NCBI GenBank assembly: GCA_016188575.1
Contig: JACPHN010000163.1
Coordinates: forward strand, 1-43,568
Origin: Candidatus Schekmanbacteria bacterium
Lineage (GTDB): Bacteria > CSSED10-310 > JACPHN01
Length of the DNA: 43,568 bases
Reading direction: 5' to 3'
Shown: one piece after another, positions 1 through 43,568 of the stretch
Layout: each line of letters opens with the position of its first letter
Position numbering within the stretch: position 1 is the stretch's first letter
Notes under the pieces: generated by a model
Told to the model about the DNA's origin: nothing
The model's database searches: none
The model's input: the letters and a program-made list of their open reading frames with translations, nothing else
Made by a program: the position numbers and the translations under genes

Positions 1-252
1 ACCTCGCCGGTGGTTTCGATCTCGAGCGTCACCTCAAGGATGGCAGTGGCGCTGTCGGCGAGCGGCGCGGTGCGGGCGGCGTAAGCGCCCTCGGCGGCGT
101 CCCCCGCCTCGACTCCCCAGCCGCCTTCCGGGGCGAGGTGCCATGGCAGCGCCGTCGTGGTGCCGGTCTCGAACGAGTCACCTGCGGCGGCGGCCACGGT
201 CGCGACCGCGACTAACAAGAGAGAGAGAGAGAGAAGCGACGCGCTGCGTCAT
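1..252 (-). CDS. Secreted adhesin-like protein, 3' end beyond window, out of frame at a (CT)8 tract
   Basis: Read on the minus strand. A GGAGG Shine-Dalgarno at 263-259 sits 6 nt from ATG 252-250, giving MTQRVASLSLSL and then, through the repeat, a stop at 180-178 after about two dozen codons. In another frame, from 218 leftwards, the DNA reads LLVAVATVAAAAGDSFETG, a signal-peptide core and small-residue cleavage region, then a mature domain that stays open to the window edge. One extra CT unit (9 instead of 8) would join start codon and signal peptide exactly. The mature domain (SFETG, PW, GxW, EGAYAAR, alternating beta-strand pattern) resembles the domain after the Thr-Pro linker in the gene at 28889. 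I infer a secreted or surface beta-sandwich protein. A sequencing error or a pseudogene is the alternative. Confidence 0.6.
218..234. repeat. (AG)8 dinucleotide microsatellite; (CT)8 on the coding strand
   Basis: Eight perfect AG units plus a final A. On the minus strand it encodes the Ser-Leu alternation at the signal-peptide core. It is an isolated dinucleotide tract in otherwise GC-rich DNA, lying between start codon and mature protein, where a one-unit change alters the frame. Confidence 0.9.
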
Positions 253-418
253 CGGCATCCTCCGGTTCGCCTCACCACCCAGCATGCTGCGGGCGAACGC
301 GCGGCGCAAGCCGCCGACGGGAGCTGAATCTACCGCCTGTCCGACCGCGAGCTGGGCGGAAAGCGCATCACGAAGACGCCCCACCTCTGCGGCCCGGCTG
401 GGCTGGGCGTGACTGGCG

Positions 419-450
419 GCCGTTAAGACGTCTCGCGACGTCTTAACGGC
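419..450. promoter_or_regulatory. Perfect 14-bp inverted repeat with 4-nt loop
   Basis: The left arm GCCGTTAAGACGTC and the right arm GACGTCTTAACGGC are exact reverse complements around TCGC. No T tract follows, so a classic intrinsic terminator is unlikely. Its position midway between two divergent secreted-protein genes fits an operator for a dimeric regulator, or a strong hairpin insulating the two units. Confidence 0.6.
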
Positions 451-488
451 GTTGTCCCCCTGCAGACCCGCCCCCCACGCACTTCCCA

Positions 489-536
489 CGTATCTGCTCA
501 CTTCCTCCCCCCGCTTGCGAGGGCGAGGTGAGCAGC
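489..536 (-). repeat. REP-like palindromic repeat, copy 1
   Basis: On the minus strand this contains CTCACCTCGC, then CGCAAGCGGGGGGAGG, then GTGAGCAGATACG. The same order of blocks occurs at 14193-14243, including the GTGA(A/G)CAGATACG tail. The copies at 3178 and 36444 share the core. It forms a hairpin and sits between genes. Confidence 0.6.
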
Positions 537-691
537 CACCTCCTCCACACCCTTCTGCCGCCCCGGCGCCGCTCCTCTGCTCCGCCCGTCCCCTCGCCTC
601 CCTGGCCCGGCGATTGCAACCTCGCTCACTGTCCGCTTCGGGCCCCACGCCCGGGCGCAATAAACACCATTCGGACCAGGAGCAAAACATC

Positions 692-3172
692 GTGACTCAC
701 CGCGCACTCCCTGCTTCCTCGCCGCGTCGACCCGCCCGCGCCCACTCGCGAGGCCTCGCGCTTGTCGCCCTCGCCCTGCTCGCCGCCGCCAGCGTCCCGG
801 CCGCCGCCACGGCCGAAGTCGTCTGTATTCCGAACTTCCGCTACCCCGACATGCGCGCTGCCGTGGGCGATGCCGTCCAGTGGACGCCCGTTCCCCAGTG
901 CCTCGGTGATCCACGGCTCGTCGCCCGCAGCTTCAAGCTCCTGCCCACCGGCAACGGGCCCTACGCCAGCGACTATCGCCCCGAGCCGGGGCGCGGCCTG
1001 CAGCTCTCGCCCGCCACCGGCGCGCTCAACGGCACCATAACCCCCGCCACCCGCACCGCTGCGGACGAAGCCGAGGACGATCTGCCAGGCGAAATGGAAG
1101 AGGAGCTCTTTCTCCGTGTCCGCATGTGCTATGGCCCTACGGGCCTCGCCACCATCCTCAAGAGCCTCCAGTTCCCCTCCCGCTACTTGCTCAAAGGTGT
1201 CACCGTCCAGTATCGCCCCTATTCCGCTGACTTGGTGACTCTCCCCGCAACGGCAGTTACCACTGCAAAAGACGTCGTGTACAAGTTTTCCGGGCACGCC
1301 GTCGCGGGCGAGCTCGAGGGGCTCACGCTCTCCGCGGTCCTGCAGACCGAGATTCTGCTCATCAACGGCATTCCCTACACCCGCGCAGCGGAATCGGCCT
1401 CCGCAGTCGCCGAGCCGGTCGAGTCCTTGCGGAGCTGCCGCGACGAGCCGGTGCCGCCCGGCTTCACTCCCCGCGAATGGTCGCAAATGTGCACCTACAT
1501 GGTCCAGCGCGACGTTGCCGCCTGCAACTCCGCCAGCGACGCCGACCGCTGCGTCGACGATGCCGCCCACCGCAATGCGGAGCGCCCTTGGGCTTGCGCG
1601 CCAGGACAACAGGCCTTCGACGGCGCCGTGCGGATCTCGATCGTGGACGAGGCGCCGCTGCGCGTAGCCGAGCCTTACAGCACCGATACGTGGCTGAATG
1701 GCGTCCTGGAGAACCGCCCGGTGACGATTGAAGGCGGCACGGGTCCCGGCACCTACACGTATCGCGTCGAACGCGGCAGCCTTCCCGCCTCCGTTCAGCT
1801 CGACGCCCGCACCGGCACGCTCTCGGGCCGACTGGACGCCAACACCCGCTCCTTCAACGTGACGATCGCCGTTTCCGACCGCGAGAATCGCCGCCTGCTG
1901 CTGCGCGCCTCCGGGCGTCTCGACGGCACCGACGTCATCTTCCGCGCTTGCGACCGACCCGACTTCTCTCGCCCGTGCCTGACCATCTCCGCGCCGCCCG
2001 CGCACGGCCACATGCAGGAAATCAGCCAGATCCGAGACCTCACCGCCATCTACTGGTCGGAGTCCAACGGCCCCATGCCGGCCGACCAGGCAGTCCCCAA
2101 TGACCGCATCAGCTCGCTCTGGGTAGCGCCCGGTTACGAGGCGACGGTCTTTCATCACATCCGCTTCGGCGGCGGCTATACCACTTTCCGCGGCGGCCCC
2201 CGCGACCTGACCGGCAACGCCTTCCACCACACCATTTCCTCGATCGACGTCAGGCCCATCGTCCCGGCACGGCTACGCGGTCTCCGCTACGACGGCGCGA
2301 GCCCCGACCACTCCGAACGGCACTGGGCGCAAGGCGTTCAAGGCATCGCCCATGACGAGCGGAGCTGGTACATGACCTCAGTGGAGCCGAACGGCGACTC
2401 GCCTTTGCCCTACGTCTTCAAGTTTGCGGGCAACTCCATTGGTGACTGGCAGCGCCGGATCGAAATCCCATCTTACTGGGACAACTACTATGCCCCCATC
2501 TGCGACCACGTCGGCGATCCCGACTTTGCCGACGGGTTGCTGCTCGTTCCCGCGGACGGCTGCTCCGTCGACGGCGACGACCGGCCGCGCATCTTCGCCT
2601 ACGACAGTGACCTGCGCTACCAGGGCGCGATCATTCTCGACGGCGTCGACAGTGCGCCGCTGATCGCCGTGGACCCGCATACCGGTTACTTCCTGGTGAA
2701 GAAGACCAACACGACCTTCGGGGTCTTCGAGGGGCCGGTGTCCCGCAAGCTTCACGGAGTCGCCTGGGTGGCGTACGATCTTCAGCTCGCCGTGCCTGCC
2801 GGGCAAAACACCTACGGCTGGATTCAGGGAGCCGAGTTTTCGCCGAGCGGCAAGCTCTACATGATCGCAGAAAACCTGCGGCGCACGGACGGCGGCGACG
2901 ATTTCGAGTTCTTCGGCGTCGGGCCTGGCATCTTTATCTTCAACCTGCACGGCAACCGCGCGGTGCTGGAATCGCGGATCAATATCAATCGCTACGATCC
3001 CGAGTGGGACGGCACGTCGTATCGGTTCGCAGAGCTCGAAGGGCTCACGATCTGGGATCGGCCCGACGCGCCCTACCGCGGGCAGATCCACTATCTGGCG
3101 CTGGAAAACGAGCCAGGAGATGACGACGGCACGCTACACCACGTGACGCTGGATCTGCGCGGGAGCCTGTAG
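692..3172 (+). CDS. Secreted Ig-like / crystallin-like / beta-propeller protein
   Basis: An 826-residue protein starting at GTG 692. An AGGAG motif at 678-682 and an immediate signal peptide (basic residues, LALVALALLAAA, cleavage near ATAEV) decide this start; the longer in-frame extension upstream has no ribosome site. Two putative Ig-like (He_PIG-type) modules are seen, with hallmarks LSPATGALNGT and DARTGTLSGRL. A following stretch (ISSLWVAPGYEATVF, then SSIDV about 35 residues on) resembles a beta/gamma-crystallin unit. The last 300 or so residues (GVQGIAHD, FKFAG, LDGVDSAP, GIFIFNLHG) look like a beta-propeller. Paired cysteines suit an extracytoplasmic location. The role is unknown; binding of surface glycans or calcium is only a guess from the folds. 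Confidence 0.8.
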   Translation: MTHRALPASSPRRPARAHSRGLALVALALLAAASVPAAATAEVVCIPNFRYPDMRAAVGDAVQWTPVPQCLGDPRLVARSFKLLPTGNGPYASDYRPEPGRGLQLSPATGALNGTITPATRTAADEAEDDLPGEMEEELFLRVRMCYGPTGLATILKSLQFPSRYLLKGVTVQYRPYSADLVTLPATAVTTAKDVVYKFSGHAVAGELEGLTLSAVLQTEILLINGIPYTRAAESASAVAEPVESLRSCRDEPVPPGFTPREWSQMCTYMVQRDVAACNSASDADRCVDDAAHRNAERPWACAPGQQAFDGAVRISIVDEAPLRVAEPYSTDTWLNGVLENRPVTIEGGTGPGTYTYRVERGSLPASVQLDARTGTLSGRLDANTRSFNVTIAVSDRENRRLLLRASGRLDGTDVIFRACDRPDFSRPCLTISAPPAHGHMQEISQIRDLTAIYWSESNGPMPADQAVPNDRISSLWVAPGYEATVFHHIRFGGGYTTFRGGPRDLTGNAFHHTISSIDVRPIVPARLRGLRYDGASPDHSERHWAQGVQGIAHDERSWYMTSVEPNGDSPLPYVFKFAGNSIGDWQRRIEIPSYWDNYYAPICDHVGDPDFADGLLLVPADGCSVDGDDRPRIFAYDSDLRYQGAIILDGVDSAPLIAVDPHTGYFLVKKTNTTFGVFEGPVSRKLHGVAWVAYDLQLAVPAGQNTYGWIQGAEFSPSGKLYMIAENLRRTDGGDDFEFFGVGPGIFIFNLHGNRAVLESRININRYDPEWDGTSYRFAELEGLTIWDRPDAPYRGQIHYLALENEPGDDDGTLHHVTLDLRGSL

Positions 3173-3177
3173 GCGAG

Positions 3178-3226
3178 GCCCCCCACCCTGAACCCTCCCT
3201 CCACAAGCGGGGGGAGGGACGCAGGA
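3178..3226 (+). repeat. REP-like palindromic repeat, copy 2
   Basis: It contains CCCCCCAC, then CCCTCC, then ACAAGCGGGGGGAGGG, the block order also found at 14193-14243. It lies just after the stop codon of the gene at 692 and may act as a transcript-end hairpin. Confidence 0.6.
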
Positions 3227-3280
3227 TGGCACGGTCACGCCGACGTCGAAGAGGCGATGGACTTAGGAGCCCGCGCGGCC

Positions 3281-3309
3281 TTGACAATTTCCGGAGTACA
3301 GCGTAAAGA
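3281..3309 (+). promoter_or_regulatory. Sigma-70-type promoter of the hydrogenase operon
   Basis: TTGACA at 3281-3286, a 17-nt spacer, and TAAAGA at 3304-3309. The -35 is perfect and the spacing ideal. Transcription would begin near 3316, leaving about 50 nt of leader before the TTG start at 3366. Confidence 0.65.
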
Positions 3310-3336
3310 CAAGTGCGTGGCGCTGCGATGGTCCAG

Positions 3337-3357
3337 CCTCCCACACTCCCGAGGAGG
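3337..3357 (+). promoter_or_regulatory. Leader hairpin that can cover the ribosome binding site
   Basis: CCTCCC at 3337-3342 can pair with the GAGGAGG Shine-Dalgarno at 3351-3357, 8 nt before the TTG start of the small subunit. In the folded form the ribosome site would be hidden. This pairing is visible in sequence; any regulatory role is inference. Confidence 0.4.
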
Positions 3358-3365
3358 GGGTTCGC

Positions 3366-4325
3366 TTGAATACGTCAGGCTCTGTAGGGTCTCTTTCTCT
3401 GTACTGGACCCAGCTCGGCGGATGCGGCGGGGACACGATGGCCTTTCTCAGCGCCGAGTCCCCCGACCTTCCCGAGCTGTTAGATGCGCTCGATATCGAG
3501 CTGCTCTGGCACCCCTCGCTGTCGGCGCTGCCGCCGCGGGCGCACGCGGGGCTGGTGGAACGGATCAAGAACGGCGAGCAACGTCTGGACATCCTCGTCG
3601 TGGAAGGTGCGGTCATCCGTGGGCCCGCGGGCACGGGAATGTATCACGCTGCGGAGGACAACCCGCGGAAAAACACCCTGGTCGCCCTCGCCCGCAAGGC
3701 CAACATCGTGGTTGCCTTGGGCACTTGCGCCTGCTTCGGAGGAATCGGGGTGGACACCGAGATCCAGAGCACGGGGCTGCAGTATCAGGGCAGGAAGAGG
3801 GGCGGGATTCTCGGGGAGCAGTTCCTCTCGGGCAAGGGGTTGCCGGTCATCAACCTGGCAGGCTGCCCGTGCCACCACGACGTCATCGCGAGCGCCCTGT
3901 ACTCGCTCGCCACGGGGCAGCCGCTGGAGCTCGACGAGTACCAACGGCCGCTCGAATGGTATGGGCTCCTGGTCCATCAGGGGTGCACGCGCAACGAGTA
4001 CCACGAATATCGCGTCGAGGAAGAGGATTTTGGCGAAGTCGGCTGCATGTTCTTTCACCTGGGCTGTCATGGACCGCTCGTCCCCGGGCCGTGCAACAAG
4101 CTGCTGTGGAGCCGGCGTTCGTCGAAGACCCGCGTCGGAGCGCCTTGCCTGGGCTGCACCGACCCGGATTTTCCGCCAAAGTACGCCTTTTTCGAGACGC
4201 GAAACACGGCCGGGATTCCGACGGTGCTGCCGTGGGGGATGAACCGCGCTCACTACCTGGCGTACAAGGGTATGGCGGCCGCTGCGGCCCCGGAGCGCCT
4301 CAAGAAGCGCCTCACCCGCATCTAG
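3366..4325 (+). CDS. hupS: [NiFe] hydrogenase small subunit (group 2-like, cytoplasmic)
   Basis: A 319-residue iron-sulfur subunit carrying electrons from the NiFe site. The start is TTG, supported by GAGGAGG 8 nt upstream. There is no Tat signal: the proximal-cluster motif LGGCGGDT (Cys20) begins almost at once, followed by the group-2-like phrase LLWHPSLS. Further cluster ligands are visible in GTCACFGG, AGCPCHHD, VHQGCTR, GCMFFHLGCHGP, CNKLLW and GAPCLGCTDPDFPP, so three Fe-S clusters are likely. The single first Cys (no CxxC) and missing signal peptide match group 2 uptake or sensory hydrogenases rather than membrane-bound group 1. The large subunit follows after 18 nt. The name hupS is provisional because the subgroup is not resolved. 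Confidence 0.92.
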   Translation: MNTSGSVGSLSLYWTQLGGCGGDTMAFLSAESPDLPELLDALDIELLWHPSLSALPPRAHAGLVERIKNGEQRLDILVVEGAVIRGPAGTGMYHAAEDNPRKNTLVALARKANIVVALGTCACFGGIGVDTEIQSTGLQYQGRKRGGILGEQFLSGKGLPVINLAGCPCHHDVIASALYSLATGQPLELDEYQRPLEWYGLLVHQGCTRNEYHEYRVEEEDFGEVGCMFFHLGCHGPLVPGPCNKLLWSRRSSKTRVGAPCLGCTDPDFPPKYAFFETRNTAGIPTVLPWGMNRAHYLAYKGMAAAAAPERLKKRLTRI

Positions 4326-4343
4326 GGCGAGGGGAGAGCGAGC

Positions 4344-5876
4344 ATGGGCACCCTTAACGTCAAGATACCCGTAAACCGCGTCGAGGGGGACCTCGAGATT
4401 CGGCTGGAGATCAGCAACGGCGTCGTCACCAACGCCTGGAGCATCGGGACGATGTTTCGGGGCTTCGAACGGCTGCTCGTGGGCCGCGCTGCCAGAGACG
4501 CTATCGTGATCACACCGCGGATCTGCGGGCTGTGCTCCACGGCGCACCAGGCCGCCGCCGTGCGCGCGCTGGAGGCCGCCTGCGCCCTCGTCCCACCGGA
4601 CAACGCGATCCGGCTGCGCAACATCGCGCTGATGACCGAGCTGATCCAGAGCGACATCCGGCAGGCGATCCTGATGTTCGCCGTGGACTTCACCAATCCT
4701 TCGCATCGGCGGCTCGACGGCTACGACGAGGCGATCCGCCGCTATCTGCCGCTGCGCGGCAGCGCCGCGATCGAGACTCTCCAGCACACCAGACACCTGA
4801 TCGAGATTGCCGCGATGGTTGCGGGACAGTGGCCGCACTCGACCTTCATGGTCCCTGGAGGCGTCGTGAGCCAGCCCGGTGTGACCACCATGATCCAGTG
4901 CCGGGAGGTCCTTCGGAGCTTCCAGGCCTGGTACGAGCAGCAGATGCTCGGTTGCTCGCTGTCGCGTTTTGCCGCGATCGCCAGCAGCGCGGATCTCGAT
5001 GCCTGGCTAGGGGAAAAGGAAGCGCATCGGCGGAGCCACGTCGGTTTCTTCCTGCAATTCGGGCGGGCGGCCGGCATCGACCGGCTCGGGCGCGGGTATC
5101 CGCACTTCCTGTCGTTCGGGTCGCTGGAGCTACCGGCGGACACCCGGGTCGTGGGCACGGGCGGGAAGCTGGTCCCGAGCGGCTTTGTAAGGGCCACGGA
5201 GGCGTCACCGCTCGACACCGCCAAGGTTACCGAGCACGTCGCGCATTCGTGGTTCGAAGACTACACGGGAGGAAAACACCCGGCCGAGGGCGAGACGAAT
5301 CCGACGGCAATCGGCGACGAAGGGCCGAAGTACTCGTGGTGTAAGGCGCCCCGCTACGACGGCCTGCCCGCCGAAACGGGGCCGCTGGCGGAGCGGCTCG
5401 TCGCCCGCGACCCGCTGTTTTGCGATCTCGTCCAGCAGCAGGGGGCGAGCGCGCTCGTGCGCGAGCTCGCGCGCCTGGTTCGTCCGGCGACGCTGCTGCC
5501 GGCGATGGCCGATTGGATTGAGGAATCCTGTGGGTCCACGGCGGACGACTTTTACGTGTCGCCTGGCGCCATTGCGAACGGTGAGGGCGCAGGTCTGCTC
5601 GAGGCCGCGCGCGGTGCTCTCGGTCATTGGGTGCGACTGCGAGACGGCCGTATCGACCACTATCAGATCATCACGCCCACGGCCTGGCACGCATCGCCTC
5701 GCGACGCGAACGGTGCTCCGGGGCCCTGGGAGCAGGCCTTGCTCGGAACCCCGATCGCCGATCCCGAGGAGCCGGTAGCAGCCGGGTACGTCCTACGGTC
5801 CTTCGACCCGTGCCTGGTCTGCAGTGTGCACACTCTCGAGCGCGGGCGGCACCTCGCCCGCGTGCGGCTCGGATAG
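4344..5876 (+). CDS. hupL: [NiFe] hydrogenase large subunit
   Basis: A 510-residue catalytic subunit that splits or forms H2. Both nickel-binding motifs are intact: RICGLCSTAH (Cys61 and Cys64, His68) and DPCLVCSVH (Cys490, Cys493, His496). Fourteen residues follow the last His, the usual C-terminal extension cut off by a maturation protease after nickel insertion; the protease gene is next door. HupUV/HoxBC-type H2 sensors normally lack this tail, so the enzyme is processed like an uptake hydrogenase even though a signalling gene shares its operon. A GGGGAG ribosome site lies 8 nt upstream. The name is provisional, as for the small subunit. Confidence 0.95.
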   Translation: MGTLNVKIPVNRVEGDLEIRLEISNGVVTNAWSIGTMFRGFERLLVGRAARDAIVITPRICGLCSTAHQAAAVRALEAACALVPPDNAIRLRNIALMTELIQSDIRQAILMFAVDFTNPSHRRLDGYDEAIRRYLPLRGSAAIETLQHTRHLIEIAAMVAGQWPHSTFMVPGGVVSQPGVTTMIQCREVLRSFQAWYEQQMLGCSLSRFAAIASSADLDAWLGEKEAHRRSHVGFFLQFGRAAGIDRLGRGYPHFLSFGSLELPADTRVVGTGGKLVPSGFVRATEASPLDTAKVTEHVAHSWFEDYTGGKHPAEGETNPTAIGDEGPKYSWCKAPRYDGLPAETGPLAERLVARDPLFCDLVQQQGASALVRELARLVRPATLLPAMADWIEESCGSTADDFYVSPGAIANGEGAGLLEAARGALGHWVRLRDGRIDHYQIITPTAWHASPRDANGAPGPWEQALLGTPIADPEEPVAAGYVLRSFDPCLVCSVHTLERGRHLARVRLG

Positions 5877-5890
5877 AGGATACCGCCGCC

Positions 5891-6328
5891 GTGAGCAGGA
5901 TCATCTGCGTAGGAAACCGGTTCGTGCCCGGCGACGACCTCGGCTCGCGGGTGTTTGACGCACTCGCACGGCTCGTGCTTCCCCCCGGCGTCGACGTGGT
6001 CGACGGGGGGCTCGGCGGGCTCGATCTCGCCCGGCTCGCCGAAGGGCAGGACCGGCTGGTGTTCGTGGACGCGATCCGTGGTTTCGGCTCCCCTGGCGAG
6101 GTGCGGATCCTGACGCCGGAAGAGGCGGGCGCTCTCGAGGCTCCGCCCTACGGCCACGCTTCCGGCCTCGCTTACCTGCTTTCGGCGCTCCCCGTGCTGT
6201 TTCCGGGGACAACGCGGCAAGCGGTGTACGTCGCCGGCGCCGAGCCGCCGGTCAGCGATCGCACCTTCGACGACCTGCTCCGGTCCTGTGTGGCGGTCGC
6301 CGCCGCTGGCCGCGGGGGCATGCCGTGA
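5891..6328 (+). CDS. Hydrogenase maturation protease (HyaD/HupD family)
   Basis: A 145-residue nickel-dependent endopeptidase, inferred to remove the C-terminal tail of the large subunit encoded just upstream. The N-terminal GNRFVPGDDLGSRVF fits the family pattern GN..x..DDG.G, with an Asp that can ligate nickel. A second acidic residue in FVDAIRGFG and a late His in YGHASGLAYLL match the other expected ligand regions. The GTG start at 5891 begins the conserved fold directly; the longer upstream frame overlaps the large subunit and was rejected. The stop overlaps the cyclase start by 4 nt (ATGA), implying translational coupling. Confidence 0.88.
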   Translation: MSRIICVGNRFVPGDDLGSRVFDALARLVLPPGVDVVDGGLGGLDLARLAEGQDRLVFVDAIRGFGSPGEVRILTPEEAGALEAPPYGHASGLAYLLSALPVLFPGTTRQAVYVAGAEPPVSDRTFDDLLRSCVAVAAAGRGGMP

Positions 6329-7587
6329 CCAGAGGATTGGACGAGCTCATCGCGGAGAACGCGGCATTCCGGCGCGAGATCGAGATCGCGCGCGAGGCTC
6401 AGGCGATCACGGCCGAGCTGGTCGTCGCGCAGTTCGTCACGGTCGAGAACATCCTGCGGCAGCTCGAGGTGGCGAAGGCCAAAGCCGAGGAGGCACAGCG
6501 CGCCACCGAGCTGAGGAATCGGTTTATTCGACTGGTGTTCGGGCGCTACCTGTCCGATGAGGTCGTGGAGAGCCTGCTCGAGTCGCCGACCGGGCTGCAC
6601 CTGGGAGGAGAGAAGCGCAAGGTCTCGGTCATGATGACGGACTTGCGCGGCTTCACCGCGATCTGCGAGCGGCTTCCGGCGGAGAGCGTCGTTGCGATGC
6701 TGAACACCTACCTCGAGTCGATGACCGACGTGATCCTGCGGCATGGTGGCACGATCGACGAATTCATCGGGGACGCGATCCTCGTGATTTTCGGCGCTCC
6801 GATTCCACGCGAGGACGACGCTCTGCGCGCCGTGACCTGCGCGATCGACATGCAGCTCGCGATGCACGGCATCAACCAGTGCTTTCGCGAGGCCGGCTAC
6901 CCCCAGGTGGAGATGGGGATCGGCATCAACACCGGCGACGTCGTCGTCGGGAACATCGGCTCCACCCGCCGGGCGAAATACGGCATTGTCGGCCACAACG
7001 TCAACCTCACCTCCCGAATCGAATCCTATGCGGTGGGCGCTCAGGTGTTGATTTCCGAGAGCACGTTGCGCGACTGCCGGGGTCTGCTCGAGATCCGACG
7101 AGCGCTCGAGGTCATGCCCAAGGGCGTCGAGGCGCCGGTGACCATCTTCGAGGTCGGCGGGGTCGGTGGAGACTACGGCTGCTGTCTCCCGCGGGCAGCG
7201 GCGGCAAGCTTCGCGGAGCTGCCCACCCCGCTGCCCGCCAAGCTCGCGATCATCGAGAACAAGCATGCCAAGTCGGAAATGGACGACGGCGCGATCGTCG
7301 CTCTCGCCGAGAACACGGCGCGGCCCGTGTGCGCCGCCGAGCTGCCGCTCTATGCAAACGTCAAGCTGCGCATTTTCGACGAGGCCGGCGGCGTTCTGTG
7401 CTCGGAGGTCTACGCGAAGGTGACCGGAGCGGGAAATGGCGAGCTCGTGCTCCATTTCACCTCGCTGCCGGCCGAGGGAGGGGCGCTGCTGCGATCCCGT
7501 CTCCGTGAGGCTCGCAGTGGGCAGCGTTCGACCCGGGAAAGCGGAGCTGATGGGCCCACCGGCCGGCTCTCGGCGACAACCCCCTGA
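6325..7587 (+). CDS. Class III adenylate/guanylate cyclase
   Basis: A 420-residue soluble protein. Residues 1-65 are a predicted coiled coil (LDELIAENAAFRREIEIARE). The cyclase core spans about 95-270 with both metal aspartates, TDLRGFT (Asp106) and FIGDAILV (Asp150), and the transition-state pair NLTSR (Asn227, Arg231). The usual purine-selecting Lys and Asp positions appear to hold Glu146 (DEFIGD) and His224 (VGHNVN), so cAMP versus cGMP cannot be assigned. Residues 285-400 form a C-terminal beta-rich module ending LYANVKLRIF, YAKV and HFTSLP, possibly PilZ-like. There is no transmembrane segment. Its start overlaps the protease stop, placing it inside the hydrogenase operon and suggesting a link between hydrogen turnover and a cyclic-nucleotide signal. 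Confidence 0.88.
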   Translation: MTRGLDELIAENAAFRREIEIAREAQAITAELVVAQFVTVENILRQLEVAKAKAEEAQRATELRNRFIRLVFGRYLSDEVVESLLESPTGLHLGGEKRKVSVMMTDLRGFTAICERLPAESVVAMLNTYLESMTDVILRHGGTIDEFIGDAILVIFGAPIPREDDALRAVTCAIDMQLAMHGINQCFREAGYPQVEMGIGINTGDVVVGNIGSTRRAKYGIVGHNVNLTSRIESYAVGAQVLISESTLRDCRGLLEIRRALEVMPKGVEAPVTIFEVGGVGGDYGCCLPRAAAASFAELPTPLPAKLAIIENKHAKSEMDDGAIVALAENTARPVCAAELPLYANVKLRIFDEAGGVLCSEVYAKVTGAGNGELVLHFTSLPAEGGALLRSRLREARSGQRSTRESGADGPTGRLSATTP

Positions 7588-7674
7588 TGGCTATGCGGCT
7601 TCCGGCGGGATGCGCGCAGGGAAAAGTCGTGGACCCGGCTTCCTTTCGCGGCCGGCGCTGGCCTGCAATTTGAG

Positions 7675-8022
7675 ATGCACGAGTACTCGATCGTTCAGGC
7701 GCTGATCCGGCGCGCCGAGGAAACGGCCCGTGCCCACGCCGCCCGCCGGGTCGAGGGGCTGCGCGTGCGGATCGGAACGCTCGCGGGAGTCGAGCCCGTT
7801 CTGCTGCTCGCTGCCTTCGAGGTATGTCGTGAAGGTACTCTGTTGGGCGACGCCGAGCTGTCGATCGAGAGCGTCGAGGCGCAGTGGGCGTGCAGATGCT
7901 GCGGCTGCGGCATCGCCGCCGGCGGCGCGCTCCGGTGCGAAGCCTGCGGGGGCCCGGGGCAGCTCGTCGCGGGATCGGAGATCGAGCTGGACAGCATCGC
8001 GCTGGAGGTTGACGATGTGTGA
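7675..8022 (+). CDS. hypA: Hydrogenase nickel incorporation protein HypA
   Basis: A 115-residue nickel metallochaperone that passes Ni(II) with HypB to the hydrogenase large-subunit precursor. The N-terminus MHEYSIVQAL carries the family's nickel-binding His2. The C-terminal half has a structural zinc site made of two Cys pairs (CRCCGC, then CEACGG). Length is normal. No strong Shine-Dalgarno is visible before the ATG; 87 nt separate it from the cyclase stop. Its last 8 nt overlap the start of hypB. Confidence 0.95.
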   Translation: MHEYSIVQALIRRAEETARAHAARRVEGLRVRIGTLAGVEPVLLLAAFEVCREGTLLGDAELSIESVEAQWACRCCGCGIAAGGALRCEACGGPGQLVAGSEIELDSIALEVDDV

Positions 8023-8719
8023 TCATTGCGGTTGCGGAGATGGTGGTGTGGTGACGGTCGAGGTGCACGAGCGGATCCTGGCCAGCAACGAGCGGGCGGC
8101 GGCTCACAACCGAGCGCACTGGCTCAGGGAGCACGTGGTCGCGGTAAACCTGATGGGATCGCCAGGCGCCGGAAAGACGGCGCTTCTCGAGGCGACCGCG
8201 CGGGCGGCGGGAGGCCGTCTTCGGCTTGCCGCTCTCGCCGGCGATCTGGCCACCGACCGCGACGCCGAACGGCTGCGAGCGGCCGACATCCCAGCGGTCT
8301 CGATCACGACTGGCTCGGCCTGCCACCTCGATGCGGCCCTCGTGCACTCCGCGCTGCACGATCCGCCCTGGCACGGAGCGATTGATCTGCTGTTCATGGA
8401 GAACGTAGGAAACCTCGTCTGCCCGGCCGTCTACGACCTCGGCGAGGCCGCCCGCGTGGTCGCGCTCTCGGTCACCGAAGGCGAGGACAAGCCGCTCAAG
8501 TATCCCGTCATGTTCCACAAGGCCGACGTGGTCCTGCTGACCAAGATCGACCTCCTGCCCTTGCTGCCGGACATCAGCATCGAGCGGATCCGGGACGCTC
8601 TCGCGCACGTCATGCCGGAACCTCTGCTCTTGCCACTGTCCGCGCGGACCGGAGAAGGCATCTCGAGCTGGCTCGACTGGCTCGATGAGCGCCGCCGGCG
8701 CCTGTTCGGCGACGAATAG
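8015..8719 (+). CDS. hypB: Hydrogenase nickel incorporation GTPase HypB
   Basis: A 234-residue SIMIBI-class GTPase that drives nickel delivery to the hydrogenase. It starts MCDHCGCGD, the N-terminal high-affinity nickel motif, overlapping hypA by 8 nt. The P-loop is GSPGAGKT. Metal-binding residues in the G domain are seen in TGSACHLDA and NVGNLVCPA, and the guanine-specificity motif is TKID. There is no long His-rich storage stretch. The remaining maturation genes hypC, hypD, hypE and hypF are absent here and must lie elsewhere for an active enzyme. Confidence 0.95.
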   Translation: MCDHCGCGDGGVVTVEVHERILASNERAAAHNRAHWLREHVVAVNLMGSPGAGKTALLEATARAAGGRLRLAALAGDLATDRDAERLRAADIPAVSITTGSACHLDAALVHSALHDPPWHGAIDLLFMENVGNLVCPAVYDLGEAARVVALSVTEGEDKPLKYPVMFHKADVVLLTKIDLLPLLPDISIERIRDALAHVMPEPLLLPLSARTGEGISSWLDWLDERRRRLFGDE

Positions 8720-8764
8720 GTCGAAAGTGCTCTCGCAGCTCGACGAGCTGCTCGCGCTCATCCC

Positions 8765-8810
8765 TTCGTCAGCCGGTCCAAAACCCCGCCATTCAGGGCG
8801 GAATCGCCGC
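8765..8810. repeat. Left copy of a 46-bp inverted repeat
   Basis: These 46 bases match the reverse complement of 14498-14543 at 45 of 46 positions; the single mismatch is A versus G at the 16th base. It contains a small hairpin (CCGCC, loop ATTCAG, GGCGG). It lies between the convergent ends of hypB (8719) and the gene ending at 8814, so it may also help end transcription. Confidence 0.9.
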
Positions 8811-8813
8811 GGC

Positions 8814-9386
8814 TCACCACGCGTATTGCTCTTCCAGGCCGCACAGCTCGTCGACGCGGCGTTGGACGATGGCGCTGCGGTTTTCCTTCCGCTTTTTTTG
8901 CAGCTCGGTGAGCCGGGCGAGCTCGGCCTGCAGGTGCTGGATCTCCTGGGCGCGCCGCTGCTCGCGCAAGTCGAAGAGGTTGCCCACGAGCTCCTCGAGC
9001 TGCTTTTTTACGCGGAGACGCTCGCCCTCATCCGCTGCCTGGCGGTACTGGAAACCGAGCTCCGACATTTTTGCGTCCATGCTTCGCTCCTGAACAGCGA
9101 GGCGAAACGCCTCCGGATCTTCCCGCTTTAGCATCGCCAGATGCTCCTTTTCGCGCAGCGCGTCGCGCAGCATAAGGTCGAGCTGGTGCGGCTGCTCGCG
9201 TCGCAGTGCCTCGAGCTCATTACGCCGCTCGGGCACGCCATTCATCAGGAACTCGAGTGCCTCCGCTCGCTCCTGGTCCGAGAGCTCGCTGTGCTGAGGC
9301 GCCGCGGGCTGCTCGCCGCGTGCGGCGCTGACCGCGGTCACTGCCACGGCCAGACCCAGGGCCATCGCAATCCACATTCTTGTCAT
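8814..9386 (-). CDS. Secreted coiled-coil protein of a sigma/anti-sigma operon
   Basis: A 190-residue protein with a clear signal peptide (MTRMWIAMALGLAVAVTAV, cleavage near AARGEQ). The rest is almost wholly charged and helical, with heptad-like Leu spacing (QHLQAELARLTELQKK) typical of a coiled coil. GGAGGG lies 7 nt upstream of the ATG. It is the third gene after the sigma factor and anti-sigma factor, 38 nt after the latter, so it is probably periplasmic and co-expressed. I do not recognise a named family. A periplasmic sensor or Spy/CpxP-like chaperone is a possible analogy from size and helicity only. Confidence 0.7.
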   Translation of the reverse strand: MTRMWIAMALGLAVAVTAVSAARGEQPAAPQHSELSDQERAEALEFLMNGVPERRNELEALRREQPHQLDLMLRDALREKEHLAMLKREDPEAFRLAVQERSMDAKMSELGFQYRQAADEGERLRVKKQLEELVGNLFDLREQRRAQEIQHLQAELARLTELQKKRKENRSAIVQRRVDELCGLEEQYAW

Positions 9387-9424
9387 TTCGCGACCCTCCC
9401 GTGTTGGTCAAGACTCTTTCGCGT

Positions 9425-10021
9425 CTACGATTCCGGCGCCTGTGCTTGTTCGAGGCGCGCCCGCACGGCGCGCAGCGCCGCGTCGATGGAACCCGTGCCA
9501 GCGTCTGCCTGGAGGCCGCCGCCCCCGGTCTTCAGGTAGCCCACGCGAGCGGAAAGCGCCGCGAAGTCCGCCTCGCCCGCGTCCCAGGCGAGCTCCGGGT
9601 CGGGGATTCTTCCCGGCACCTGCGGCGCCTGCGGCGCCGGACCACCCTGGCGCGGGCAGGGCGCCTCTCTGGCAACGAGCACTGCCACGGATACCACCGC
9701 CGCCGCCGCGACGAGGCGCTGGCAGGCAACCGCTTGCCGCCACCACCGTCGCGGCTGCTCGTGCCGGAACCCGGCGACAGCACGTTCCGCCGCGGCCCGC
9801 TCCGCCGCGGCGCGCAGCAGCTCCCGGCGCCCCGCCGCCAGCTCACCGAAGTCGAGCACAGACAGCGCCGCCATCGCCTCCTGCATCTCCAGGACCGCGC
9901 GGGTGCACGCTTTACAAGTGGCCCGGTGGCGTTTGAAGCGCCACCGTGAAAATGCCCCGAGCTCTCCGGCGGCGAATTGCGTGGCCCACGCCACGCCCTT
10001 CTCGCAGTGCTCCGTGCTCAT
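9425..10021 (-). CDS. Anti-sigma factor with HxxxCxxC zinc motif
   Basis: A 198-residue single-pass membrane regulator inferred to hold the neighbouring ECF sigma factor. Near residue 30 is RHRATCKAC, the H-x3-C-x2-C core of the zinc anti-sigma (ZAS) domain. A transmembrane segment (LVAAAAVVSVAVLVA) follows at about 115-130, then a Pro/Gly-rich extracytoplasmic tail. The start MSTEHCEKG was chosen because its ATG overlaps the sigma stop (ATGA), giving translational coupling and a 1:1 pairing. Longer frames upstream run into the sigma gene. Confidence 0.85.
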   Translation of the reverse strand: MSTEHCEKGVAWATQFAAGELGAFSRWRFKRHRATCKACTRAVLEMQEAMAALSVLDFGELAAGRRELLRAAAERAAAERAVAGFRHEQPRRWWRQAVACQRLVAAAAVVSVAVLVAREAPCPRQGGPAPQAPQVPGRIPDPELAWDAGEADFAALSARVGYLKTGGGGLQADAGTGSIDAALRAVRARLEQAQAPES

Positions 10022-10572
10022 TGCAGCACCCCCTGGTAAAACCGGCCAAGAAGCGATCGCAGCTTGCGCAACCCATAATAGGAGCGCCCCAGCGCCGTCC
10101 CCAGGGGGATGCCCGTCTGGCCGGCGATTTCGGCGAACGACAGATCCCCGAAGAAGCGCAACAAAATCACCTCGCGCTGCTCGGCGGGCAGCGCCGCGAG
10201 CGCCTCGAGCACCGCTTCGCGGCACTGCAGCTCTGCGGCGCGGCAGTCCGGGTCTTTTCCCGAGTCCTCTCGCACCGCGCAGTCCAGCTCCGTTGGCTGT
10301 TCGTGCTTGCGGCGGAGGTGATCGATGGCGACATTGCGGGCCACGGTGAAGATGTATGCGCGGAATCGATCCTTTTCCCGGTAGTCGTCGAGGCCGCGAA
10401 TGAAACGCATGAAAGTCTCCTGTACCAGATCTTCGGCCAGAGCGCGATCTCCGACCATGCCGGCGACATAGCCGAGCAGCGGTCGCTGGTAGCGGTTCAT
10501 CAGTGCCTCGAAGGCGGCCGTGTTTCCCCGCTTGTAACCCAGGACAAGCGCTCTGTCGTCAGCGTCGTTCAT
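10018..10572 (-). CDS. ECF-type RNA polymerase sigma factor
   Basis: A 184-residue sigma-70-family factor. Region 2 spans about 20-90 (ALMNRYQRPLLGYV, AEDLVQETFMRFI, FRAYIFTVARNVAIDHLRR). Region 4 spans about 120-175 with the helix-turn-helix (LPAEQREVILLRFFGDLSF, AEIAGQTGIPLGTALGRSYY). The start MNDADD is the first Met before region 2; a much longer upstream extension covers the divergent kinase gene and was rejected. The ribosome site is weak. The anti-sigma gene overlaps the stop. The target promoters are unknown; autoregulation from the 187-bp divergent gap is likely but not shown. Confidence 0.92.
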   Translation of the reverse strand: MNDADDRALVLGYKRGNTAAFEALMNRYQRPLLGYVAGMVGDRALAEDLVQETFMRFIRGLDDYREKDRFRAYIFTVARNVAIDHLRRKHEQPTELDCAVREDSGKDPDCRAAELQCREAVLEALAALPAEQREVILLRFFGDLSFAEIAGQTGIPLGTALGRSYYGLRKLRSLLGRFYQGVLQ

Positions 10573-10638
10573 CAGCTCGGATCCGTGTTCTTGTAGGGTA
10601 ACGGATGGGGCGACGAAATTATTGTACCGCACCGCTCG

Positions 10639-10667
10639 GCGCGCGCGAGATCTGCTTTGCGCGCGCG
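10639..10667. repeat. GC-alternating inverted repeat in a divergent promoter gap
   Basis: GCGCGCGCG at 10639-10647 and at 10659-10667 can pair across an 11-nt spacer. It sits in the 187-bp gap between the sigma gene and the Ser/Thr kinase gene. It may be an operator or simply a compositional run. Confidence 0.35.
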
Positions 10668-10758
10668 GGTGTGCTACAGTGGGCGGACACGGGATTTGTA
10701 CGAGCTTGCCACAGCGTGGCACGCGCCAGCGGCGTGGCAGACCGAGACCAGAGATTGC

Positions 10759-13700
10759 ATGTCCGCAGAGACTCCGCAAAATTTCGGCCGATTTCGCCTG
10801 GAAGAGCGCTTGGGGATGGGCGGCATGGGCATCATCTGGCGCGCCCGCCACGAAGAATCGGGACAGCTCGCGGCCGTCAAGACGGTTACGGGTGTCGAGC
10901 CGGGCATCGTCGGGGGGATTCGCCGCGAAATCCGCGCGCTTGCCGCACTTGATCACCCCGGCATCGTCCGCATTCTGGAGCACGGAATCCAGGACGGTGT
11001 GCCCTGGTACGCGATGGCCTGGCTGCATGGGGAGACCCTGTCGACCTATTGCGGGCGGGAGCTGAGCTGGGCGCACACCGAAGCTGCCACGCCGCGCATG
11101 ACGCTCGGTGGGCTGCAGACTGAGGCCGCGCCGGCGGCCGTTCTGGCGCCGCGACTGGAGGCCGCGAAGGCGGGCGTCTCTGCGCCCTTGGCGGCGGCGC
11201 CGGAGCTCTTGCAGCGAGGAGGCGAGAACAGGCAGCCATCGTGCGACCGCCTGCGCCGGTCGCTCGGGATCGTCCATGCGCTCTGTGGGACACTTGCCTA
11301 CGTGCATGGGGAGGGGCTCGTCCATCGCGACCTGAAGCCCCAGAACGTCATGGTGCTCGCTGGCGGTCGACCCGTGCTCATCGATTTTGGGCTGTCCGGT
11401 GCCTTTCACAGCGCGGGCGGGCGCGATCGGCTCGAGCAGGCGCCGGCGCTTGCTGGCACTTTTGCGTACATGGCGCCGGAGCAGATCCTCGGGGAGGTCG
11501 TGGACGCACGCGCGGACCTCTACGCGGTCGGCTGTATTCTCTACGAGCTCGTCACTGGAACCGTTCCGTTTCCCGGTGAAGCAGCGTCGGCAATGGCGCA
11601 ACATCTGACCCGCGCGCCGATACCGCCGAGGTTACTGGTTACCGATCTTGATCCCGCGCTCGACGAGCTGATTCGCCACCTGCTCGAGAAGGAGCCTCGG
11701 CGGCGGGTGGGCCACGCCGGGGTCATTGCCGCGGAGCTCGAACAGCTCGGGCTCGCGGGCGAAGGCAGTGGGGACGGTAGTGGCGGCGACAGCGGCGATG
11801 GTGACGGCGGGGAGACGGGCGACGGCCGCGGTTGGTCGAGGGCGCCGGCCCCGCTGCCCTACCTGTATCGATCGCGTTGTCTCGGCCGTGAGGCCGCTCT
11901 GGAGGAGCTTGGTCAGCTTCTCGACGAGGCCGGAGCCGGGCGCGGCGCCGTCGTGTGTATCTCTGGGGAGAGCGGCATGGGAAAGACCCGCCTCTTGCAC
12001 GAAATCGGCCGGCGCTGTGCCTTCGAGCGCGTGACGTTTCTCTTCGGGAGCTGTCTGCCGGGGAGACAGGCAGCGCTGGATGGCCTGCGAGAGCCGCTGC
12101 GCCAGCTCGCGGACCTTTGCCGGAGCAGGTCGCAGGCGCAGCGGGACGAGCTGCTGGGCCCTCGCGCCAGGTCGCTCGCCGCATACGAGCCCGCCTTCGC
12201 GGACCTGGCTCCAGTGACCGCGACCCCCACTGCCGCCGCCGGCACCGCGCTCGGAGCAGAGGCTGGGCGACTCGCCCTCTACGCCGACCTCGCCGAGGTG
12301 TTGGGCGCTCTATCCGCGGACCGGACGGTCGTGCTCGCGCTCGACGACAGCGACGCCGCAGACTCGCTCACGGCCGGATTCTTGTCGTACGTGGCCGAGC
12401 GGGGAATCGCCGAAGGCCATCGCCTGCTCGTGCTGACCACCAGCAACAGCGGCGGGGAAGACGGGAGATGGGGGCGGCGCGGGCCCGCGGTGTGCGCGGG
12501 GATTCGTTATCTTGCGCTGTCGGCACTCGAAGATCGCGCGGTAACGCAGATGGTCGGCGACATGTTGGCGCTGGACCCGGTGCCAGCCGTGTTCGGCAGC
12601 TTCCTGGCGCGGCTCGCCGGCGGCAACCCCTATTTCGCCGCCGAATACCTCCGCATGGCGATGGAAATCGGCACGTTATGGCGTGACCGAACGGGTGTTT
12701 GGCAGATCGGCGAACCGAGCTCCGCGGAGGCCACGGCGGATTGCCTGGCGAATTTGCCGATGCCGACGCGACTGGCGGAGCTCGTCCTTGGACGCCTTGC
12801 CGCGCTGGGCGACCGGGAGATCGAGATGTCCCGTATGGTCGCGCTCCTGGGCGGTGAGGCGTCGCTGGCGCTCCTCGCGACCGCGCTTGGGCTGGCGGAG
12901 TCGGCGCTGCTCGACACGCTCGACCAGACCGTTCGCAGAGGCATCCTCACGGATGACGGTCAGGGACGGGTGCGGTTTGTCCACGCACAGGCCCGGGCGC
13001 TTTCGCTGAGCGCGCTGCCGGACAGCGACCGCAGGGCGCTGCACCGCCGCCTGGGCGCGGCCATCGAGTCGGTATTTTCCGATTGTCTCGCAGCTCATGC
13101 CGCGGATTTGGCAAGGCAGTGGGACGCGGCTGAGGAGCGGGAGCGGTGCGTCCCGTGGTATCTGGTCGCGGCCCGGCAAGCGCGCTCGCGACACGCCTAC
13201 GAGGAGGCGCGGACCTGCTACCTGCGCTACTTGGAGCTTGCCGGGGCGGGCGAGCGGGCGACCCTGGTTGCGGTGGGAAACGAGCTTGCGGGTACGGTGC
13301 TGTGGGTTTTGGGCCGTTCCGAAGAAGCGCTCGCGCTGCTGGAGCAATCGCTGGGCGTGGCGCGGGAGCTCGGCGCGGCCGACCTGGAAGCTGAGACGTT
13401 GCGCGCGCTGGGGCGCGTCCACTGGCGGCGCGGCGAGCTGGATCGCGCGGAGTCGCTGTGGGCGGCGGCGCTCGTGCTGGCGCGCGGGCTCGGGGATCGG
13501 CTCGGCGAAGGCATGGCTCTCGGGAACCTCGGCATTCTCTATCACAACCGCGGCCGCCATAAGGATGCTCAGCACTGCTACGAGCAGGCCTTCGCGCTCG
13601 CGCACGGCGCCGGCGATCGGCACGGGGAGGCGACCTCGCTTGGGAATCTGGCCATCCTGGCGCACGAGCGCAGTGAGGACGAGAAGGCAGAGGGGCTTTC

Positions 13701-14190
13701 ACGGCGGGCGCTTGCGGCGTTTCGCGCCTTGGGCGACCGGCTCGGCGAAGGCGTGACGCTCGGCAATCTCGCCGATCTGGCGCGGAACCAGGGCCGGGTG
13801 GACGAGGCGCGAGCGCTCTACGAAGCCGCGCTGCGGCTGTATCGCGAGGTCGGTGACCGGCGATTCACCGGCATCCACACGGTTTCCCTGGCGAGCTTGG
13901 AGCGGAGCGACGGCAATCTGGCGCTGGCGCGCGCTCTCGTGGACGCGGCGCGCGGGTGCCTGCGCAAGGCGGCCGATCCGGTCCGCCGTATGCTGGGGGA
14001 CTGCGAGCATGCCCACCTGGTGCTCGAGGAGCTGGGCGCGGCGGGTGTTGCCGAGGCGAGCGCGGTGCTGGAGCAGGCGCAGCGGCTCGCCGGCGATCTC
14101 GGCGCCGAGCCCGGCAGCGAGCTAGGGCGAGCGACGGCGTCGCTTGCTGCTGCGGTGCAGCGGGAATCCTGGGCGGAGAGCGCATCATGA
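10759..14190 (+). CDS. Ser/Thr protein kinase with AAA-type ATPase and TPR tail
   Basis: A 1143-residue signalling protein. The N-terminal Hanks-type kinase has a Gly loop GMGGMG (20-24), Lys41 in AAVKTV, HRDLKPQN (His189 to Asn196), DFG at 209-211 and MAPEQ. About 65 Ala-rich residues (roughly 105-165) are inserted between the hinge and the catalytic loop, which is unusual. A Gly/Asp linker (GSGDGSGGDSGDGDGG) leads to a STAND/AAA-like ATPase with P-loop GESGMGKT at about 403. The last 350 residues are TPR-like (LGNLGILYHNRGRHKDAQ, LGNLADLARNQGRVDEAR). There is no transmembrane segment. Layout resembles PknK-type kinases. The start MSAETPQ was chosen because the conserved kinase follows at once. 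It is divergent from the sigma operon. Confidence 0.9.
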   Translation: MSAETPQNFGRFRLEERLGMGGMGIIWRARHEESGQLAAVKTVTGVEPGIVGGIRREIRALAALDHPGIVRILEHGIQDGVPWYAMAWLHGETLSTYCGRELSWAHTEAATPRMTLGGLQTEAAPAAVLAPRLEAAKAGVSAPLAAAPELLQRGGENRQPSCDRLRRSLGIVHALCGTLAYVHGEGLVHRDLKPQNVMVLAGGRPVLIDFGLSGAFHSAGGRDRLEQAPALAGTFAYMAPEQILGEVVDARADLYAVGCILYELVTGTVPFPGEAASAMAQHLTRAPIPPRLLVTDLDPALDELIRHLLEKEPRRRVGHAGVIAAELEQLGLAGEGSGDGSGGDSGDGDGGETGDGRGWSRAPAPLPYLYRSRCLGREAALEELGQLLDEAGAGRGAVVCISGESGMGKTRLLHEIGRRCAFERVTFLFGSCLPGRQAALDGLREPLRQLADLCRSRSQAQRDELLGPRARSLAAYEPAFADLAPVTATPTAAAGTALGAEAGRLALYADLAEVLGALSADRTVVLALDDSDAADSLTAGFLSYVAERGIAEGHRLLVLTTSNSGGEDGRWGRRGPAVCAGIRYLALSALEDRAVTQMVGDMLALDPVPAVFGSFLARLAGGNPYFAAEYLRMAMEIGTLWRDRTGVWQIGEPSSAEATADCLANLPMPTRLAELVLGRLAALGDREIEMSRMVALLGGEASLALLATALGLAESALLDTLDQTVRRGILTDDGQGRVRFVHAQARALSLSALPDSDRRALHRRLGAAIESVFSDCLAAHAADLARQWDAAEERERCVPWYLVAARQARSRHAYEEARTCYLRYLELAGAGERATLVAVGNELAGTVLWVLGRSEEALALLEQSLGVARELGAADLEAETLRALGRVHWRRGELDRAESLWAAALVLARGLGDRLGEGMALGNLGILYHNRGRHKDAQHCYEQAFALAHGAGDRHGEATSLGNLAILAHERSEDEKAEGLSRRALAAFRALGDRLGEGVTLGNLADLARNQGRVDEARALYEAALRLYREVGDRRFTGIHTVSLASLERSDGNLALARALVDAARGCLRKAADPVRRMLGDCEHAHLVLEELGAAGVAEASAVLEQAQRLAGDLGAEPGSELGRATASLAAAVQRESWAESAS

Positions 14191-14192
14191 AG

Positions 14193-14243
14193 ACCCCCCA
14201 CTTCACCTCCGCCGCAAGCGGGGGGAGGGGGTGAACAGATACG
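14193..14243 (+). repeat. REP-like palindromic repeat, copy 3
   Basis: It contains CCCCCCACTTCACCTCC, CGCAAGCGGGGGGAGGG and GTGAACAGATACG. It is the fullest copy and links copy 1 (shared GTGA(A/G)CAGATACG end) with copies 2 and 4 (shared CCCCCCAC and core). It begins 3 nt after the kinase stop. Confidence 0.65.
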
Positions 14244-14270
14244 GCGGTGGATCCAGGTCGCGCCCCCGTG

Positions 14271-14300
14271 TTGACAACGCGTGCCGTGGCGCCTCATAAT
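14271..14300 (+). promoter_or_regulatory. Sigma-70-type promoter upstream of nadA
   Basis: TTGACA at 14271-14276, an 18-nt spacer and CATAAT at 14295-14300. Transcription from here would give a leader of about 270 nt before nadA. The leader holds a repeated CGCCTGCCGCTG block and two tandem hairpins. Confidence 0.6.
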
Positions 14301-14471
14301 TCACTTCTCGAGCGCGCTGGGGGCGGACCCGGGTCTCGGGGATCACGCCTGCCGCTGACCCCGCGGTTCCCACACGGCGCCGCGCCTGCCGCTGTCCCGG
14401 CCCGATAACCCCGCGGGGGCGCGCACGAGCAGGCATTTATGCGCCAGCCACGCCGACTGGCGACCAATAAG

Positions 14472-14543
14472 GATGCCGGCCTTCAGGCCGGGGTTCCGCG
14501 GCGATTCCGCCCTGAATGGCGGGGTTTCGGACCGGCTGACGAA
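14472..14543. repeat. Two tandem hairpins with the right copy of the 46-bp inverted repeat
   Basis: First hairpin: CCGGCC, loop TTCA, GGCCGG (about 14477-14492). Second: CCGCC, loop CTGAAT, GGCGG, within 14498-14543, which is the reverse-complement partner of 8765-8810 (45 of 46 bases). Tandem GC hairpins of this kind are known at ends of IS200/IS605-type elements and as REP units. No transposase or TnpB gene is present, so any link is inference. Confidence 0.7.
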
Positions 14544-14574
14544 TGGTTAACCCATTTTCATGGGAGTTGCTGAC

Positions 14575-15546
14575 ATGACTGCCACCGCCACGGCGGAAAT
14601 GTGCGCCATCATGGACGAAGCAATCGACACCGCGGCGCTGGTCAGCGAGATCAGGACGCTGAAAGCCGCGCGCGACGCGGTGATTCTCGCTCATAACTAC
14701 ATGATTCCCGAGATCTTCCAGGTCGCCGACGTTGTGGGCGACTCGCTCGATCTGTCGCTGCAGGCCGCCAAGGTCGAAAAGCCCGTCATCGTGTTTTGTG
14801 GCGTGCATTTTATGGCGGAGACGGCAAAGCTCGTCAATCCCACCCGCCTCGTGCTCTTGCCGGATCTGCGCGCCGGCTGCAGCCTGGCCGACGCCGCCGA
14901 CGCCACAGACGTCGCCGACCGCATCGACGAGCTGCGTGCGCTCCACGGCGACGACCTCGCCGTGGTGTGCTACGTGAACACGACGGCGGCCGTAAAAGCC
15001 TGCTGTGACGCCTGCTGCACCTCCGCAAACGCACCCGCCATTGTCCGCAAGCTGCCGGCACGAAACATCCTCTTTCTTCCCGACGCCAACCTCGCGGGCT
15101 ACGTGCAGCGGCACGTGCCGGAAAAGAGAATCATCGCCTGGGAGGGGAACTGCTACGTCCATCAGCAGATCGAGCCCGACGAGATCAGGAAGATCCGTGA
15201 CGCGATTCCGGGCATCGTCGTTCTGGTCCACCCCGAGTGCCGGCAGGACGTGTGCGCGCTCGCCGATGCCGTGCTGTCGACCAGCCAGATGGTGGTGGAG
15301 GCGAAGGCGCGGCCGGAAACGGAGTTCCTCGTCGTCACCGAGTGCGGGCTTTCCGGTCGCCTCGAGCTCGAAGTCCCCGAGAAGAGCTTTTATCGCGCAT
15401 GCAAGCTATGCCGCTACATGAAGATGATCTCGCTGGAAAATGTGCGCGATTCGCTGTGGCACCTTCGCCACGCCATCGAGATTCCCGAGGCCGTGGCGGT
15501 CCCGGCGCGGCGGTCCATCGAACGCATGTTTGAGCTCATGCGGTGA
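14575..15546 (+). CDS. nadA: Quinolinate synthase NadA
   Basis: A 323-residue [4Fe-4S] enzyme that condenses iminoaspartate with dihydroxyacetone phosphate to quinolinate, the NAD precursor. Signatures: ILAHNYMIPEIFQVADVVGD, CGVHFMAETAKLV, DLRAGCSLAD, CYVNTTAAVKA, VLVHPEC, and YRACKLCRYMKMISLE, including the three cluster cysteines. The ATG at 14575 is preferred over the one at 14560 because GGGAG (14562-14566) lies 8 nt before it. nadB and nadC are not in the window. Its stop overlaps the GTG start of the next gene. Confidence 0.95.
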   Translation: MTATATAEMCAIMDEAIDTAALVSEIRTLKAARDAVILAHNYMIPEIFQVADVVGDSLDLSLQAAKVEKPVIVFCGVHFMAETAKLVNPTRLVLLPDLRAGCSLADAADATDVADRIDELRALHGDDLAVVCYVNTTAAVKACCDACCTSANAPAIVRKLPARNILFLPDANLAGYVQRHVPEKRIIAWEGNCYVHQQIEPDEIRKIRDAIPGIVVLVHPECRQDVCALADAVLSTSQMVVEAKARPETEFLVVTECGLSGRLELEVPEKSFYRACKLCRYMKMISLENVRDSLWHLRHAIEIPEAVAVPARRSIERMFELMR

Positions 15547-16670
15547 GCGCGGCGTTTTGGGCGCGCATCGTCGAGCAGCTTCGCCGCGGTGATGGTGCCG
15601 TCGTCGCCACGGTGATGCGGACGCGCGGGTCCACGCCCAGAAGCGTCGGGAGCCGAATGGCAGTGCTTCCGGGGAGCGCCATCGTGGGGACGGTCGGGGG
15701 GGGCTGTGGCGAGGCGCGCGTGATCGAATGTGCCCAGCAAGTGCTGCAAGGGCGGCCCGCGCGGGTCGTGGAAATCGACCTGACGGGCGATCCGGACCAG
15801 GACGAGGCGCCGATCTGCGGTGGTCGCATGGAAGTGCTGATCGAACCGTGGCAGCCGGCGGACCTCGTCGACGCCGAGCGCATTGCGGCGGCGGAAGCGC
15901 GGCGCGAGGAGGTGGCGGTCGTCACGGTCGCCACGTCGCGCGCGCAGGGGTGGTCTCCCGGGCAGCGCACTCTGTGCCTGGCAGGGAGCGAGCACGAGTG
16001 CGCGCGGCGGCTGGGGCTCTCGGGAAAGGCGGCGGTGGTCCTCGGGCAAACTCTGGCCCGGCGCGAGTATCGAGTCTATGCCGTCGGCAGCGACGGCATG
16101 ATCACGGCGGAACGTAGCACGGGCGGCGCTGAGCCGATCGCCGCCGAGCTGTTTTTCGCGCCATGTCTCGCGGCGCCGGTCCTGGCCATCGTCGGCGCCG
16201 GCCACATCGCGCAGGCGTTGTGCGAGATCACCTTCGCTGCCGGCTTCGCGGTGACCGTCCTCGACGACCGCGCGGCGTTTGCGAACCCGGAGCGTTTCCC
16301 GCGCGCGGAGCGCGTGGTCGCAGACGACTACCCCGGCGTGCTCGGCCTGCTGCCGCGGGGCCGTAACGCTTTTGTGGTGATTGCGACCCGCGGGCACCAG
16401 TACGACGAGGTGGCGCTCCGCCACGTGCTCGGGCGTGCCGAAATGCCGCAATACGTCGGCATGGTCGCGAGCCGGCGGCGCGCCAAGACGACCCGCGCAC
16501 GGCTCGAGGCCCACGGCATCGATCGCGCCCGGCTCGCTGCCGTGCACATGCCGGTTGGCTGCGACATCGGCGCCGAGACGCCCGCGGAAATCGCCATCGC
16601 TATCGCTGCCGAGATGATCACCGAGCTCCGCCGCGGGCAACCCCGCCCGCCGGGGGAGCGCGGCCAGTGA
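15543..16670 (+). CDS. XdhC/CoxI-family molybdenum hydroxylase maturation protein
   Basis: A 375-residue protein of the XdhC family, which binds molybdenum cofactor, supports its sulfuration and inserts it into xanthine-dehydrogenase-type enzymes. The N-terminal part has RGSTPRSVGSRM and the family stretch GTVGGGCGEARVIECA. The C-terminal Rossmann domain starts LAIVGAGHIAQALCEITFAA and carries VIATRGHQYDEVALR and YVGMVASRRRAKTTRARL. The GTG start overlaps the nadA stop. The next gene is a MocA-like nucleotidyltransferase, as expected. The client hydroxylase is not in the window. Confidence 0.88.
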   Translation: MSAAFWARIVEQLRRGDGAVVATVMRTRGSTPRSVGSRMAVLPGSAIVGTVGGGCGEARVIECAQQVLQGRPARVVEIDLTGDPDQDEAPICGGRMEVLIEPWQPADLVDAERIAAAEARREEVAVVTVATSRAQGWSPGQRTLCLAGSEHECARRLGLSGKAAVVLGQTLARREYRVYAVGSDGMITAERSTGGAEPIAAELFFAPCLAAPVLAIVGAGHIAQALCEITFAAGFAVTVLDDRAAFANPERFPRAERVVADDYPGVLGLLPRGRNAFVVIATRGHQYDEVALRHVLGRAEMPQYVGMVASRRRAKTTRARLEAHGIDRARLAAVHMPVGCDIGAETPAEIAIAIAAEMITELRRGQPRPPGERGQ

Positions 16671-17299
16671 GCCTTGCCGCGGCCGCGGTCGTGCTCGCCG
16701 CCGGCGCCTCGCAGCGCATGGGCAGGCCCAAGGCGTTGCTCTCCTGGGGCGATCGCTGCGCCCTCGGACAGGCGATCGCCACGCTTCGCGCCGCGGGGGT
16801 CGGGGAAATCGCGGCCGTCATCCGCCCTGAGCAGGAAGCGCCCCTGGCGTCGCTGCTCGACGCTGACCGCTGCTGTCTGGTCATCAACCCTCGCCCCGAC
16901 CGCGGCCAGTTTGCCTCGCTTCAGCTCGGCCTCGCCGCCCTTCCTGCGGAGGTCGACGCCATCGTCGTGGCCCTCGTCGATCATCCCGCGGTACTCCCGC
17001 AGACTGTCGCCGCCCTACTTGGTGCCTGGTTCGCGGCGGAGCCTCGTGTCATAATACCTACCTATCAGGAGCGGCGCGGCCATCCGATCCTGCTTCCGCG
17101 CTCGCTTCGCCGCCCTCTCCTTGCGGCCCCGGAGAACCTGACCCTGGCGGTTTTTTTGAGCGCTCCGGAGGTCGCGGTCACCGCGCTTCCCGTGGGCGAT
17201 CCCGCGGTGCTCCAGAACATCAACACGCCCGCGGACTACGATCGGCAGCGACAAGATGATCGAGCACAGCCCCATCGCGATTCCCCCCGCCGCCGCTGA
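16667..17299 (+). CDS. MocA/MobA-like molybdenum cofactor nucleotidyltransferase
   Basis: A 210-residue NTP-transferase-fold protein, probably a molybdopterin cytidylyltransferase (CTP plus Mo-molybdopterin gives the dinucleotide cofactor). The N-terminal VVLAAGASQRMGRPKALL is the nucleotide-binding signature. ALVDHPAVLP replaces the more usual VDQP-like motif. QERRGHPILLP and the C-terminal QNINTPADY match the family. The GTG start overlaps the XdhC-like stop by 4 nt. The C-terminal residues after NINTPADY are Arg-rich and overlap the next gene by 44 nt, so the tail may be unconserved. Confidence 0.85.
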   Translation: MSLAAAAVVLAAGASQRMGRPKALLSWGDRCALGQAIATLRAAGVGEIAAVIRPEQEAPLASLLDADRCCLVINPRPDRGQFASLQLGLAALPAEVDAIVVALVDHPAVLPQTVAALLGAWFAAEPRVIIPTYQERRGHPILLPRSLRRPLLAAPENLTLAVFLSAPEVAVTALPVGDPAVLQNINTPADYDRQRQDDRAQPHRDSPRRR

Positions 17300-17912
17300 C
17301 GCGGACTTTGCGACCATAGCGCCGGCGACCCTCTCCGGCGATGCCGTCTACTTCTGGATGACGGGTCTCATCGTCCCCCGGCCAATCGCCTTCGTCACCA
17401 CGCTGGGCCCGGCAGGCCTCGTGAACGCCGCGCCGTTCTCGTTTTTCAACGGCGTATGCTCCACGCCGCCGCTGGTATCGCTGGCGATCAGCCGGCGCGG
17501 CGCAGAGCTGAAGGACACCCTGCGCAACGTGCTCGAGCGCCGCGAGCTCGTGATCAACATCTGCAACGCTGCGATTGCCAAGGCCATCAGCGTCGCCGCC
17601 GGGGACTTCGGCCCCGAGCTCAGCGAAATCGAGCTCACCGGGTTGTCGCTACTGCCGAGCACCACGATCAAGACGCCCCGGGTTGCCAACGCTCCCGCGC
17701 AGCTCGAGTGCCGGCTCGACCAGGCCGTCGAGGTCGGCGGCGGAAAGGCGACGCTGGTCCTCGCCGAGATCACCATGATTCACGTACACCGTGCGATCGT
17801 CGACGAACGCGGGCGTGTCGATATCGACCGCCTCGATCCGCTGGCGCGGCTTTCCGGCACCGGCTACGCCAGGCTCGGCGAACGCTTCAACATCCCCCGC
17901 GGTCTGGTGTGA
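17256..17912 (+). CDS. Flavin reductase-like FMN-binding protein
   Basis: A 218-residue protein with an FMN-binding split barrel. Family features: PRPIAFVTTLGPAGLVNAAPFSFFNGVCSTPPLVSLAI, seen here as consecutive short blocks, then KDTLRNVLERRELVINI. This class covers flavin reductases and related flavoproteins; the substrate cannot be read. It starts 44 nt inside the MocA-like gene, and ATG MIEHSP is the first Met leading into the barrel. Whether it supports the molybdenum enzyme predicted by the two genes upstream is unknown. Confidence 0.85.
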   Translation: MIEHSPIAIPPAAADADFATIAPATLSGDAVYFWMTGLIVPRPIAFVTTLGPAGLVNAAPFSFFNGVCSTPPLVSLAISRRGAELKDTLRNVLERRELVINICNAAIAKAISVAAGDFGPELSEIELTGLSLLPSTTIKTPRVANAPAQLECRLDQAVEVGGGKATLVLAEITMIHVHRAIVDERGRVDIDRLDPLARLSGTGYARLGERFNIPRGLV

Positions 17913-17931
17913 CCCGAATCCTGGAGGCCTC

Positions 17932-19245
17932 ATGTCGGAAAACGAATACGATCCCTGGCTACGGCGACGCGCCGATCTGGAGCTCGGCTGGGACGAATGC
18001 GGCCAGCTCGTGGTTACTCATCGCACCGTTGGCCATCGCGAGCGAGTGACGCCCGTGGAGCTACAGATGATCGGCGTCTTCCAGGTGGCCAAGCCGCTCT
18101 CCAGGGCGCTCGCGGCGGTGCCGCCCGAGCAGCGGAGCGCGTTGCGCAGATTCATCATGAACCTGGTCGAACGCGGCCACATTGTCGAGGACGGCGCGGC
18201 CGGCGAGCTCGACGGCGCGCCGGGACCGCGGTTTGCGGAGCTGCCGCTGCGGGCTACCGCCGCGGCGCACCTCGAGCAATCCGCTGCCGAGCTGCGGGCA
18301 CGGCTGTTCGACAGCGCGTATCTGGCCGCCTATCGCGCGGCACTGACTGAAGCGGTGCCTGCCGGAGCAACGGCGGTCATTGCGGGGTGTGGAACGGGGT
18401 TGCTGGCGCAGCTCGCGCTTCAGGCGGGCGCCGGCCGCGTCTACGCGGTCGAGAGCGCCGCCACGCGGGCGGTGGTGACCCAAGTAGCCGCCGCGAACGG
18501 GCTTGCGGAGCGCATTGTGGTGATTTCGCCGGCGACCGGAGCGCTGCCCGAGGACGCCCGGGCCGCGGTCTTCGTCGCCGCTTCGGCGGGCAGGGCGGCG
18601 TGGGATGCGGGCCTGCCCGCGCTTCTCGAGCACGCGCGGCAGCACTGGATGTGCGAGTGTCCGGTCGTCGTTCCCTCCAGCCTGACGCTGCTGGCGGCGC
18701 CCGTGTGGATTCCATGGTTCGAGTGGCGTCTCCGCGACGCCTGGGGCTGTCGCCCCTACGGACTTGACCTGAGCCCGCTGCGGAGCGACGCCGCCACCAC
18801 CGCCTACGCTGCGAAACTGAGCGAAGCGTGGTATGCGGCCCGCCCCGCGGCCCTCTGGACGGGTGAGCTCGGCGCCGGCGCCGTGGACGAGCTTCCCGCC
18901 GGCACCGCGGCGCTGGGCATCACCGCGACAGCGCCTGCAATCAACGGTGTGGCGCTGTTCGCGCGCCTGCTCCTGAGCCCCAACGTCACTCTGGATACGC
19001 GCGCGTCAGTGTCCACGGACGAGGTCTTTCTACCGCTGGCGTCGCTCTGCCCCGTGGACCGCTACGAGCTTCTGCAGATCGCGGTGCGGTTTGGCCGCGG
19101 CCGCGGCGATGGCGTTAGTGATGATGGGGGCGAGACGGGCGGCCCGCCCTGTTGGCACCTCACCGCAACAGTCGAGGACGACCCGACCCGCACCTTCCAG
19201 ACCGCCGCTCGCTTTCGCCCCTGGCTCGAAGACGCCGGGAATTGA
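17932..19245 (+). CDS. PRMT-like SAM-dependent methyltransferase, catalytic loop not conserved
   Basis: A 437-residue protein. GGAGG lies 4 nt before the ATG. Residues 1-90 form a small helical, winged-helix or PqqD-like domain. Then comes a Rossmann fold with DSAYLAAYRAALTEAV and motif I AGCGTGLLAQLALQAGAGRVYAVE, quoted here as a family pattern, as in protein arginine methyltransferases. A C-terminal beta-barrel-like part follows. Where the catalytic double-Glu loop is expected the sequence is FVAASAGRAAW, with no glutamates. A Gly/Asp-rich insert (GRGRGDGVSDDGGETGG) lies near the end. It may methylate another substrate or be a pseudo-enzyme. Confidence 0.65.
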   Translation: MSENEYDPWLRRRADLELGWDECGQLVVTHRTVGHRERVTPVELQMIGVFQVAKPLSRALAAVPPEQRSALRRFIMNLVERGHIVEDGAAGELDGAPGPRFAELPLRATAAAHLEQSAAELRARLFDSAYLAAYRAALTEAVPAGATAVIAGCGTGLLAQLALQAGAGRVYAVESAATRAVVTQVAAANGLAERIVVISPATGALPEDARAAVFVAASAGRAAWDAGLPALLEHARQHWMCECPVVVPSSLTLLAAPVWIPWFEWRLRDAWGCRPYGLDLSPLRSDAATTAYAAKLSEAWYAARPAALWTGELGAGAVDELPAGTAALGITATAPAINGVALFARLLLSPNVTLDTRASVSTDEVFLPLASLCPVDRYELLQIAVRFGRGRGDGVSDDGGETGGPPCWHLTATVEDDPTRTFQTAARFRPWLEDAGN

Positions 19246-19371
19246 CGTCGCGCTCGGTCTGTATTAGGGAGTACAGAAGACACGCAAGGAGCGAGACCAG
19301 GGAGCCCGGCACTGAACGACACCAATAAGGCGAGAGCATACCACGAGTCGATCGTAATACCCGGCGAGAGC

Positions 19372-20283
19372 TTGCGGGACGTCTATGGCGATCTCGACGG
19401 CAATCTGAGGACGCTCGAGGAGTCGTTTCAGGTCCGCGTCACCACCCACGATGACACGGTGGAGCTGGAAGGCGACGTTGACGACGTCAAGCGCGCCGCG
19501 GAGCTGCTGCGGCAAGCGGCGGCGCTGGTAACGTCGGTGGGCAAGATGAGCCCACAGGACTTCGAGAATGCGCTACAATATGCGCTACGGCAAGACTCGT
19601 GCGACAGCGCGGACTTTTTTCGCCAGATGCTGTTCGCCCCGACGATGCGGCACGCCGTTTCGCCCAAGTCCCCGCGACAGGCGATGTTCATCCGCGCCAT
19701 GCAACAGCACGACATCGTGTTCGCGATCGGACCCGCGGGTACCGGCAAGACCTACCTCGCGGTGGCGATGGCCGTGGTCGCATTTCTCGAAAAGAAGGTG
19801 CGGCGCATCATCCTCGCCCGACCAGCGGTTGAGGCCGGGGAACGGCTGGGGTTCCTGCCCGGCGATCTCATTCAGAAGGTGAATCCGTACATGCGGCCAC
19901 TCTACGACGCGCTCTATGACCTGATGGACCGCGACCGCGTCGGCGTGCTCCTGGAGAAGGATGAGATCGAGGTGGCGCCGGTCGCCTTCATGCGGGGGCG
20001 CACCCTCAGCGAGGCCTTCGTCATCCTGGACGAAGCGCAAAACACGACGCCGGCGCAAATGAAGATGTTGCTTACGAGGCTCGGCCAGGGTTCCAAGGCC
20101 GTGATCACCGGGGACATCACGCAGATCGATCTCCCCGACCCGAAAAATTCCGGCCTGGTCACGATTCAGCGGATCTTGAACAATGTCCGCGGCATCGAAT
20201 TCGTCTACCTGGGCGACCGCGACATCGTCCGGCACGATCTCGTGCAGCGCATCATCAGAGCATACGAAAAACATGGCGAGTGA
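19372..20283 (+). CDS. phoH: PhoH-family ATPase
   Basis: A P-loop ATPase with a predicted role in RNA metabolism, usually clustered with ybeY as here. Walker A is GPAGTGKTYLA, followed by ILARPAVEAGERLGFLPGDL, FVILDEAQNTTPAQMKMLLTR in parts, and TGDITQIDLP. The listed start is TTG 19372. However, the same frame is open further upstream and encodes a typical first strand (ESIVIPGESLRDVYG). The only upstream start-like codon is CTG 19312, with GGGAG (19300-19304) 7 nt before it. I think the true protein may begin there, adding 20 residues. The end overlaps the next gene by 11 nt. Confidence 0.92.
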   Translation: MRDVYGDLDGNLRTLEESFQVRVTTHDDTVELEGDVDDVKRAAELLRQAAALVTSVGKMSPQDFENALQYALRQDSCDSADFFRQMLFAPTMRHAVSPKSPRQAMFIRAMQQHDIVFAIGPAGTGKTYLAVAMAVVAFLEKKVRRIILARPAVEAGERLGFLPGDLIQKVNPYMRPLYDALYDLMDRDRVGVLLEKDEIEVAPVAFMRGRTLSEAFVILDEAQNTTPAQMKMLLTRLGQGSKAVITGDITQIDLPDPKNSGLVTIQRILNNVRGIEFVYLGDRDIVRHDLVQRIIRAYEKHGE

Positions 20284-23056
20284 GTCCCGCATTCAGATCT
20301 TGGGCAAACTCTTGAACAAGCCCAACCCAAAGGATCTCGGGCTGCGGCCGGCCGGGAGCCAGGGACGGTGGAACCGGCTCGGTATCGGTCTGGGCTTTGC
20401 GCTCATGCTGGCGCTGACGTGGCTGATCGCGCCGGCGGACACGCGGGTGGACGTCTCGGCGTATGCGCTTGGCGAGCCGGCCCCGCACGACATCAAATCG
20501 GACCGCGAGTTCAGCATCGAGGATCGCAGCACCACCCTGGGCAAGCAGCAAGAAGCCGAGCTCGCCATGCGGTCGCTCTACGACCACGACGATCTGGTCC
20601 CGGTGCGACTGACGCGGCAACTTCGCGACGCCTTCGACATCGGGGTCCAGGCGAACGACGCGTACGAGCGGTTGCGGCAAGGCATGGCGGATGCAGGCGA
20701 AACGGGCGCTTCGCCAGAGGCTGCGGGCAACGGCGCCAGGCGATCCCAAGAGCGCAGAAACGGCCGGCGCAACGGCACGCCGGATCGCACTTCCGCCACG
20801 GCGGCCCGCCCCCCCGTCTCGCCGCCCGCGATCCTGTCGGCAGCGGATACCTTGCCGAGCCTCGCCGAAGCCCTGGGCATGTCCGCTGAGGCCTTTCAAC
20901 TGCGCACCGGCATGTTCTGGGAGCGGACCCGCGTCAGCTTCGAGAAGCGCGTCGGCGTCGATGTCCCCAAAGAGCTCTTCGCGACGCTGCGCAGCGCCGC
21001 TTTTGCTCCCGAGCTCCTCGCGGCGATCGTCGAACCGCTCACCACCGTCTACCAGGTCGGCGTCGTCACCGACAAGGACGCCATCGCCGCGGAAATGCCC
21101 AAGGGCATTGTCGCCCGCTATCTGGGCTCGCGCGAGGAGCGCCTCATTCTCCGGGCTGACCGGGTCCTGAGCCTCAGCGAGGCCAACGAGGTCGTGCGCA
21201 CCTCACTTCGCGAGCGATTCCGCGATCGGCTCGACGTGTCGCAGGCGCTCGCCGACCTCGCCGACCGCTTGCTCGCGCCCAACCTCACCCCCAATCGCCA
21301 GGAAACGGAGACTCGCCGCGACTTCGCCCGCGCCGCGGTGGAACCCGTCTATTATCAGGTGAAAAAAGGCGAGATGATCGTTCGCGAAGGCGAGCGGATC
21401 ACGGAAACCACGGTCATGAAGCTCCAGGCGATGCACCGCCAGCACCACGGTGGCGCGGCCTGGCTGTTCAGCCTCGGGATTTTCCTCATCGTCATGCTCA
21501 TCCTCGGGTACGGCTACTCGTACTTGATGCGATTTCGACCGAACCTGGCGATGAACCATGACAAGCTCGCGCTCCTCGGCACGATCACCCTGCTGCACAT
21601 GATCGTCCTGCGGGCCATGATGTGGCTGGCGGAAATGGTCGCGGCGAGCCAGGCGCAGTTTCCCTTCAACCAGGTCAGCTCGTACTACTTCGCGCTGCCC
21701 TATGCGGTCGGCCCCTTGCTCGTCGCCTTGCTCGTGGATCAGCGCGTCGCCGTGCTGTTCTCGACGGTGTACGCCGTGTTCGCCGGCCTCGTCACCGGAA
21801 ACAACTTCGAGTACACCCTGGCGGCGCTCGTCGGCTCCTACGCGGCGGTGTTTTCGGTTGCGCAGTATCGGCAGCGCACCGCGATCACGCGCGCGGGCCT
21901 GCTGATCGCGGTTTTCAACGCCCTGGTCATTGTCAACATGCGCCTCGGCACCGGCATGTCCCCGCTACAGCTCGAGCTCTTCGGCGGCTCGTGGCTCTTC
22001 GATTGCTTGTGCGGTCTGGTCGGCGGTCTGCTCGTGGCCTTCGTGGTGCAGCCCATCATTATCGGCCTGGAGAACGCCTTTCAGCTCACGACCGACGCCC
22101 GGCTCCTGGAGCTGTCCAACCTCGATCAGCCCCTCCTGCGCGAGCTGATCATGAAGGCGCCGGGTACCTACCAGCACAGCCTGGCCGTAGGAAATCTCGC
22201 CGAGGCGGCCGCGGAGACAATCGGCGGAAACTCGCTCTTCGCGCGCGTCGCGTCCTACTACCACGACATCGGCAAGATGAGCAAACCGCACTACTTCGTC
22301 GAAAACCTCGCGGGCCGCAAGAACCCGCACGAAAAACTGAAGCCGAACCTCAGCGCCCGTATCATCATCAATCACGTCAAGGAGGGCGTGAAGCTCGCTC
22401 GCGAATACAAGCTGGGAGAGCCGATCATCGATATCATCCTCGAGCATCACGGCACGAGCCTGCTCTACTTCTTTTACAAGAAGGCGTGCATGAACGCCGA
22501 CAGCAAGGTGCGCGCGGTCAACGAGGAAGAGTTCCGCTATCCCGGTCCGCGACCGCGCACCAAGGAATCGGCGATCATCATGATTGCGGATTCCGTCGAG
22601 GCCGCGAGCCGCACGCTCGCCAATCCGACTCATGCGCGCCTCAAAGGGCTGGTGCGCCGCATCGTCGCCGACAAGTTCGAGGATGGCCAGTTCGAGCTGA
22701 GCACCTTGTCGCTCACCGACCTGTCCAAGATCCAGGACGCCATGGTTCACGTCTTGACGGGCATCTATCATCACCGTCTGAACTACCCGGGAATCGATTT
22801 CGAGCCGGACAAGAGCAAGAAGCGCCGCGCGGAACAACCAGCGGCGGAGGCGCCCGAGGCGGTCGAAAGCGGGGAAACCGTCGGGGCGGTGGCCGGCGCG
22901 GACGGCGACGACGGGGACGGCGACGACGGGGATGGCGATGGCGCAGACGGGGACAGGGCCGACGTGCTCGCGGCCACACTGGACGAGAGCGTCAAGGATA
23001 CCGTGCGCACGCGCGAGCGCGTCGCGATTGCGCCCAACCCGGAAGTCGATGGCTAA
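20273..23056 (+). CDS. 7TM receptor with intracellular HD hydrolase (PgpH-like)
   Basis: A 927-residue membrane protein. An N-terminal membrane anchor (IGLGFALMLALTWLIA) leads to an extracytoplasmic 7TMR-HDED-type region (about 75-400), then about seven transmembrane segments (400-610), then an HD domain with HSLAVGNLAEAA, SYYHDIGKMSKPHYF and LEHHGTSLLYFFY. Family members in Firmicutes (PgpH) hydrolyse cyclic di-AMP. No substrate can be assigned here. A polar insert near 145-165 (RRSQERRNGRRNG) and a Gly/Asp tail (DGDDGDGDDGDGDGADGD) are not family features. It lies between phoH and ybeY, overlapping both. Confidence 0.92.
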   Translation: MASESRIQILGKLLNKPNPKDLGLRPAGSQGRWNRLGIGLGFALMLALTWLIAPADTRVDVSAYALGEPAPHDIKSDREFSIEDRSTTLGKQQEAELAMRSLYDHDDLVPVRLTRQLRDAFDIGVQANDAYERLRQGMADAGETGASPEAAGNGARRSQERRNGRRNGTPDRTSATAARPPVSPPAILSAADTLPSLAEALGMSAEAFQLRTGMFWERTRVSFEKRVGVDVPKELFATLRSAAFAPELLAAIVEPLTTVYQVGVVTDKDAIAAEMPKGIVARYLGSREERLILRADRVLSLSEANEVVRTSLRERFRDRLDVSQALADLADRLLAPNLTPNRQETETRRDFARAAVEPVYYQVKKGEMIVREGERITETTVMKLQAMHRQHHGGAAWLFSLGIFLIVMLILGYGYSYLMRFRPNLAMNHDKLALLGTITLLHMIVLRAMMWLAEMVAASQAQFPFNQVSSYYFALPYAVGPLLVALLVDQRVAVLFSTVYAVFAGLVTGNNFEYTLAALVGSYAAVFSVAQYRQRTAITRAGLLIAVFNALVIVNMRLGTGMSPLQLELFGGSWLFDCLCGLVGGLLVAFVVQPIIIGLENAFQLTTDARLLELSNLDQPLLRELIMKAPGTYQHSLAVGNLAEAAAETIGGNSLFARVASYYHDIGKMSKPHYFVENLAGRKNPHEKLKPNLSARIIINHVKEGVKLAREYKLGEPIIDIILEHHGTSLLYFFYKKACMNADSKVRAVNEEEFRYPGPRPRTKESAIIMIADSVEAASRTLANPTHARLKGLVRRIVADKFEDGQFELSTLSLTDLSKIQDAMVHVLTGIYHHRLNYPGIDFEPDKSKKRRAEQPAAEAPEAVESGETVGAVAGADGDDGDGDDGDGDGADGDRADVLAATLDESVKDTVRTRERVAIAPNPEVDG

Positions 23057-23618
23057 GCGCCGGAAGGTCAAGAAAAAGGACGAGAAGGAACGGCGAGCGA
23101 AAGCGAGCGCCGAGGGCAGCCGTGGGAGGCGCCCGAAGGTGGCCGTGCGCAACGAGCAGGAGCTTGCCGTTGACGTGGCGGGCCTCAAGCGCGTCCTCAG
23201 GAGCGCGCTGGCCGCGCTGCGGCTGCGCGGCGTCGAAATCAGCGTGCTGCTGGTGGGAGAGGCGGAAATGGCGGCGCTCAACGCGCGCTACCGGGACGAG
23301 CCGGAAGCCACGGATACCCTCGCGTTTCCCGCCACGGAGGACTTTCCCGCTCCTGACAAGCTGAGCCGCGACGCAGCGGTCTCCTGCCTTGATGCGAGGC
23401 GCCGCGCCTTCCCGGAACAGGTTCGCATGCCCATCGGCGACCTGGCGATTTGCCCCGCAGTCTGCGCCCGCTATGCGCTGCAGCACGGTCAGCCGCTCGA
23501 GCAGGAGATTTGCGCCGTTGCGATGCACGGCCTGCTGCACCTGCTCGGGTTCGATCACGGCACCCCCGAGGAAGCGGCGCGCATGCAGCAAGAGCAAGCG
23601 TTCTTGCTGGCGACCTGA
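23049..23618 (+). CDS. ybeY: Endoribonuclease YbeY
   Basis: A 189-residue zinc-dependent RNase for 16S rRNA 3'-end processing and ribosome quality control. The zinc motif HGLLHLLGFDH (H-x3-H-x5-H) is intact, as are the earlier blocks MAALNARYRDEPEATDTLAF and LAICP. The first 40 or so residues are a Lys/Arg-rich extension (MAKRRKVKKKDEKERR) not usual in the family; it could bind RNA, or the true start could be a later codon. The ATG overlaps the upstream gene by 8 nt. Confidence 0.93.
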   Translation: MAKRRKVKKKDEKERRAKASAEGSRGRRPKVAVRNEQELAVDVAGLKRVLRSALAALRLRGVEISVLLVGEAEMAALNARYRDEPEATDTLAFPATEDFPAPDKLSRDAAVSCLDARRRAFPEQVRMPIGDLAICPAVCARYALQHGQPLEQEICAVAMHGLLHLLGFDHGTPEEAARMQQEQAFLLAT

Positions 23619-23668
23619 GGGCCGGTGGCGCCCGCGAGCAGGCTACCGCAAGAAGCGGCGGCACGCCG

Positions 23669-23697
23669 TTGACGATTCTGCGCCGTGCCGCTACACT
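23669..23697 (+). promoter_or_regulatory. Sigma-70-type promoter upstream of era
   Basis: TTGACG at 23669-23674, a 17-nt spacer and TACACT at 23692-23697. It lies in the 159-nt gap after ybeY and would give era and recO their own promoter. Confidence 0.6.
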
Positions 23698-23777
23698 GTG
23701 AAACTCTCCGTTCCATGTCCGAATGGGCGTCGCGTTCCCGGCTGCACTCATGCCGGCGCCCCATGCTGAGGAGCACC

Positions 23778-24764
23778 GTGTCAGAGCTTCATCCGCCACA
23801 GCACGAGCCTGCGGGCATCAGATCCGGCTTCGTCACGCTGGCAGGCTGCCCCAACGTCGGCAAGTCAACGCTACTCAACCGCATGGTCGGCGAGAAGGTC
23901 TCGATTGTTTCCCACGTGCCGCAGACGACCCGCAACCGCATCATCGGCATCAAGAACCAGAAAGACTCGCAGATCGTCTTCGTCGACACCCCGGGAATCC
24001 ACAGCCCGCATCGAGCGCTCACGCGGATCCTCGTCGAAACTGCGGTCTCCTCGCTGTCCGACGTCGACATCGTCGTCATGATCGTCGAGCCGGCCCCGCG
24101 TCTGCTCAGTCCGATCTCCGGGGACCTCGAGAGCGTCGTGCTGCGCACCGGGATCGGCCAGGGGGACGAGTACATCATTCAGTTGCTGCAGGCGCTGTCT
24201 GGAGACGCACCCAAGAAGCTGCTCGCGATCAACAAGGTGGACAAGATCAGAAAGCGCCTGCTGCTGCCGATGATCAGGCTCTACATGGAGCGATTTCCGT
24301 TCGCGGAAATCGTGCCGATATCCGCGCTCACGGGCGAAAACGTGGACAGCTTGCTGAGAGCCATTCAGCGCTACCTGCCGCTCGGGCCGCGGTGGTATCC
24401 CGAGGACCAGGTTACCGACAAGGACGATGGATTCCGTGCGGCGGAGCTGATTCGCGAGAAGATCCTGGAGCTGACGCGTGAGGAAGTGCCGTACTGTACC
24501 GCGGTGGTTCTCGACGCTCTGGACATCCCCGAGGACGCGAGCGCGCAGGCGTATGTAAACGCGACGATTTTTGTGGAGCGGACCTCGCAAAAAGGCATCC
24601 TCATCGGCAAGGGCGGCGCGAAGATCAAGGAAATCGGCACGCGTGCTCGAGCCGACATCGAGGCCTTGCTCGGACGCCATGTGTATCTCGACCTCGCCGT
24701 CGGCGTGGAGAAAAACTGGCGCGACAGCGCCCAGTCGCTGCGCCGATTCGGCTACGAAGCGTAG
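23778..24764 (+). CDS. era: GTPase Era
   Basis: A GTPase for 30S ribosome assembly that binds the 16S rRNA 3' end. G1 is GCPNVGKSTLLNR, G2 includes TTRNRIIGI, G3 is DTPGIHSP, G4 is NKVD and G5 is SALTGEN. The C-terminal KH domain has TSQKGILIGKGGAKIKEIG. I chose GTG 23778 because GAGGAG lies 4 nt upstream and the G domain follows soon; ATG 23763 is the alternative and lacks a ribosome site. The stretch between G3 and G4 (SPISGDLESVVLRTGIGQG) is a little longer than usual. The length of 328 residues is near normal. Confidence 0.94.
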   Translation: MSELHPPQHEPAGIRSGFVTLAGCPNVGKSTLLNRMVGEKVSIVSHVPQTTRNRIIGIKNQKDSQIVFVDTPGIHSPHRALTRILVETAVSSLSDVDIVVMIVEPAPRLLSPISGDLESVVLRTGIGQGDEYIIQLLQALSGDAPKKLLAINKVDKIRKRLLLPMIRLYMERFPFAEIVPISALTGENVDSLLRAIQRYLPLGPRWYPEDQVTDKDDGFRAAELIREKILELTREEVPYCTAVVLDALDIPEDASAQAYVNATIFVERTSQKGILIGKGGAKIKEIGTRARADIEALLGRHVYLDLAVGVEKNWRDSAQSLRRFGYEA

Positions 24765-24791
24765 CCGCGGCGCGTGCCGGCGGCGGCAACG

Positions 24792-25586
24792 ATGAGCCTG
24801 TGCCGGGTCATGGCGTTTCCCGCCGGGAGCGTTCCGTTTAGCGAGGCGAGTAGGATTGTCACCTTTCTGACGCCCCAGGGAAGGCTGTCGGCGCTCGTGC
24901 GCGGGGTCCGCCGCGCCAGGAGCGCCTTGCGCGGAGTCGACATTCTGGTCGAGGGGGAGCTCGTTGCGTATCAGAAGGACCCCGAAAAACTCGCGGTGGT
25001 GAGGGAGTTCGCGGTGCGGCGATACTTTCCGCGGCTGCGCGAGACGGCGATCGGCCTGGCGGCGGGGAGCTACGCCCTCGAAGTCGGCGTCCGGTTCAGT
25101 ATCGAAAATGACCCGCAGCCGAGGCTGTACGACCATGTCGCCGCCGCGCTCGCGGTCATGGACGAAGCGTTGGGACAGCCGCGGGGCGACCACCGGTGTC
25201 TCGAGATTCTCCGGGTGTTTGAGCTGTTGGCGCTGGCCGCGGCGGGTTTCGCGCCGCAACTGGACGCCTGCAGGTCCTGCGGCCGCGCAGCGATGAAGAG
25301 CGCTCACCTCGACGCTGAAAACGGCTGCGTCACTTGCCCGTCACCGCTGTGCTGCCAGCGGCGCCCTGGCCGAGACCTGGTACTGAGCCACGGGACCCTC
25401 GCGGCGATGCGGGGAACGCTCTCGCTCGGCGGTGCGGCACTCAGGAGCGTGCGGCTCGACACGGCTACGCGGCGGCAATGGGAGCATGCGACGCGCGCTC
25501 TCATCGAGGCCCACCTGCAGGCCGAGCTCCGCTCCCGCGAAGTCCTGCGCAGCATCGCCGCGGGCCTGCTCGGGGAGGAGGCGTGA
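24792..25586 (+). CDS. recO: DNA repair protein RecO
   Basis: A 264-residue recombination mediator of the RecFOR pathway that helps load RecA onto SSB-coated DNA. The N-terminal OB fold reads RIVTFLTPQGRLSALVRGVRRARS. The C-terminal part has the zinc-finger cysteines (CRSC, then CVTCPSPLCCQ). The ATG at 24792 fits the family N-terminus; GTG 24774 would only add six residues. It follows era by 27 nt and ends 13 nt before a convergent gene. Confidence 0.88.
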   Translation: MSLCRVMAFPAGSVPFSEASRIVTFLTPQGRLSALVRGVRRARSALRGVDILVEGELVAYQKDPEKLAVVREFAVRRYFPRLRETAIGLAAGSYALEVGVRFSIENDPQPRLYDHVAAALAVMDEALGQPRGDHRCLEILRVFELLALAAAGFAPQLDACRSCGRAAMKSAHLDAENGCVTCPSPLCCQRRPGRDLVLSHGTLAAMRGTLSLGGAALRSVRLDTATRRQWEHATRALIEAHLQAELRSREVLRSIAAGLLGEEA

Positions 25587-25599
25587 CGCGGCGCCGCCT

Positions 25600-26133
25600 C
25601 TACGTGTCGCTGTCGCCCTCGGTCCACTGCGCGAAATATCGGGACAGGACCAGATAGTCCTCGGGCCGCAGCGCGTCGATGCACACACCGACTTCGACCG
25701 ACCGCGCGCGACCGCAGCGATGCCAGAGCAGGTGAACCGGGGCCTCCACGACGGCAGGCGGCTGCGGAATCCGCAACTGCAACCGCGCCTCCCGGTGGTC
25801 GGGAGCCTTGCCCTCGGTGTGTAGTCGCACGCCGCCGAGCCCAATGTCTTCGGTAACTCCCCGGTAGACCTCGCCCCCCACGTGGACTTGCACAGGGATA
25901 TGGCCGGCGAATCGCCGGAATCTCCGCCGTCCGCCCTCTGCGGTCTCCTCGCCGCTGCCGCCATGCCCAGCCGCTGCTGCGATTGCCTGGGGCGCTCCCA
26001 GCAGGGCTCGGAGCTCGTCGGCCGTGACCAACGGTTCGCGTTTTTCTCCCTGCTCGTCTCGGGCCTTGCGCCCTCGCTCCGCGATGCCTTTGCGTCGCCC
26101 TCCGGCGTCCTTGCTTTCTTTCGAGCTCGCCAT
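25600..26133 (-). CDS. PilZ-domain protein
   Basis: A 177-residue cytoplasmic protein. The first 65 residues are charged and low in complexity. The C-terminal PilZ fold starts at GRRRFRRFAGHIPVQV and carries DIGLGGVRL, where the usual cyclic di-GMP motif is D/N-x-S-x-x-G; the Ser is replaced by Gly. Binding of cyclic di-GMP is therefore plausible but uncertain. AAGGGG lies about 10 nt before the ATG. It ends close to recO in convergent orientation. Confidence 0.7.
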   Translation of the reverse strand: MASSKESKDAGGRRKGIAERGRKARDEQGEKREPLVTADELRALLGAPQAIAAAAGHGGSGEETAEGGRRRFRRFAGHIPVQVHVGGEVYRGVTEDIGLGGVRLHTEGKAPDHREARLQLRIPQPPAVVEAPVHLLWHRCGRARSVEVGVCIDALRPEDYLVLSRYFAQWTEGDSDT

Positions 26134-26570
26134 TGCGCGTTGCCCCTTTCCGATCTCACCGGGGTGGCGTGGGAGGGCAGGAGCAGCAACCTCGGCAGCA
26201 CTCGCTCTCGCTGCGGCTTGCCATAGCAATCGCGCCACCTCTCGGTGGTTTCTATTTCGCCTGTGCGCGCGACGGCCGCTTCTCACCGGCGCAGGCGCAG
26301 GCCACACCTCGCCGCCGCGGATCAAAGCGGCTGCCGCGGGCGCTCTCTGCTGTACATAAGCGCTCCCGGAATGGCGTGGCAAGGAGGCCGATCGAGCCGG
26401 CATCGCAATGTCGGACAACGGGCGTCGGCCGAATGTGGTTTACACTTGCCGGAAGTTGAAAGCGGTGCGACACCCAGGCAAAGCAGCTCCGAACGCCCAG
26501 CTTGTATACGAGGAAACCCGACATCCGGCCGACGCCGGACAACGCACGGCGGCCATGACTGGCAGCCCGG
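26134..26570. other. 437-bp gap without a recognised gene
   Basis: It lies upstream of the PilZ gene and downstream of the nucleotidyltransferase pair, all on the minus strand. Open frames exist on both strands, but their composition is Arg/Ser/Ala-rich without recognisable motifs or ribosome sites. No repeat or RNA was identified. Confidence 0.5.
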
Positions 26571-26894
26571 TTACTGGACGTGATCGGTGGCGGCCTCTCT
26601 GGTCAGCCGAACGTACAGCTCGAGCGCTCTTTCATAGCTCACGAGGCGGCGCAGCAAGGCGTTGTATTGCGAATAGGCCCCGGCACCGAGCGCGGATTCC
26701 AGGCGCGCATAGAGCCGGTGCTCTGGCGAGCCGCGCTCCAGGCTGCTCGTCAGGCAGACGATTTTCGCCCCCAGGCGCCGGAGCCGCGGCGCCCCGATCT
26801 CCACGAGCAGCGCTTCGACAGACTCCACGCCGCGTTCGAGATCGGCCAGGCCCGCCCGCACCAGGTCTGCCCCCGGTAGCTCCGGCTCATCCAT
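26571..26894 (-). CDS. Small helical partner of a nucleotidyltransferase
   Basis: A 107-residue acidic-to-neutral helical protein (MDEPELPGADLVRAGLADLE), rich in Leu, Arg and Glu, with no signal peptide or membrane segment. Its ATG lies inside the last codons of the nucleotidyltransferase gene (8-nt overlap), so the two are translationally coupled. I do not recognise the family. Size, helicity and tight coupling resemble the partner genes of AbiE-like or MNT-HEPN toxin-antitoxin pairs, but the HEPN catalytic motif (R-x4-6-H) is not evident. Confidence 0.65.
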   Translation of the reverse strand: MDEPELPGADLVRAGLADLERGVESVEALLVEIGAPRLRRLGAKIVCLTSSLERGSPEHRLYARLESALGAGAYSQYNALLRRLVSYERALELYVRLTREAATDHVQ

Positions 26895-27462
26895 GTTGCT
26901 GCTCGCTGTCAATGATAGGATCGCCGCGGCTCGGGTCGCGGCCGAACGCCACGGCCGTCTCGACCTTCGCGCGAAAGGTCGGCACATCGATCGCTGGGTA
27001 TCGCGGCATGTCGTCTTCGATCTTCCGGAAGATGGCCAGCAGCCGCTCGGGATCAACCAGGCCGGTCTGAAAGAAGGAGGCGATGTCGATCGCGTCCTGA
27101 GCATGACCGCGCTCGATCTTCGCCAGCGTCTGGGCGTAGAAGTCATAGTGGTAGAACGTCAGCGGCCCTTCGGTAGAGATGAGCTCGCTGCGGTCGGTCC
27201 AGCCCGGGAGCGGCGGAATGAAATCCTGGGGCGAAGCCATCTCGACGTTGATGCAGAGCTTCTCCTTGAGCGCCGGCAGGGCGGCGAAAAGCTCCGGCCG
27301 CTCGGGTTCGAAGCGCAGGTCGACGTCAATAGTCAGGGACCGCCATCCTTTTAGTACCGCCGTCGCCCCCCCGGTGAAATAGACTCGCGCCCGGCCACGG
27401 GCCGCGCGCGCGAGCGCCCGCATCAGCTCGTAGACCTTTTCTGGATTGACAGAAGTGCGCAT
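26887..27462 (-). CDS. Nucleotidyltransferase-fold protein (DUF6036/AbiEii-like)
   Basis: A 191-residue protein. The central motif VYFTGGATAVLKGWRSLTID followed by VDLRF gives GG, about nine residues spacing, then D-x-D, as in minimal nucleotidyltransferases and DUF6036 or AbiEii-type proteins. FYHYDFYAQTLAKIERGHAQD fits the region after the active site in such proteins. It starts at MRTSVNP and is first in a two-gene minus-strand operon with the 107-residue gene. Proteins of this class often act in toxin-antitoxin or phage-defence pairs; that role is inference here. Confidence 0.72.
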   Translation of the reverse strand: MRTSVNPEKVYELMRALARAARGRARVYFTGGATAVLKGWRSLTIDVDLRFEPERPELFAALPALKEKLCINVEMASPQDFIPPLPGWTDRSELISTEGPLTFYHYDFYAQTLAKIERGHAQDAIDIASFFQTGLVDPERLLAIFRKIEDDMPRYPAIDVPTFRAKVETAVAFGRDPSRGDPIIDSEQQHG

Positions 27463-27634
27463 TGAGGGCTCTGCGCTGCTGAACCGGCGGGGACAGGCGG
27501 CACCACCGACCGATCGTGCAGGGTAGATTCTACGCTAGCACGGTAGTGCAACCAGGGCCATCATAAAAGCCACGGCTCAGCGTCCTGTCGCGCATCGTCT
27601 ACCGCTCGGTGACGCCTGGAGCTTCGCGTTCGCG

Positions 27635-28156
27635 GTGGTCGTGCCTCTGGCGGCGACTCTCTTTTATTTGCTCGCGGTTTTCAGCTTCGGCTTGGGCGGC
27701 GATTTGGCCGGACGCGAATCCATGTACCCTGCTCGCATGTTCACGCTGCCGGTGACGGTTCCGGAGCTGGCGGGGTGGCCGATGCTCTTCGCCACAACCG
27801 CCATGGCGATCCTCTGGCTGGCGACGCGGCTGTTCGCGGTGTGGCCGTCCGGAGTCGTCGGGCCGCTGGTCTGGCCGGCCCTGTTTGCAGCGGTGCTTCT
27901 CGCCCGGACGCAGGCGCTGGTGTGGATGCCGTACCCGTCGCCAGGATTGCGGGTGATCGTCACGATTCTGCGGCTCGCTGGAATCGCCGCCTCCGGTCTG
28001 CTAGCACTGTACTACCAGGTTCCGGAGGCCGTGATGCTTGCGATTCTCGTCCCGCACCTTCCCGTCGCGTATCTCGCCGCCTGCTTAGCAGTTGCACGTT
28101 CTCGCCATGGCCGATTGGCGGAGAGCATCTACACGGAGCGGACGAATCGCGGATGA
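27635..28156 (+). pseudogene. N-terminal fragment of an ABC-2-type permease
   Basis: A 173-codon open stretch encoding hydrophobic segments (LAATLFYLLAVFSFGLGG, MLFATTAMAILWLATRLFAV, LVWPALFAAVLLART, LRLAGIAASGLLALYYQV). YPARMFTLPV is a phrase I associate with ABC-2-type permeases. The frame also stays open upstream (GDAWSFAF) without a usable start codon, and GTG 27635 has no ribosome site. The continuation of the same protein appears in other frames after 28156. So it is probably the 5' part of a broken gene; a short membrane protein is the alternative. Confidence 0.6.
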
Positions 28157-28705
28157 CCTGCAGAAGCAGCGAGACCGAATTCCTCAGCCGCCAGCGCCCA
28201 GGTGTGGTTCGAGTGCCGACGGCATGGCCGCTCCCTTCCCGCGCTGGTAGGGATGCTGCTACCGTTTGAGCTGTTTTTGCTCTTCGTCTTCAGCGACATC
28301 CCTGTCATCGTCCGCGAGACGCTCGCCGTCGTGCTGCTTCCCCCCCTTCATGGCGACCTTCGTCGCCGTGACGGTCAGTCGATCGAGTCCAGACGGGAGC
28401 GATGCCTATGAGCTGACTCCCTTCGTCGCCACGCGCCGCTGACCAGCGCGTCACTCGTCGCCACGAAGCTCAAGGCGACCATTTGGAGCACCCTGGCCGC
28501 GTGGCTCCTGGTCCTCGTCTTCCTACCGTTCGCCTTGCGGCTCTCCGGCACCTCGTGGGTAGCGATCGACCTGGTGCATGATGTCGTCGAGATGGCCGGC
28601 GTACTCCGCGCGATCGGAATCGGGCTGTTCGTCCTGTCGGGTCTCATGTCATCTGCGTGGAAGCAGCTCGTGCGAAGTCTCTACATCGGCCTGAGCGGGT
28701 GCGCA
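28157..28705 (+). pseudogene. Frameshifted remainder of the ABC-2-type permease
   Basis: The reading continues in three pieces. From about 28199: VWFECRRHGRSLPALVGMLLPFELFLLFVF. It breaks at a run of seven C near 28340, then MATFVAVTVS and PFVATR in a second frame. It breaks again near 28430, where one base seems missing, then PLTSASLVATKLKATIWST and LAAWLLVLVFLP in a third frame up to about 28705. The pieces keep protein-like order and hydrophobicity, which argues for a single decayed gene rather than chance frames. Sequencing errors cannot be excluded. Confidence 0.6.
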
Positions 28706-28888
28706 GGCCTCCGGCCCGCATCTTCGCGCCGCTACCGCCACGGGCACACCACAGTGTCGCCCAGCCGGACCGCGTGGCCATGCCGCGCCGCGGGCCGCGG
28801 GTTGCGTTCGGGCCCGCGCCCGCATAGGATTGAAGGTGCGATGGGTACTGAAACCCTGGAGGCATGGCGATGCGAGCAAGGTGGCTTA

Positions 28889-29584
28889 ATGGCGTGGCAC
28901 TGCGTTTTTCGAGGGGGGCTTCTGCTCCTGGCGCTGACCGGGTCGCCGGTGTCGGTGCTCGCGGCCACCGCGACTGCCACGGCCACGCCTGATGCGTCGC
29001 CAAGCCCCACCGCGACGCCGACCGCCAGCCCGACGCGCACCGTGACCGCGACGCCCACCACGAGCGCCACTCGCACTCCCTCCGCCACCCGCACCCCCTC
29101 CGCCACCCGCACCCCCACCGCCACCCGGACGCCGACCGCGACCCGCACTCCCACCGCCACCCGCACGCCGACCGTGACCGGCACGCCTACGGTGACGCGC
29201 ACCCCCACGGTGACCCCGACGCCGACGCCCACCCCCGCCGAGAGCTTCGAGTCGGGCGGCCTCGAGGAATCCGAGTATCCCTGGCAAACCTCACCGCTCG
29301 GCGCCTGGTACGGCACCGCTGCCGAGAGCCACCACGGCGCGCTGACGCTGCGTTCGGCCTACCTGCAGCCGGAGGAGACCGCGGCGGTCGCGGTGACGCT
29401 GGACATGCTGGAGAACGAACGGATCCGCTTCTTCGCCAAGACCGACATGCCGCCCGGCGACAGCTTCGCCTTCCTGATCGACGGTATTTCCCGGGGCAGC
29501 ACGGTATTTCCCGGGGCAGCGTGGAGGGCATCGAGGACTGGGACGAGAAGGTGGTCACGGTGGCCCGAGGCCGGCGGACGCTGA
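28889..29584 (+). CDS. 5' part of a secreted GH99-like protein, split by a tandem duplication
   Basis: It encodes a signal peptide (RGGLLLLALTGSPVSVLAA), a Thr-Pro-Arg-rich linker (about 25-125) and a beta-sandwich-like domain starting ESFESGG, related to the domain encoded at the left edge of the window. After DGISRGS the frame runs into the second copy of a 20-bp duplication and ends after TVFPGAAWRASRTGTRR. Removing one copy joins it to the downstream frame. ATG 28889 has AAGG 7 nt upstream. ATG 28870, with GGAGG 7 nt upstream, would give MRARWLNGVALRFSRG and would be in frame with the signal peptide only if the G6 run at 28912-28917 lost one G. Confidence 0.7.
   Translation: MAWHCVFRGGLLLLALTGSPVSVLAATATATATPDASPSPTATPTASPTRTVTATPTTSATRTPSATRTPSATRTPTATRTPTATRTPTATRTPTVTGTPTVTRTPTVTPTPTPTPAESFESGGLEESEYPWQTSPLGAWYGTAAESHHGALTLRSAYLQPEETAAVAVTLDMLENERIRFFAKTDMPPGDSFAFLIDGISRGSTVFPGAAWRASRTGTRRWSRWPEAGGR
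28965..29245 (+). repeat. Degenerate repeat coding for a Thr-Pro-Arg linker
   Basis: Many imperfect 12-bp units of the type CGCACCCCCACCGCC or CGGACGCCGACCGCG, translated as repeats of TATRTP. It is a flexible, probably surface-exposed spacer between signal peptide and the first folded domain. Such tracts can change length by slippage in multiples that keep frame. Confidence 0.8.
29481..29520 (+). repeat. Perfect 20-bp tandem duplication causing a frameshift
   Basis: ACGGTATTTCCCGGGGCAGC occurs twice head to tail (29481-29500 and 29501-29520). Twenty is not a multiple of three, so the second copy shifts the frame. With one copy the reading is DGISRGSVEGIEDWDEKVV, continuous with the downstream frame. 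Confidence 0.95.
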
Positions 29585-32370
29585 CGTTCACCTATACCCG
29601 TGGGGCCACGGAATCCGCGGCGGAGGGAATCGCCTTCGTGGACGAGATCCGCTTCCCGAGGCACGAGATCCCCGCGACCGCGACGCCGACGCCGACCGCG
29701 CCGCCGGCGCCGGCGCCGCCGCGGCCGGAGCTGCGCGTCGCGTTCGCGCATCAGGGGGCCGTCGGCGCGGCCTGGACCCCGAGCGCCGACCGCCGGGTCA
29801 GTCGCTACGTGCTGGTGCGGACGATCGGCACCCCGGCGCCCGCGCTCGGGAGCGGCTGGCTGGTGGCGGCGATCGCGGCCGTGGGGGCGGCGGTCGCCGC
29901 GGGGCGCCGAGGCGGGAAGTCAGGGCCGCGGCGCGCCGTTTCGGAGGGGGCGCGATTCATCGCGCCCGGTCAGCGCGGGGCGTCATTCTCGGCCCAATCA
30001 TCGTGTGGACGGCAATTGTGGCGCGCCGAATCGCGCCCCTGCCGGGTGTTGTTATTGTCGGCGCTGGCGGCGTCGGCCGCCCTGGCCGCGCGCGCAGGTG
30101 CCCCGGCGGCGCGCGTCGACGCCTTCGCCGTGGACGCCACCGTGTTCACCAGCGCCAACCGCCTCACCACCACTTTCGTCGACAGCGCCATCGAATCCTT
30201 GGAGCTCGACCCGCTCGACCCCGTGGTCACCTACGTCCTGTCCGCCTGCTACGCGGACGGCACCTGTACCCGCGGCGAGCCGGTTTCCGCCCGCGTCGAC
30301 GGTCCGATTCCCGGCGGCGCGCAGGGCGAGCTGATCTCGGATTTCAGCGACCCCGCGCTCTGGCAGCCCGAGGACACCGGCTCGGCGCTGGTAACCCTGA
30401 CCGCCAACCTCGGCGAGCAGGGCCAGGCGGACGGCCTGCAGGTGGCCATCGACTTCGCGGACGATGAGCTCGCGCCCGCGATTCGCCTGGCACCGGACCC
30501 GCCTCTGGACCTTTCCGCCGGCAACGCGGTGCTGCTGGACCTCGAAAGCCTCGACGCCCAGGAGCCCATGCCGGAGTCGGCGCTGGTGTCGGTGGAGATG
30601 GTCGACCGCGACCCGGCGGCGGTTGCGGGCGGCGAGCCCAATCCCCAGCGCGTGGCACTGTCGGCTACAGTGCCCGGCTGGCTGCGCGGCCGCAAGCTGT
30701 TGGTGTTGCCGAAGCGCGAATTCCTCTTGCGGCGCGAGGGTGAGCCGGGCGTGCCGGCGGAAGAGAGCCGCCGTCACGTCGCCGCCGACCCGGCGTGGCA
30801 GTCGATCGACCGGGTGGTGGCGCGCTTTGTGCCACTCGACGGCGGCACCAGAACGACGCGGCTGGTGCTGCGTTCGCTGGCGACCGAGCACGACCCGCGG
30901 GTCGAGACCAACCCGCGGCGGCTCATGCTCCACTACCACGGCTGGTATTACCCGCACACCTGGGGAGCGGACAACCTCGAGGTCGACCCGCCGGTCATCC
31001 GCGATTACCCGCGCAACCTCGGCGCGGCCTTCTACCCGTGGGTGTTGACCGACCCGAACGTGGGCCACTACGTCAGCTCGATGCGCAGTGCCGAATTCGG
31101 GGTGAGCGCGGAGCAGCGCACCGCGTTGTTGCAACGGCACGCCGACTGGATCGCGCAGTCGGGCGCCGGGACGGTGATTTACTCCTGGGTGGGCAAGGGG
31201 CCGGACCCGGCCGATCCCGTCACCGGCGGCGATATCTCCGGCGCGATCGGCGACTTCGGCGCCTGCCGCCCGGTGCAGCAGGCGGAGACGGACCCGATCC
31301 AGGGGTCGGGGCCGTCGCCCGGCTTCGACACCGACATCGAGACGCTGATCGCGCTGCTCGCGGAAAAAGGGATTGCCACCGCGTTTCTCGTGGACGCGAC
31401 CGTGGACCCGCCCTACAAGTCGCCGTGCCACGTGGTCCGGGAGCAGAAGGGAGTGCTCCATACCTACGGGCACCAGGATGGGCTCTTCTACGATATCAGC
31501 CGCGCGGGCATGCCGCTGTTCGTGACCTTCGCGACCCAGCGGTTCGGGCTGGAGCCGGTCGTGCCCCAGATTCCGGCGTGCCCGACCGGCGCCGGCGGCA
31601 CCTGCGACTGTACGCTGGCCGCCGACGACCCGGCGAACCCAGCGTGGTGCCCACACCTGGCGACCTTGCGGGGGCGGTTCCGGGCGAATGTGACAGCGCA
31701 GGCGGTGCCGCCGGAGTACCTCCGCGACGGGGGATTCGCGGGATTGAATCACTACGCGCCGTTGCATGTAGGCCCCAACCAAATCCGGCGCGACGAACGT
31801 CCGTTTGATCGTGCTGATCTCGCTTTTCGTGACTTCCGCGACGTTTACGCGCCGTCGCCGCTGCTGTGGATCCCTACCTACGCCGCGGGCTTCGACAAGA
31901 CCCGGGCGGCAAGCCACGACCGTACGAGAATCGAGCGCATCGGGCGCCACTACGACGCCTCGGCCGCGCCGCCATGGGACGACCCTTCCTGGGGCGCGGA
32001 GGCTCCCGACGATGTCCGCTACGTGAGCCCCTGCGGTGACGAATTCGCCTTCTTCGATGATTTCTTCGCGCTGACCCTGAAGTATGACCCCGACTACGTG
32101 GGGATCACCGAATTCAACGAATGGTACGAAGGCACCAACATCGAGCCGGCTACCCTGCCACCGTTTGCCGCGCCCGCGCCGTATCCCGCGGGCGGCTGCA
32201 CCTACGAGGACGCCGAGGCGATCACGCCCGCGGCCGACATCTACGACTTCTTCTGGCGCGGCGTCACCGACCCCGATCCGGGGGATGCGCCAACGCCTGA
32301 GGTCGCCGAGATGTACCTGGACCACGTGCGCGAGGCGCATCTGCCGGAGGTGAAGGCCCATGGCTGGTAG
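29521..32370 (+). CDS. 3' part of the secreted protein: fibronectin-like and GH99-like domains
   Basis: The frame encodes the end of the ESFESGG domain (DEKVVTVARGRRTLTFTY), a second Thr-Pro linker, an FnIII-like domain interrupted by about 85 odd residues, a jelly-roll-like domain (ELISDFSDPALWQ to LVLRSLA), and a catalytic-like C-terminal domain. That domain has YHGWYYPHTWG near its start, VIYSWVGKG, LLWIPTYAAGFDKTR, and GITEFNEWYEGTNIEPA, matching the ITSFNEWxEGTxIEPA signature of GH99/GH71-like endo-mannosidase-related proteins. GTG 29521 is only the first in-frame start after the duplication, without a ribosome site. The next gene overlaps by 11 nt. An extracellular glycan hydrolase is likely if the frame is restored. 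Confidence 0.75.
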   Translation: MEGIEDWDEKVVTVARGRRTLTFTYTRGATESAAEGIAFVDEIRFPRHEIPATATPTPTAPPAPAPPRPELRVAFAHQGAVGAAWTPSADRRVSRYVLVRTIGTPAPALGSGWLVAAIAAVGAAVAAGRRGGKSGPRRAVSEGARFIAPGQRGASFSAQSSCGRQLWRAESRPCRVLLLSALAASAALAARAGAPAARVDAFAVDATVFTSANRLTTTFVDSAIESLELDPLDPVVTYVLSACYADGTCTRGEPVSARVDGPIPGGAQGELISDFSDPALWQPEDTGSALVTLTANLGEQGQADGLQVAIDFADDELAPAIRLAPDPPLDLSAGNAVLLDLESLDAQEPMPESALVSVEMVDRDPAAVAGGEPNPQRVALSATVPGWLRGRKLLVLPKREFLLRREGEPGVPAEESRRHVAADPAWQSIDRVVARFVPLDGGTRTTRLVLRSLATEHDPRVETNPRRLMLHYHGWYYPHTWGADNLEVDPPVIRDYPRNLGAAFYPWVLTDPNVGHYVSSMRSAEFGVSAEQRTALLQRHADWIAQSGAGTVIYSWVGKGPDPADPVTGGDISGAIGDFGACRPVQQAETDPIQGSGPSPGFDTDIETLIALLAEKGIATAFLVDATVDPPYKSPCHVVREQKGVLHTYGHQDGLFYDISRAGMPLFVTFATQRFGLEPVVPQIPACPTGAGGTCDCTLAADDPANPAWCPHLATLRGRFRANVTAQAVPPEYLRDGGFAGLNHYAPLHVGPNQIRRDERPFDRADLAFRDFRDVYAPSPLLWIPTYAAGFDKTRAASHDRTRIERIGRHYDASAAPPWDDPSWGAEAPDDVRYVSPCGDEFAFFDDFFALTLKYDPDYVGITEFNEWYEGTNIEPATLPPFAAPAPYPAGGCTYEDAEAITPAADIYDFFWRGVTDPDPGDAPTPEVAEMYLDHVREAHLPEVKAHGW
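29947..30039. mobile_element. MITE-like inverted repeat inside the coding sequence
   Basis: GGGGCGCGATTC at 29947-29958 and GAATCGCGCCCC at 30028-30039 are exact 12-bp inverted repeats 69 bp apart; the match extends further with two mismatches. The left arm also folds with the nearby TCGCGCCC. They fall in the stretch of about 260 bp that interrupts the FnIII-like domain and reads through in frame as low-complexity residues with two hydrophobic runs. Confidence 0.5.
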
Positions 32371-33409
32371 ATGCAAGGCGCGCTTCGCAGTGGCAGCGCT
32401 CACCGCCGCGGGCATGACCGTATCTTGGACTTGCGACGACACCGCTGGTCGGGGGATTACCCTGAACGGCCAGGGAGACTATTCATCCATTCAGACGGCG
32501 GTGAACGACGCCAAGCAGGGAGACGTCATTTTTATTCCCAACGGGCGTTACGGAGAGAAGATCGACGCCAGGGACATTTCCGATCTCACGTTCATCGGAG
32601 AATCCAGTAACAGGACAATCATAGAACGTGGCGTGGACGGAGGGTCCGGTTTTATTGCAAGGAACCTGGGCTTCGAGAATGGTGGAATATATGGGGTTGT
32701 GTCCGTCAGCGCGTACGGAAGTCGCTTTACAGGTACGGGCGTCGAGGCGAACATCGCATGGATCCTGGAAGGCAATGTGTTCGCATGCGGCGGCAGCGGA
32801 GGTGCGGCCGTGAAAAAAGGCCAGAGCTTCAGCCGTCTGGCGTATAACGACATCCTGGACTGCGGCAACACTGCCGTCACCGCCTACTTCGGCATTAGTG
32901 AGGTCGTAGCCAACCGGATCAACGACACGCGCGGGCTGGCGATCGACTACTGGGTCGACGGCGGCGGCCTGGGGCTCGTCGAGGACAACGAGTTTCGCGA
33001 CAACATCGACGGGGCACTCGCCGGCGGCCACCCGATGCGCTACAGCGGGCCCGGGGATCTCGGCGGGGGCACACTTGGCAGCCGAGGTCGCAACATTTTC
33101 GTCGGCAACGGCATCCCCGTGATTCACGGCGTCACCGGCTCCTATCCGGTCAAGACTTCCGCCAAATTCAACTACTGGGGCACGACTGACCCTGCGGAGA
33201 TCGCGGCGATGGTGCGCGACTGCTCCGACACCCCGAGCCTCGGCTGCATCGACACCTCCGAATTCCTCACCGAGGAACCGCTGGTGCCGCGTGGCGCCGA
33301 TGCCTGGCCGGGTCGCCAGGCGCTGGACGAGGAGGTGGCGGCGCTGAAAGCCGCATCGCTCGCGGCCGGCGGCGGCATCACGCTGTTTGCCCGTGACGAT
33401 ACGCCATGA
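32360..33409 (+). CDS. Secreted right-handed beta-helix protein
   Basis: A 349-residue protein. A signal-like N-terminus (CKARFAVAALTAAGMTVSW) leads to the pectin-lyase-like opening GDYSSIQTAVNDAKQGDVI, then FIPNGRYGEKI, followed by short repeated beta-strand turns (NRTIIERG, NVFACGG, NDILDCGNT, NRINDTRG, NEFRDNIDG) typical of a parallel beta-helix. NYWGT near the end is common in such proteins. No catalytic residues could be assigned, so it may be a carbohydrate-binding or structural surface protein. It overlaps the GH99-like gene by 11 nt and is probably co-transcribed with it. Confidence 0.82.
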   Translation: MAGRCKARFAVAALTAAGMTVSWTCDDTAGRGITLNGQGDYSSIQTAVNDAKQGDVIFIPNGRYGEKIDARDISDLTFIGESSNRTIIERGVDGGSGFIARNLGFENGGIYGVVSVSAYGSRFTGTGVEANIAWILEGNVFACGGSGGAAVKKGQSFSRLAYNDILDCGNTAVTAYFGISEVVANRINDTRGLAIDYWVDGGGLGLVEDNEFRDNIDGALAGGHPMRYSGPGDLGGGTLGSRGRNIFVGNGIPVIHGVTGSYPVKTSAKFNYWGTTDPAEIAAMVRDCSDTPSLGCIDTSEFLTEEPLVPRGADAWPGRQALDEEVAALKAASLAAGGGITLFARDDTP

Positions 33410-33648
33410 GCGAGGAGCGTCGCTCGCGGACGACCGCGGCGCGGCCCCAGAGGAGACCGACTCAGCCGCCGAGTGCCAACAGGTTCGGCGCGACCCGACT
33501 TGCGCGCCGCTGCGATCCTCCGGGCGTCTTCTGCACGGTAAGCTCTCGGCAAGCGTGCATGAGAAGCGGCACGGCACCCGGATATGGTGTTGTTCCCGAA
33601 GTTGCCGAATTCTCGGAGGATACATAGGACAGGAAGCGTGACTCAGTC

Positions 33649-33834
33649 TTGCCGTTGGCGGTCGTCAGTCTGCGCGGGGAAATCAAGGCGTGGCGCCGGA
33701 GCCGGGTCCCCGGCCGGTCCCTGCCGGAGGCGTTGTGGCGCGAGGCGGGAAAGCTAGCTGCCGCCCACGGCGTTGGCCAGATCCGCTATTGGCTGGAACT
33801 GGTAGCGGACGGCCACAGCGAGGGAGAGCAGGAA
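33649..33834 (+). pseudogene. Fragment of a small transposon-associated ORF
   Basis: About 50 codons from TTG 33649: AVVSLRGEIKAWRRSRVPGR, then SLPEALWREAGKLAAAHGV and YWLEL. This pattern resembles short ORFs that accompany IS66-like elements. The similarity ends at about 33805, where an esterase remnant begins. No transposase or terminal inverted repeats were found. The 240 bp before it (33410-33648) hold no gene I can support. Confidence 0.45.
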
Positions 33835-34913
33835 GCGAGTCGTCGCCGCGGTCCTCACGCTTGTCATGCTGCCGCTGTTGGTGGCTCTCGCCGAAGCAGT
33901 TTCGTTATACGTTCGGAGCCGCAACAGCGGTTCAATCTTCTCCTCGGGCGAGGAGCGACAGCACTTGCTTTTTGTCCCGACGAGTTATGATGCCACGAGC
34001 CCGGCGCCGCTCGTCCCCAGCACGCACGGCCTCGGAGTCTGGCCGGCGCTGCAGAGGGACGTTAGCAGGTGGAACGAGCTGGCCGAGCGCCATGGGTTCA
34101 TCGTGGCCTACCCTCCGGGTTCGCCAAGTCGATTTCTCGGGCCTGGCGTATCGTGCGCCCGGACGCCAGTCTCAGGAAGGAAGTCCAGCTCATCTCGGAC
34201 CTGATCGACGTCTTGGAGCGAGCTTACAACATCGACCCGAGGAGGATCTACGCCGACGGACTTTCGGGGGGCGGCGGCATGGCATTCGTGCTCGCCTGCA
34301 GGTTGTCCGATCGCATCGCGGCGGTCGGCATGGTGGTAGCGGCGCGGACGCTGCCGTGGAGCTGGTGCCAAGACGCCGACCGCTTCCCGTGATCGCCTTT
34401 CACGGAACAGCCGACCGAGCGGTTCCCTACGAGGGTGACACGCCGTGGGTAGGCCCCACCGTGTTTCCCGACGTCGCGGAAGCGGTGGAGAGCTGGGCCC
34501 GACGGAATCGCTGTCGGCCCGATCCGGTCGAATCGGCGGTGGGAGCCGATGTTACCCGACGCGAGTATACGGATTGTGCCGACGACGCGGCCGTCGAGCT
34601 GTACACGATCCAGGGCGGAGGCCATACGCGGCCTGGCGGCGAGCCGTTGCCGAAGTGGGTCTTTGGGCCCACGACCCGCGGCGTCGATGCAACGAGTCAT
34701 GTATGGGCAATCTTCCAGGAGCATCGGCTTCGAGAGGCGCAGACTGCGGCCCGGCACGAGAGCGGTGCGCAGAAAGCTCGAGCCGCTTGCATCCTCCTCC
34801 CGGCAGGTATATATCCACTACGCGGGGACCGTGTGAGGCTGGCAGAAACGCTGCGGAAGTGGCGCTGGCGCGCGACACCATTGCTTGGGTGCGCGGCGAG
34901 CAGTGGATATTGA
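33830..34913 (+). pseudogene. Frameshifted PHB-depolymerase-like esterase
   Basis: Three frames together give an LpqC/PHB-depolymerase-like esterase. Frame one: signal peptide RKRVVAAVLTLVMLPLLVAL, then HLLFVPTSYDATSPAPLV and RHGFIVAYPPGS. After about 34130, frame two: RAWRIVRPDASLRKEVQ, IDPRRIYADGLSGGGGMAF with the G-x-S-x-G nucleophile, AVGMVVAA. After about 34375, frame three: PVIAFHGTADRAVPYEG and YTIQGGGHTRPGGEPLP with the expected Asp and His regions. The signal peptide would begin at AGG 33830, where ATG is expected after GAGGGAG, so the start codon also seems lost. Homology fades near 34735. Confidence 0.72.
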
Positions 34914-34994
34914 GTGGCAGGCAGGCGGAGGCAGCCGATGAGAGGTCAGCAAGTAGTCGTCGCGGCCGCCGAGCGCGGGTGAGGTGGGCTCGCA

Positions 34995-36437
34995 ATGGAC
35001 CATTCGTCGCGACTTGTGCGGGTCCAAAAGGGGGCGGAGTCGGCGGGATACCCCGAGCTCCCCTTGACGCTGACCGAGACCGGCTGGTTGGCGAGCTGGT
35101 TTGTGCTCTCTACGGTGGGCTCACTGCTCATCCTTGGAGCGTTTCTCCTCTACGTCTTTGTCGAGCAGCGATGGCTGGAGAGCTGGCTGTCGCCCGATCT
35201 CCTGCGGGTTTTGCACACCTGGGTTGGCGCTGGCGTCGCGGTGGCCACCGGTACGTTCGTGTTCGTCCTGCTGTGGCTGCGCATGCGGCGATACGATCAC
35301 CTCATTCGCGTGGCGTACGGCGATCTTCGCACGACCGTAGTCGCGCGAACCGTGGAGCTCCAAGAGGCCAATGTGTTCTCTGAAACCCTCTTCGACGTGC
35401 TTCCGTACGCGGTTGTCATCGTCGATTCGGGTTGTCGTATCGTGCGCGCCAATCGCATGGCAATGTCGATCAGCGGCGGCAGTGCGCTCGTCGGTGAGCC
35501 GTGTACGGCGTTTCCCGGGACCGCTGCTGCCAGCCCTGACGAGTGCGTGGCCGTCGACGCCATGCGCGCTCGCGAGAGCATCGTCAACAAGGTCGAACGG
35601 TGCGACCCAAAGACGGGGCAGGTATTCGCCGTCGACTCCTATCCGATCTGGAATCGACAGGGCGAGGTGTCCTCTGCCCTGGTGGTAGCGCGCGATGTCA
35701 CTGCCGTCAAGTCGTTCGAAGCGAATCTCCGCGAACAGGAGAAGCTGGCGTCGCTGGGCGTGCTCGCGGCGGGGATCGCGCACGACATCGCCAATCCGCT
35801 GTCGTCGATCCTCATCGAGTTGGCGCTCCTGAAGGACGAAAAAGTCCCTCAAGAGGTAGCGCAGTCTCTGTCCATTCTGGAGGAGCAGGTCGAGCGCATG
35901 GCCCGGACGGTCGAGGAAATGACGGGGTTTGCGCGGCGTCGATCCGAACGAGCTGCCGCCGTCGACATTCCGCTGGCGATCCAGGACGCGATGCGCATGG
36001 TCCGCTACGACGCCCGCGCCGCGCGGACATCGATCGTGGTCCGCGTCGCCACAGCCGTCCCCAAGGTCCACATGGTCGAGGACTACCTCGTCCGCGTTTT
36101 CGTCAACCTGTTTATCAACGCCTTCGACGCGATGCCCGAGGGCGGGGCGCTCGAGATCACGCTGGAGATGGAGGAAGACGGCGCCCGCGTCGAGATCAGC
36201 GACACTGGCGTTGGGATGTCGGAAGCCGTCCGCGCGCGAGCTTTCGAGCCCTTGTTTACGACCAAGGCGCCTGGGAAGGGGACCGGGCTCGGCTTGCCCG
36301 TCTGCCGCGACATCATGGCGGCGATCGGCGGAACGCTGCGGCTGGAATCTGCGGAAGGCCAGGGAACGAAGGTCATCTTGACCTTTCCGCGAGCTGCCCT
36401 GATCGAGCCGCAGGAGCCGGCGGTCGATCGGGAGTAG
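34995..36437 (+). CDS. PAS-domain sensor histidine kinase
   Basis: A 480-residue membrane sensor kinase. Two transmembrane segments near the N-terminus (WFVLSTVGSLLILGAFLLYV and VGAGVAVATGTFVFVLLWL) enclose a short loop. A PAS domain follows at about 130-235 (LFDVLPYAVVIVDSGCRIV). The H box is GIAHDIANPLSSI with the phospho-acceptor His. ATPase motifs are NLFINAFDAMPEGG (N box), DTGVGMSE (G1), FEPLFTTK (F) and GTGLGLPV (G2). No response regulator lies next to it, so it is an orphan here. It starts downstream of a pseudogene with a GAGGTGGG ribosome site and is followed by a convergent gene. Confidence 0.92.
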   Translation: MDHSSRLVRVQKGAESAGYPELPLTLTETGWLASWFVLSTVGSLLILGAFLLYVFVEQRWLESWLSPDLLRVLHTWVGAGVAVATGTFVFVLLWLRMRRYDHLIRVAYGDLRTTVVARTVELQEANVFSETLFDVLPYAVVIVDSGCRIVRANRMAMSISGGSALVGEPCTAFPGTAAASPDECVAVDAMRARESIVNKVERCDPKTGQVFAVDSYPIWNRQGEVSSALVVARDVTAVKSFEANLREQEKLASLGVLAAGIAHDIANPLSSILIELALLKDEKVPQEVAQSLSILEEQVERMARTVEEMTGFARRRSERAAAVDIPLAIQDAMRMVRYDARAARTSIVVRVATAVPKVHMVEDYLVRVFVNLFINAFDAMPEGGALEITLEMEEDGARVEISDTGVGMSEAVRARAFEPLFTTKAPGKGTGLGLPVCRDIMAAIGGTLRLESAEGQGTKVILTFPRAALIEPQEPAVDRE

Positions 36438-36443
36438 CGGCCG

Positions 36444-36496
36444 CTTTCCCCCCGACTGTCCCTCCGCCTGCTTGCGGGGAGGTGAGGTGGGGGGCA
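36444..36496 (-). repeat. REP-like palindromic repeat, copy 4
   Basis: On the minus strand: CCCCCCACCTCACCTCC, CCGCAAGCAGGCGGAGGGAC. It matches the left part and core of copy 3. It lies between the convergent ends of the histidine kinase (36437) and rarA (36524), a good place for a two-way terminator. Confidence 0.6.
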
Positions 36497-36523
36497 CAGC
36501 TTGCAGTCGACCCTGCGGGGGAT

Positions 36524-37978
36524 TCAGGCGTCACCGGCATCTTGCCGGCGCTGGGCCGCTCGCGCCTCGGCAATCGCCTGGGCGCGGGCAAGCAGCTTGC
36601 CTTCAAATCCCCGATTGGTCGGCGCGTAATAGTGCTGCTCGGCGAGCTCGTCGGGGAGGCACGTCATGTCTGCTACCCCTGCGGACAGATCATGGGCGTA
36701 CGTGTAGCCGACTCCATACCCCGCGCTCTGCATCAGCTTGGTGACGGCGTTTCGCAGATGCCGCGGGACCGGCAGCGCGCCATGGCGCTCGACGTCGGCG
36801 CGCGCGGCCTTCTCGGCGAGGTAGGCGGCGTTGCTTTTCGGCGCATGCGCCAGGTAAATGGCGAGCTGCACCAGCGCGAGCTCGCCTTCTGGGCTCCCGA
36901 GAAACTGGTAGGTATCGCGTGCGGCGATGGCCACGCCCAGGGCCGCGGGATCGGCGAGGCCGACATCCTCACTCGCGATGCGCACCAGGCGGCGAGCGAT
37001 GTAGAGCGGATCGTCACCGGCTGCCAGCATGCGCACCGTCCAGTAGACCGCAGCATCGGCGTCGGAGTTGCGTATGCTCTTGTGGACGGCGCTGATCAGG
37101 TTGAAGTGCTCTTCTCCGGCGCGGTCATAGCGCAGCGCCTGCCCGAGCGCCGCCGTGAGCAAGTCCAGGGAGATTTCCGCGTCCTTCTCGACAGCGATGG
37201 CGGCGGCAATCTCCAGCGCGGTCAGCGCGCGCCGCGCATCACCCGCCACCGCGACCGCCAGCGCGCCCAGGGCCTCGTCGGCCGCACCCAGCTTGCCGGG
37301 CGGGTAGCGCCGCGCCAGCTCGTCCAGGGCGCGGCGCAGCAACACCTGCACGTCCGCCGGGGACAGCGGCGCCAGAACGAACACGCGCATGCGGGAGAGC
37401 AGTGCCGAATTTAGAGAAAACGACGGGTTTTCCGTGGTCGCACCGATGAGACAGACGTCACCGCGTTCGACAAAGGGCAGGAAGGCGTCCTGCTGGGCGC
37501 GGTTGAAGCGGTGGATCTCATCCAGGAAGAGGACGGTCTTTCGCCCGCCCCGCTGCCGCTCGGCGGCCGCCTCCTGCATGATCTGCTTGACCTCGGCCGT
37601 GCCCGACAGCACCGCGCTACGCGCCATGAATCGGATCTCCCGGCGCTGCCCGAGCAGGCGCGCCAGGGTCGTTTTGCCGCAGCCTGGCGGCCCCCAAAAC
37701 ACGGCGCTGCACAGCTTGCCGCGCGCCAGCAGCTCGTGCAGGGGTTTCCCCGGAGCGAGCAGCTCCGCATGGCCGACAACGTCTGTGAGTGAGCGCGGTC
37801 GTAGCCGTTCGGCGAGGGGTAGCTCCACTTCCTCGTGCGCGCGCCGTGCCGGCCCGGGGGCGGGGGCGGGGGCGGCGGCGGGGGAGTCCGGCAGTGGTGC
37901 CGCCGGTTCGGGTTCCGCGGCGCGGCCGCTGAAAAGGGACCGCTGCTCGCCGGGGGAAGGTCGACCCGAGGTCGTCAC
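36524..37978 (-). CDS. rarA: Replication-associated recombination protein RarA (MgsA)
   Basis: A 484-residue AAA+ ATPase of the RarA/MgsA/WRNIP1 family acting at stalled replication forks. After a Pro/Ala-rich N-terminus, the core begins PLAERLRPRSLTDVVGHAEL. Walker A is GPPGCGKTTLA, Walker B FLDEIHRFN, sensor 1 GATTENPSFSLN, and the C-terminal oligomer part has HKSIRNSDADAAVYW and RIASEDVGLADP. GTG 37978 is chosen because GAGGGG lies 6 nt upstream; an extended frame would run into the next gene. It is the last of three minus-strand genes. Confidence 0.93.
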   Translation of the reverse strand: MTTSGRPSPGEQRSLFSGRAAEPEPAAPLPDSPAAAPAPAPGPARRAHEEVELPLAERLRPRSLTDVVGHAELLAPGKPLHELLARGKLCSAVFWGPPGCGKTTLARLLGQRREIRFMARSAVLSGTAEVKQIMQEAAAERQRGGRKTVLFLDEIHRFNRAQQDAFLPFVERGDVCLIGATTENPSFSLNSALLSRMRVFVLAPLSPADVQVLLRRALDELARRYPPGKLGAADEALGALAVAVAGDARRALTALEIAAAIAVEKDAEISLDLLTAALGQALRYDRAGEEHFNLISAVHKSIRNSDADAAVYWTVRMLAAGDDPLYIARRLVRIASEDVGLADPAALGVAIAARDTYQFLGSPEGELALVQLAIYLAHAPKSNAAYLAEKAARADVERHGALPVPRHLRNAVTKLMQSAGYGVGYTYAHDLSAGVADMTCLPDELAEQHYYAPTNRGFEGKLLARAQAIAEARAAQRRQDAGDA

Positions 37979-37994
37979 GCACGTCCCCTCGCGC

Positions 37995-38759
37995 TCATTC
38001 CGGCTGGCCGTGTCGCCCGGAGCCGTCGCTAAAGCGCTGCGCCCCGGCCGAAAACTCGCCAGCCTGCAGCGACCGCAGACCCACCTCGAATTCCAGGCGC
38101 AGGGCCGCGGCCACCGGTAGCGACCATTGCTCATAGGCGGCCTGCCGATCTCCGAGCATGGTCCGCTGAGGGAGGCTCGCAAGCTGCTCCGCGAGCTCCT
38201 CCGCCGCCTCTCGCGCGGTGCCGTTCGCGACTACGCGGTTTACCAGACCGAACGTCAGGGCTTCCGCCGCACCAACGCCGCGGCCCGTGAGAATCATGTC
38301 CAGAGCTCGTGACTGGCCGATGAGTCGCGGCAAACGCACGGTCCCGCCGTCCATGAGCGGAACGCCAAAGCGGCGGCAAAAGACCCCAAAGACTGCGCTT
38401 TCCTCCGCGACGCGAAGGTCGCACCAGAGGGCGAGCTCGAGCCCGCCCGCCACCGCGTGACCCGACACGGCCGCGATCACCGGTTTCGTCAGCATCATGC
38501 GCGTCGGGCCGAGCGGACCCGCGCCATCAGGAGTCAGGTCGGGGACCTTTCCGGTCGCGATCGCCCTGAGATCGGCACCCGCGCAAAAGGTGCCGCCCGC
38601 GCCGTAGAGCACCGCGACGCGGGCGCGGTCGTCGGCATCGAAAGCGGAAAAAGCGAGCCGCAACGCCTCCGCGGTTGGCGGGTCGATCGCGTTGCGCGCC
38701 TCGGGCCGGTTCAGGATGATCGTCGTGATCGCTCCACGGGTTTCAGTCCGTACCGTCAT
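37995..38759 (-). CDS. Enoyl-CoA hydratase/isomerase family protein
   Basis: A 254-residue crotonase-fold protein. Oxyanion-hole blocks: RPEARNAID, then GTFCAGADLRAIA and AAVSGHAVAGGLELALWCDL. A catalytic Glu is plausible in the region LMDGGTVRLPRLIGQSRALD, where Asp rather than Glu is seen, so hydratase activity is not certain; other crotonase reactions are possible. MTVRTE has GGAGG 6 nt upstream. It overlaps the YkgJ-like gene by 17 nt and precedes rarA by 16 nt. Confidence 0.85.
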   Translation of the reverse strand: MTVRTETRGAITTIILNRPEARNAIDPPTAEALRLAFSAFDADDRARVAVLYGAGGTFCAGADLRAIATGKVPDLTPDGAGPLGPTRMMLTKPVIAAVSGHAVAGGLELALWCDLRVAEESAVFGVFCRRFGVPLMDGGTVRLPRLIGQSRALDMILTGRGVGAAEALTFGLVNRVVANGTAREAAEELAEQLASLPQRTMLGDRQAAYEQWSLPVAAALRLEFEVGLRSLQAGEFSAGAQRFSDGSGRHGQPE

Positions 38760-39219
38760 GGTCAGCCTCCGCAGTTTCGTCATGCTCGCTGGCCGCGTCA
38801 GCCCGGCCGGTGCGCACGAGCTCGATCGCGGCGTAGGAAAATCGCTCGCCCTGCCCGATGCCCGGACATTCGGCCGCGGTCATCGTCCACAGCTCCGGGC
38901 TCTGGAGGTTTCCGCTCCAGAATGGATAGGTGCGGCACTGCAGCGGCCGCGCCTCGTAGATGGTGCACCCGCCGTCCCAAAATATGCAGTCGCCGTTCGC
39001 TTTCTCGAGCAAGCTCAGCCGGTCGCCGACGCGCCGCAGGAAGCGCCTACCGAAGTCGGAAGTGGACAGCCCGAGTCGCCTTGCGATCCTCTTCAGTGCC
39101 ACCCGATCGACGAAGACGTAGCCCGCGCCGCCGCGGCAACAATTTCCGCAGCGCGTGCACGTGAAGCACAGACCGCTCAGATACCACGAATCGGCTTGCG
39201 AGCTCGGCGGGATGCTCAT
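38743..39219 (-). CDS. YkgJ-family cysteine cluster protein
   Basis: A 158-residue protein of the zinc- or iron-chelating UPF0153/YkgJ type. The N-terminal CTRCGNCCRG, the middle CIFWDGGCTIYEARPLQCRT in sequence, and CPGIGQGERF near the end supply eight metal ligands. Function in this family is unresolved. MSIPPSS is the first Met before the cluster and has GAGGA upstream. It is the first gene of a minus-strand run, divergent from ridA. Confidence 0.85.
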   Translation of the reverse strand: MSIPPSSQADSWYLSGLCFTCTRCGNCCRGGAGYVFVDRVALKRIARRLGLSTSDFGRRFLRRVGDRLSLLEKANGDCIFWDGGCTIYEARPLQCRTYPFWSGNLQSPELWTMTAAECPGIGQGERFSYAAIELVRTGRADAASEHDETAEADHDGTD

Positions 39220-39327
39220 GTCGCGTCGTTCCTCGGCCCGCGCCCCGACGACGCCGGCGGTGTCGTGGAGAATAGCCCGACCCCCGGCCAATTGCGAAGG
39301 GGGTCGCGCGATGCTACTACAGGACCA

Positions 39328-39355
39328 CCGGTTGCTGTTTCTTTGAACCAACCGG
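39328..39355. promoter_or_regulatory. 7-bp inverted repeat in a divergent promoter gap
   Basis: CCGGTTG at 39328-39334 and CAACCGG at 39349-39355 lie within the 176-bp gap between the YkgJ-like gene and ridA. It is a candidate operator; no regulator gene is adjacent. Confidence 0.35.
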
Positions 39356-39395
39356 CGAGTGCTCGCGGCAACTGTGCTTTCACGGGGAATGCGAC

Positions 39396-39785
39396 ATGAG
39401 AAAAGAAGCGATTTGCACGACCGCGGCTCCCGAGGCGATTGGACCGTACACGCAGGCGATCAAATTCGGTAGCCTGATCTTTGTTTCTGGTCAGTTGGGC
39501 ATCGATCCGGCGACGCGAGAGGTCGTGGATGGCGGGCTGCCGGCGCAGACCAGGCAGGTGCTCAAGAACTTGCAGGCGGTGCTCGGAGCTGCTGGCGCCT
39601 CCTTCGAGGACGTCGTGAAGACGACGATCTTCTTGACCGACATGCGGCAGTTCGCGACGGTCAACGAAATCTATGCGGCGCACTTTCCAGAGCCGACGCC
39701 GGCACGGGCGACCGTCGAGGTCGCCAATCTGCCGCGCGGGGCCGAAATCGAAATCGAGCTGATCGCGGTGCTCGGCGAGCGCTGA
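39396..39785 (+). CDS. ridA: RidA/YjgF reactive intermediate deaminase
   Basis: A 129-residue trimeric enzyme that hydrolyses 2-aminoacrylate-type enamines and imines from pyridoxal-phosphate enzymes. Signatures: IGPYTQAIKFGSLIFVSGQL, LKNLQAVLGAAGASFEDVVK, TTIFLTDM, YAAHFPEPTPARATVEV with the conserved Arg, and EIELIAVL. The length is standard and no residue appears missing. It is followed 15 nt later by an FAD oxidoreductase gene. Confidence 0.95.
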   Translation: MRKEAICTTAAPEAIGPYTQAIKFGSLIFVSGQLGIDPATREVVDGGLPAQTRQVLKNLQAVLGAAGASFEDVVKTTIFLTDMRQFATVNEIYAAHFPEPTPARATVEVANLPRGAEIEIELIAVLGER

Positions 39786-39800
39786 ACGGGCGGGAGCAGC

Positions 39801-41006
39801 GTGCGCAGCCCGGACTTCGCGGTCGTTGGCGGCGGCATCGTCGGCCTGTGCGTGGCGCGCGAGCTGAAACGCCGGTATCGCGATTGTCGCGTCTGCCTTT
39901 TCGAGAGAGAGCCGCGCTGCGGCCTGCACGCCAGCGGCCGCAACAGCGGTGTTCTCCACGCCGGCTTCTACTACAGCGCCGACAGCCTCAAGGCCCGCTT
40001 CTGCCGGCGCGGAAACGAGGCGCTCACGGAGTACTGCCTGGCACGTGGATTGCCGATCAACCGCTGCGGGAAGCTGGTGGTCGCGCGTGGAGCCGCTGAC
40101 CTCGCGCAGTTTCCCCTCCTGCTGGAGCGGGCGAGCAAGAACGGGGTGCCCTTGACCGAGGTTTCCGCGATGGAGGCCCGGCGCCTCGAACCAAACGTGA
40201 AGACCTGCGAACGGGCGTTGTTCTCGCCGTCGACCAGCGCCGTCGATCCGGCGGCGGTTTGCGCGGCGCTGGCGGCGGACGCGGCCGCGGAGGGCGTCGA
40301 GGTACGCTGTGGAGAGGCGGTTCGTGGGCCCGGTGGGGCGGCGGGCGAGCTGGTAACGTCGGCGGGCCGCATCAGCGCGGGCTACGCCATCAACTGCGCC
40401 GGCGCCCGGGCGCTGGGTCTGGCCCACGCCTTCGGCGTCGGCGCGGAATGGCGGGTGTTGCCCTTTGAGGGTCGCTATCTGGTCGGCTCCGCGGCCGCCG
40501 CTCCGCACCGCGTCCACGTGTACCCGGTGCCGGACCTGGAGATGCCTTTCCTCGGTGTCCACACCACGATCGATGTGCACGGCCAGCTCAGGCTGGGTCC
40601 GACCGCGTTGCCCGTGTGCTGGCTGGAACGGCGCGCGGAACGGCCGGTGATGTCGCTCTCGGTGCTCCTGTCCGTGGCGCTTACGGGTATGCGGCTGCTC
40701 CTCAGAGGGGGGCGATCGTATCGCCGGCTGGCGCTGCGGGAGTTGCGGCTCGCGCACCGCCGCCAGTTGCTTGCGGCGGCGGGCGAGCTTGTTGACGGTC
40801 TGAGTCTCGCTGCCTTCGCGGCCTGGGGCACGAGCGGCATCCGCGCTCAGCTCGTCGCGCGCCGCGGCACGGCCCTGGAGATGGACTTCATTGTCCGCGG
40901 GAGTGGCCGCGCCTTGCACGTGTTGAACGCGGTCTCGCCGGGCTTCACCAGCGCCATGCCCTGCGCGGAGCACGTGGTGGACCAGATCGACACCTTGGGG
41001 CGCTGA
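39801..41006 (+). CDS. lhgO: L-2-hydroxyglutarate oxidase-like FAD enzyme
   Basis: A 401-residue FAD-dependent oxidoreductase of the DAO fold. The N-terminal dinucleotide motif is VVGGGIVGLCVARELKRR. HASGRNSGVLHAGFYYSADSLK and KLVVAR match L-2-hydroxyglutarate dehydrogenases. VHTTIDVHGQLRLGPTALPV and the C-terminal NAVSPGFTSAMPCAEHVVDQ also fit. It oxidises L-2-hydroxyglutarate to 2-oxoglutarate in known members. GTG 39801 has GGGAG 5 nt upstream. It is probably co-transcribed with ridA. Confidence 0.88.
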   Translation: MRSPDFAVVGGGIVGLCVARELKRRYRDCRVCLFEREPRCGLHASGRNSGVLHAGFYYSADSLKARFCRRGNEALTEYCLARGLPINRCGKLVVARGAADLAQFPLLLERASKNGVPLTEVSAMEARRLEPNVKTCERALFSPSTSAVDPAAVCAALAADAAAEGVEVRCGEAVRGPGGAAGELVTSAGRISAGYAINCAGARALGLAHAFGVGAEWRVLPFEGRYLVGSAAAAPHRVHVYPVPDLEMPFLGVHTTIDVHGQLRLGPTALPVCWLERRAERPVMSLSVLLSVALTGMRLLLRGGRSYRRLALRELRLAHRRQLLAAAGELVDGLSLAAFAAWGTSGIRAQLVARRGTALEMDFIVRGSGRALHVLNAVSPGFTSAMPCAEHVVDQIDTLGR

Positions 41007-41040
41007 CCGGCGGCGCCATCGCCGGCGCGCGCGGCGAAGC

Positions 41041-41928
41041 TCACACCACCAAGTTGAGCGTGGTTGGCGCCACGCCGACGAACAGCCGCTGCCCCCACCG
41101 CAGCTCGAGCCGATCCGACTCCAGTCCATCGCCAAATACGACTCCATCGGTCTCCATCTCACAAAGCAACACCAGGACGTCGCCCGTGGTAATGATGCCC
41201 ATGGTGACGGAGGCGCCCGTGCGCACGCTCGGCCACGCCTCGCGCACGAAAAACGCCAGCGCGGCCGCGGTCGGCGCCGGCATCGCCAGCGGACACTGCG
41301 TTGCCCGATGGAGCGACCGCGCCCAGCCCGTTGCTCCCGTGCCCGAGGCGACGATCAGTCCTGAGGAGGATTGCCGTTCGGTGGCGTCTTGCCACTGCAG
41401 CACGTAGCGGGCGGACTGGTGAGACCGGTGCCCGACGTATACCTCGTTGAGCGCCAACAACGTCTGACCGTCATCTGCCTGTGCCATGACCATGGTCCGG
41501 GCTTCGGTGTGGGCTCGCCCTTCGGCCACAGACCGCAGCAGACCGGCGAGCGCTGCCGGCGCGTGCGGGACGAGCACCCCTTCGTAGCTCGCGGGATCGG
41601 GGTTGATGCCAATGACAGGCTGGCCGGACAGATACTTCGCGGTGTTGGCGGCAAGCCCATCCTGGCCGACGGCGACGACGATGTCATCGGGCTCGAACAG
41701 AAAGCGGTCCACATCCTGGCGCGCGATGAGCACCCGGCGCCACTTTGCTGGCACGGCACGAGATACGCGCGCCAGCGCCTCCTGTTGAGCGGCATGCCGC
41801 GCCCTGACCTCTTCCAGGCTGCGCCCGCGCTGTGCGAGGAAAAACGCCGCGTTGCCGCGCGAGCCGTGTGCGACCAGCAGAGCGTCGTGCTCCGTGGGGC
41901 GAAAGATGGTGACGACGCGCGGTACCAT
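41041..41928 (-). CDS. Divergent NAD kinase-like protein
   Basis: A 295-residue protein of the NAD/diacylglycerol kinase superfamily. IVVAVGQDGLAANTAKYL replaces the standard GGDGT with GQDGL. Other NAD-kinase blocks are near normal: VIGINPDP, LALNEVYVGHRSHQSARY, and GLIVASGTGATGWARSL. NAD phosphorylation is possible, but the altered phosphate-binding motif raises doubt. The start MVPRVVT is the first Met. It lies 84 nt after the SPFH gene on the same strand and converges on lhgO. Confidence 0.78.
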   Translation of the reverse strand: MVPRVVTIFRPTEHDALLVAHGSRGNAAFFLAQRGRSLEEVRARHAAQQEALARVSRAVPAKWRRVLIARQDVDRFLFEPDDIVVAVGQDGLAANTAKYLSGQPVIGINPDPASYEGVLVPHAPAALAGLLRSVAEGRAHTEARTMVMAQADDGQTLLALNEVYVGHRSHQSARYVLQWQDATERQSSSGLIVASGTGATGWARSLHRATQCPLAMPAPTAAALAFFVREAWPSVRTGASVTMGIITTGDVLVLLCEMETDGVVFGDGLESDRLELRWGQRLFVGVAPTTLNLVV

Positions 41929-42012
41929 GCCGGGTCCCTCTCTGGCGATGTGGATGCGGTGTGGCGCCGGGCGGCGGCGCGCGTGCGCTCAGGCGCCGGC
42001 GCACCTCACCGC

Positions 42013-43011
42013 TCATGCCTCCTTTTGGTCGGCGGGCGCGCGCGTTTCCGAATCCCGCGCCAGCCGCGCCAGTGCCGGCCCCAGGAGGTCCGGAGTGATG
42101 GCCAGGTGCTCGACCGCCGGCAGGCCTCCGGGAAGGTCGCGGGCGACGAGCCCGAGCAGCACGTGGGGGGGGAGATTCCGGTACAAATCGGCGCGGGTGC
42201 GCTCGGCGTCGGCGCGTGACGCCTCCTGCAGGCGGGCACAATCGGCGTCAGCGGCCGCGCCGACGCGCTGGCGGGCGGCGGCCTCCTGGGCGCGCCGCAT
42301 CTCGTTGAGCGCCTCCTGGTCGATCAATACCTGTTCGCGCTTCGCCAGCTCGATCTTGTTCTGCAGCTCGTTTTCAGCAATCGCCCGCTCGCGTTCGACG
42401 GCAACGGCCCGGCGCGCGAACGTCGCCTTGTCGGCGAGCTGCTGAATCGCTTCTCGGGCCGGCATTTGCAGCGCGCGCTCGACCTCGGCGGTTGGCCGCG
42501 TGGCGGTAATGGCGACGCTGACGATCTCAATTCCTAGCCCCACCAGATCGGCCTCCGCTGCCAGGCGCTCCGCCAACAGCTCGCGCACGCGGCGCCCGGC
42601 CGAAACCAGGGCGTCCGCGAGATCCGTGCCCGCCAGATACGTCCAGGCGAGCTGGTTGGCTTGCTCGGTGAGCAACTGCGCGATCTTCTCGAGCGGCTGC
42701 TTGCGCCATTGACCCGTCGCCAGGTCGATGGTGAAGTCGATGCGAGCCGCCAGCTTTGCGGGATCCGTGACCCGCCAGGTCAGGACACCCTGCACGCTCA
42801 CCTCCTGGAAGTCGCGCGACCGTGCCTTGAACATCACCGGCAGCTCGCGATCTTCCATGGGGAGCTCGGACACGCTCGCCGACAGCGGCACAAACCAGAA
42901 CGACAGGCCCCGGCCACTGCGAGATTGAGCGCCACGGTGGGCGTAGAGAATGTGTGCGCTCATCTCGGATCGCAGGTGGCGCCAGAAGAACAGACGGCGC
43001 ATTTCGGCCAT
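42013..43011 (-). CDS. SPFH/band-7 domain protein
   Basis: A 332-residue protein. After a short polar N-terminus the SPFH fold runs through PLSASVSELPMEDRELPVMF, VQGVLTWRVTDPAKLA, VSAGRRVRELLAERLAAEADL and LGIEIVSVAITATRPTAEVERAL. Then comes a long charged coiled coil (KATFARRAVAVERERAIAEN) typical of stomatin-like oligomers, and a helical end. There is no strong transmembrane segment. AGAGG lies about 7 nt upstream of MAEMRRL. It probably forms membrane-associated rings and may be co-transcribed with the NAD-kinase-like gene. Confidence 0.85.
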   Translation of the reverse strand: MAEMRRLFFWRHLRSEMSAHILYAHRGAQSRSGRGLSFWFVPLSASVSELPMEDRELPVMFKARSRDFQEVSVQGVLTWRVTDPAKLAARIDFTIDLATGQWRKQPLEKIAQLLTEQANQLAWTYLAGTDLADALVSAGRRVRELLAERLAAEADLVGLGIEIVSVAITATRPTAEVERALQMPAREAIQQLADKATFARRAVAVERERAIAENELQNKIELAKREQVLIDQEALNEMRRAQEAAARQRVGAAADADCARLQEASRADAERTRADLYRNLPPHVLLGLVARDLPGGLPAVEHLAITPDLLGPALARLARDSETRAPADQKEA

Positions 43012-43132
43012 TTTGCAACCTCTTTGCGGCACAGTGCACGGGACGCTCGGCGCTGATGGTACTGCCCCGCCAAAGCCCTTGCCAGAGCCCGCGGCGCACT
43101 GAATCCACCGCCAGTGTGAGGTCGAAGCGACG

Positions 43133-43168
43133 GCGCCCCCCTCCGTCCCTCCCCGCAGGCGGCGGATC
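43133..43168. repeat. Possible degenerate REP-like repeat, copy 5
   Basis: CCTCCCCGCAGGCGGCGG resembles the copy-4 core with a small deletion and lies in the divergent gap between the SPFH gene and the kinase gene at 43222. The match is weaker than for the other copies. Confidence 0.35.
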
Positions 43169-43221
43169 CCGCCTGACCTCAGGGGCAGCGGCGTGATTGC
43201 AGACATGAAATACAGGAATGG

Positions 43222-43568
43222 ATGAGCGCTCCCGACACCCCCGGCATCAGAGCTTTTCTGCGCGGATTTCTCGACGACGACGAGGACAGGCGCCTGTGGA
43301 TACCGGCGGCCGGCAGCGCGCCTGCTGTCGAGGAAGACTTTCTACCCGCGATCGTCGCTGACCGCTACCGCGACCTCACGCCGATCGGGTCGGGGGGCAT
43401 GGCCGTGGTCTACCGCGCCACCGATACGTGGGAAAACCGCCCCGTGGCGCTGAAGGCGCTGCGCTGCTCGGGCGGCGGCGATGGCGGCAGCGGTGACCGC
43501 CGCGCCTGGGCCACCAATCGCCTCCAGGCGGAGCTCGCGGCGTTGCTGCGCATCGCTCACCCGCACGT
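43222..43568 (+). CDS. Ser/Thr protein kinase, 3' end beyond window
   Basis: The first 115 codons of a Hanks-type kinase. ATG 43222 (MSAPDTPGIRAF) has AGGA about 5 nt upstream. A 55-residue acidic lead (FLDDDEDRRLW) precedes the kinase start YRDLTPIGSGGMAVVYRA, with the Gly loop, and the Lys in VALKAL. A Gly/Asp insert (SGGGDGGSGDRRA) follows beta-3, before the C-helix region (LQAELAALLRIAHPH). Catalytic loop and later domains lie outside the window. It is divergent from the SPFH gene. Confidence 0.85.
   Translation, partial: MSAPDTPGIRAFLRGFLDDDEDRRLWIPAAGSAPAVEEDFLPAIVADRYRDLTPIGSGGMAVVYRATDTWENRPVALKALRCSGGGDGGSGDRRAWATNRLQAELAALLRIAHPH

What the first reader, a model, noticed from the sequence alone, without database searches (positions are those of the whole stretch)
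178..263. Possible phase-variable signal peptide: (CT)8 between start codon and mature protein
With eight units the reading stops at 178. With nine (or six) units, the strong Shine-Dalgarno and ATG 252 join a clear signal peptide and a long open mature domain. Slippage at such tracts switches surface proteins on and off in several pathogens. It would be unexpected in an environmental GC-rich lineage.
Basis: partly seen in the sequence, partly recalled or inferred. Interest (0 to 1): 0.7.

Follow-up and report, generated by a model that had tools for sequence, protein, structure and literature searches.

The report
CT-repeat switch in a secreted-protein family
A GC-rich bacterium, the only genome held from its genus, carries some thirty related genes for secreted proteins, and at least seventeen of them have a slippery CT repeat in the export signal that probably turns each gene on or off at random, as known in a few pathogens.

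Summary
In detail: on the minus strand a strong ribosome site (263-259) and two in-frame ATGs (258, 252) are followed by (CT)8 (233-218); the ATG frame ends at 178 while the signal peptide and mature domain lie in another frame. It is not a lone oddity. The window is the end of contig C271 of a 9.2-Mb genome holding 35 matches to the same N-terminal domain. Of 19 CT tracts of at least 13 nt in the genome, 17 lie at the starts of this family, between start codon and signal core; three related copies carry G10 or G11 there instead. Full-length siblings stay open for 876 and 1091 codons after the tract. Of 16 copies with a tract of 12 nt or more and a readable frame, 15 are out of frame. Out-of-frame siblings still show purifying selection (median dN/dS 0.22). 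Best explanation: slipped-strand phase variation of a large exported-protein family, as in Neisseria opa and Helicobacter oipA. Length variation in a population was not shown: no reads and no sister genome are available. Main doubts are the near-universal OFF state and some decayed copies. Similar CT-tract families occur in other uncultured bacteria.

The parts
281..309 (-). promoter-like element TTGCGC - 17 nt - CATGCT, at a fixed distance before the start
   Evidence: same kind of element, at one of a few fixed distances, in 27 of 30 copies scanned; consensus match only, activity not shown
259..263 (-). Shine-Dalgarno GGAGG
250..258 (-). two in-frame start codons ATG CCG ATG (258 and 252)
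178..252 (-). reading frame as assembled (OFF state), 24 codons then TGA
218..233 (-). (CT)8 tract encoding Ser-Leu repeats; the proposed switch
   Evidence: 4 to 13 units in tract-bearing siblings
195..217 (-). rest of the signal peptide core in the mature frame (LLVAVATV, followed by AAAAG)
   Evidence: cleavage site inferred by eye
3..194 (-). first 64 codons of the exported N-terminal domain (AAAAGDSFETG...LPW...), cut by the contig end
   Evidence: 95% identical to the C232 domain, E 2.3e-32

Best explanation
The window end holds one member of a large family of genes for exported, mostly long proteins. Each gene has a promoter-like element, a ribosome site, a short positively charged start, then a CT tract that codes for the Ser-Leu part of the signal peptide. 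Shown: structure, copy number, different tract lengths among siblings, and that the tract decides whether the start joins the protein frame. Inferred: during replication the tract gains or loses CT units by slipped-strand mispairing; one length in three joins start, signal peptide and mature protein (ON), the other two end translation early, after about 11 to somewhat over 60 codons (OFF). The window copy is OFF as assembled. With many loci switching independently, a clonal population would show many combinations of exported proteins. Some members are probably fixed ON by short or interrupted tracts. The job of the proteins is not known; weak metallopeptidase signatures in one suggest secreted or surface enzymes.
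For: Family: 35 domain matches in the genome. Tracts: 19 distinct CT tracts of 13 nt or more, 17 at family starts, the other 2 also inside reading frames; control (TG)n gives only 2 tracts, one of them again at a family start. 82 of 98 comparison genomes have no such CT tract, the rest at most 3 by my count. Tract lengths differ in 36 of 47 near-identical sibling pairs, in a stretch of about 16 nt, against 51 small indels spread over about 200 nt downstream in the same pairs (pairs not independent). Full-length open frames after the tract: C195 876 and C143 1091 codons to a stop; C133 574 codons to the contig end. Out-of-frame group A copies: dN/dS 0.10 to 0.64, median 0.22, 21 pairs; differences by codon position 108/153/315. 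TCT is a rare Ser codon (3 of 234 Ser codons in the family domains, 5 of 94 in three window ORFs), so Ser-Leu by TCT-CTC is not codon habit. Poly-G replaces CT in C260, C96 and C144 (G10, G10, G11). The genome also has (AG)8 in a methyltransferase gene, out of frame.
Against: No length polymorphism within a population was seen. 15 of 16 readable long-tract copies are OFF, more than the two thirds expected for random phase (P 0.014). Three group C siblings give dN/dS 0.5 to 1.3 on few changes. Some relatives are decayed: stops within or soon after the domain start in C14b, C249, C67, C102, C4 and C162c. MutS is present, and mismatch repair usually restrains dinucleotide slippage (recalled). 23 of 34 copies run into a contig end.
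Confidence: 0.78

Rival explanations
1. A decaying gene family: the CT tract is a mutation hot spot where most copies have been broken for good; the long open frames are remnants of recent function.
For: 15 of 16 readable long-tract copies are out of frame, while 7 of 12 short- or no-tract copies have the start in frame with the signal peptide (Fisher P 0.004); several copies also carry stops; group C dN/dS near 1.
Against: Group A copies are all out of frame yet diverged at dS up to 0.3 with dN/dS around 0.2; 876- and 1091-codon frames remain open; the promoter-like element is kept in 27 of 30 copies; the tract persists across subfamilies only 55-60% identical and another repeat type takes its place in relatives.
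Confidence: 0.12
2. Assembly or consensus error at repeats: tract lengths, and so the frames, are wrong.
For: 23 of 34 copies run into contig ends; C77a has a second frameshift close to its contig end.
Against: C195, C143 and C211 lie inside contigs of 117, 111 and 34 kb; C195 and C143 are out of frame like the rest. Flanking DNA upstream differs between copies. Error would not create 17 tracts at one place in one gene family.
Confidence: 0.05
3. Recoding: ribosomal or transcriptional slippage at the tract makes full-length protein from out-of-frame copies at a set rate, so the tract is a constant dampener, not a heritable switch.
For: Nearly all long-tract copies need a frame change.
Against: Long-tract copies are out of frame in both directions (remainder 1 in 13, remainder 2 in C195 and C68), which a single programmed shift cannot serve; CT repeats are not a usual slippery site for ribosome or RNA polymerase (recalled).
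Confidence: 0.06
4. The shared 5' cassette with the tract serves mainly as a crossover point for gene conversion that swaps downstream parts between loci.
For: 5' ends are alike over 100-150 nt while flanks and later parts of the proteins differ.
Against: Does not explain length variation, the strict place in the signal peptide, or poly-G in relatives; compatible with switching as well.
Confidence: 0.04

Closest known systems
Neisseria opa genes (Opa adhesins)
   Same: Multigene family at separate loci; pyrimidine repeat (CTCTT) in the leader-peptide code; frame set by repeat number (PMC3960869, passages seen).
   Different: Pentamer instead of CT; up to 11 genes against about 30 here; beta-barrel adhesins of host-bound bacteria; the proteins here show no Opa match in Pfam and the N-domain no match in PDB beyond chance level.
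Helicobacter pylori oipA and related outer-membrane protein genes
   Same: CT dinucleotide repeat in the signal-peptide code sets ON/OFF by slipped-strand mispairing (PMC10564699, abstract and passages seen).
   Different: Outer-membrane proteins of a host-bound pathogen; here a GC-rich 9.2-Mb genome and exported proteins with Thr-Pro linkers, in a family of about 30.
Phase-variable mod genes of Type III restriction-modification systems
   Same: The genome's C194 gene has an N6/N4 methylase domain followed by (AG)8 and a wrong frame, like the AG repeat in mod of Mycoplasma mycoides (PMC3498834, abstract and passages seen).
   Different: A separate locus, not part of the window; assignment as Type III rests on the domain and on downstream ORFs judged by eye, not on a full test.

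Membership tests
Phase-variable genes switched by simple sequence repeats | repeat inside the coding start whose length sets the frame | tested here: met
Phase-variable genes switched by simple sequence repeats | tract length differs between relatives | tested here: met
   paralogues only: 36 of 47 near pairs differ
Phase-variable genes switched by simple sequence repeats | length varies within a clonal population, reversibly | not testable with these tools
   no reads; no genome closer than the same phylum is held
Phase-variable genes switched by simple sequence repeats | both in-frame and out-of-frame alleles occur | tested here: inconclusive
   1 IN (C211) and 15 OUT among 16 long tracts; 7 IN among 12 short or no-tract copies
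Phase-variable genes switched by simple sequence repeats | protein frame kept under selection behind the tract | tested here: met
   median dN/dS 0.22 in out-of-frame group A; three group C copies do not show it
Neisseria opa family | CTCTT pentamer repeat | tested here: not met
   unit is CT
Neisseria opa / Helicobacter Hop proteins | homologous outer-membrane protein | tested here: not met
   none of the 7 family proteins scanned matched an Opa or Hop family in Pfam

The most novel reading that the evidence does not exclude
CT-tract signal peptides are a recurrent, independently evolved switch for whole families of exported proteins in uncultured bacteria not known to be pathogens; this genome has the largest such set seen here (17 or more loci, plus poly-G relatives and a possibly switchable methyltransferase), kept almost wholly OFF so that rare cells each expose a different protein.
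Probability: 0.45. Interest if true: 0.75.

Novelty: new member of a known kind. Interest (0 to 1): 0.62.

Why it matters
Random switching of surface and secreted proteins is known mainly from pathogens and host-bound bacteria. A family of about 30 exported proteins with the same repeat switch in a large GC-rich genome of a poorly sampled phylum would show that such bet-hedging also serves other lifestyles, or would betray an unknown host or phage pressure. It gives a directly testable set: sequencing reads of the source sample would show whether tract lengths vary at 17 loci.

Tried and rejected
Looked for sister genomes to compare orthologous tracts: nothing closer than the same phylum among the genomes held, and the 7 genomes of that phylum have no match to the domain. 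Of the other comparison genomes, 7 of 98 have distant domain matches; no CT tract comparable to the family's was seen in 17 of those loci. Named genome collection scan with the domain alignment: none confirmed. Viral contigs: none confirmed. Rfam on the window: nothing. PDB by profile: one chance-level hit, E 0.33. Absence of mismatch repair as the cause: not supported, a MutS is there (MutL not searched). G runs of 10 or more: 36 distinct in the genome (my count), not treated as enriched; only some look like switches. Other-strand coding across the tract (Arg-Glu repeats, 2-412 and 143-412): considered chance in a GC-rich stretch, without homologue search. Start downstream of the tract (TTG 218): rejected as main start, no ribosome site and no charged start.

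Rows dropped before counts: dN/dS left out 12 of 36 listed places (cut, non-family, or with stops or second frameshifts) and pairs under 40 codons; one search left out 6; the 15-of-16 count leaves out C77a (signal peptide in frame, second frameshift later) and C205a (cut at the contig end); the frame of C189 was set by the identity of its signal peptide with that of C118, as its domain is cut off. The 12 short- or no-tract copies of the Fisher test were sorted by me: IN = C258, C77b, C153, C67, C162, C4, C162c; OUT = C232, C14b, C123, C14a, C102; C4 and C162c count as IN by their signal peptide only. The poly-G copies, C249 and C144 were not in that test. Chance figures are post hoc.

Papers: no paper on CT-repeat families in uncultured bacteria came up in searches; that is a limited search of an open-access library. 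Search listings, abstracts and passages only were read, no whole paper.

Full report
What is there. On the minus strand of the window a promoter-like element (309-281), GGAGG (263-259), two in-frame ATGs (258 and 252) and (CT)8 (233-218) precede a signal-peptide core and an exported domain that is open to the window edge. From either ATG the frame ends at 178; the mature frame is a different one, in which I see no usable start codon upstream of the tract before a stop (read by eye).

Not one gene but a family. The window is contig C271, 1-43568, of a 9,204,407-base genome in 275 contigs. The first 320-390 bases recur at 7 other places at 86-96% identity, and a protein search with the N-terminal domain gives 35 matches. 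Sequence around 36 places was examined (34 family places and 2 other tracts). Subfamilies differ in the start peptide (M(P)MTQRVA, MPRRVM, MSWRVP, MSRRLN) but carry the tract at about the same spot, some 19 to 32 nt after the first ATG (30 copies listed, three with only 1-2 units).

Tracts. A scan for TCTCTCTCTCTCT finds 19 distinct tracts in the genome; 17 are at family starts. The other two are also in reading frames: (AG)8 within a DNA methyltransferase gene, and (AG)13 directly after an ATG of an unassigned ORF that is in frame. The control (TG) repeat gives 2 tracts, one at a family start (C14) and one, (CA)10, in a class-V aminotransferase (cysteine-desulfurase-like) gene whose parts lie in two frames there. 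Of 98 comparison genomes 16 have any such CT tract, at most 3 each (my count of distinct tracts); of 7 genomes of the same phylum one has a single tract. Three more distant family members carry G10 (C260, C96) or G11 (C144) in the signal region instead, all out of frame (C144 judged by eye), and C239 has G7.

Frame state. For tracts of 12 nt or more 18 places are known; 15 are out of frame, 1 (C211) in frame, 1 (C77a) has a second frameshift, 1 (C205a) is cut by the contig end. Random phase would give two thirds out; 15 or more of 16 has P 0.014. Copies with short, broken or no tract are in frame at the signal peptide in 7 of 12 (Fisher P 0.004). I read this as: members expressed by default have lost the switch; members with a live tract are mostly OFF in the sampled population. 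The same bias, 27 of 32 out of frame, appeared among matches in other genomes that had a frame of 150 or more codons after the tract (my count; P); chance ATGs may inflate that figure.

Selection. Among copies of group A, all out of frame, dN/dS is 0.10 to 0.64 with median 0.22 over 21 pairs, and differences fall mostly on third positions (108/153/315). Complete siblings stay open for 876 (C195) and 1091 (C143) codons. So the proteins have probably been made for much of their recent history. Against this, three group C siblings give 0.5 to 1.3 on 5 to 11 changes per pair, and several relatives have stops. Ser codon TCT makes up 3 of 234 Ser codons in the family domains, so the tract is not explained by codon choice.

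Proteins. The N-terminal domain (about 140 residues, well conserved) has no Pfam match in the proteins scanned; a Thr-Pro-rich linker and long C-terminal parts follow. C211 shows weak Reprolysin-type matches under the curated cut-offs with the motif HEVGHAIGAAH, C143 a Glucodextran_B domain over its cut-off. I infer exported or surface proteins, some perhaps metallopeptidases.

Wider context. Most genomes have one; an uncultured Desulfovibrio (BRZ_IP__bin7) and a Campylobacterota genome (MS502-29) have five matches each, with similar 5' parts and tract lengths of 11.5-16.5 and 8.5-15.5. Two contigs of a Phycisphaerales MAG (UBA5793) carry near-identical genes (225 of 233 aligned positions identical) with 18.5 units in frame and 15.5 units out of frame; they share 939 bases at 97% around the start and a further 400 bases at 86%, so they may be paralogues or strain alleles. 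So the design has probably arisen more than once outside the classic pathogens.

Comparison with the known. Opa genes have CTCTT repeats in the leader code and up to 11 loci (PMC3960869, passages); H. pylori oipA has CT repeats in the signal-peptide code (PMC10564699, abstract and passages). Mono-, di- and trinucleotide repeats are suppressed in prokaryotic genomes and long SSRs go with host dependence (PMC4060949, passages); [quoted passage not shown] The mechanism is thus known; protein family, lineage and scale are new as far as the searches go.

Verdict. Confirmed observation, supported interpretation, confidence 0.78 for phase variation; the missing proof is length variation in reads.

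Noticed in passing
window 28858-29520 (+): A more distant relative of the family lies in the same window: start ATG 28864, G6 in the signal region and out of frame with the signal core (LLLLALTGSPVSVLA), and a perfect 20-base tandem duplication (29481-29500, 29501-29520) that shifts the frame later; its sibling C144 has G11 in the signal region.
   Followed up: partly
L078 253-2167 (C194): DNA methyltransferase (N6_N4_Mtase, E 2.7e-34) with (AG)8; the frame after the tract is the wrong one and the likely C-terminal part lies in another frame: possible phase-variable methyltransferase with a helicase/restriction-like ORF downstream (judged by eye).
   Followed up: partly
L091 1972-2658 (C86): ATG directly followed by (AG)13 at the start of an ORF without Pfam match, in frame as assembled.
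   Followed up: partly
L119 1062-2262 (C58): (CA)10 in the middle of a class-V aminotransferase (cysteine-desulfurase-like) gene, parts in two frames.
   Followed up: partly
L136, L145, L152 (G run): Three sibling genes with G10-G11 at the end of a hydrophobic stretch (AIAGGG...VDALVEPLE), upstream and downstream frames differing: a possible second repeat-switched family.
   Followed up: partly
window 324-387: Dispersed repeat of about 60 bases (GTCTTCGTGATGCGCTTTCCGC...) found at some 30 places in the genome, upstream of some family copies and elsewhere.
   Followed up: no
window 419-450: Perfect inverted repeat GCCGTTAAGACGTC-4 nt-GACGTCTTAACGGC between two divergent genes.
   Followed up: no
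ends of many contigs of G000: 23 of 34 family copies run into a contig end: the family itself seems to break the assembly.
   Followed up: partly

Follow-up and report, generated by a model that had tools for sequence, protein, structure and literature searches.

Gene content of the hydrogenase–cyclase locus

The window (the whole stretch of DNA analysed here, 43,568 nucleotides of a contig from Candidatus Schekmanbacteria bacterium) carries six genes on the forward strand in the order hydS, hydL, maturation protease, class III cyclase, hypA, and hypB, all of them with Pfam matches above the curated cut-offs. The first two encode the subunits of a [NiFe]-hydrogenase. The small subunit gene hydS (3366..4325; TTG start, 319 aa) matches Oxidored_q6 and NiFe_hyd_SSU_C with Huc (7utd) as its best PDB match, and hydL (4344..5876; 510 aa) is recognized as the large subunit by NiFeSe_Hases (271 bits), by similarity to the Huc large subunit (E 2e-112), and by alignment and phylogeny. 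They are followed by a hydrogenase maturation protease of the HycI/HupD type (5891..6328; PF01750, 41 bits; TIGR00072 above cut-off), a class III nucleotidyl cyclase with a putative hydrogenase-docking helix at its N-terminus (6325..7587), the nickel metallochaperone gene hypA (7675..8022; PF01155, 91.5 bits), and hypB for the nickel-insertion GTPase (8015..8719; TIGR00073, 252 bits; Pfam CobW/HypB). The last nucleotides of the protease gene contain the GTG start of the cyclase (GTGA, an overlap of 4 nt), and the reading frames of hypA and hypB overlap as well (8015-8022). Coordinates and Pfam matches thus agree with the first-pass annotation of this DNA, which had placed a cyclase between the protease and hypA/hypB, downstream of both hydrogenase subunits.

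The same annotation had also claimed one good promoter upstream, and this claim cannot be upheld: A scan of positions 3100-9000 for sigma-70 promoters returned no site, and the TTGACA at ~3283 is accompanied at 17-nt spacing by a -10 element that matches at only 3/6 positions. No terminator-like sites lie between the six genes, and those listed fall within genes or outside the group. Since the promoter fails to score, our inference that the six genes form one transcription unit rests on their spacing and overlap only.

The hydrogenase subunits and their phylogenetic placement

All four cysteines of the NiFe site are present in hydL (positions 61, 64, 490, and 493) and are invariant across an alignment of 8 sequences. 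The large subunit extends beyond its last active-site histidine with a tail of 14 aa (TLERGRHLARVRLG), while the group 2b reference large subunits have no tail past this histidine; the combination of tail and HycI-type protease therefore distinguishes this enzyme from 2b as the first-pass annotation had argued. No signal peptide is visible by eye on hydS, so the hydrogenase is probably cytosolic, in line with its earlier description as soluble. For both subunits the closest solved structure is the group 2a enzyme Huc of Mycobacterium smegmatis (7utd). Because of its complete electron relay and processed tail, unlike in the proven 2b sensors, the hydrogenase may also turn over H2.

The Cys/His ligands of the Fe-S clusters in hydS are kept except that Asp23 takes the place of the fourth proximal-cluster cysteine. 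This aspartate is a clade signature, found in 59/59 aligned members of the clade described below with the window included, and the position is occupied by Asn in 2a references and by Cys in 2b references. The occurrence of LGGC for CGGC in hydS was considered as the loss of a proximal-cluster cysteine and dismissed, given that this position is not a canonical ligand and that the real change is Asp23. Such a substitution could tune the potential of the cluster, as would suit a hydrogenase that uses its Fe-S relay to report the redox state of the cell or O2, instead of H2, with output through the cyclase. We consider this very improbable, since invariant NiFe-site cysteines, a dedicated protease, and hypAB would be wasteful without H2 binding.

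When 72 large subunits were placed in a maximum-likelihood tree (supports given as bootstrap/SH-aLRT), the window hydL falls within a 62-member clade (100/98) apart from groups 2a (100/100) and 2b (100/100), and its neighbours come from loci with mostly kinase outputs. The tree included no sequence labelled 2c by HydDB. The L2 motif of hydL, SFDPCLVCSVH, equals the group 2c consensus SFDxCLVCTVH (PMC4853749) with one conservative change (T to S). By itself, this motif fails to separate 2c from 2a and 2b, being mostly common to all three, and it is too permissive as sole classifier, so the tree and genetic linkage were used instead. HydDB describes group 2c as diguanylate cyclase-linked, putative sensors of undetermined role that "may sense H2 and regulate processes through cyclic di-GMP production". 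Loci with diguanylate cyclases do occur in the clade (L019, L020, L067, L068, L070, L071, L073, and L106), while the window locus lacks one and has the class III cyclase in that place. It is because of this replacement that the window hydrogenase is filed here, from its sequence and without a HydDB call, as a 2c-like variant rather than a plain 2c member. Group 2b, for which we required the absence of tail and protease, is not met by an enzyme that has both, and neither is group 2a, for which we required clustering with Huc-type references, as the protein lies outside the 2a clade and has Asp23 instead of Asn. The original assignment as group-2-like was right and is refined by the large-subunit tree to a 2c-like clade separate from 2a and 2b.

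A putative docking segment shared by diverse signalling proteins

Searching genome contigs with hydL uncovered relatives from several phyla. Among the 2c-like ones, the gene after hydS-hydL(-protease) encodes a varying signalling protein (histidine kinase or diguanylate cyclase; one is cut by a contig end), and the N-termini of these varied proteins align with residues 3-69 of the window cyclase. The corresponding segment of the cyclase (approximately residues 1-63; 6325..6513) matches the N-terminal 60-70 residues of kinases and diguanylate cyclases encoded after related hydrogenases in other phyla, and eight such N-termini have Glu18, Arg23, Ala25, Thr29, Ala30, Val33, and Gln36 as invariant positions. 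AlphaFold2 predicts residues 2-72 of the cyclase as one continuous helix with pLDDT of 80-97 over the segment block; the mean pLDDT of the full-length model is 53, and only its N-terminal helix is trustworthy.

A profile of the segment was built from 8 N-termini, then from 19, and scanned over ~1,600 distinct genomes in several sets, two of which largely overlap. It retrieved 57 loci beyond the training set, every one of which was fetched and inspected, and all 57 follow immediately after a hydrogenase of this clade on the same strand. The hydL gene is visible in 56 of them, and at the remaining locus (L069) the segment lies at the contig edge with just the protease left upstream. Conversely, the segment is present at each of the 7 clade loci that were found via hydL alone. 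The window's own genome of 9.2 Mb encodes at least 12 class III cyclases, and the sole profile match in it is the cyclase described here (E 4e-23). No segment was detected at the group 2a and 2b reference loci or in a search of plasmids. In Ideonella, whose hydrogenase lies inside the clade, the DGC/PDE reaches just 6.8 bits with the segment profile, compared to at most 8.9 for shuffled sequences. Across ~1,600 genomes, the segment is thus exclusively linked to this hydrogenase clade. We regard this as a strong guilt-by-association result because the profile was made from output proteins only and because kinases and diguanylate cyclases are generally numerous in such genomes. We found no description of a segment common to several output types in the literature searched, which left out most subscription papers and the paper defining group 2c.

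This linkage bears directly on the possibility that the enzyme is an ordinary hydrogenase for uptake or electron delivery whose operon happens to include a regulatory cyclase, without direct contact between the two. Its complete relay, active-site cysteines, tail, and protease are indeed as in energy-conserving enzymes, its nearest solved relative is an uptake enzyme, and a response to H2 has not been shown. Nevertheless, we find such a scenario improbable given a segment that, in different phyla and in fusion with three types of output, occurs beside this clade only, and given that the DUF1641, NHL-repeat, and NifU companions of the Mycobacterium and Thermus 2a enzymes are absent from the cluster. 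The first-pass proposal of an H2-linked cyclic-nucleotide system instead of a plain uptake enzyme is therefore supported by the clade-exclusive segment and the match to 2c, with responsiveness to H2 remaining an inference. Positions of hydS that are conserved in the clade alone fall mainly into two stretches, 205-245 next to the distal cluster and 296-315 close to the C-terminus; in the absence of binding data, we propose as an inference that they form the interface for the docking segment.

The class III cyclase and its likely product

The catalytic core of the cyclase (residues 95-280; 6607..7164) is defined by the Guanylate_cyc match (100 bits vs a cut-off of 21.9) and by structure–sequence alignments, and the presence of the metal residues Asp106/Asp150 and the transition-state residues Asn227/Arg231 further vindicates its initial classification as class III. 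The closest solved core is 2w01 (E 7e-64), which we take to be Synechocystis Cya2, as it matches the Cya2 portion of 6fht. Since the enzyme is closest to Cya2 and has a GTP-type selectivity pair, Glu146/Gly220 as in Cya2, cGMP is the likelier predicted product compared to cAMP, with the activity itself being inferred. Of the two products originally left open, cGMP is therefore favoured and cAMP disfavoured. Adenylyl cyclases make up most of the bacterial class III cyclases, and the same module making cAMP or both products, that is, an H2-responsive adenylyl cyclase, is unlikely yet has to be kept in mind. A single residue change, E488K, is sufficient to switch the Cya2 core from GTP to ATP and hence to cAMP production (PMC5995499), but the window cyclase has Glu at this position. 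It shares its two selectivity residues with a guanylyl cyclase and not with the CyaB chain 3r5g, which has Lys and Thr there, and the pair is identical in the receiver-cyclase of G007, a genome from the window's phylum.

Upstream of the core, the transducer element has an FGRY motif (residues 72-75; 6538..6549), located by alignment to 6fht and known from earlier work (PMC5995499), and the predicted helix 2-72 runs into it. In that work, the Cya2 core could be driven by a foreign sensor in a phytochrome fusion via a coiled coil into the FGRY element (PMC5995499). The C-terminal extension (residues 289-405; 7189..7539) is common to the G007 receiver-cyclase and to a paralogue on C65 and has no Pfam family. 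A PilZ-like domain suspected there by eye was rejected, as no Pfam PilZ match was obtained even at E 10.

Output diversity across the hydrogenase clade

Direct diguanylate-cyclase outputs are found in the culturable Desulfobulbus alkaliphilus DSM 24258 (L020) and relatives, and the diguanylate cyclases of L019 and L106 also contain PAS. Kinase outputs are often followed by a receiver-GGDEF gene, and in G007 a helix-bearing hybrid kinase is followed by a separate receiver-class III cyclase. Fusion of the segment straight to a class III cyclase was seen once in the ~1,600 genomes scanned, on the window contig only, so its generality is open. On the hydL tree, three changes are required to account for diguanylate-cyclase outputs and one for the cyclase, the latter nested among kinase loci. 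The order of small subunit, large subunit, protease, and cyclase whose recurrence the first-pass annotation had suggested checking therefore recurs only in part, with one direct fusion and a kinase plus receiver-cyclase in G007; what does recur fully is the hydrogenase with the segment, its outputs being swapped.

Core and C-terminal extension of the window cyclase show 49% identity to those of the G007 cyclase, so the window protein resembles a shortcut of the two-step arrangement in G007. An origin of the window cyclase through kinship of the two hydrogenases was rejected: the tree gives no sister relation, so the two arrangements are a parallel without traced ancestry. In other bacteria this segment is attached to histidine kinases or diguanylate cyclases, from which we infer that the window protein represents a change of output on a shared H2-sensing module. 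More broadly, the analysis identifies a putative modular docking segment as the hallmark of signalling partners throughout the hydrogenase clade.

Proposed mechanism and implications

We think it likely that the cytosolic group-2c-type hydrogenase serves as an H2 sensor with a class III cyclase as output and a docking-helix relay between them, most likely producing cGMP. The intact NiFe site would bind and cleave H2, and the resulting redox or conformational state of hydS would be read by the docking segment of the cyclase (~63 residues), contacted most likely by the small subunit. From there, the signal would travel along a coiled coil and the FGRY transducer element, reach the catalytic dimer, and change cyclic-nucleotide synthesis, most likely of cGMP. 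Physical binding, the role of H2 as the signal, the direction in which synthesis changes, and the identity of the product as cGMP are all inferred, as is H2 control of segment-bearing proteins in general, which no experiment has demonstrated for any of them. With confidence only slightly better than even, we extend this proposal to a general H2-sensing module in which one cytosolic hydrogenase clade and its helical docking segment are plugged into a kinase, a c-di-GMP synthase, or a cyclic-nucleotide synthase, the window encoding a direct H2-to-cGMP receptor. No precedent for such a gas receptor was found in the literature searched.

The docking segment provides a sequence-level link between 2c-type hydrogenases, whose role HydDB leaves undetermined, and signalling partners, and it makes the question of 2c enzymes as sensors testable. 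Beyond c-di-GMP, it adds two-component kinases and class III cyclases to the outputs of these hydrogenases. The predicted direct H2-to-cGMP receptor would turn hydrogen gas into an internal chemical signal, and the natural modularity is attractive for engineering H2-controlled signalling.

Comparison with known systems

The window system shares with group 2c a two-subunit hydrogenase near 2a without signal peptide, an L2 motif like SFDxCLVCTVH, and an adjoining gene for a signalling enzyme, with diguanylate cyclases in the window's clade, and it differs in having a class III nucleotidyl cyclase as output. Similarly, the group 2b systems (HoxBC/HupUV with kinase HoxJ/HupT) encode a partner signalling protein in the same cluster, but these hydrogenases form a separate clade without the C-terminal tail and their kinases lack the docking segment. 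Group 2a Huc offers the nearest solved structure for both window subunits; 2a enzymes nonetheless constitute a separate clade whose proximal-cluster position holds Asn, not Asp, and the neighbours of the 2a references are assembly and other genes without a signalling output. Synechocystis Cya2 and its phytochrome fusions PagC and PaaC align with the window cyclase over core and FGRY motif and share the selectivity pair and a C-terminal extension of similar length. However, the natural sensor of Cya2 is a CHASE2 domain and it has no docking segment, whereas the proposed sensor of the window cyclase is a hydrogenase.

Related hydrogenase loci

On an Ideonella dechloratans plasmid, the gene order is hydS, hydL, protease and DGC/PDE (L112:5035-10736). 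This hydrogenase falls within the 2c-like [NiFe] clade of the window hydL, on a very long branch, and the DGC/PDE is at its N-terminus no more than weakly similar to the docking segment (the N-terminal ~63 residues of the window cyclase). At the Desulfobacteria-type loci (L111 and L135-L138), hydL is followed by a docking-segment kinase, and no protease was detected adjoining these two genes.

Possible cyclic-nucleotide signalling in the window and its genome

Contig C265 of the window's own genome carries another [NiFe] large subunit (29% identical; L013:6672-10070) beside an NAD-binding/DHODB Fe-S protein; this is a group 3-like hydrogenase, which could be a target of the proposed H2 signal. 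With at least 12 class III cyclases of varied sensors (e.g., L150 on contig C65 and L153 on C194), the genome has a rich cyclic-nucleotide repertoire. The window also encodes a receptor with 7TMR-HDED, 7TM and HD domains in a PgpH-like architecture (20183-23056), possibly a further cyclic-nucleotide signalling protein on the hydrogenase-cyclase contig, and an XdhC/CoxI family protein with an XdhC Rossmann domain (15543-16670).

C-terminal to the cyclase core, an extension of ~115 aa is conserved in the window (7189-7539), at locus L012 (13231-13617) and in L150, and corresponds to no Pfam family. In length, it resembles the uncharacterised extension of Cya2.
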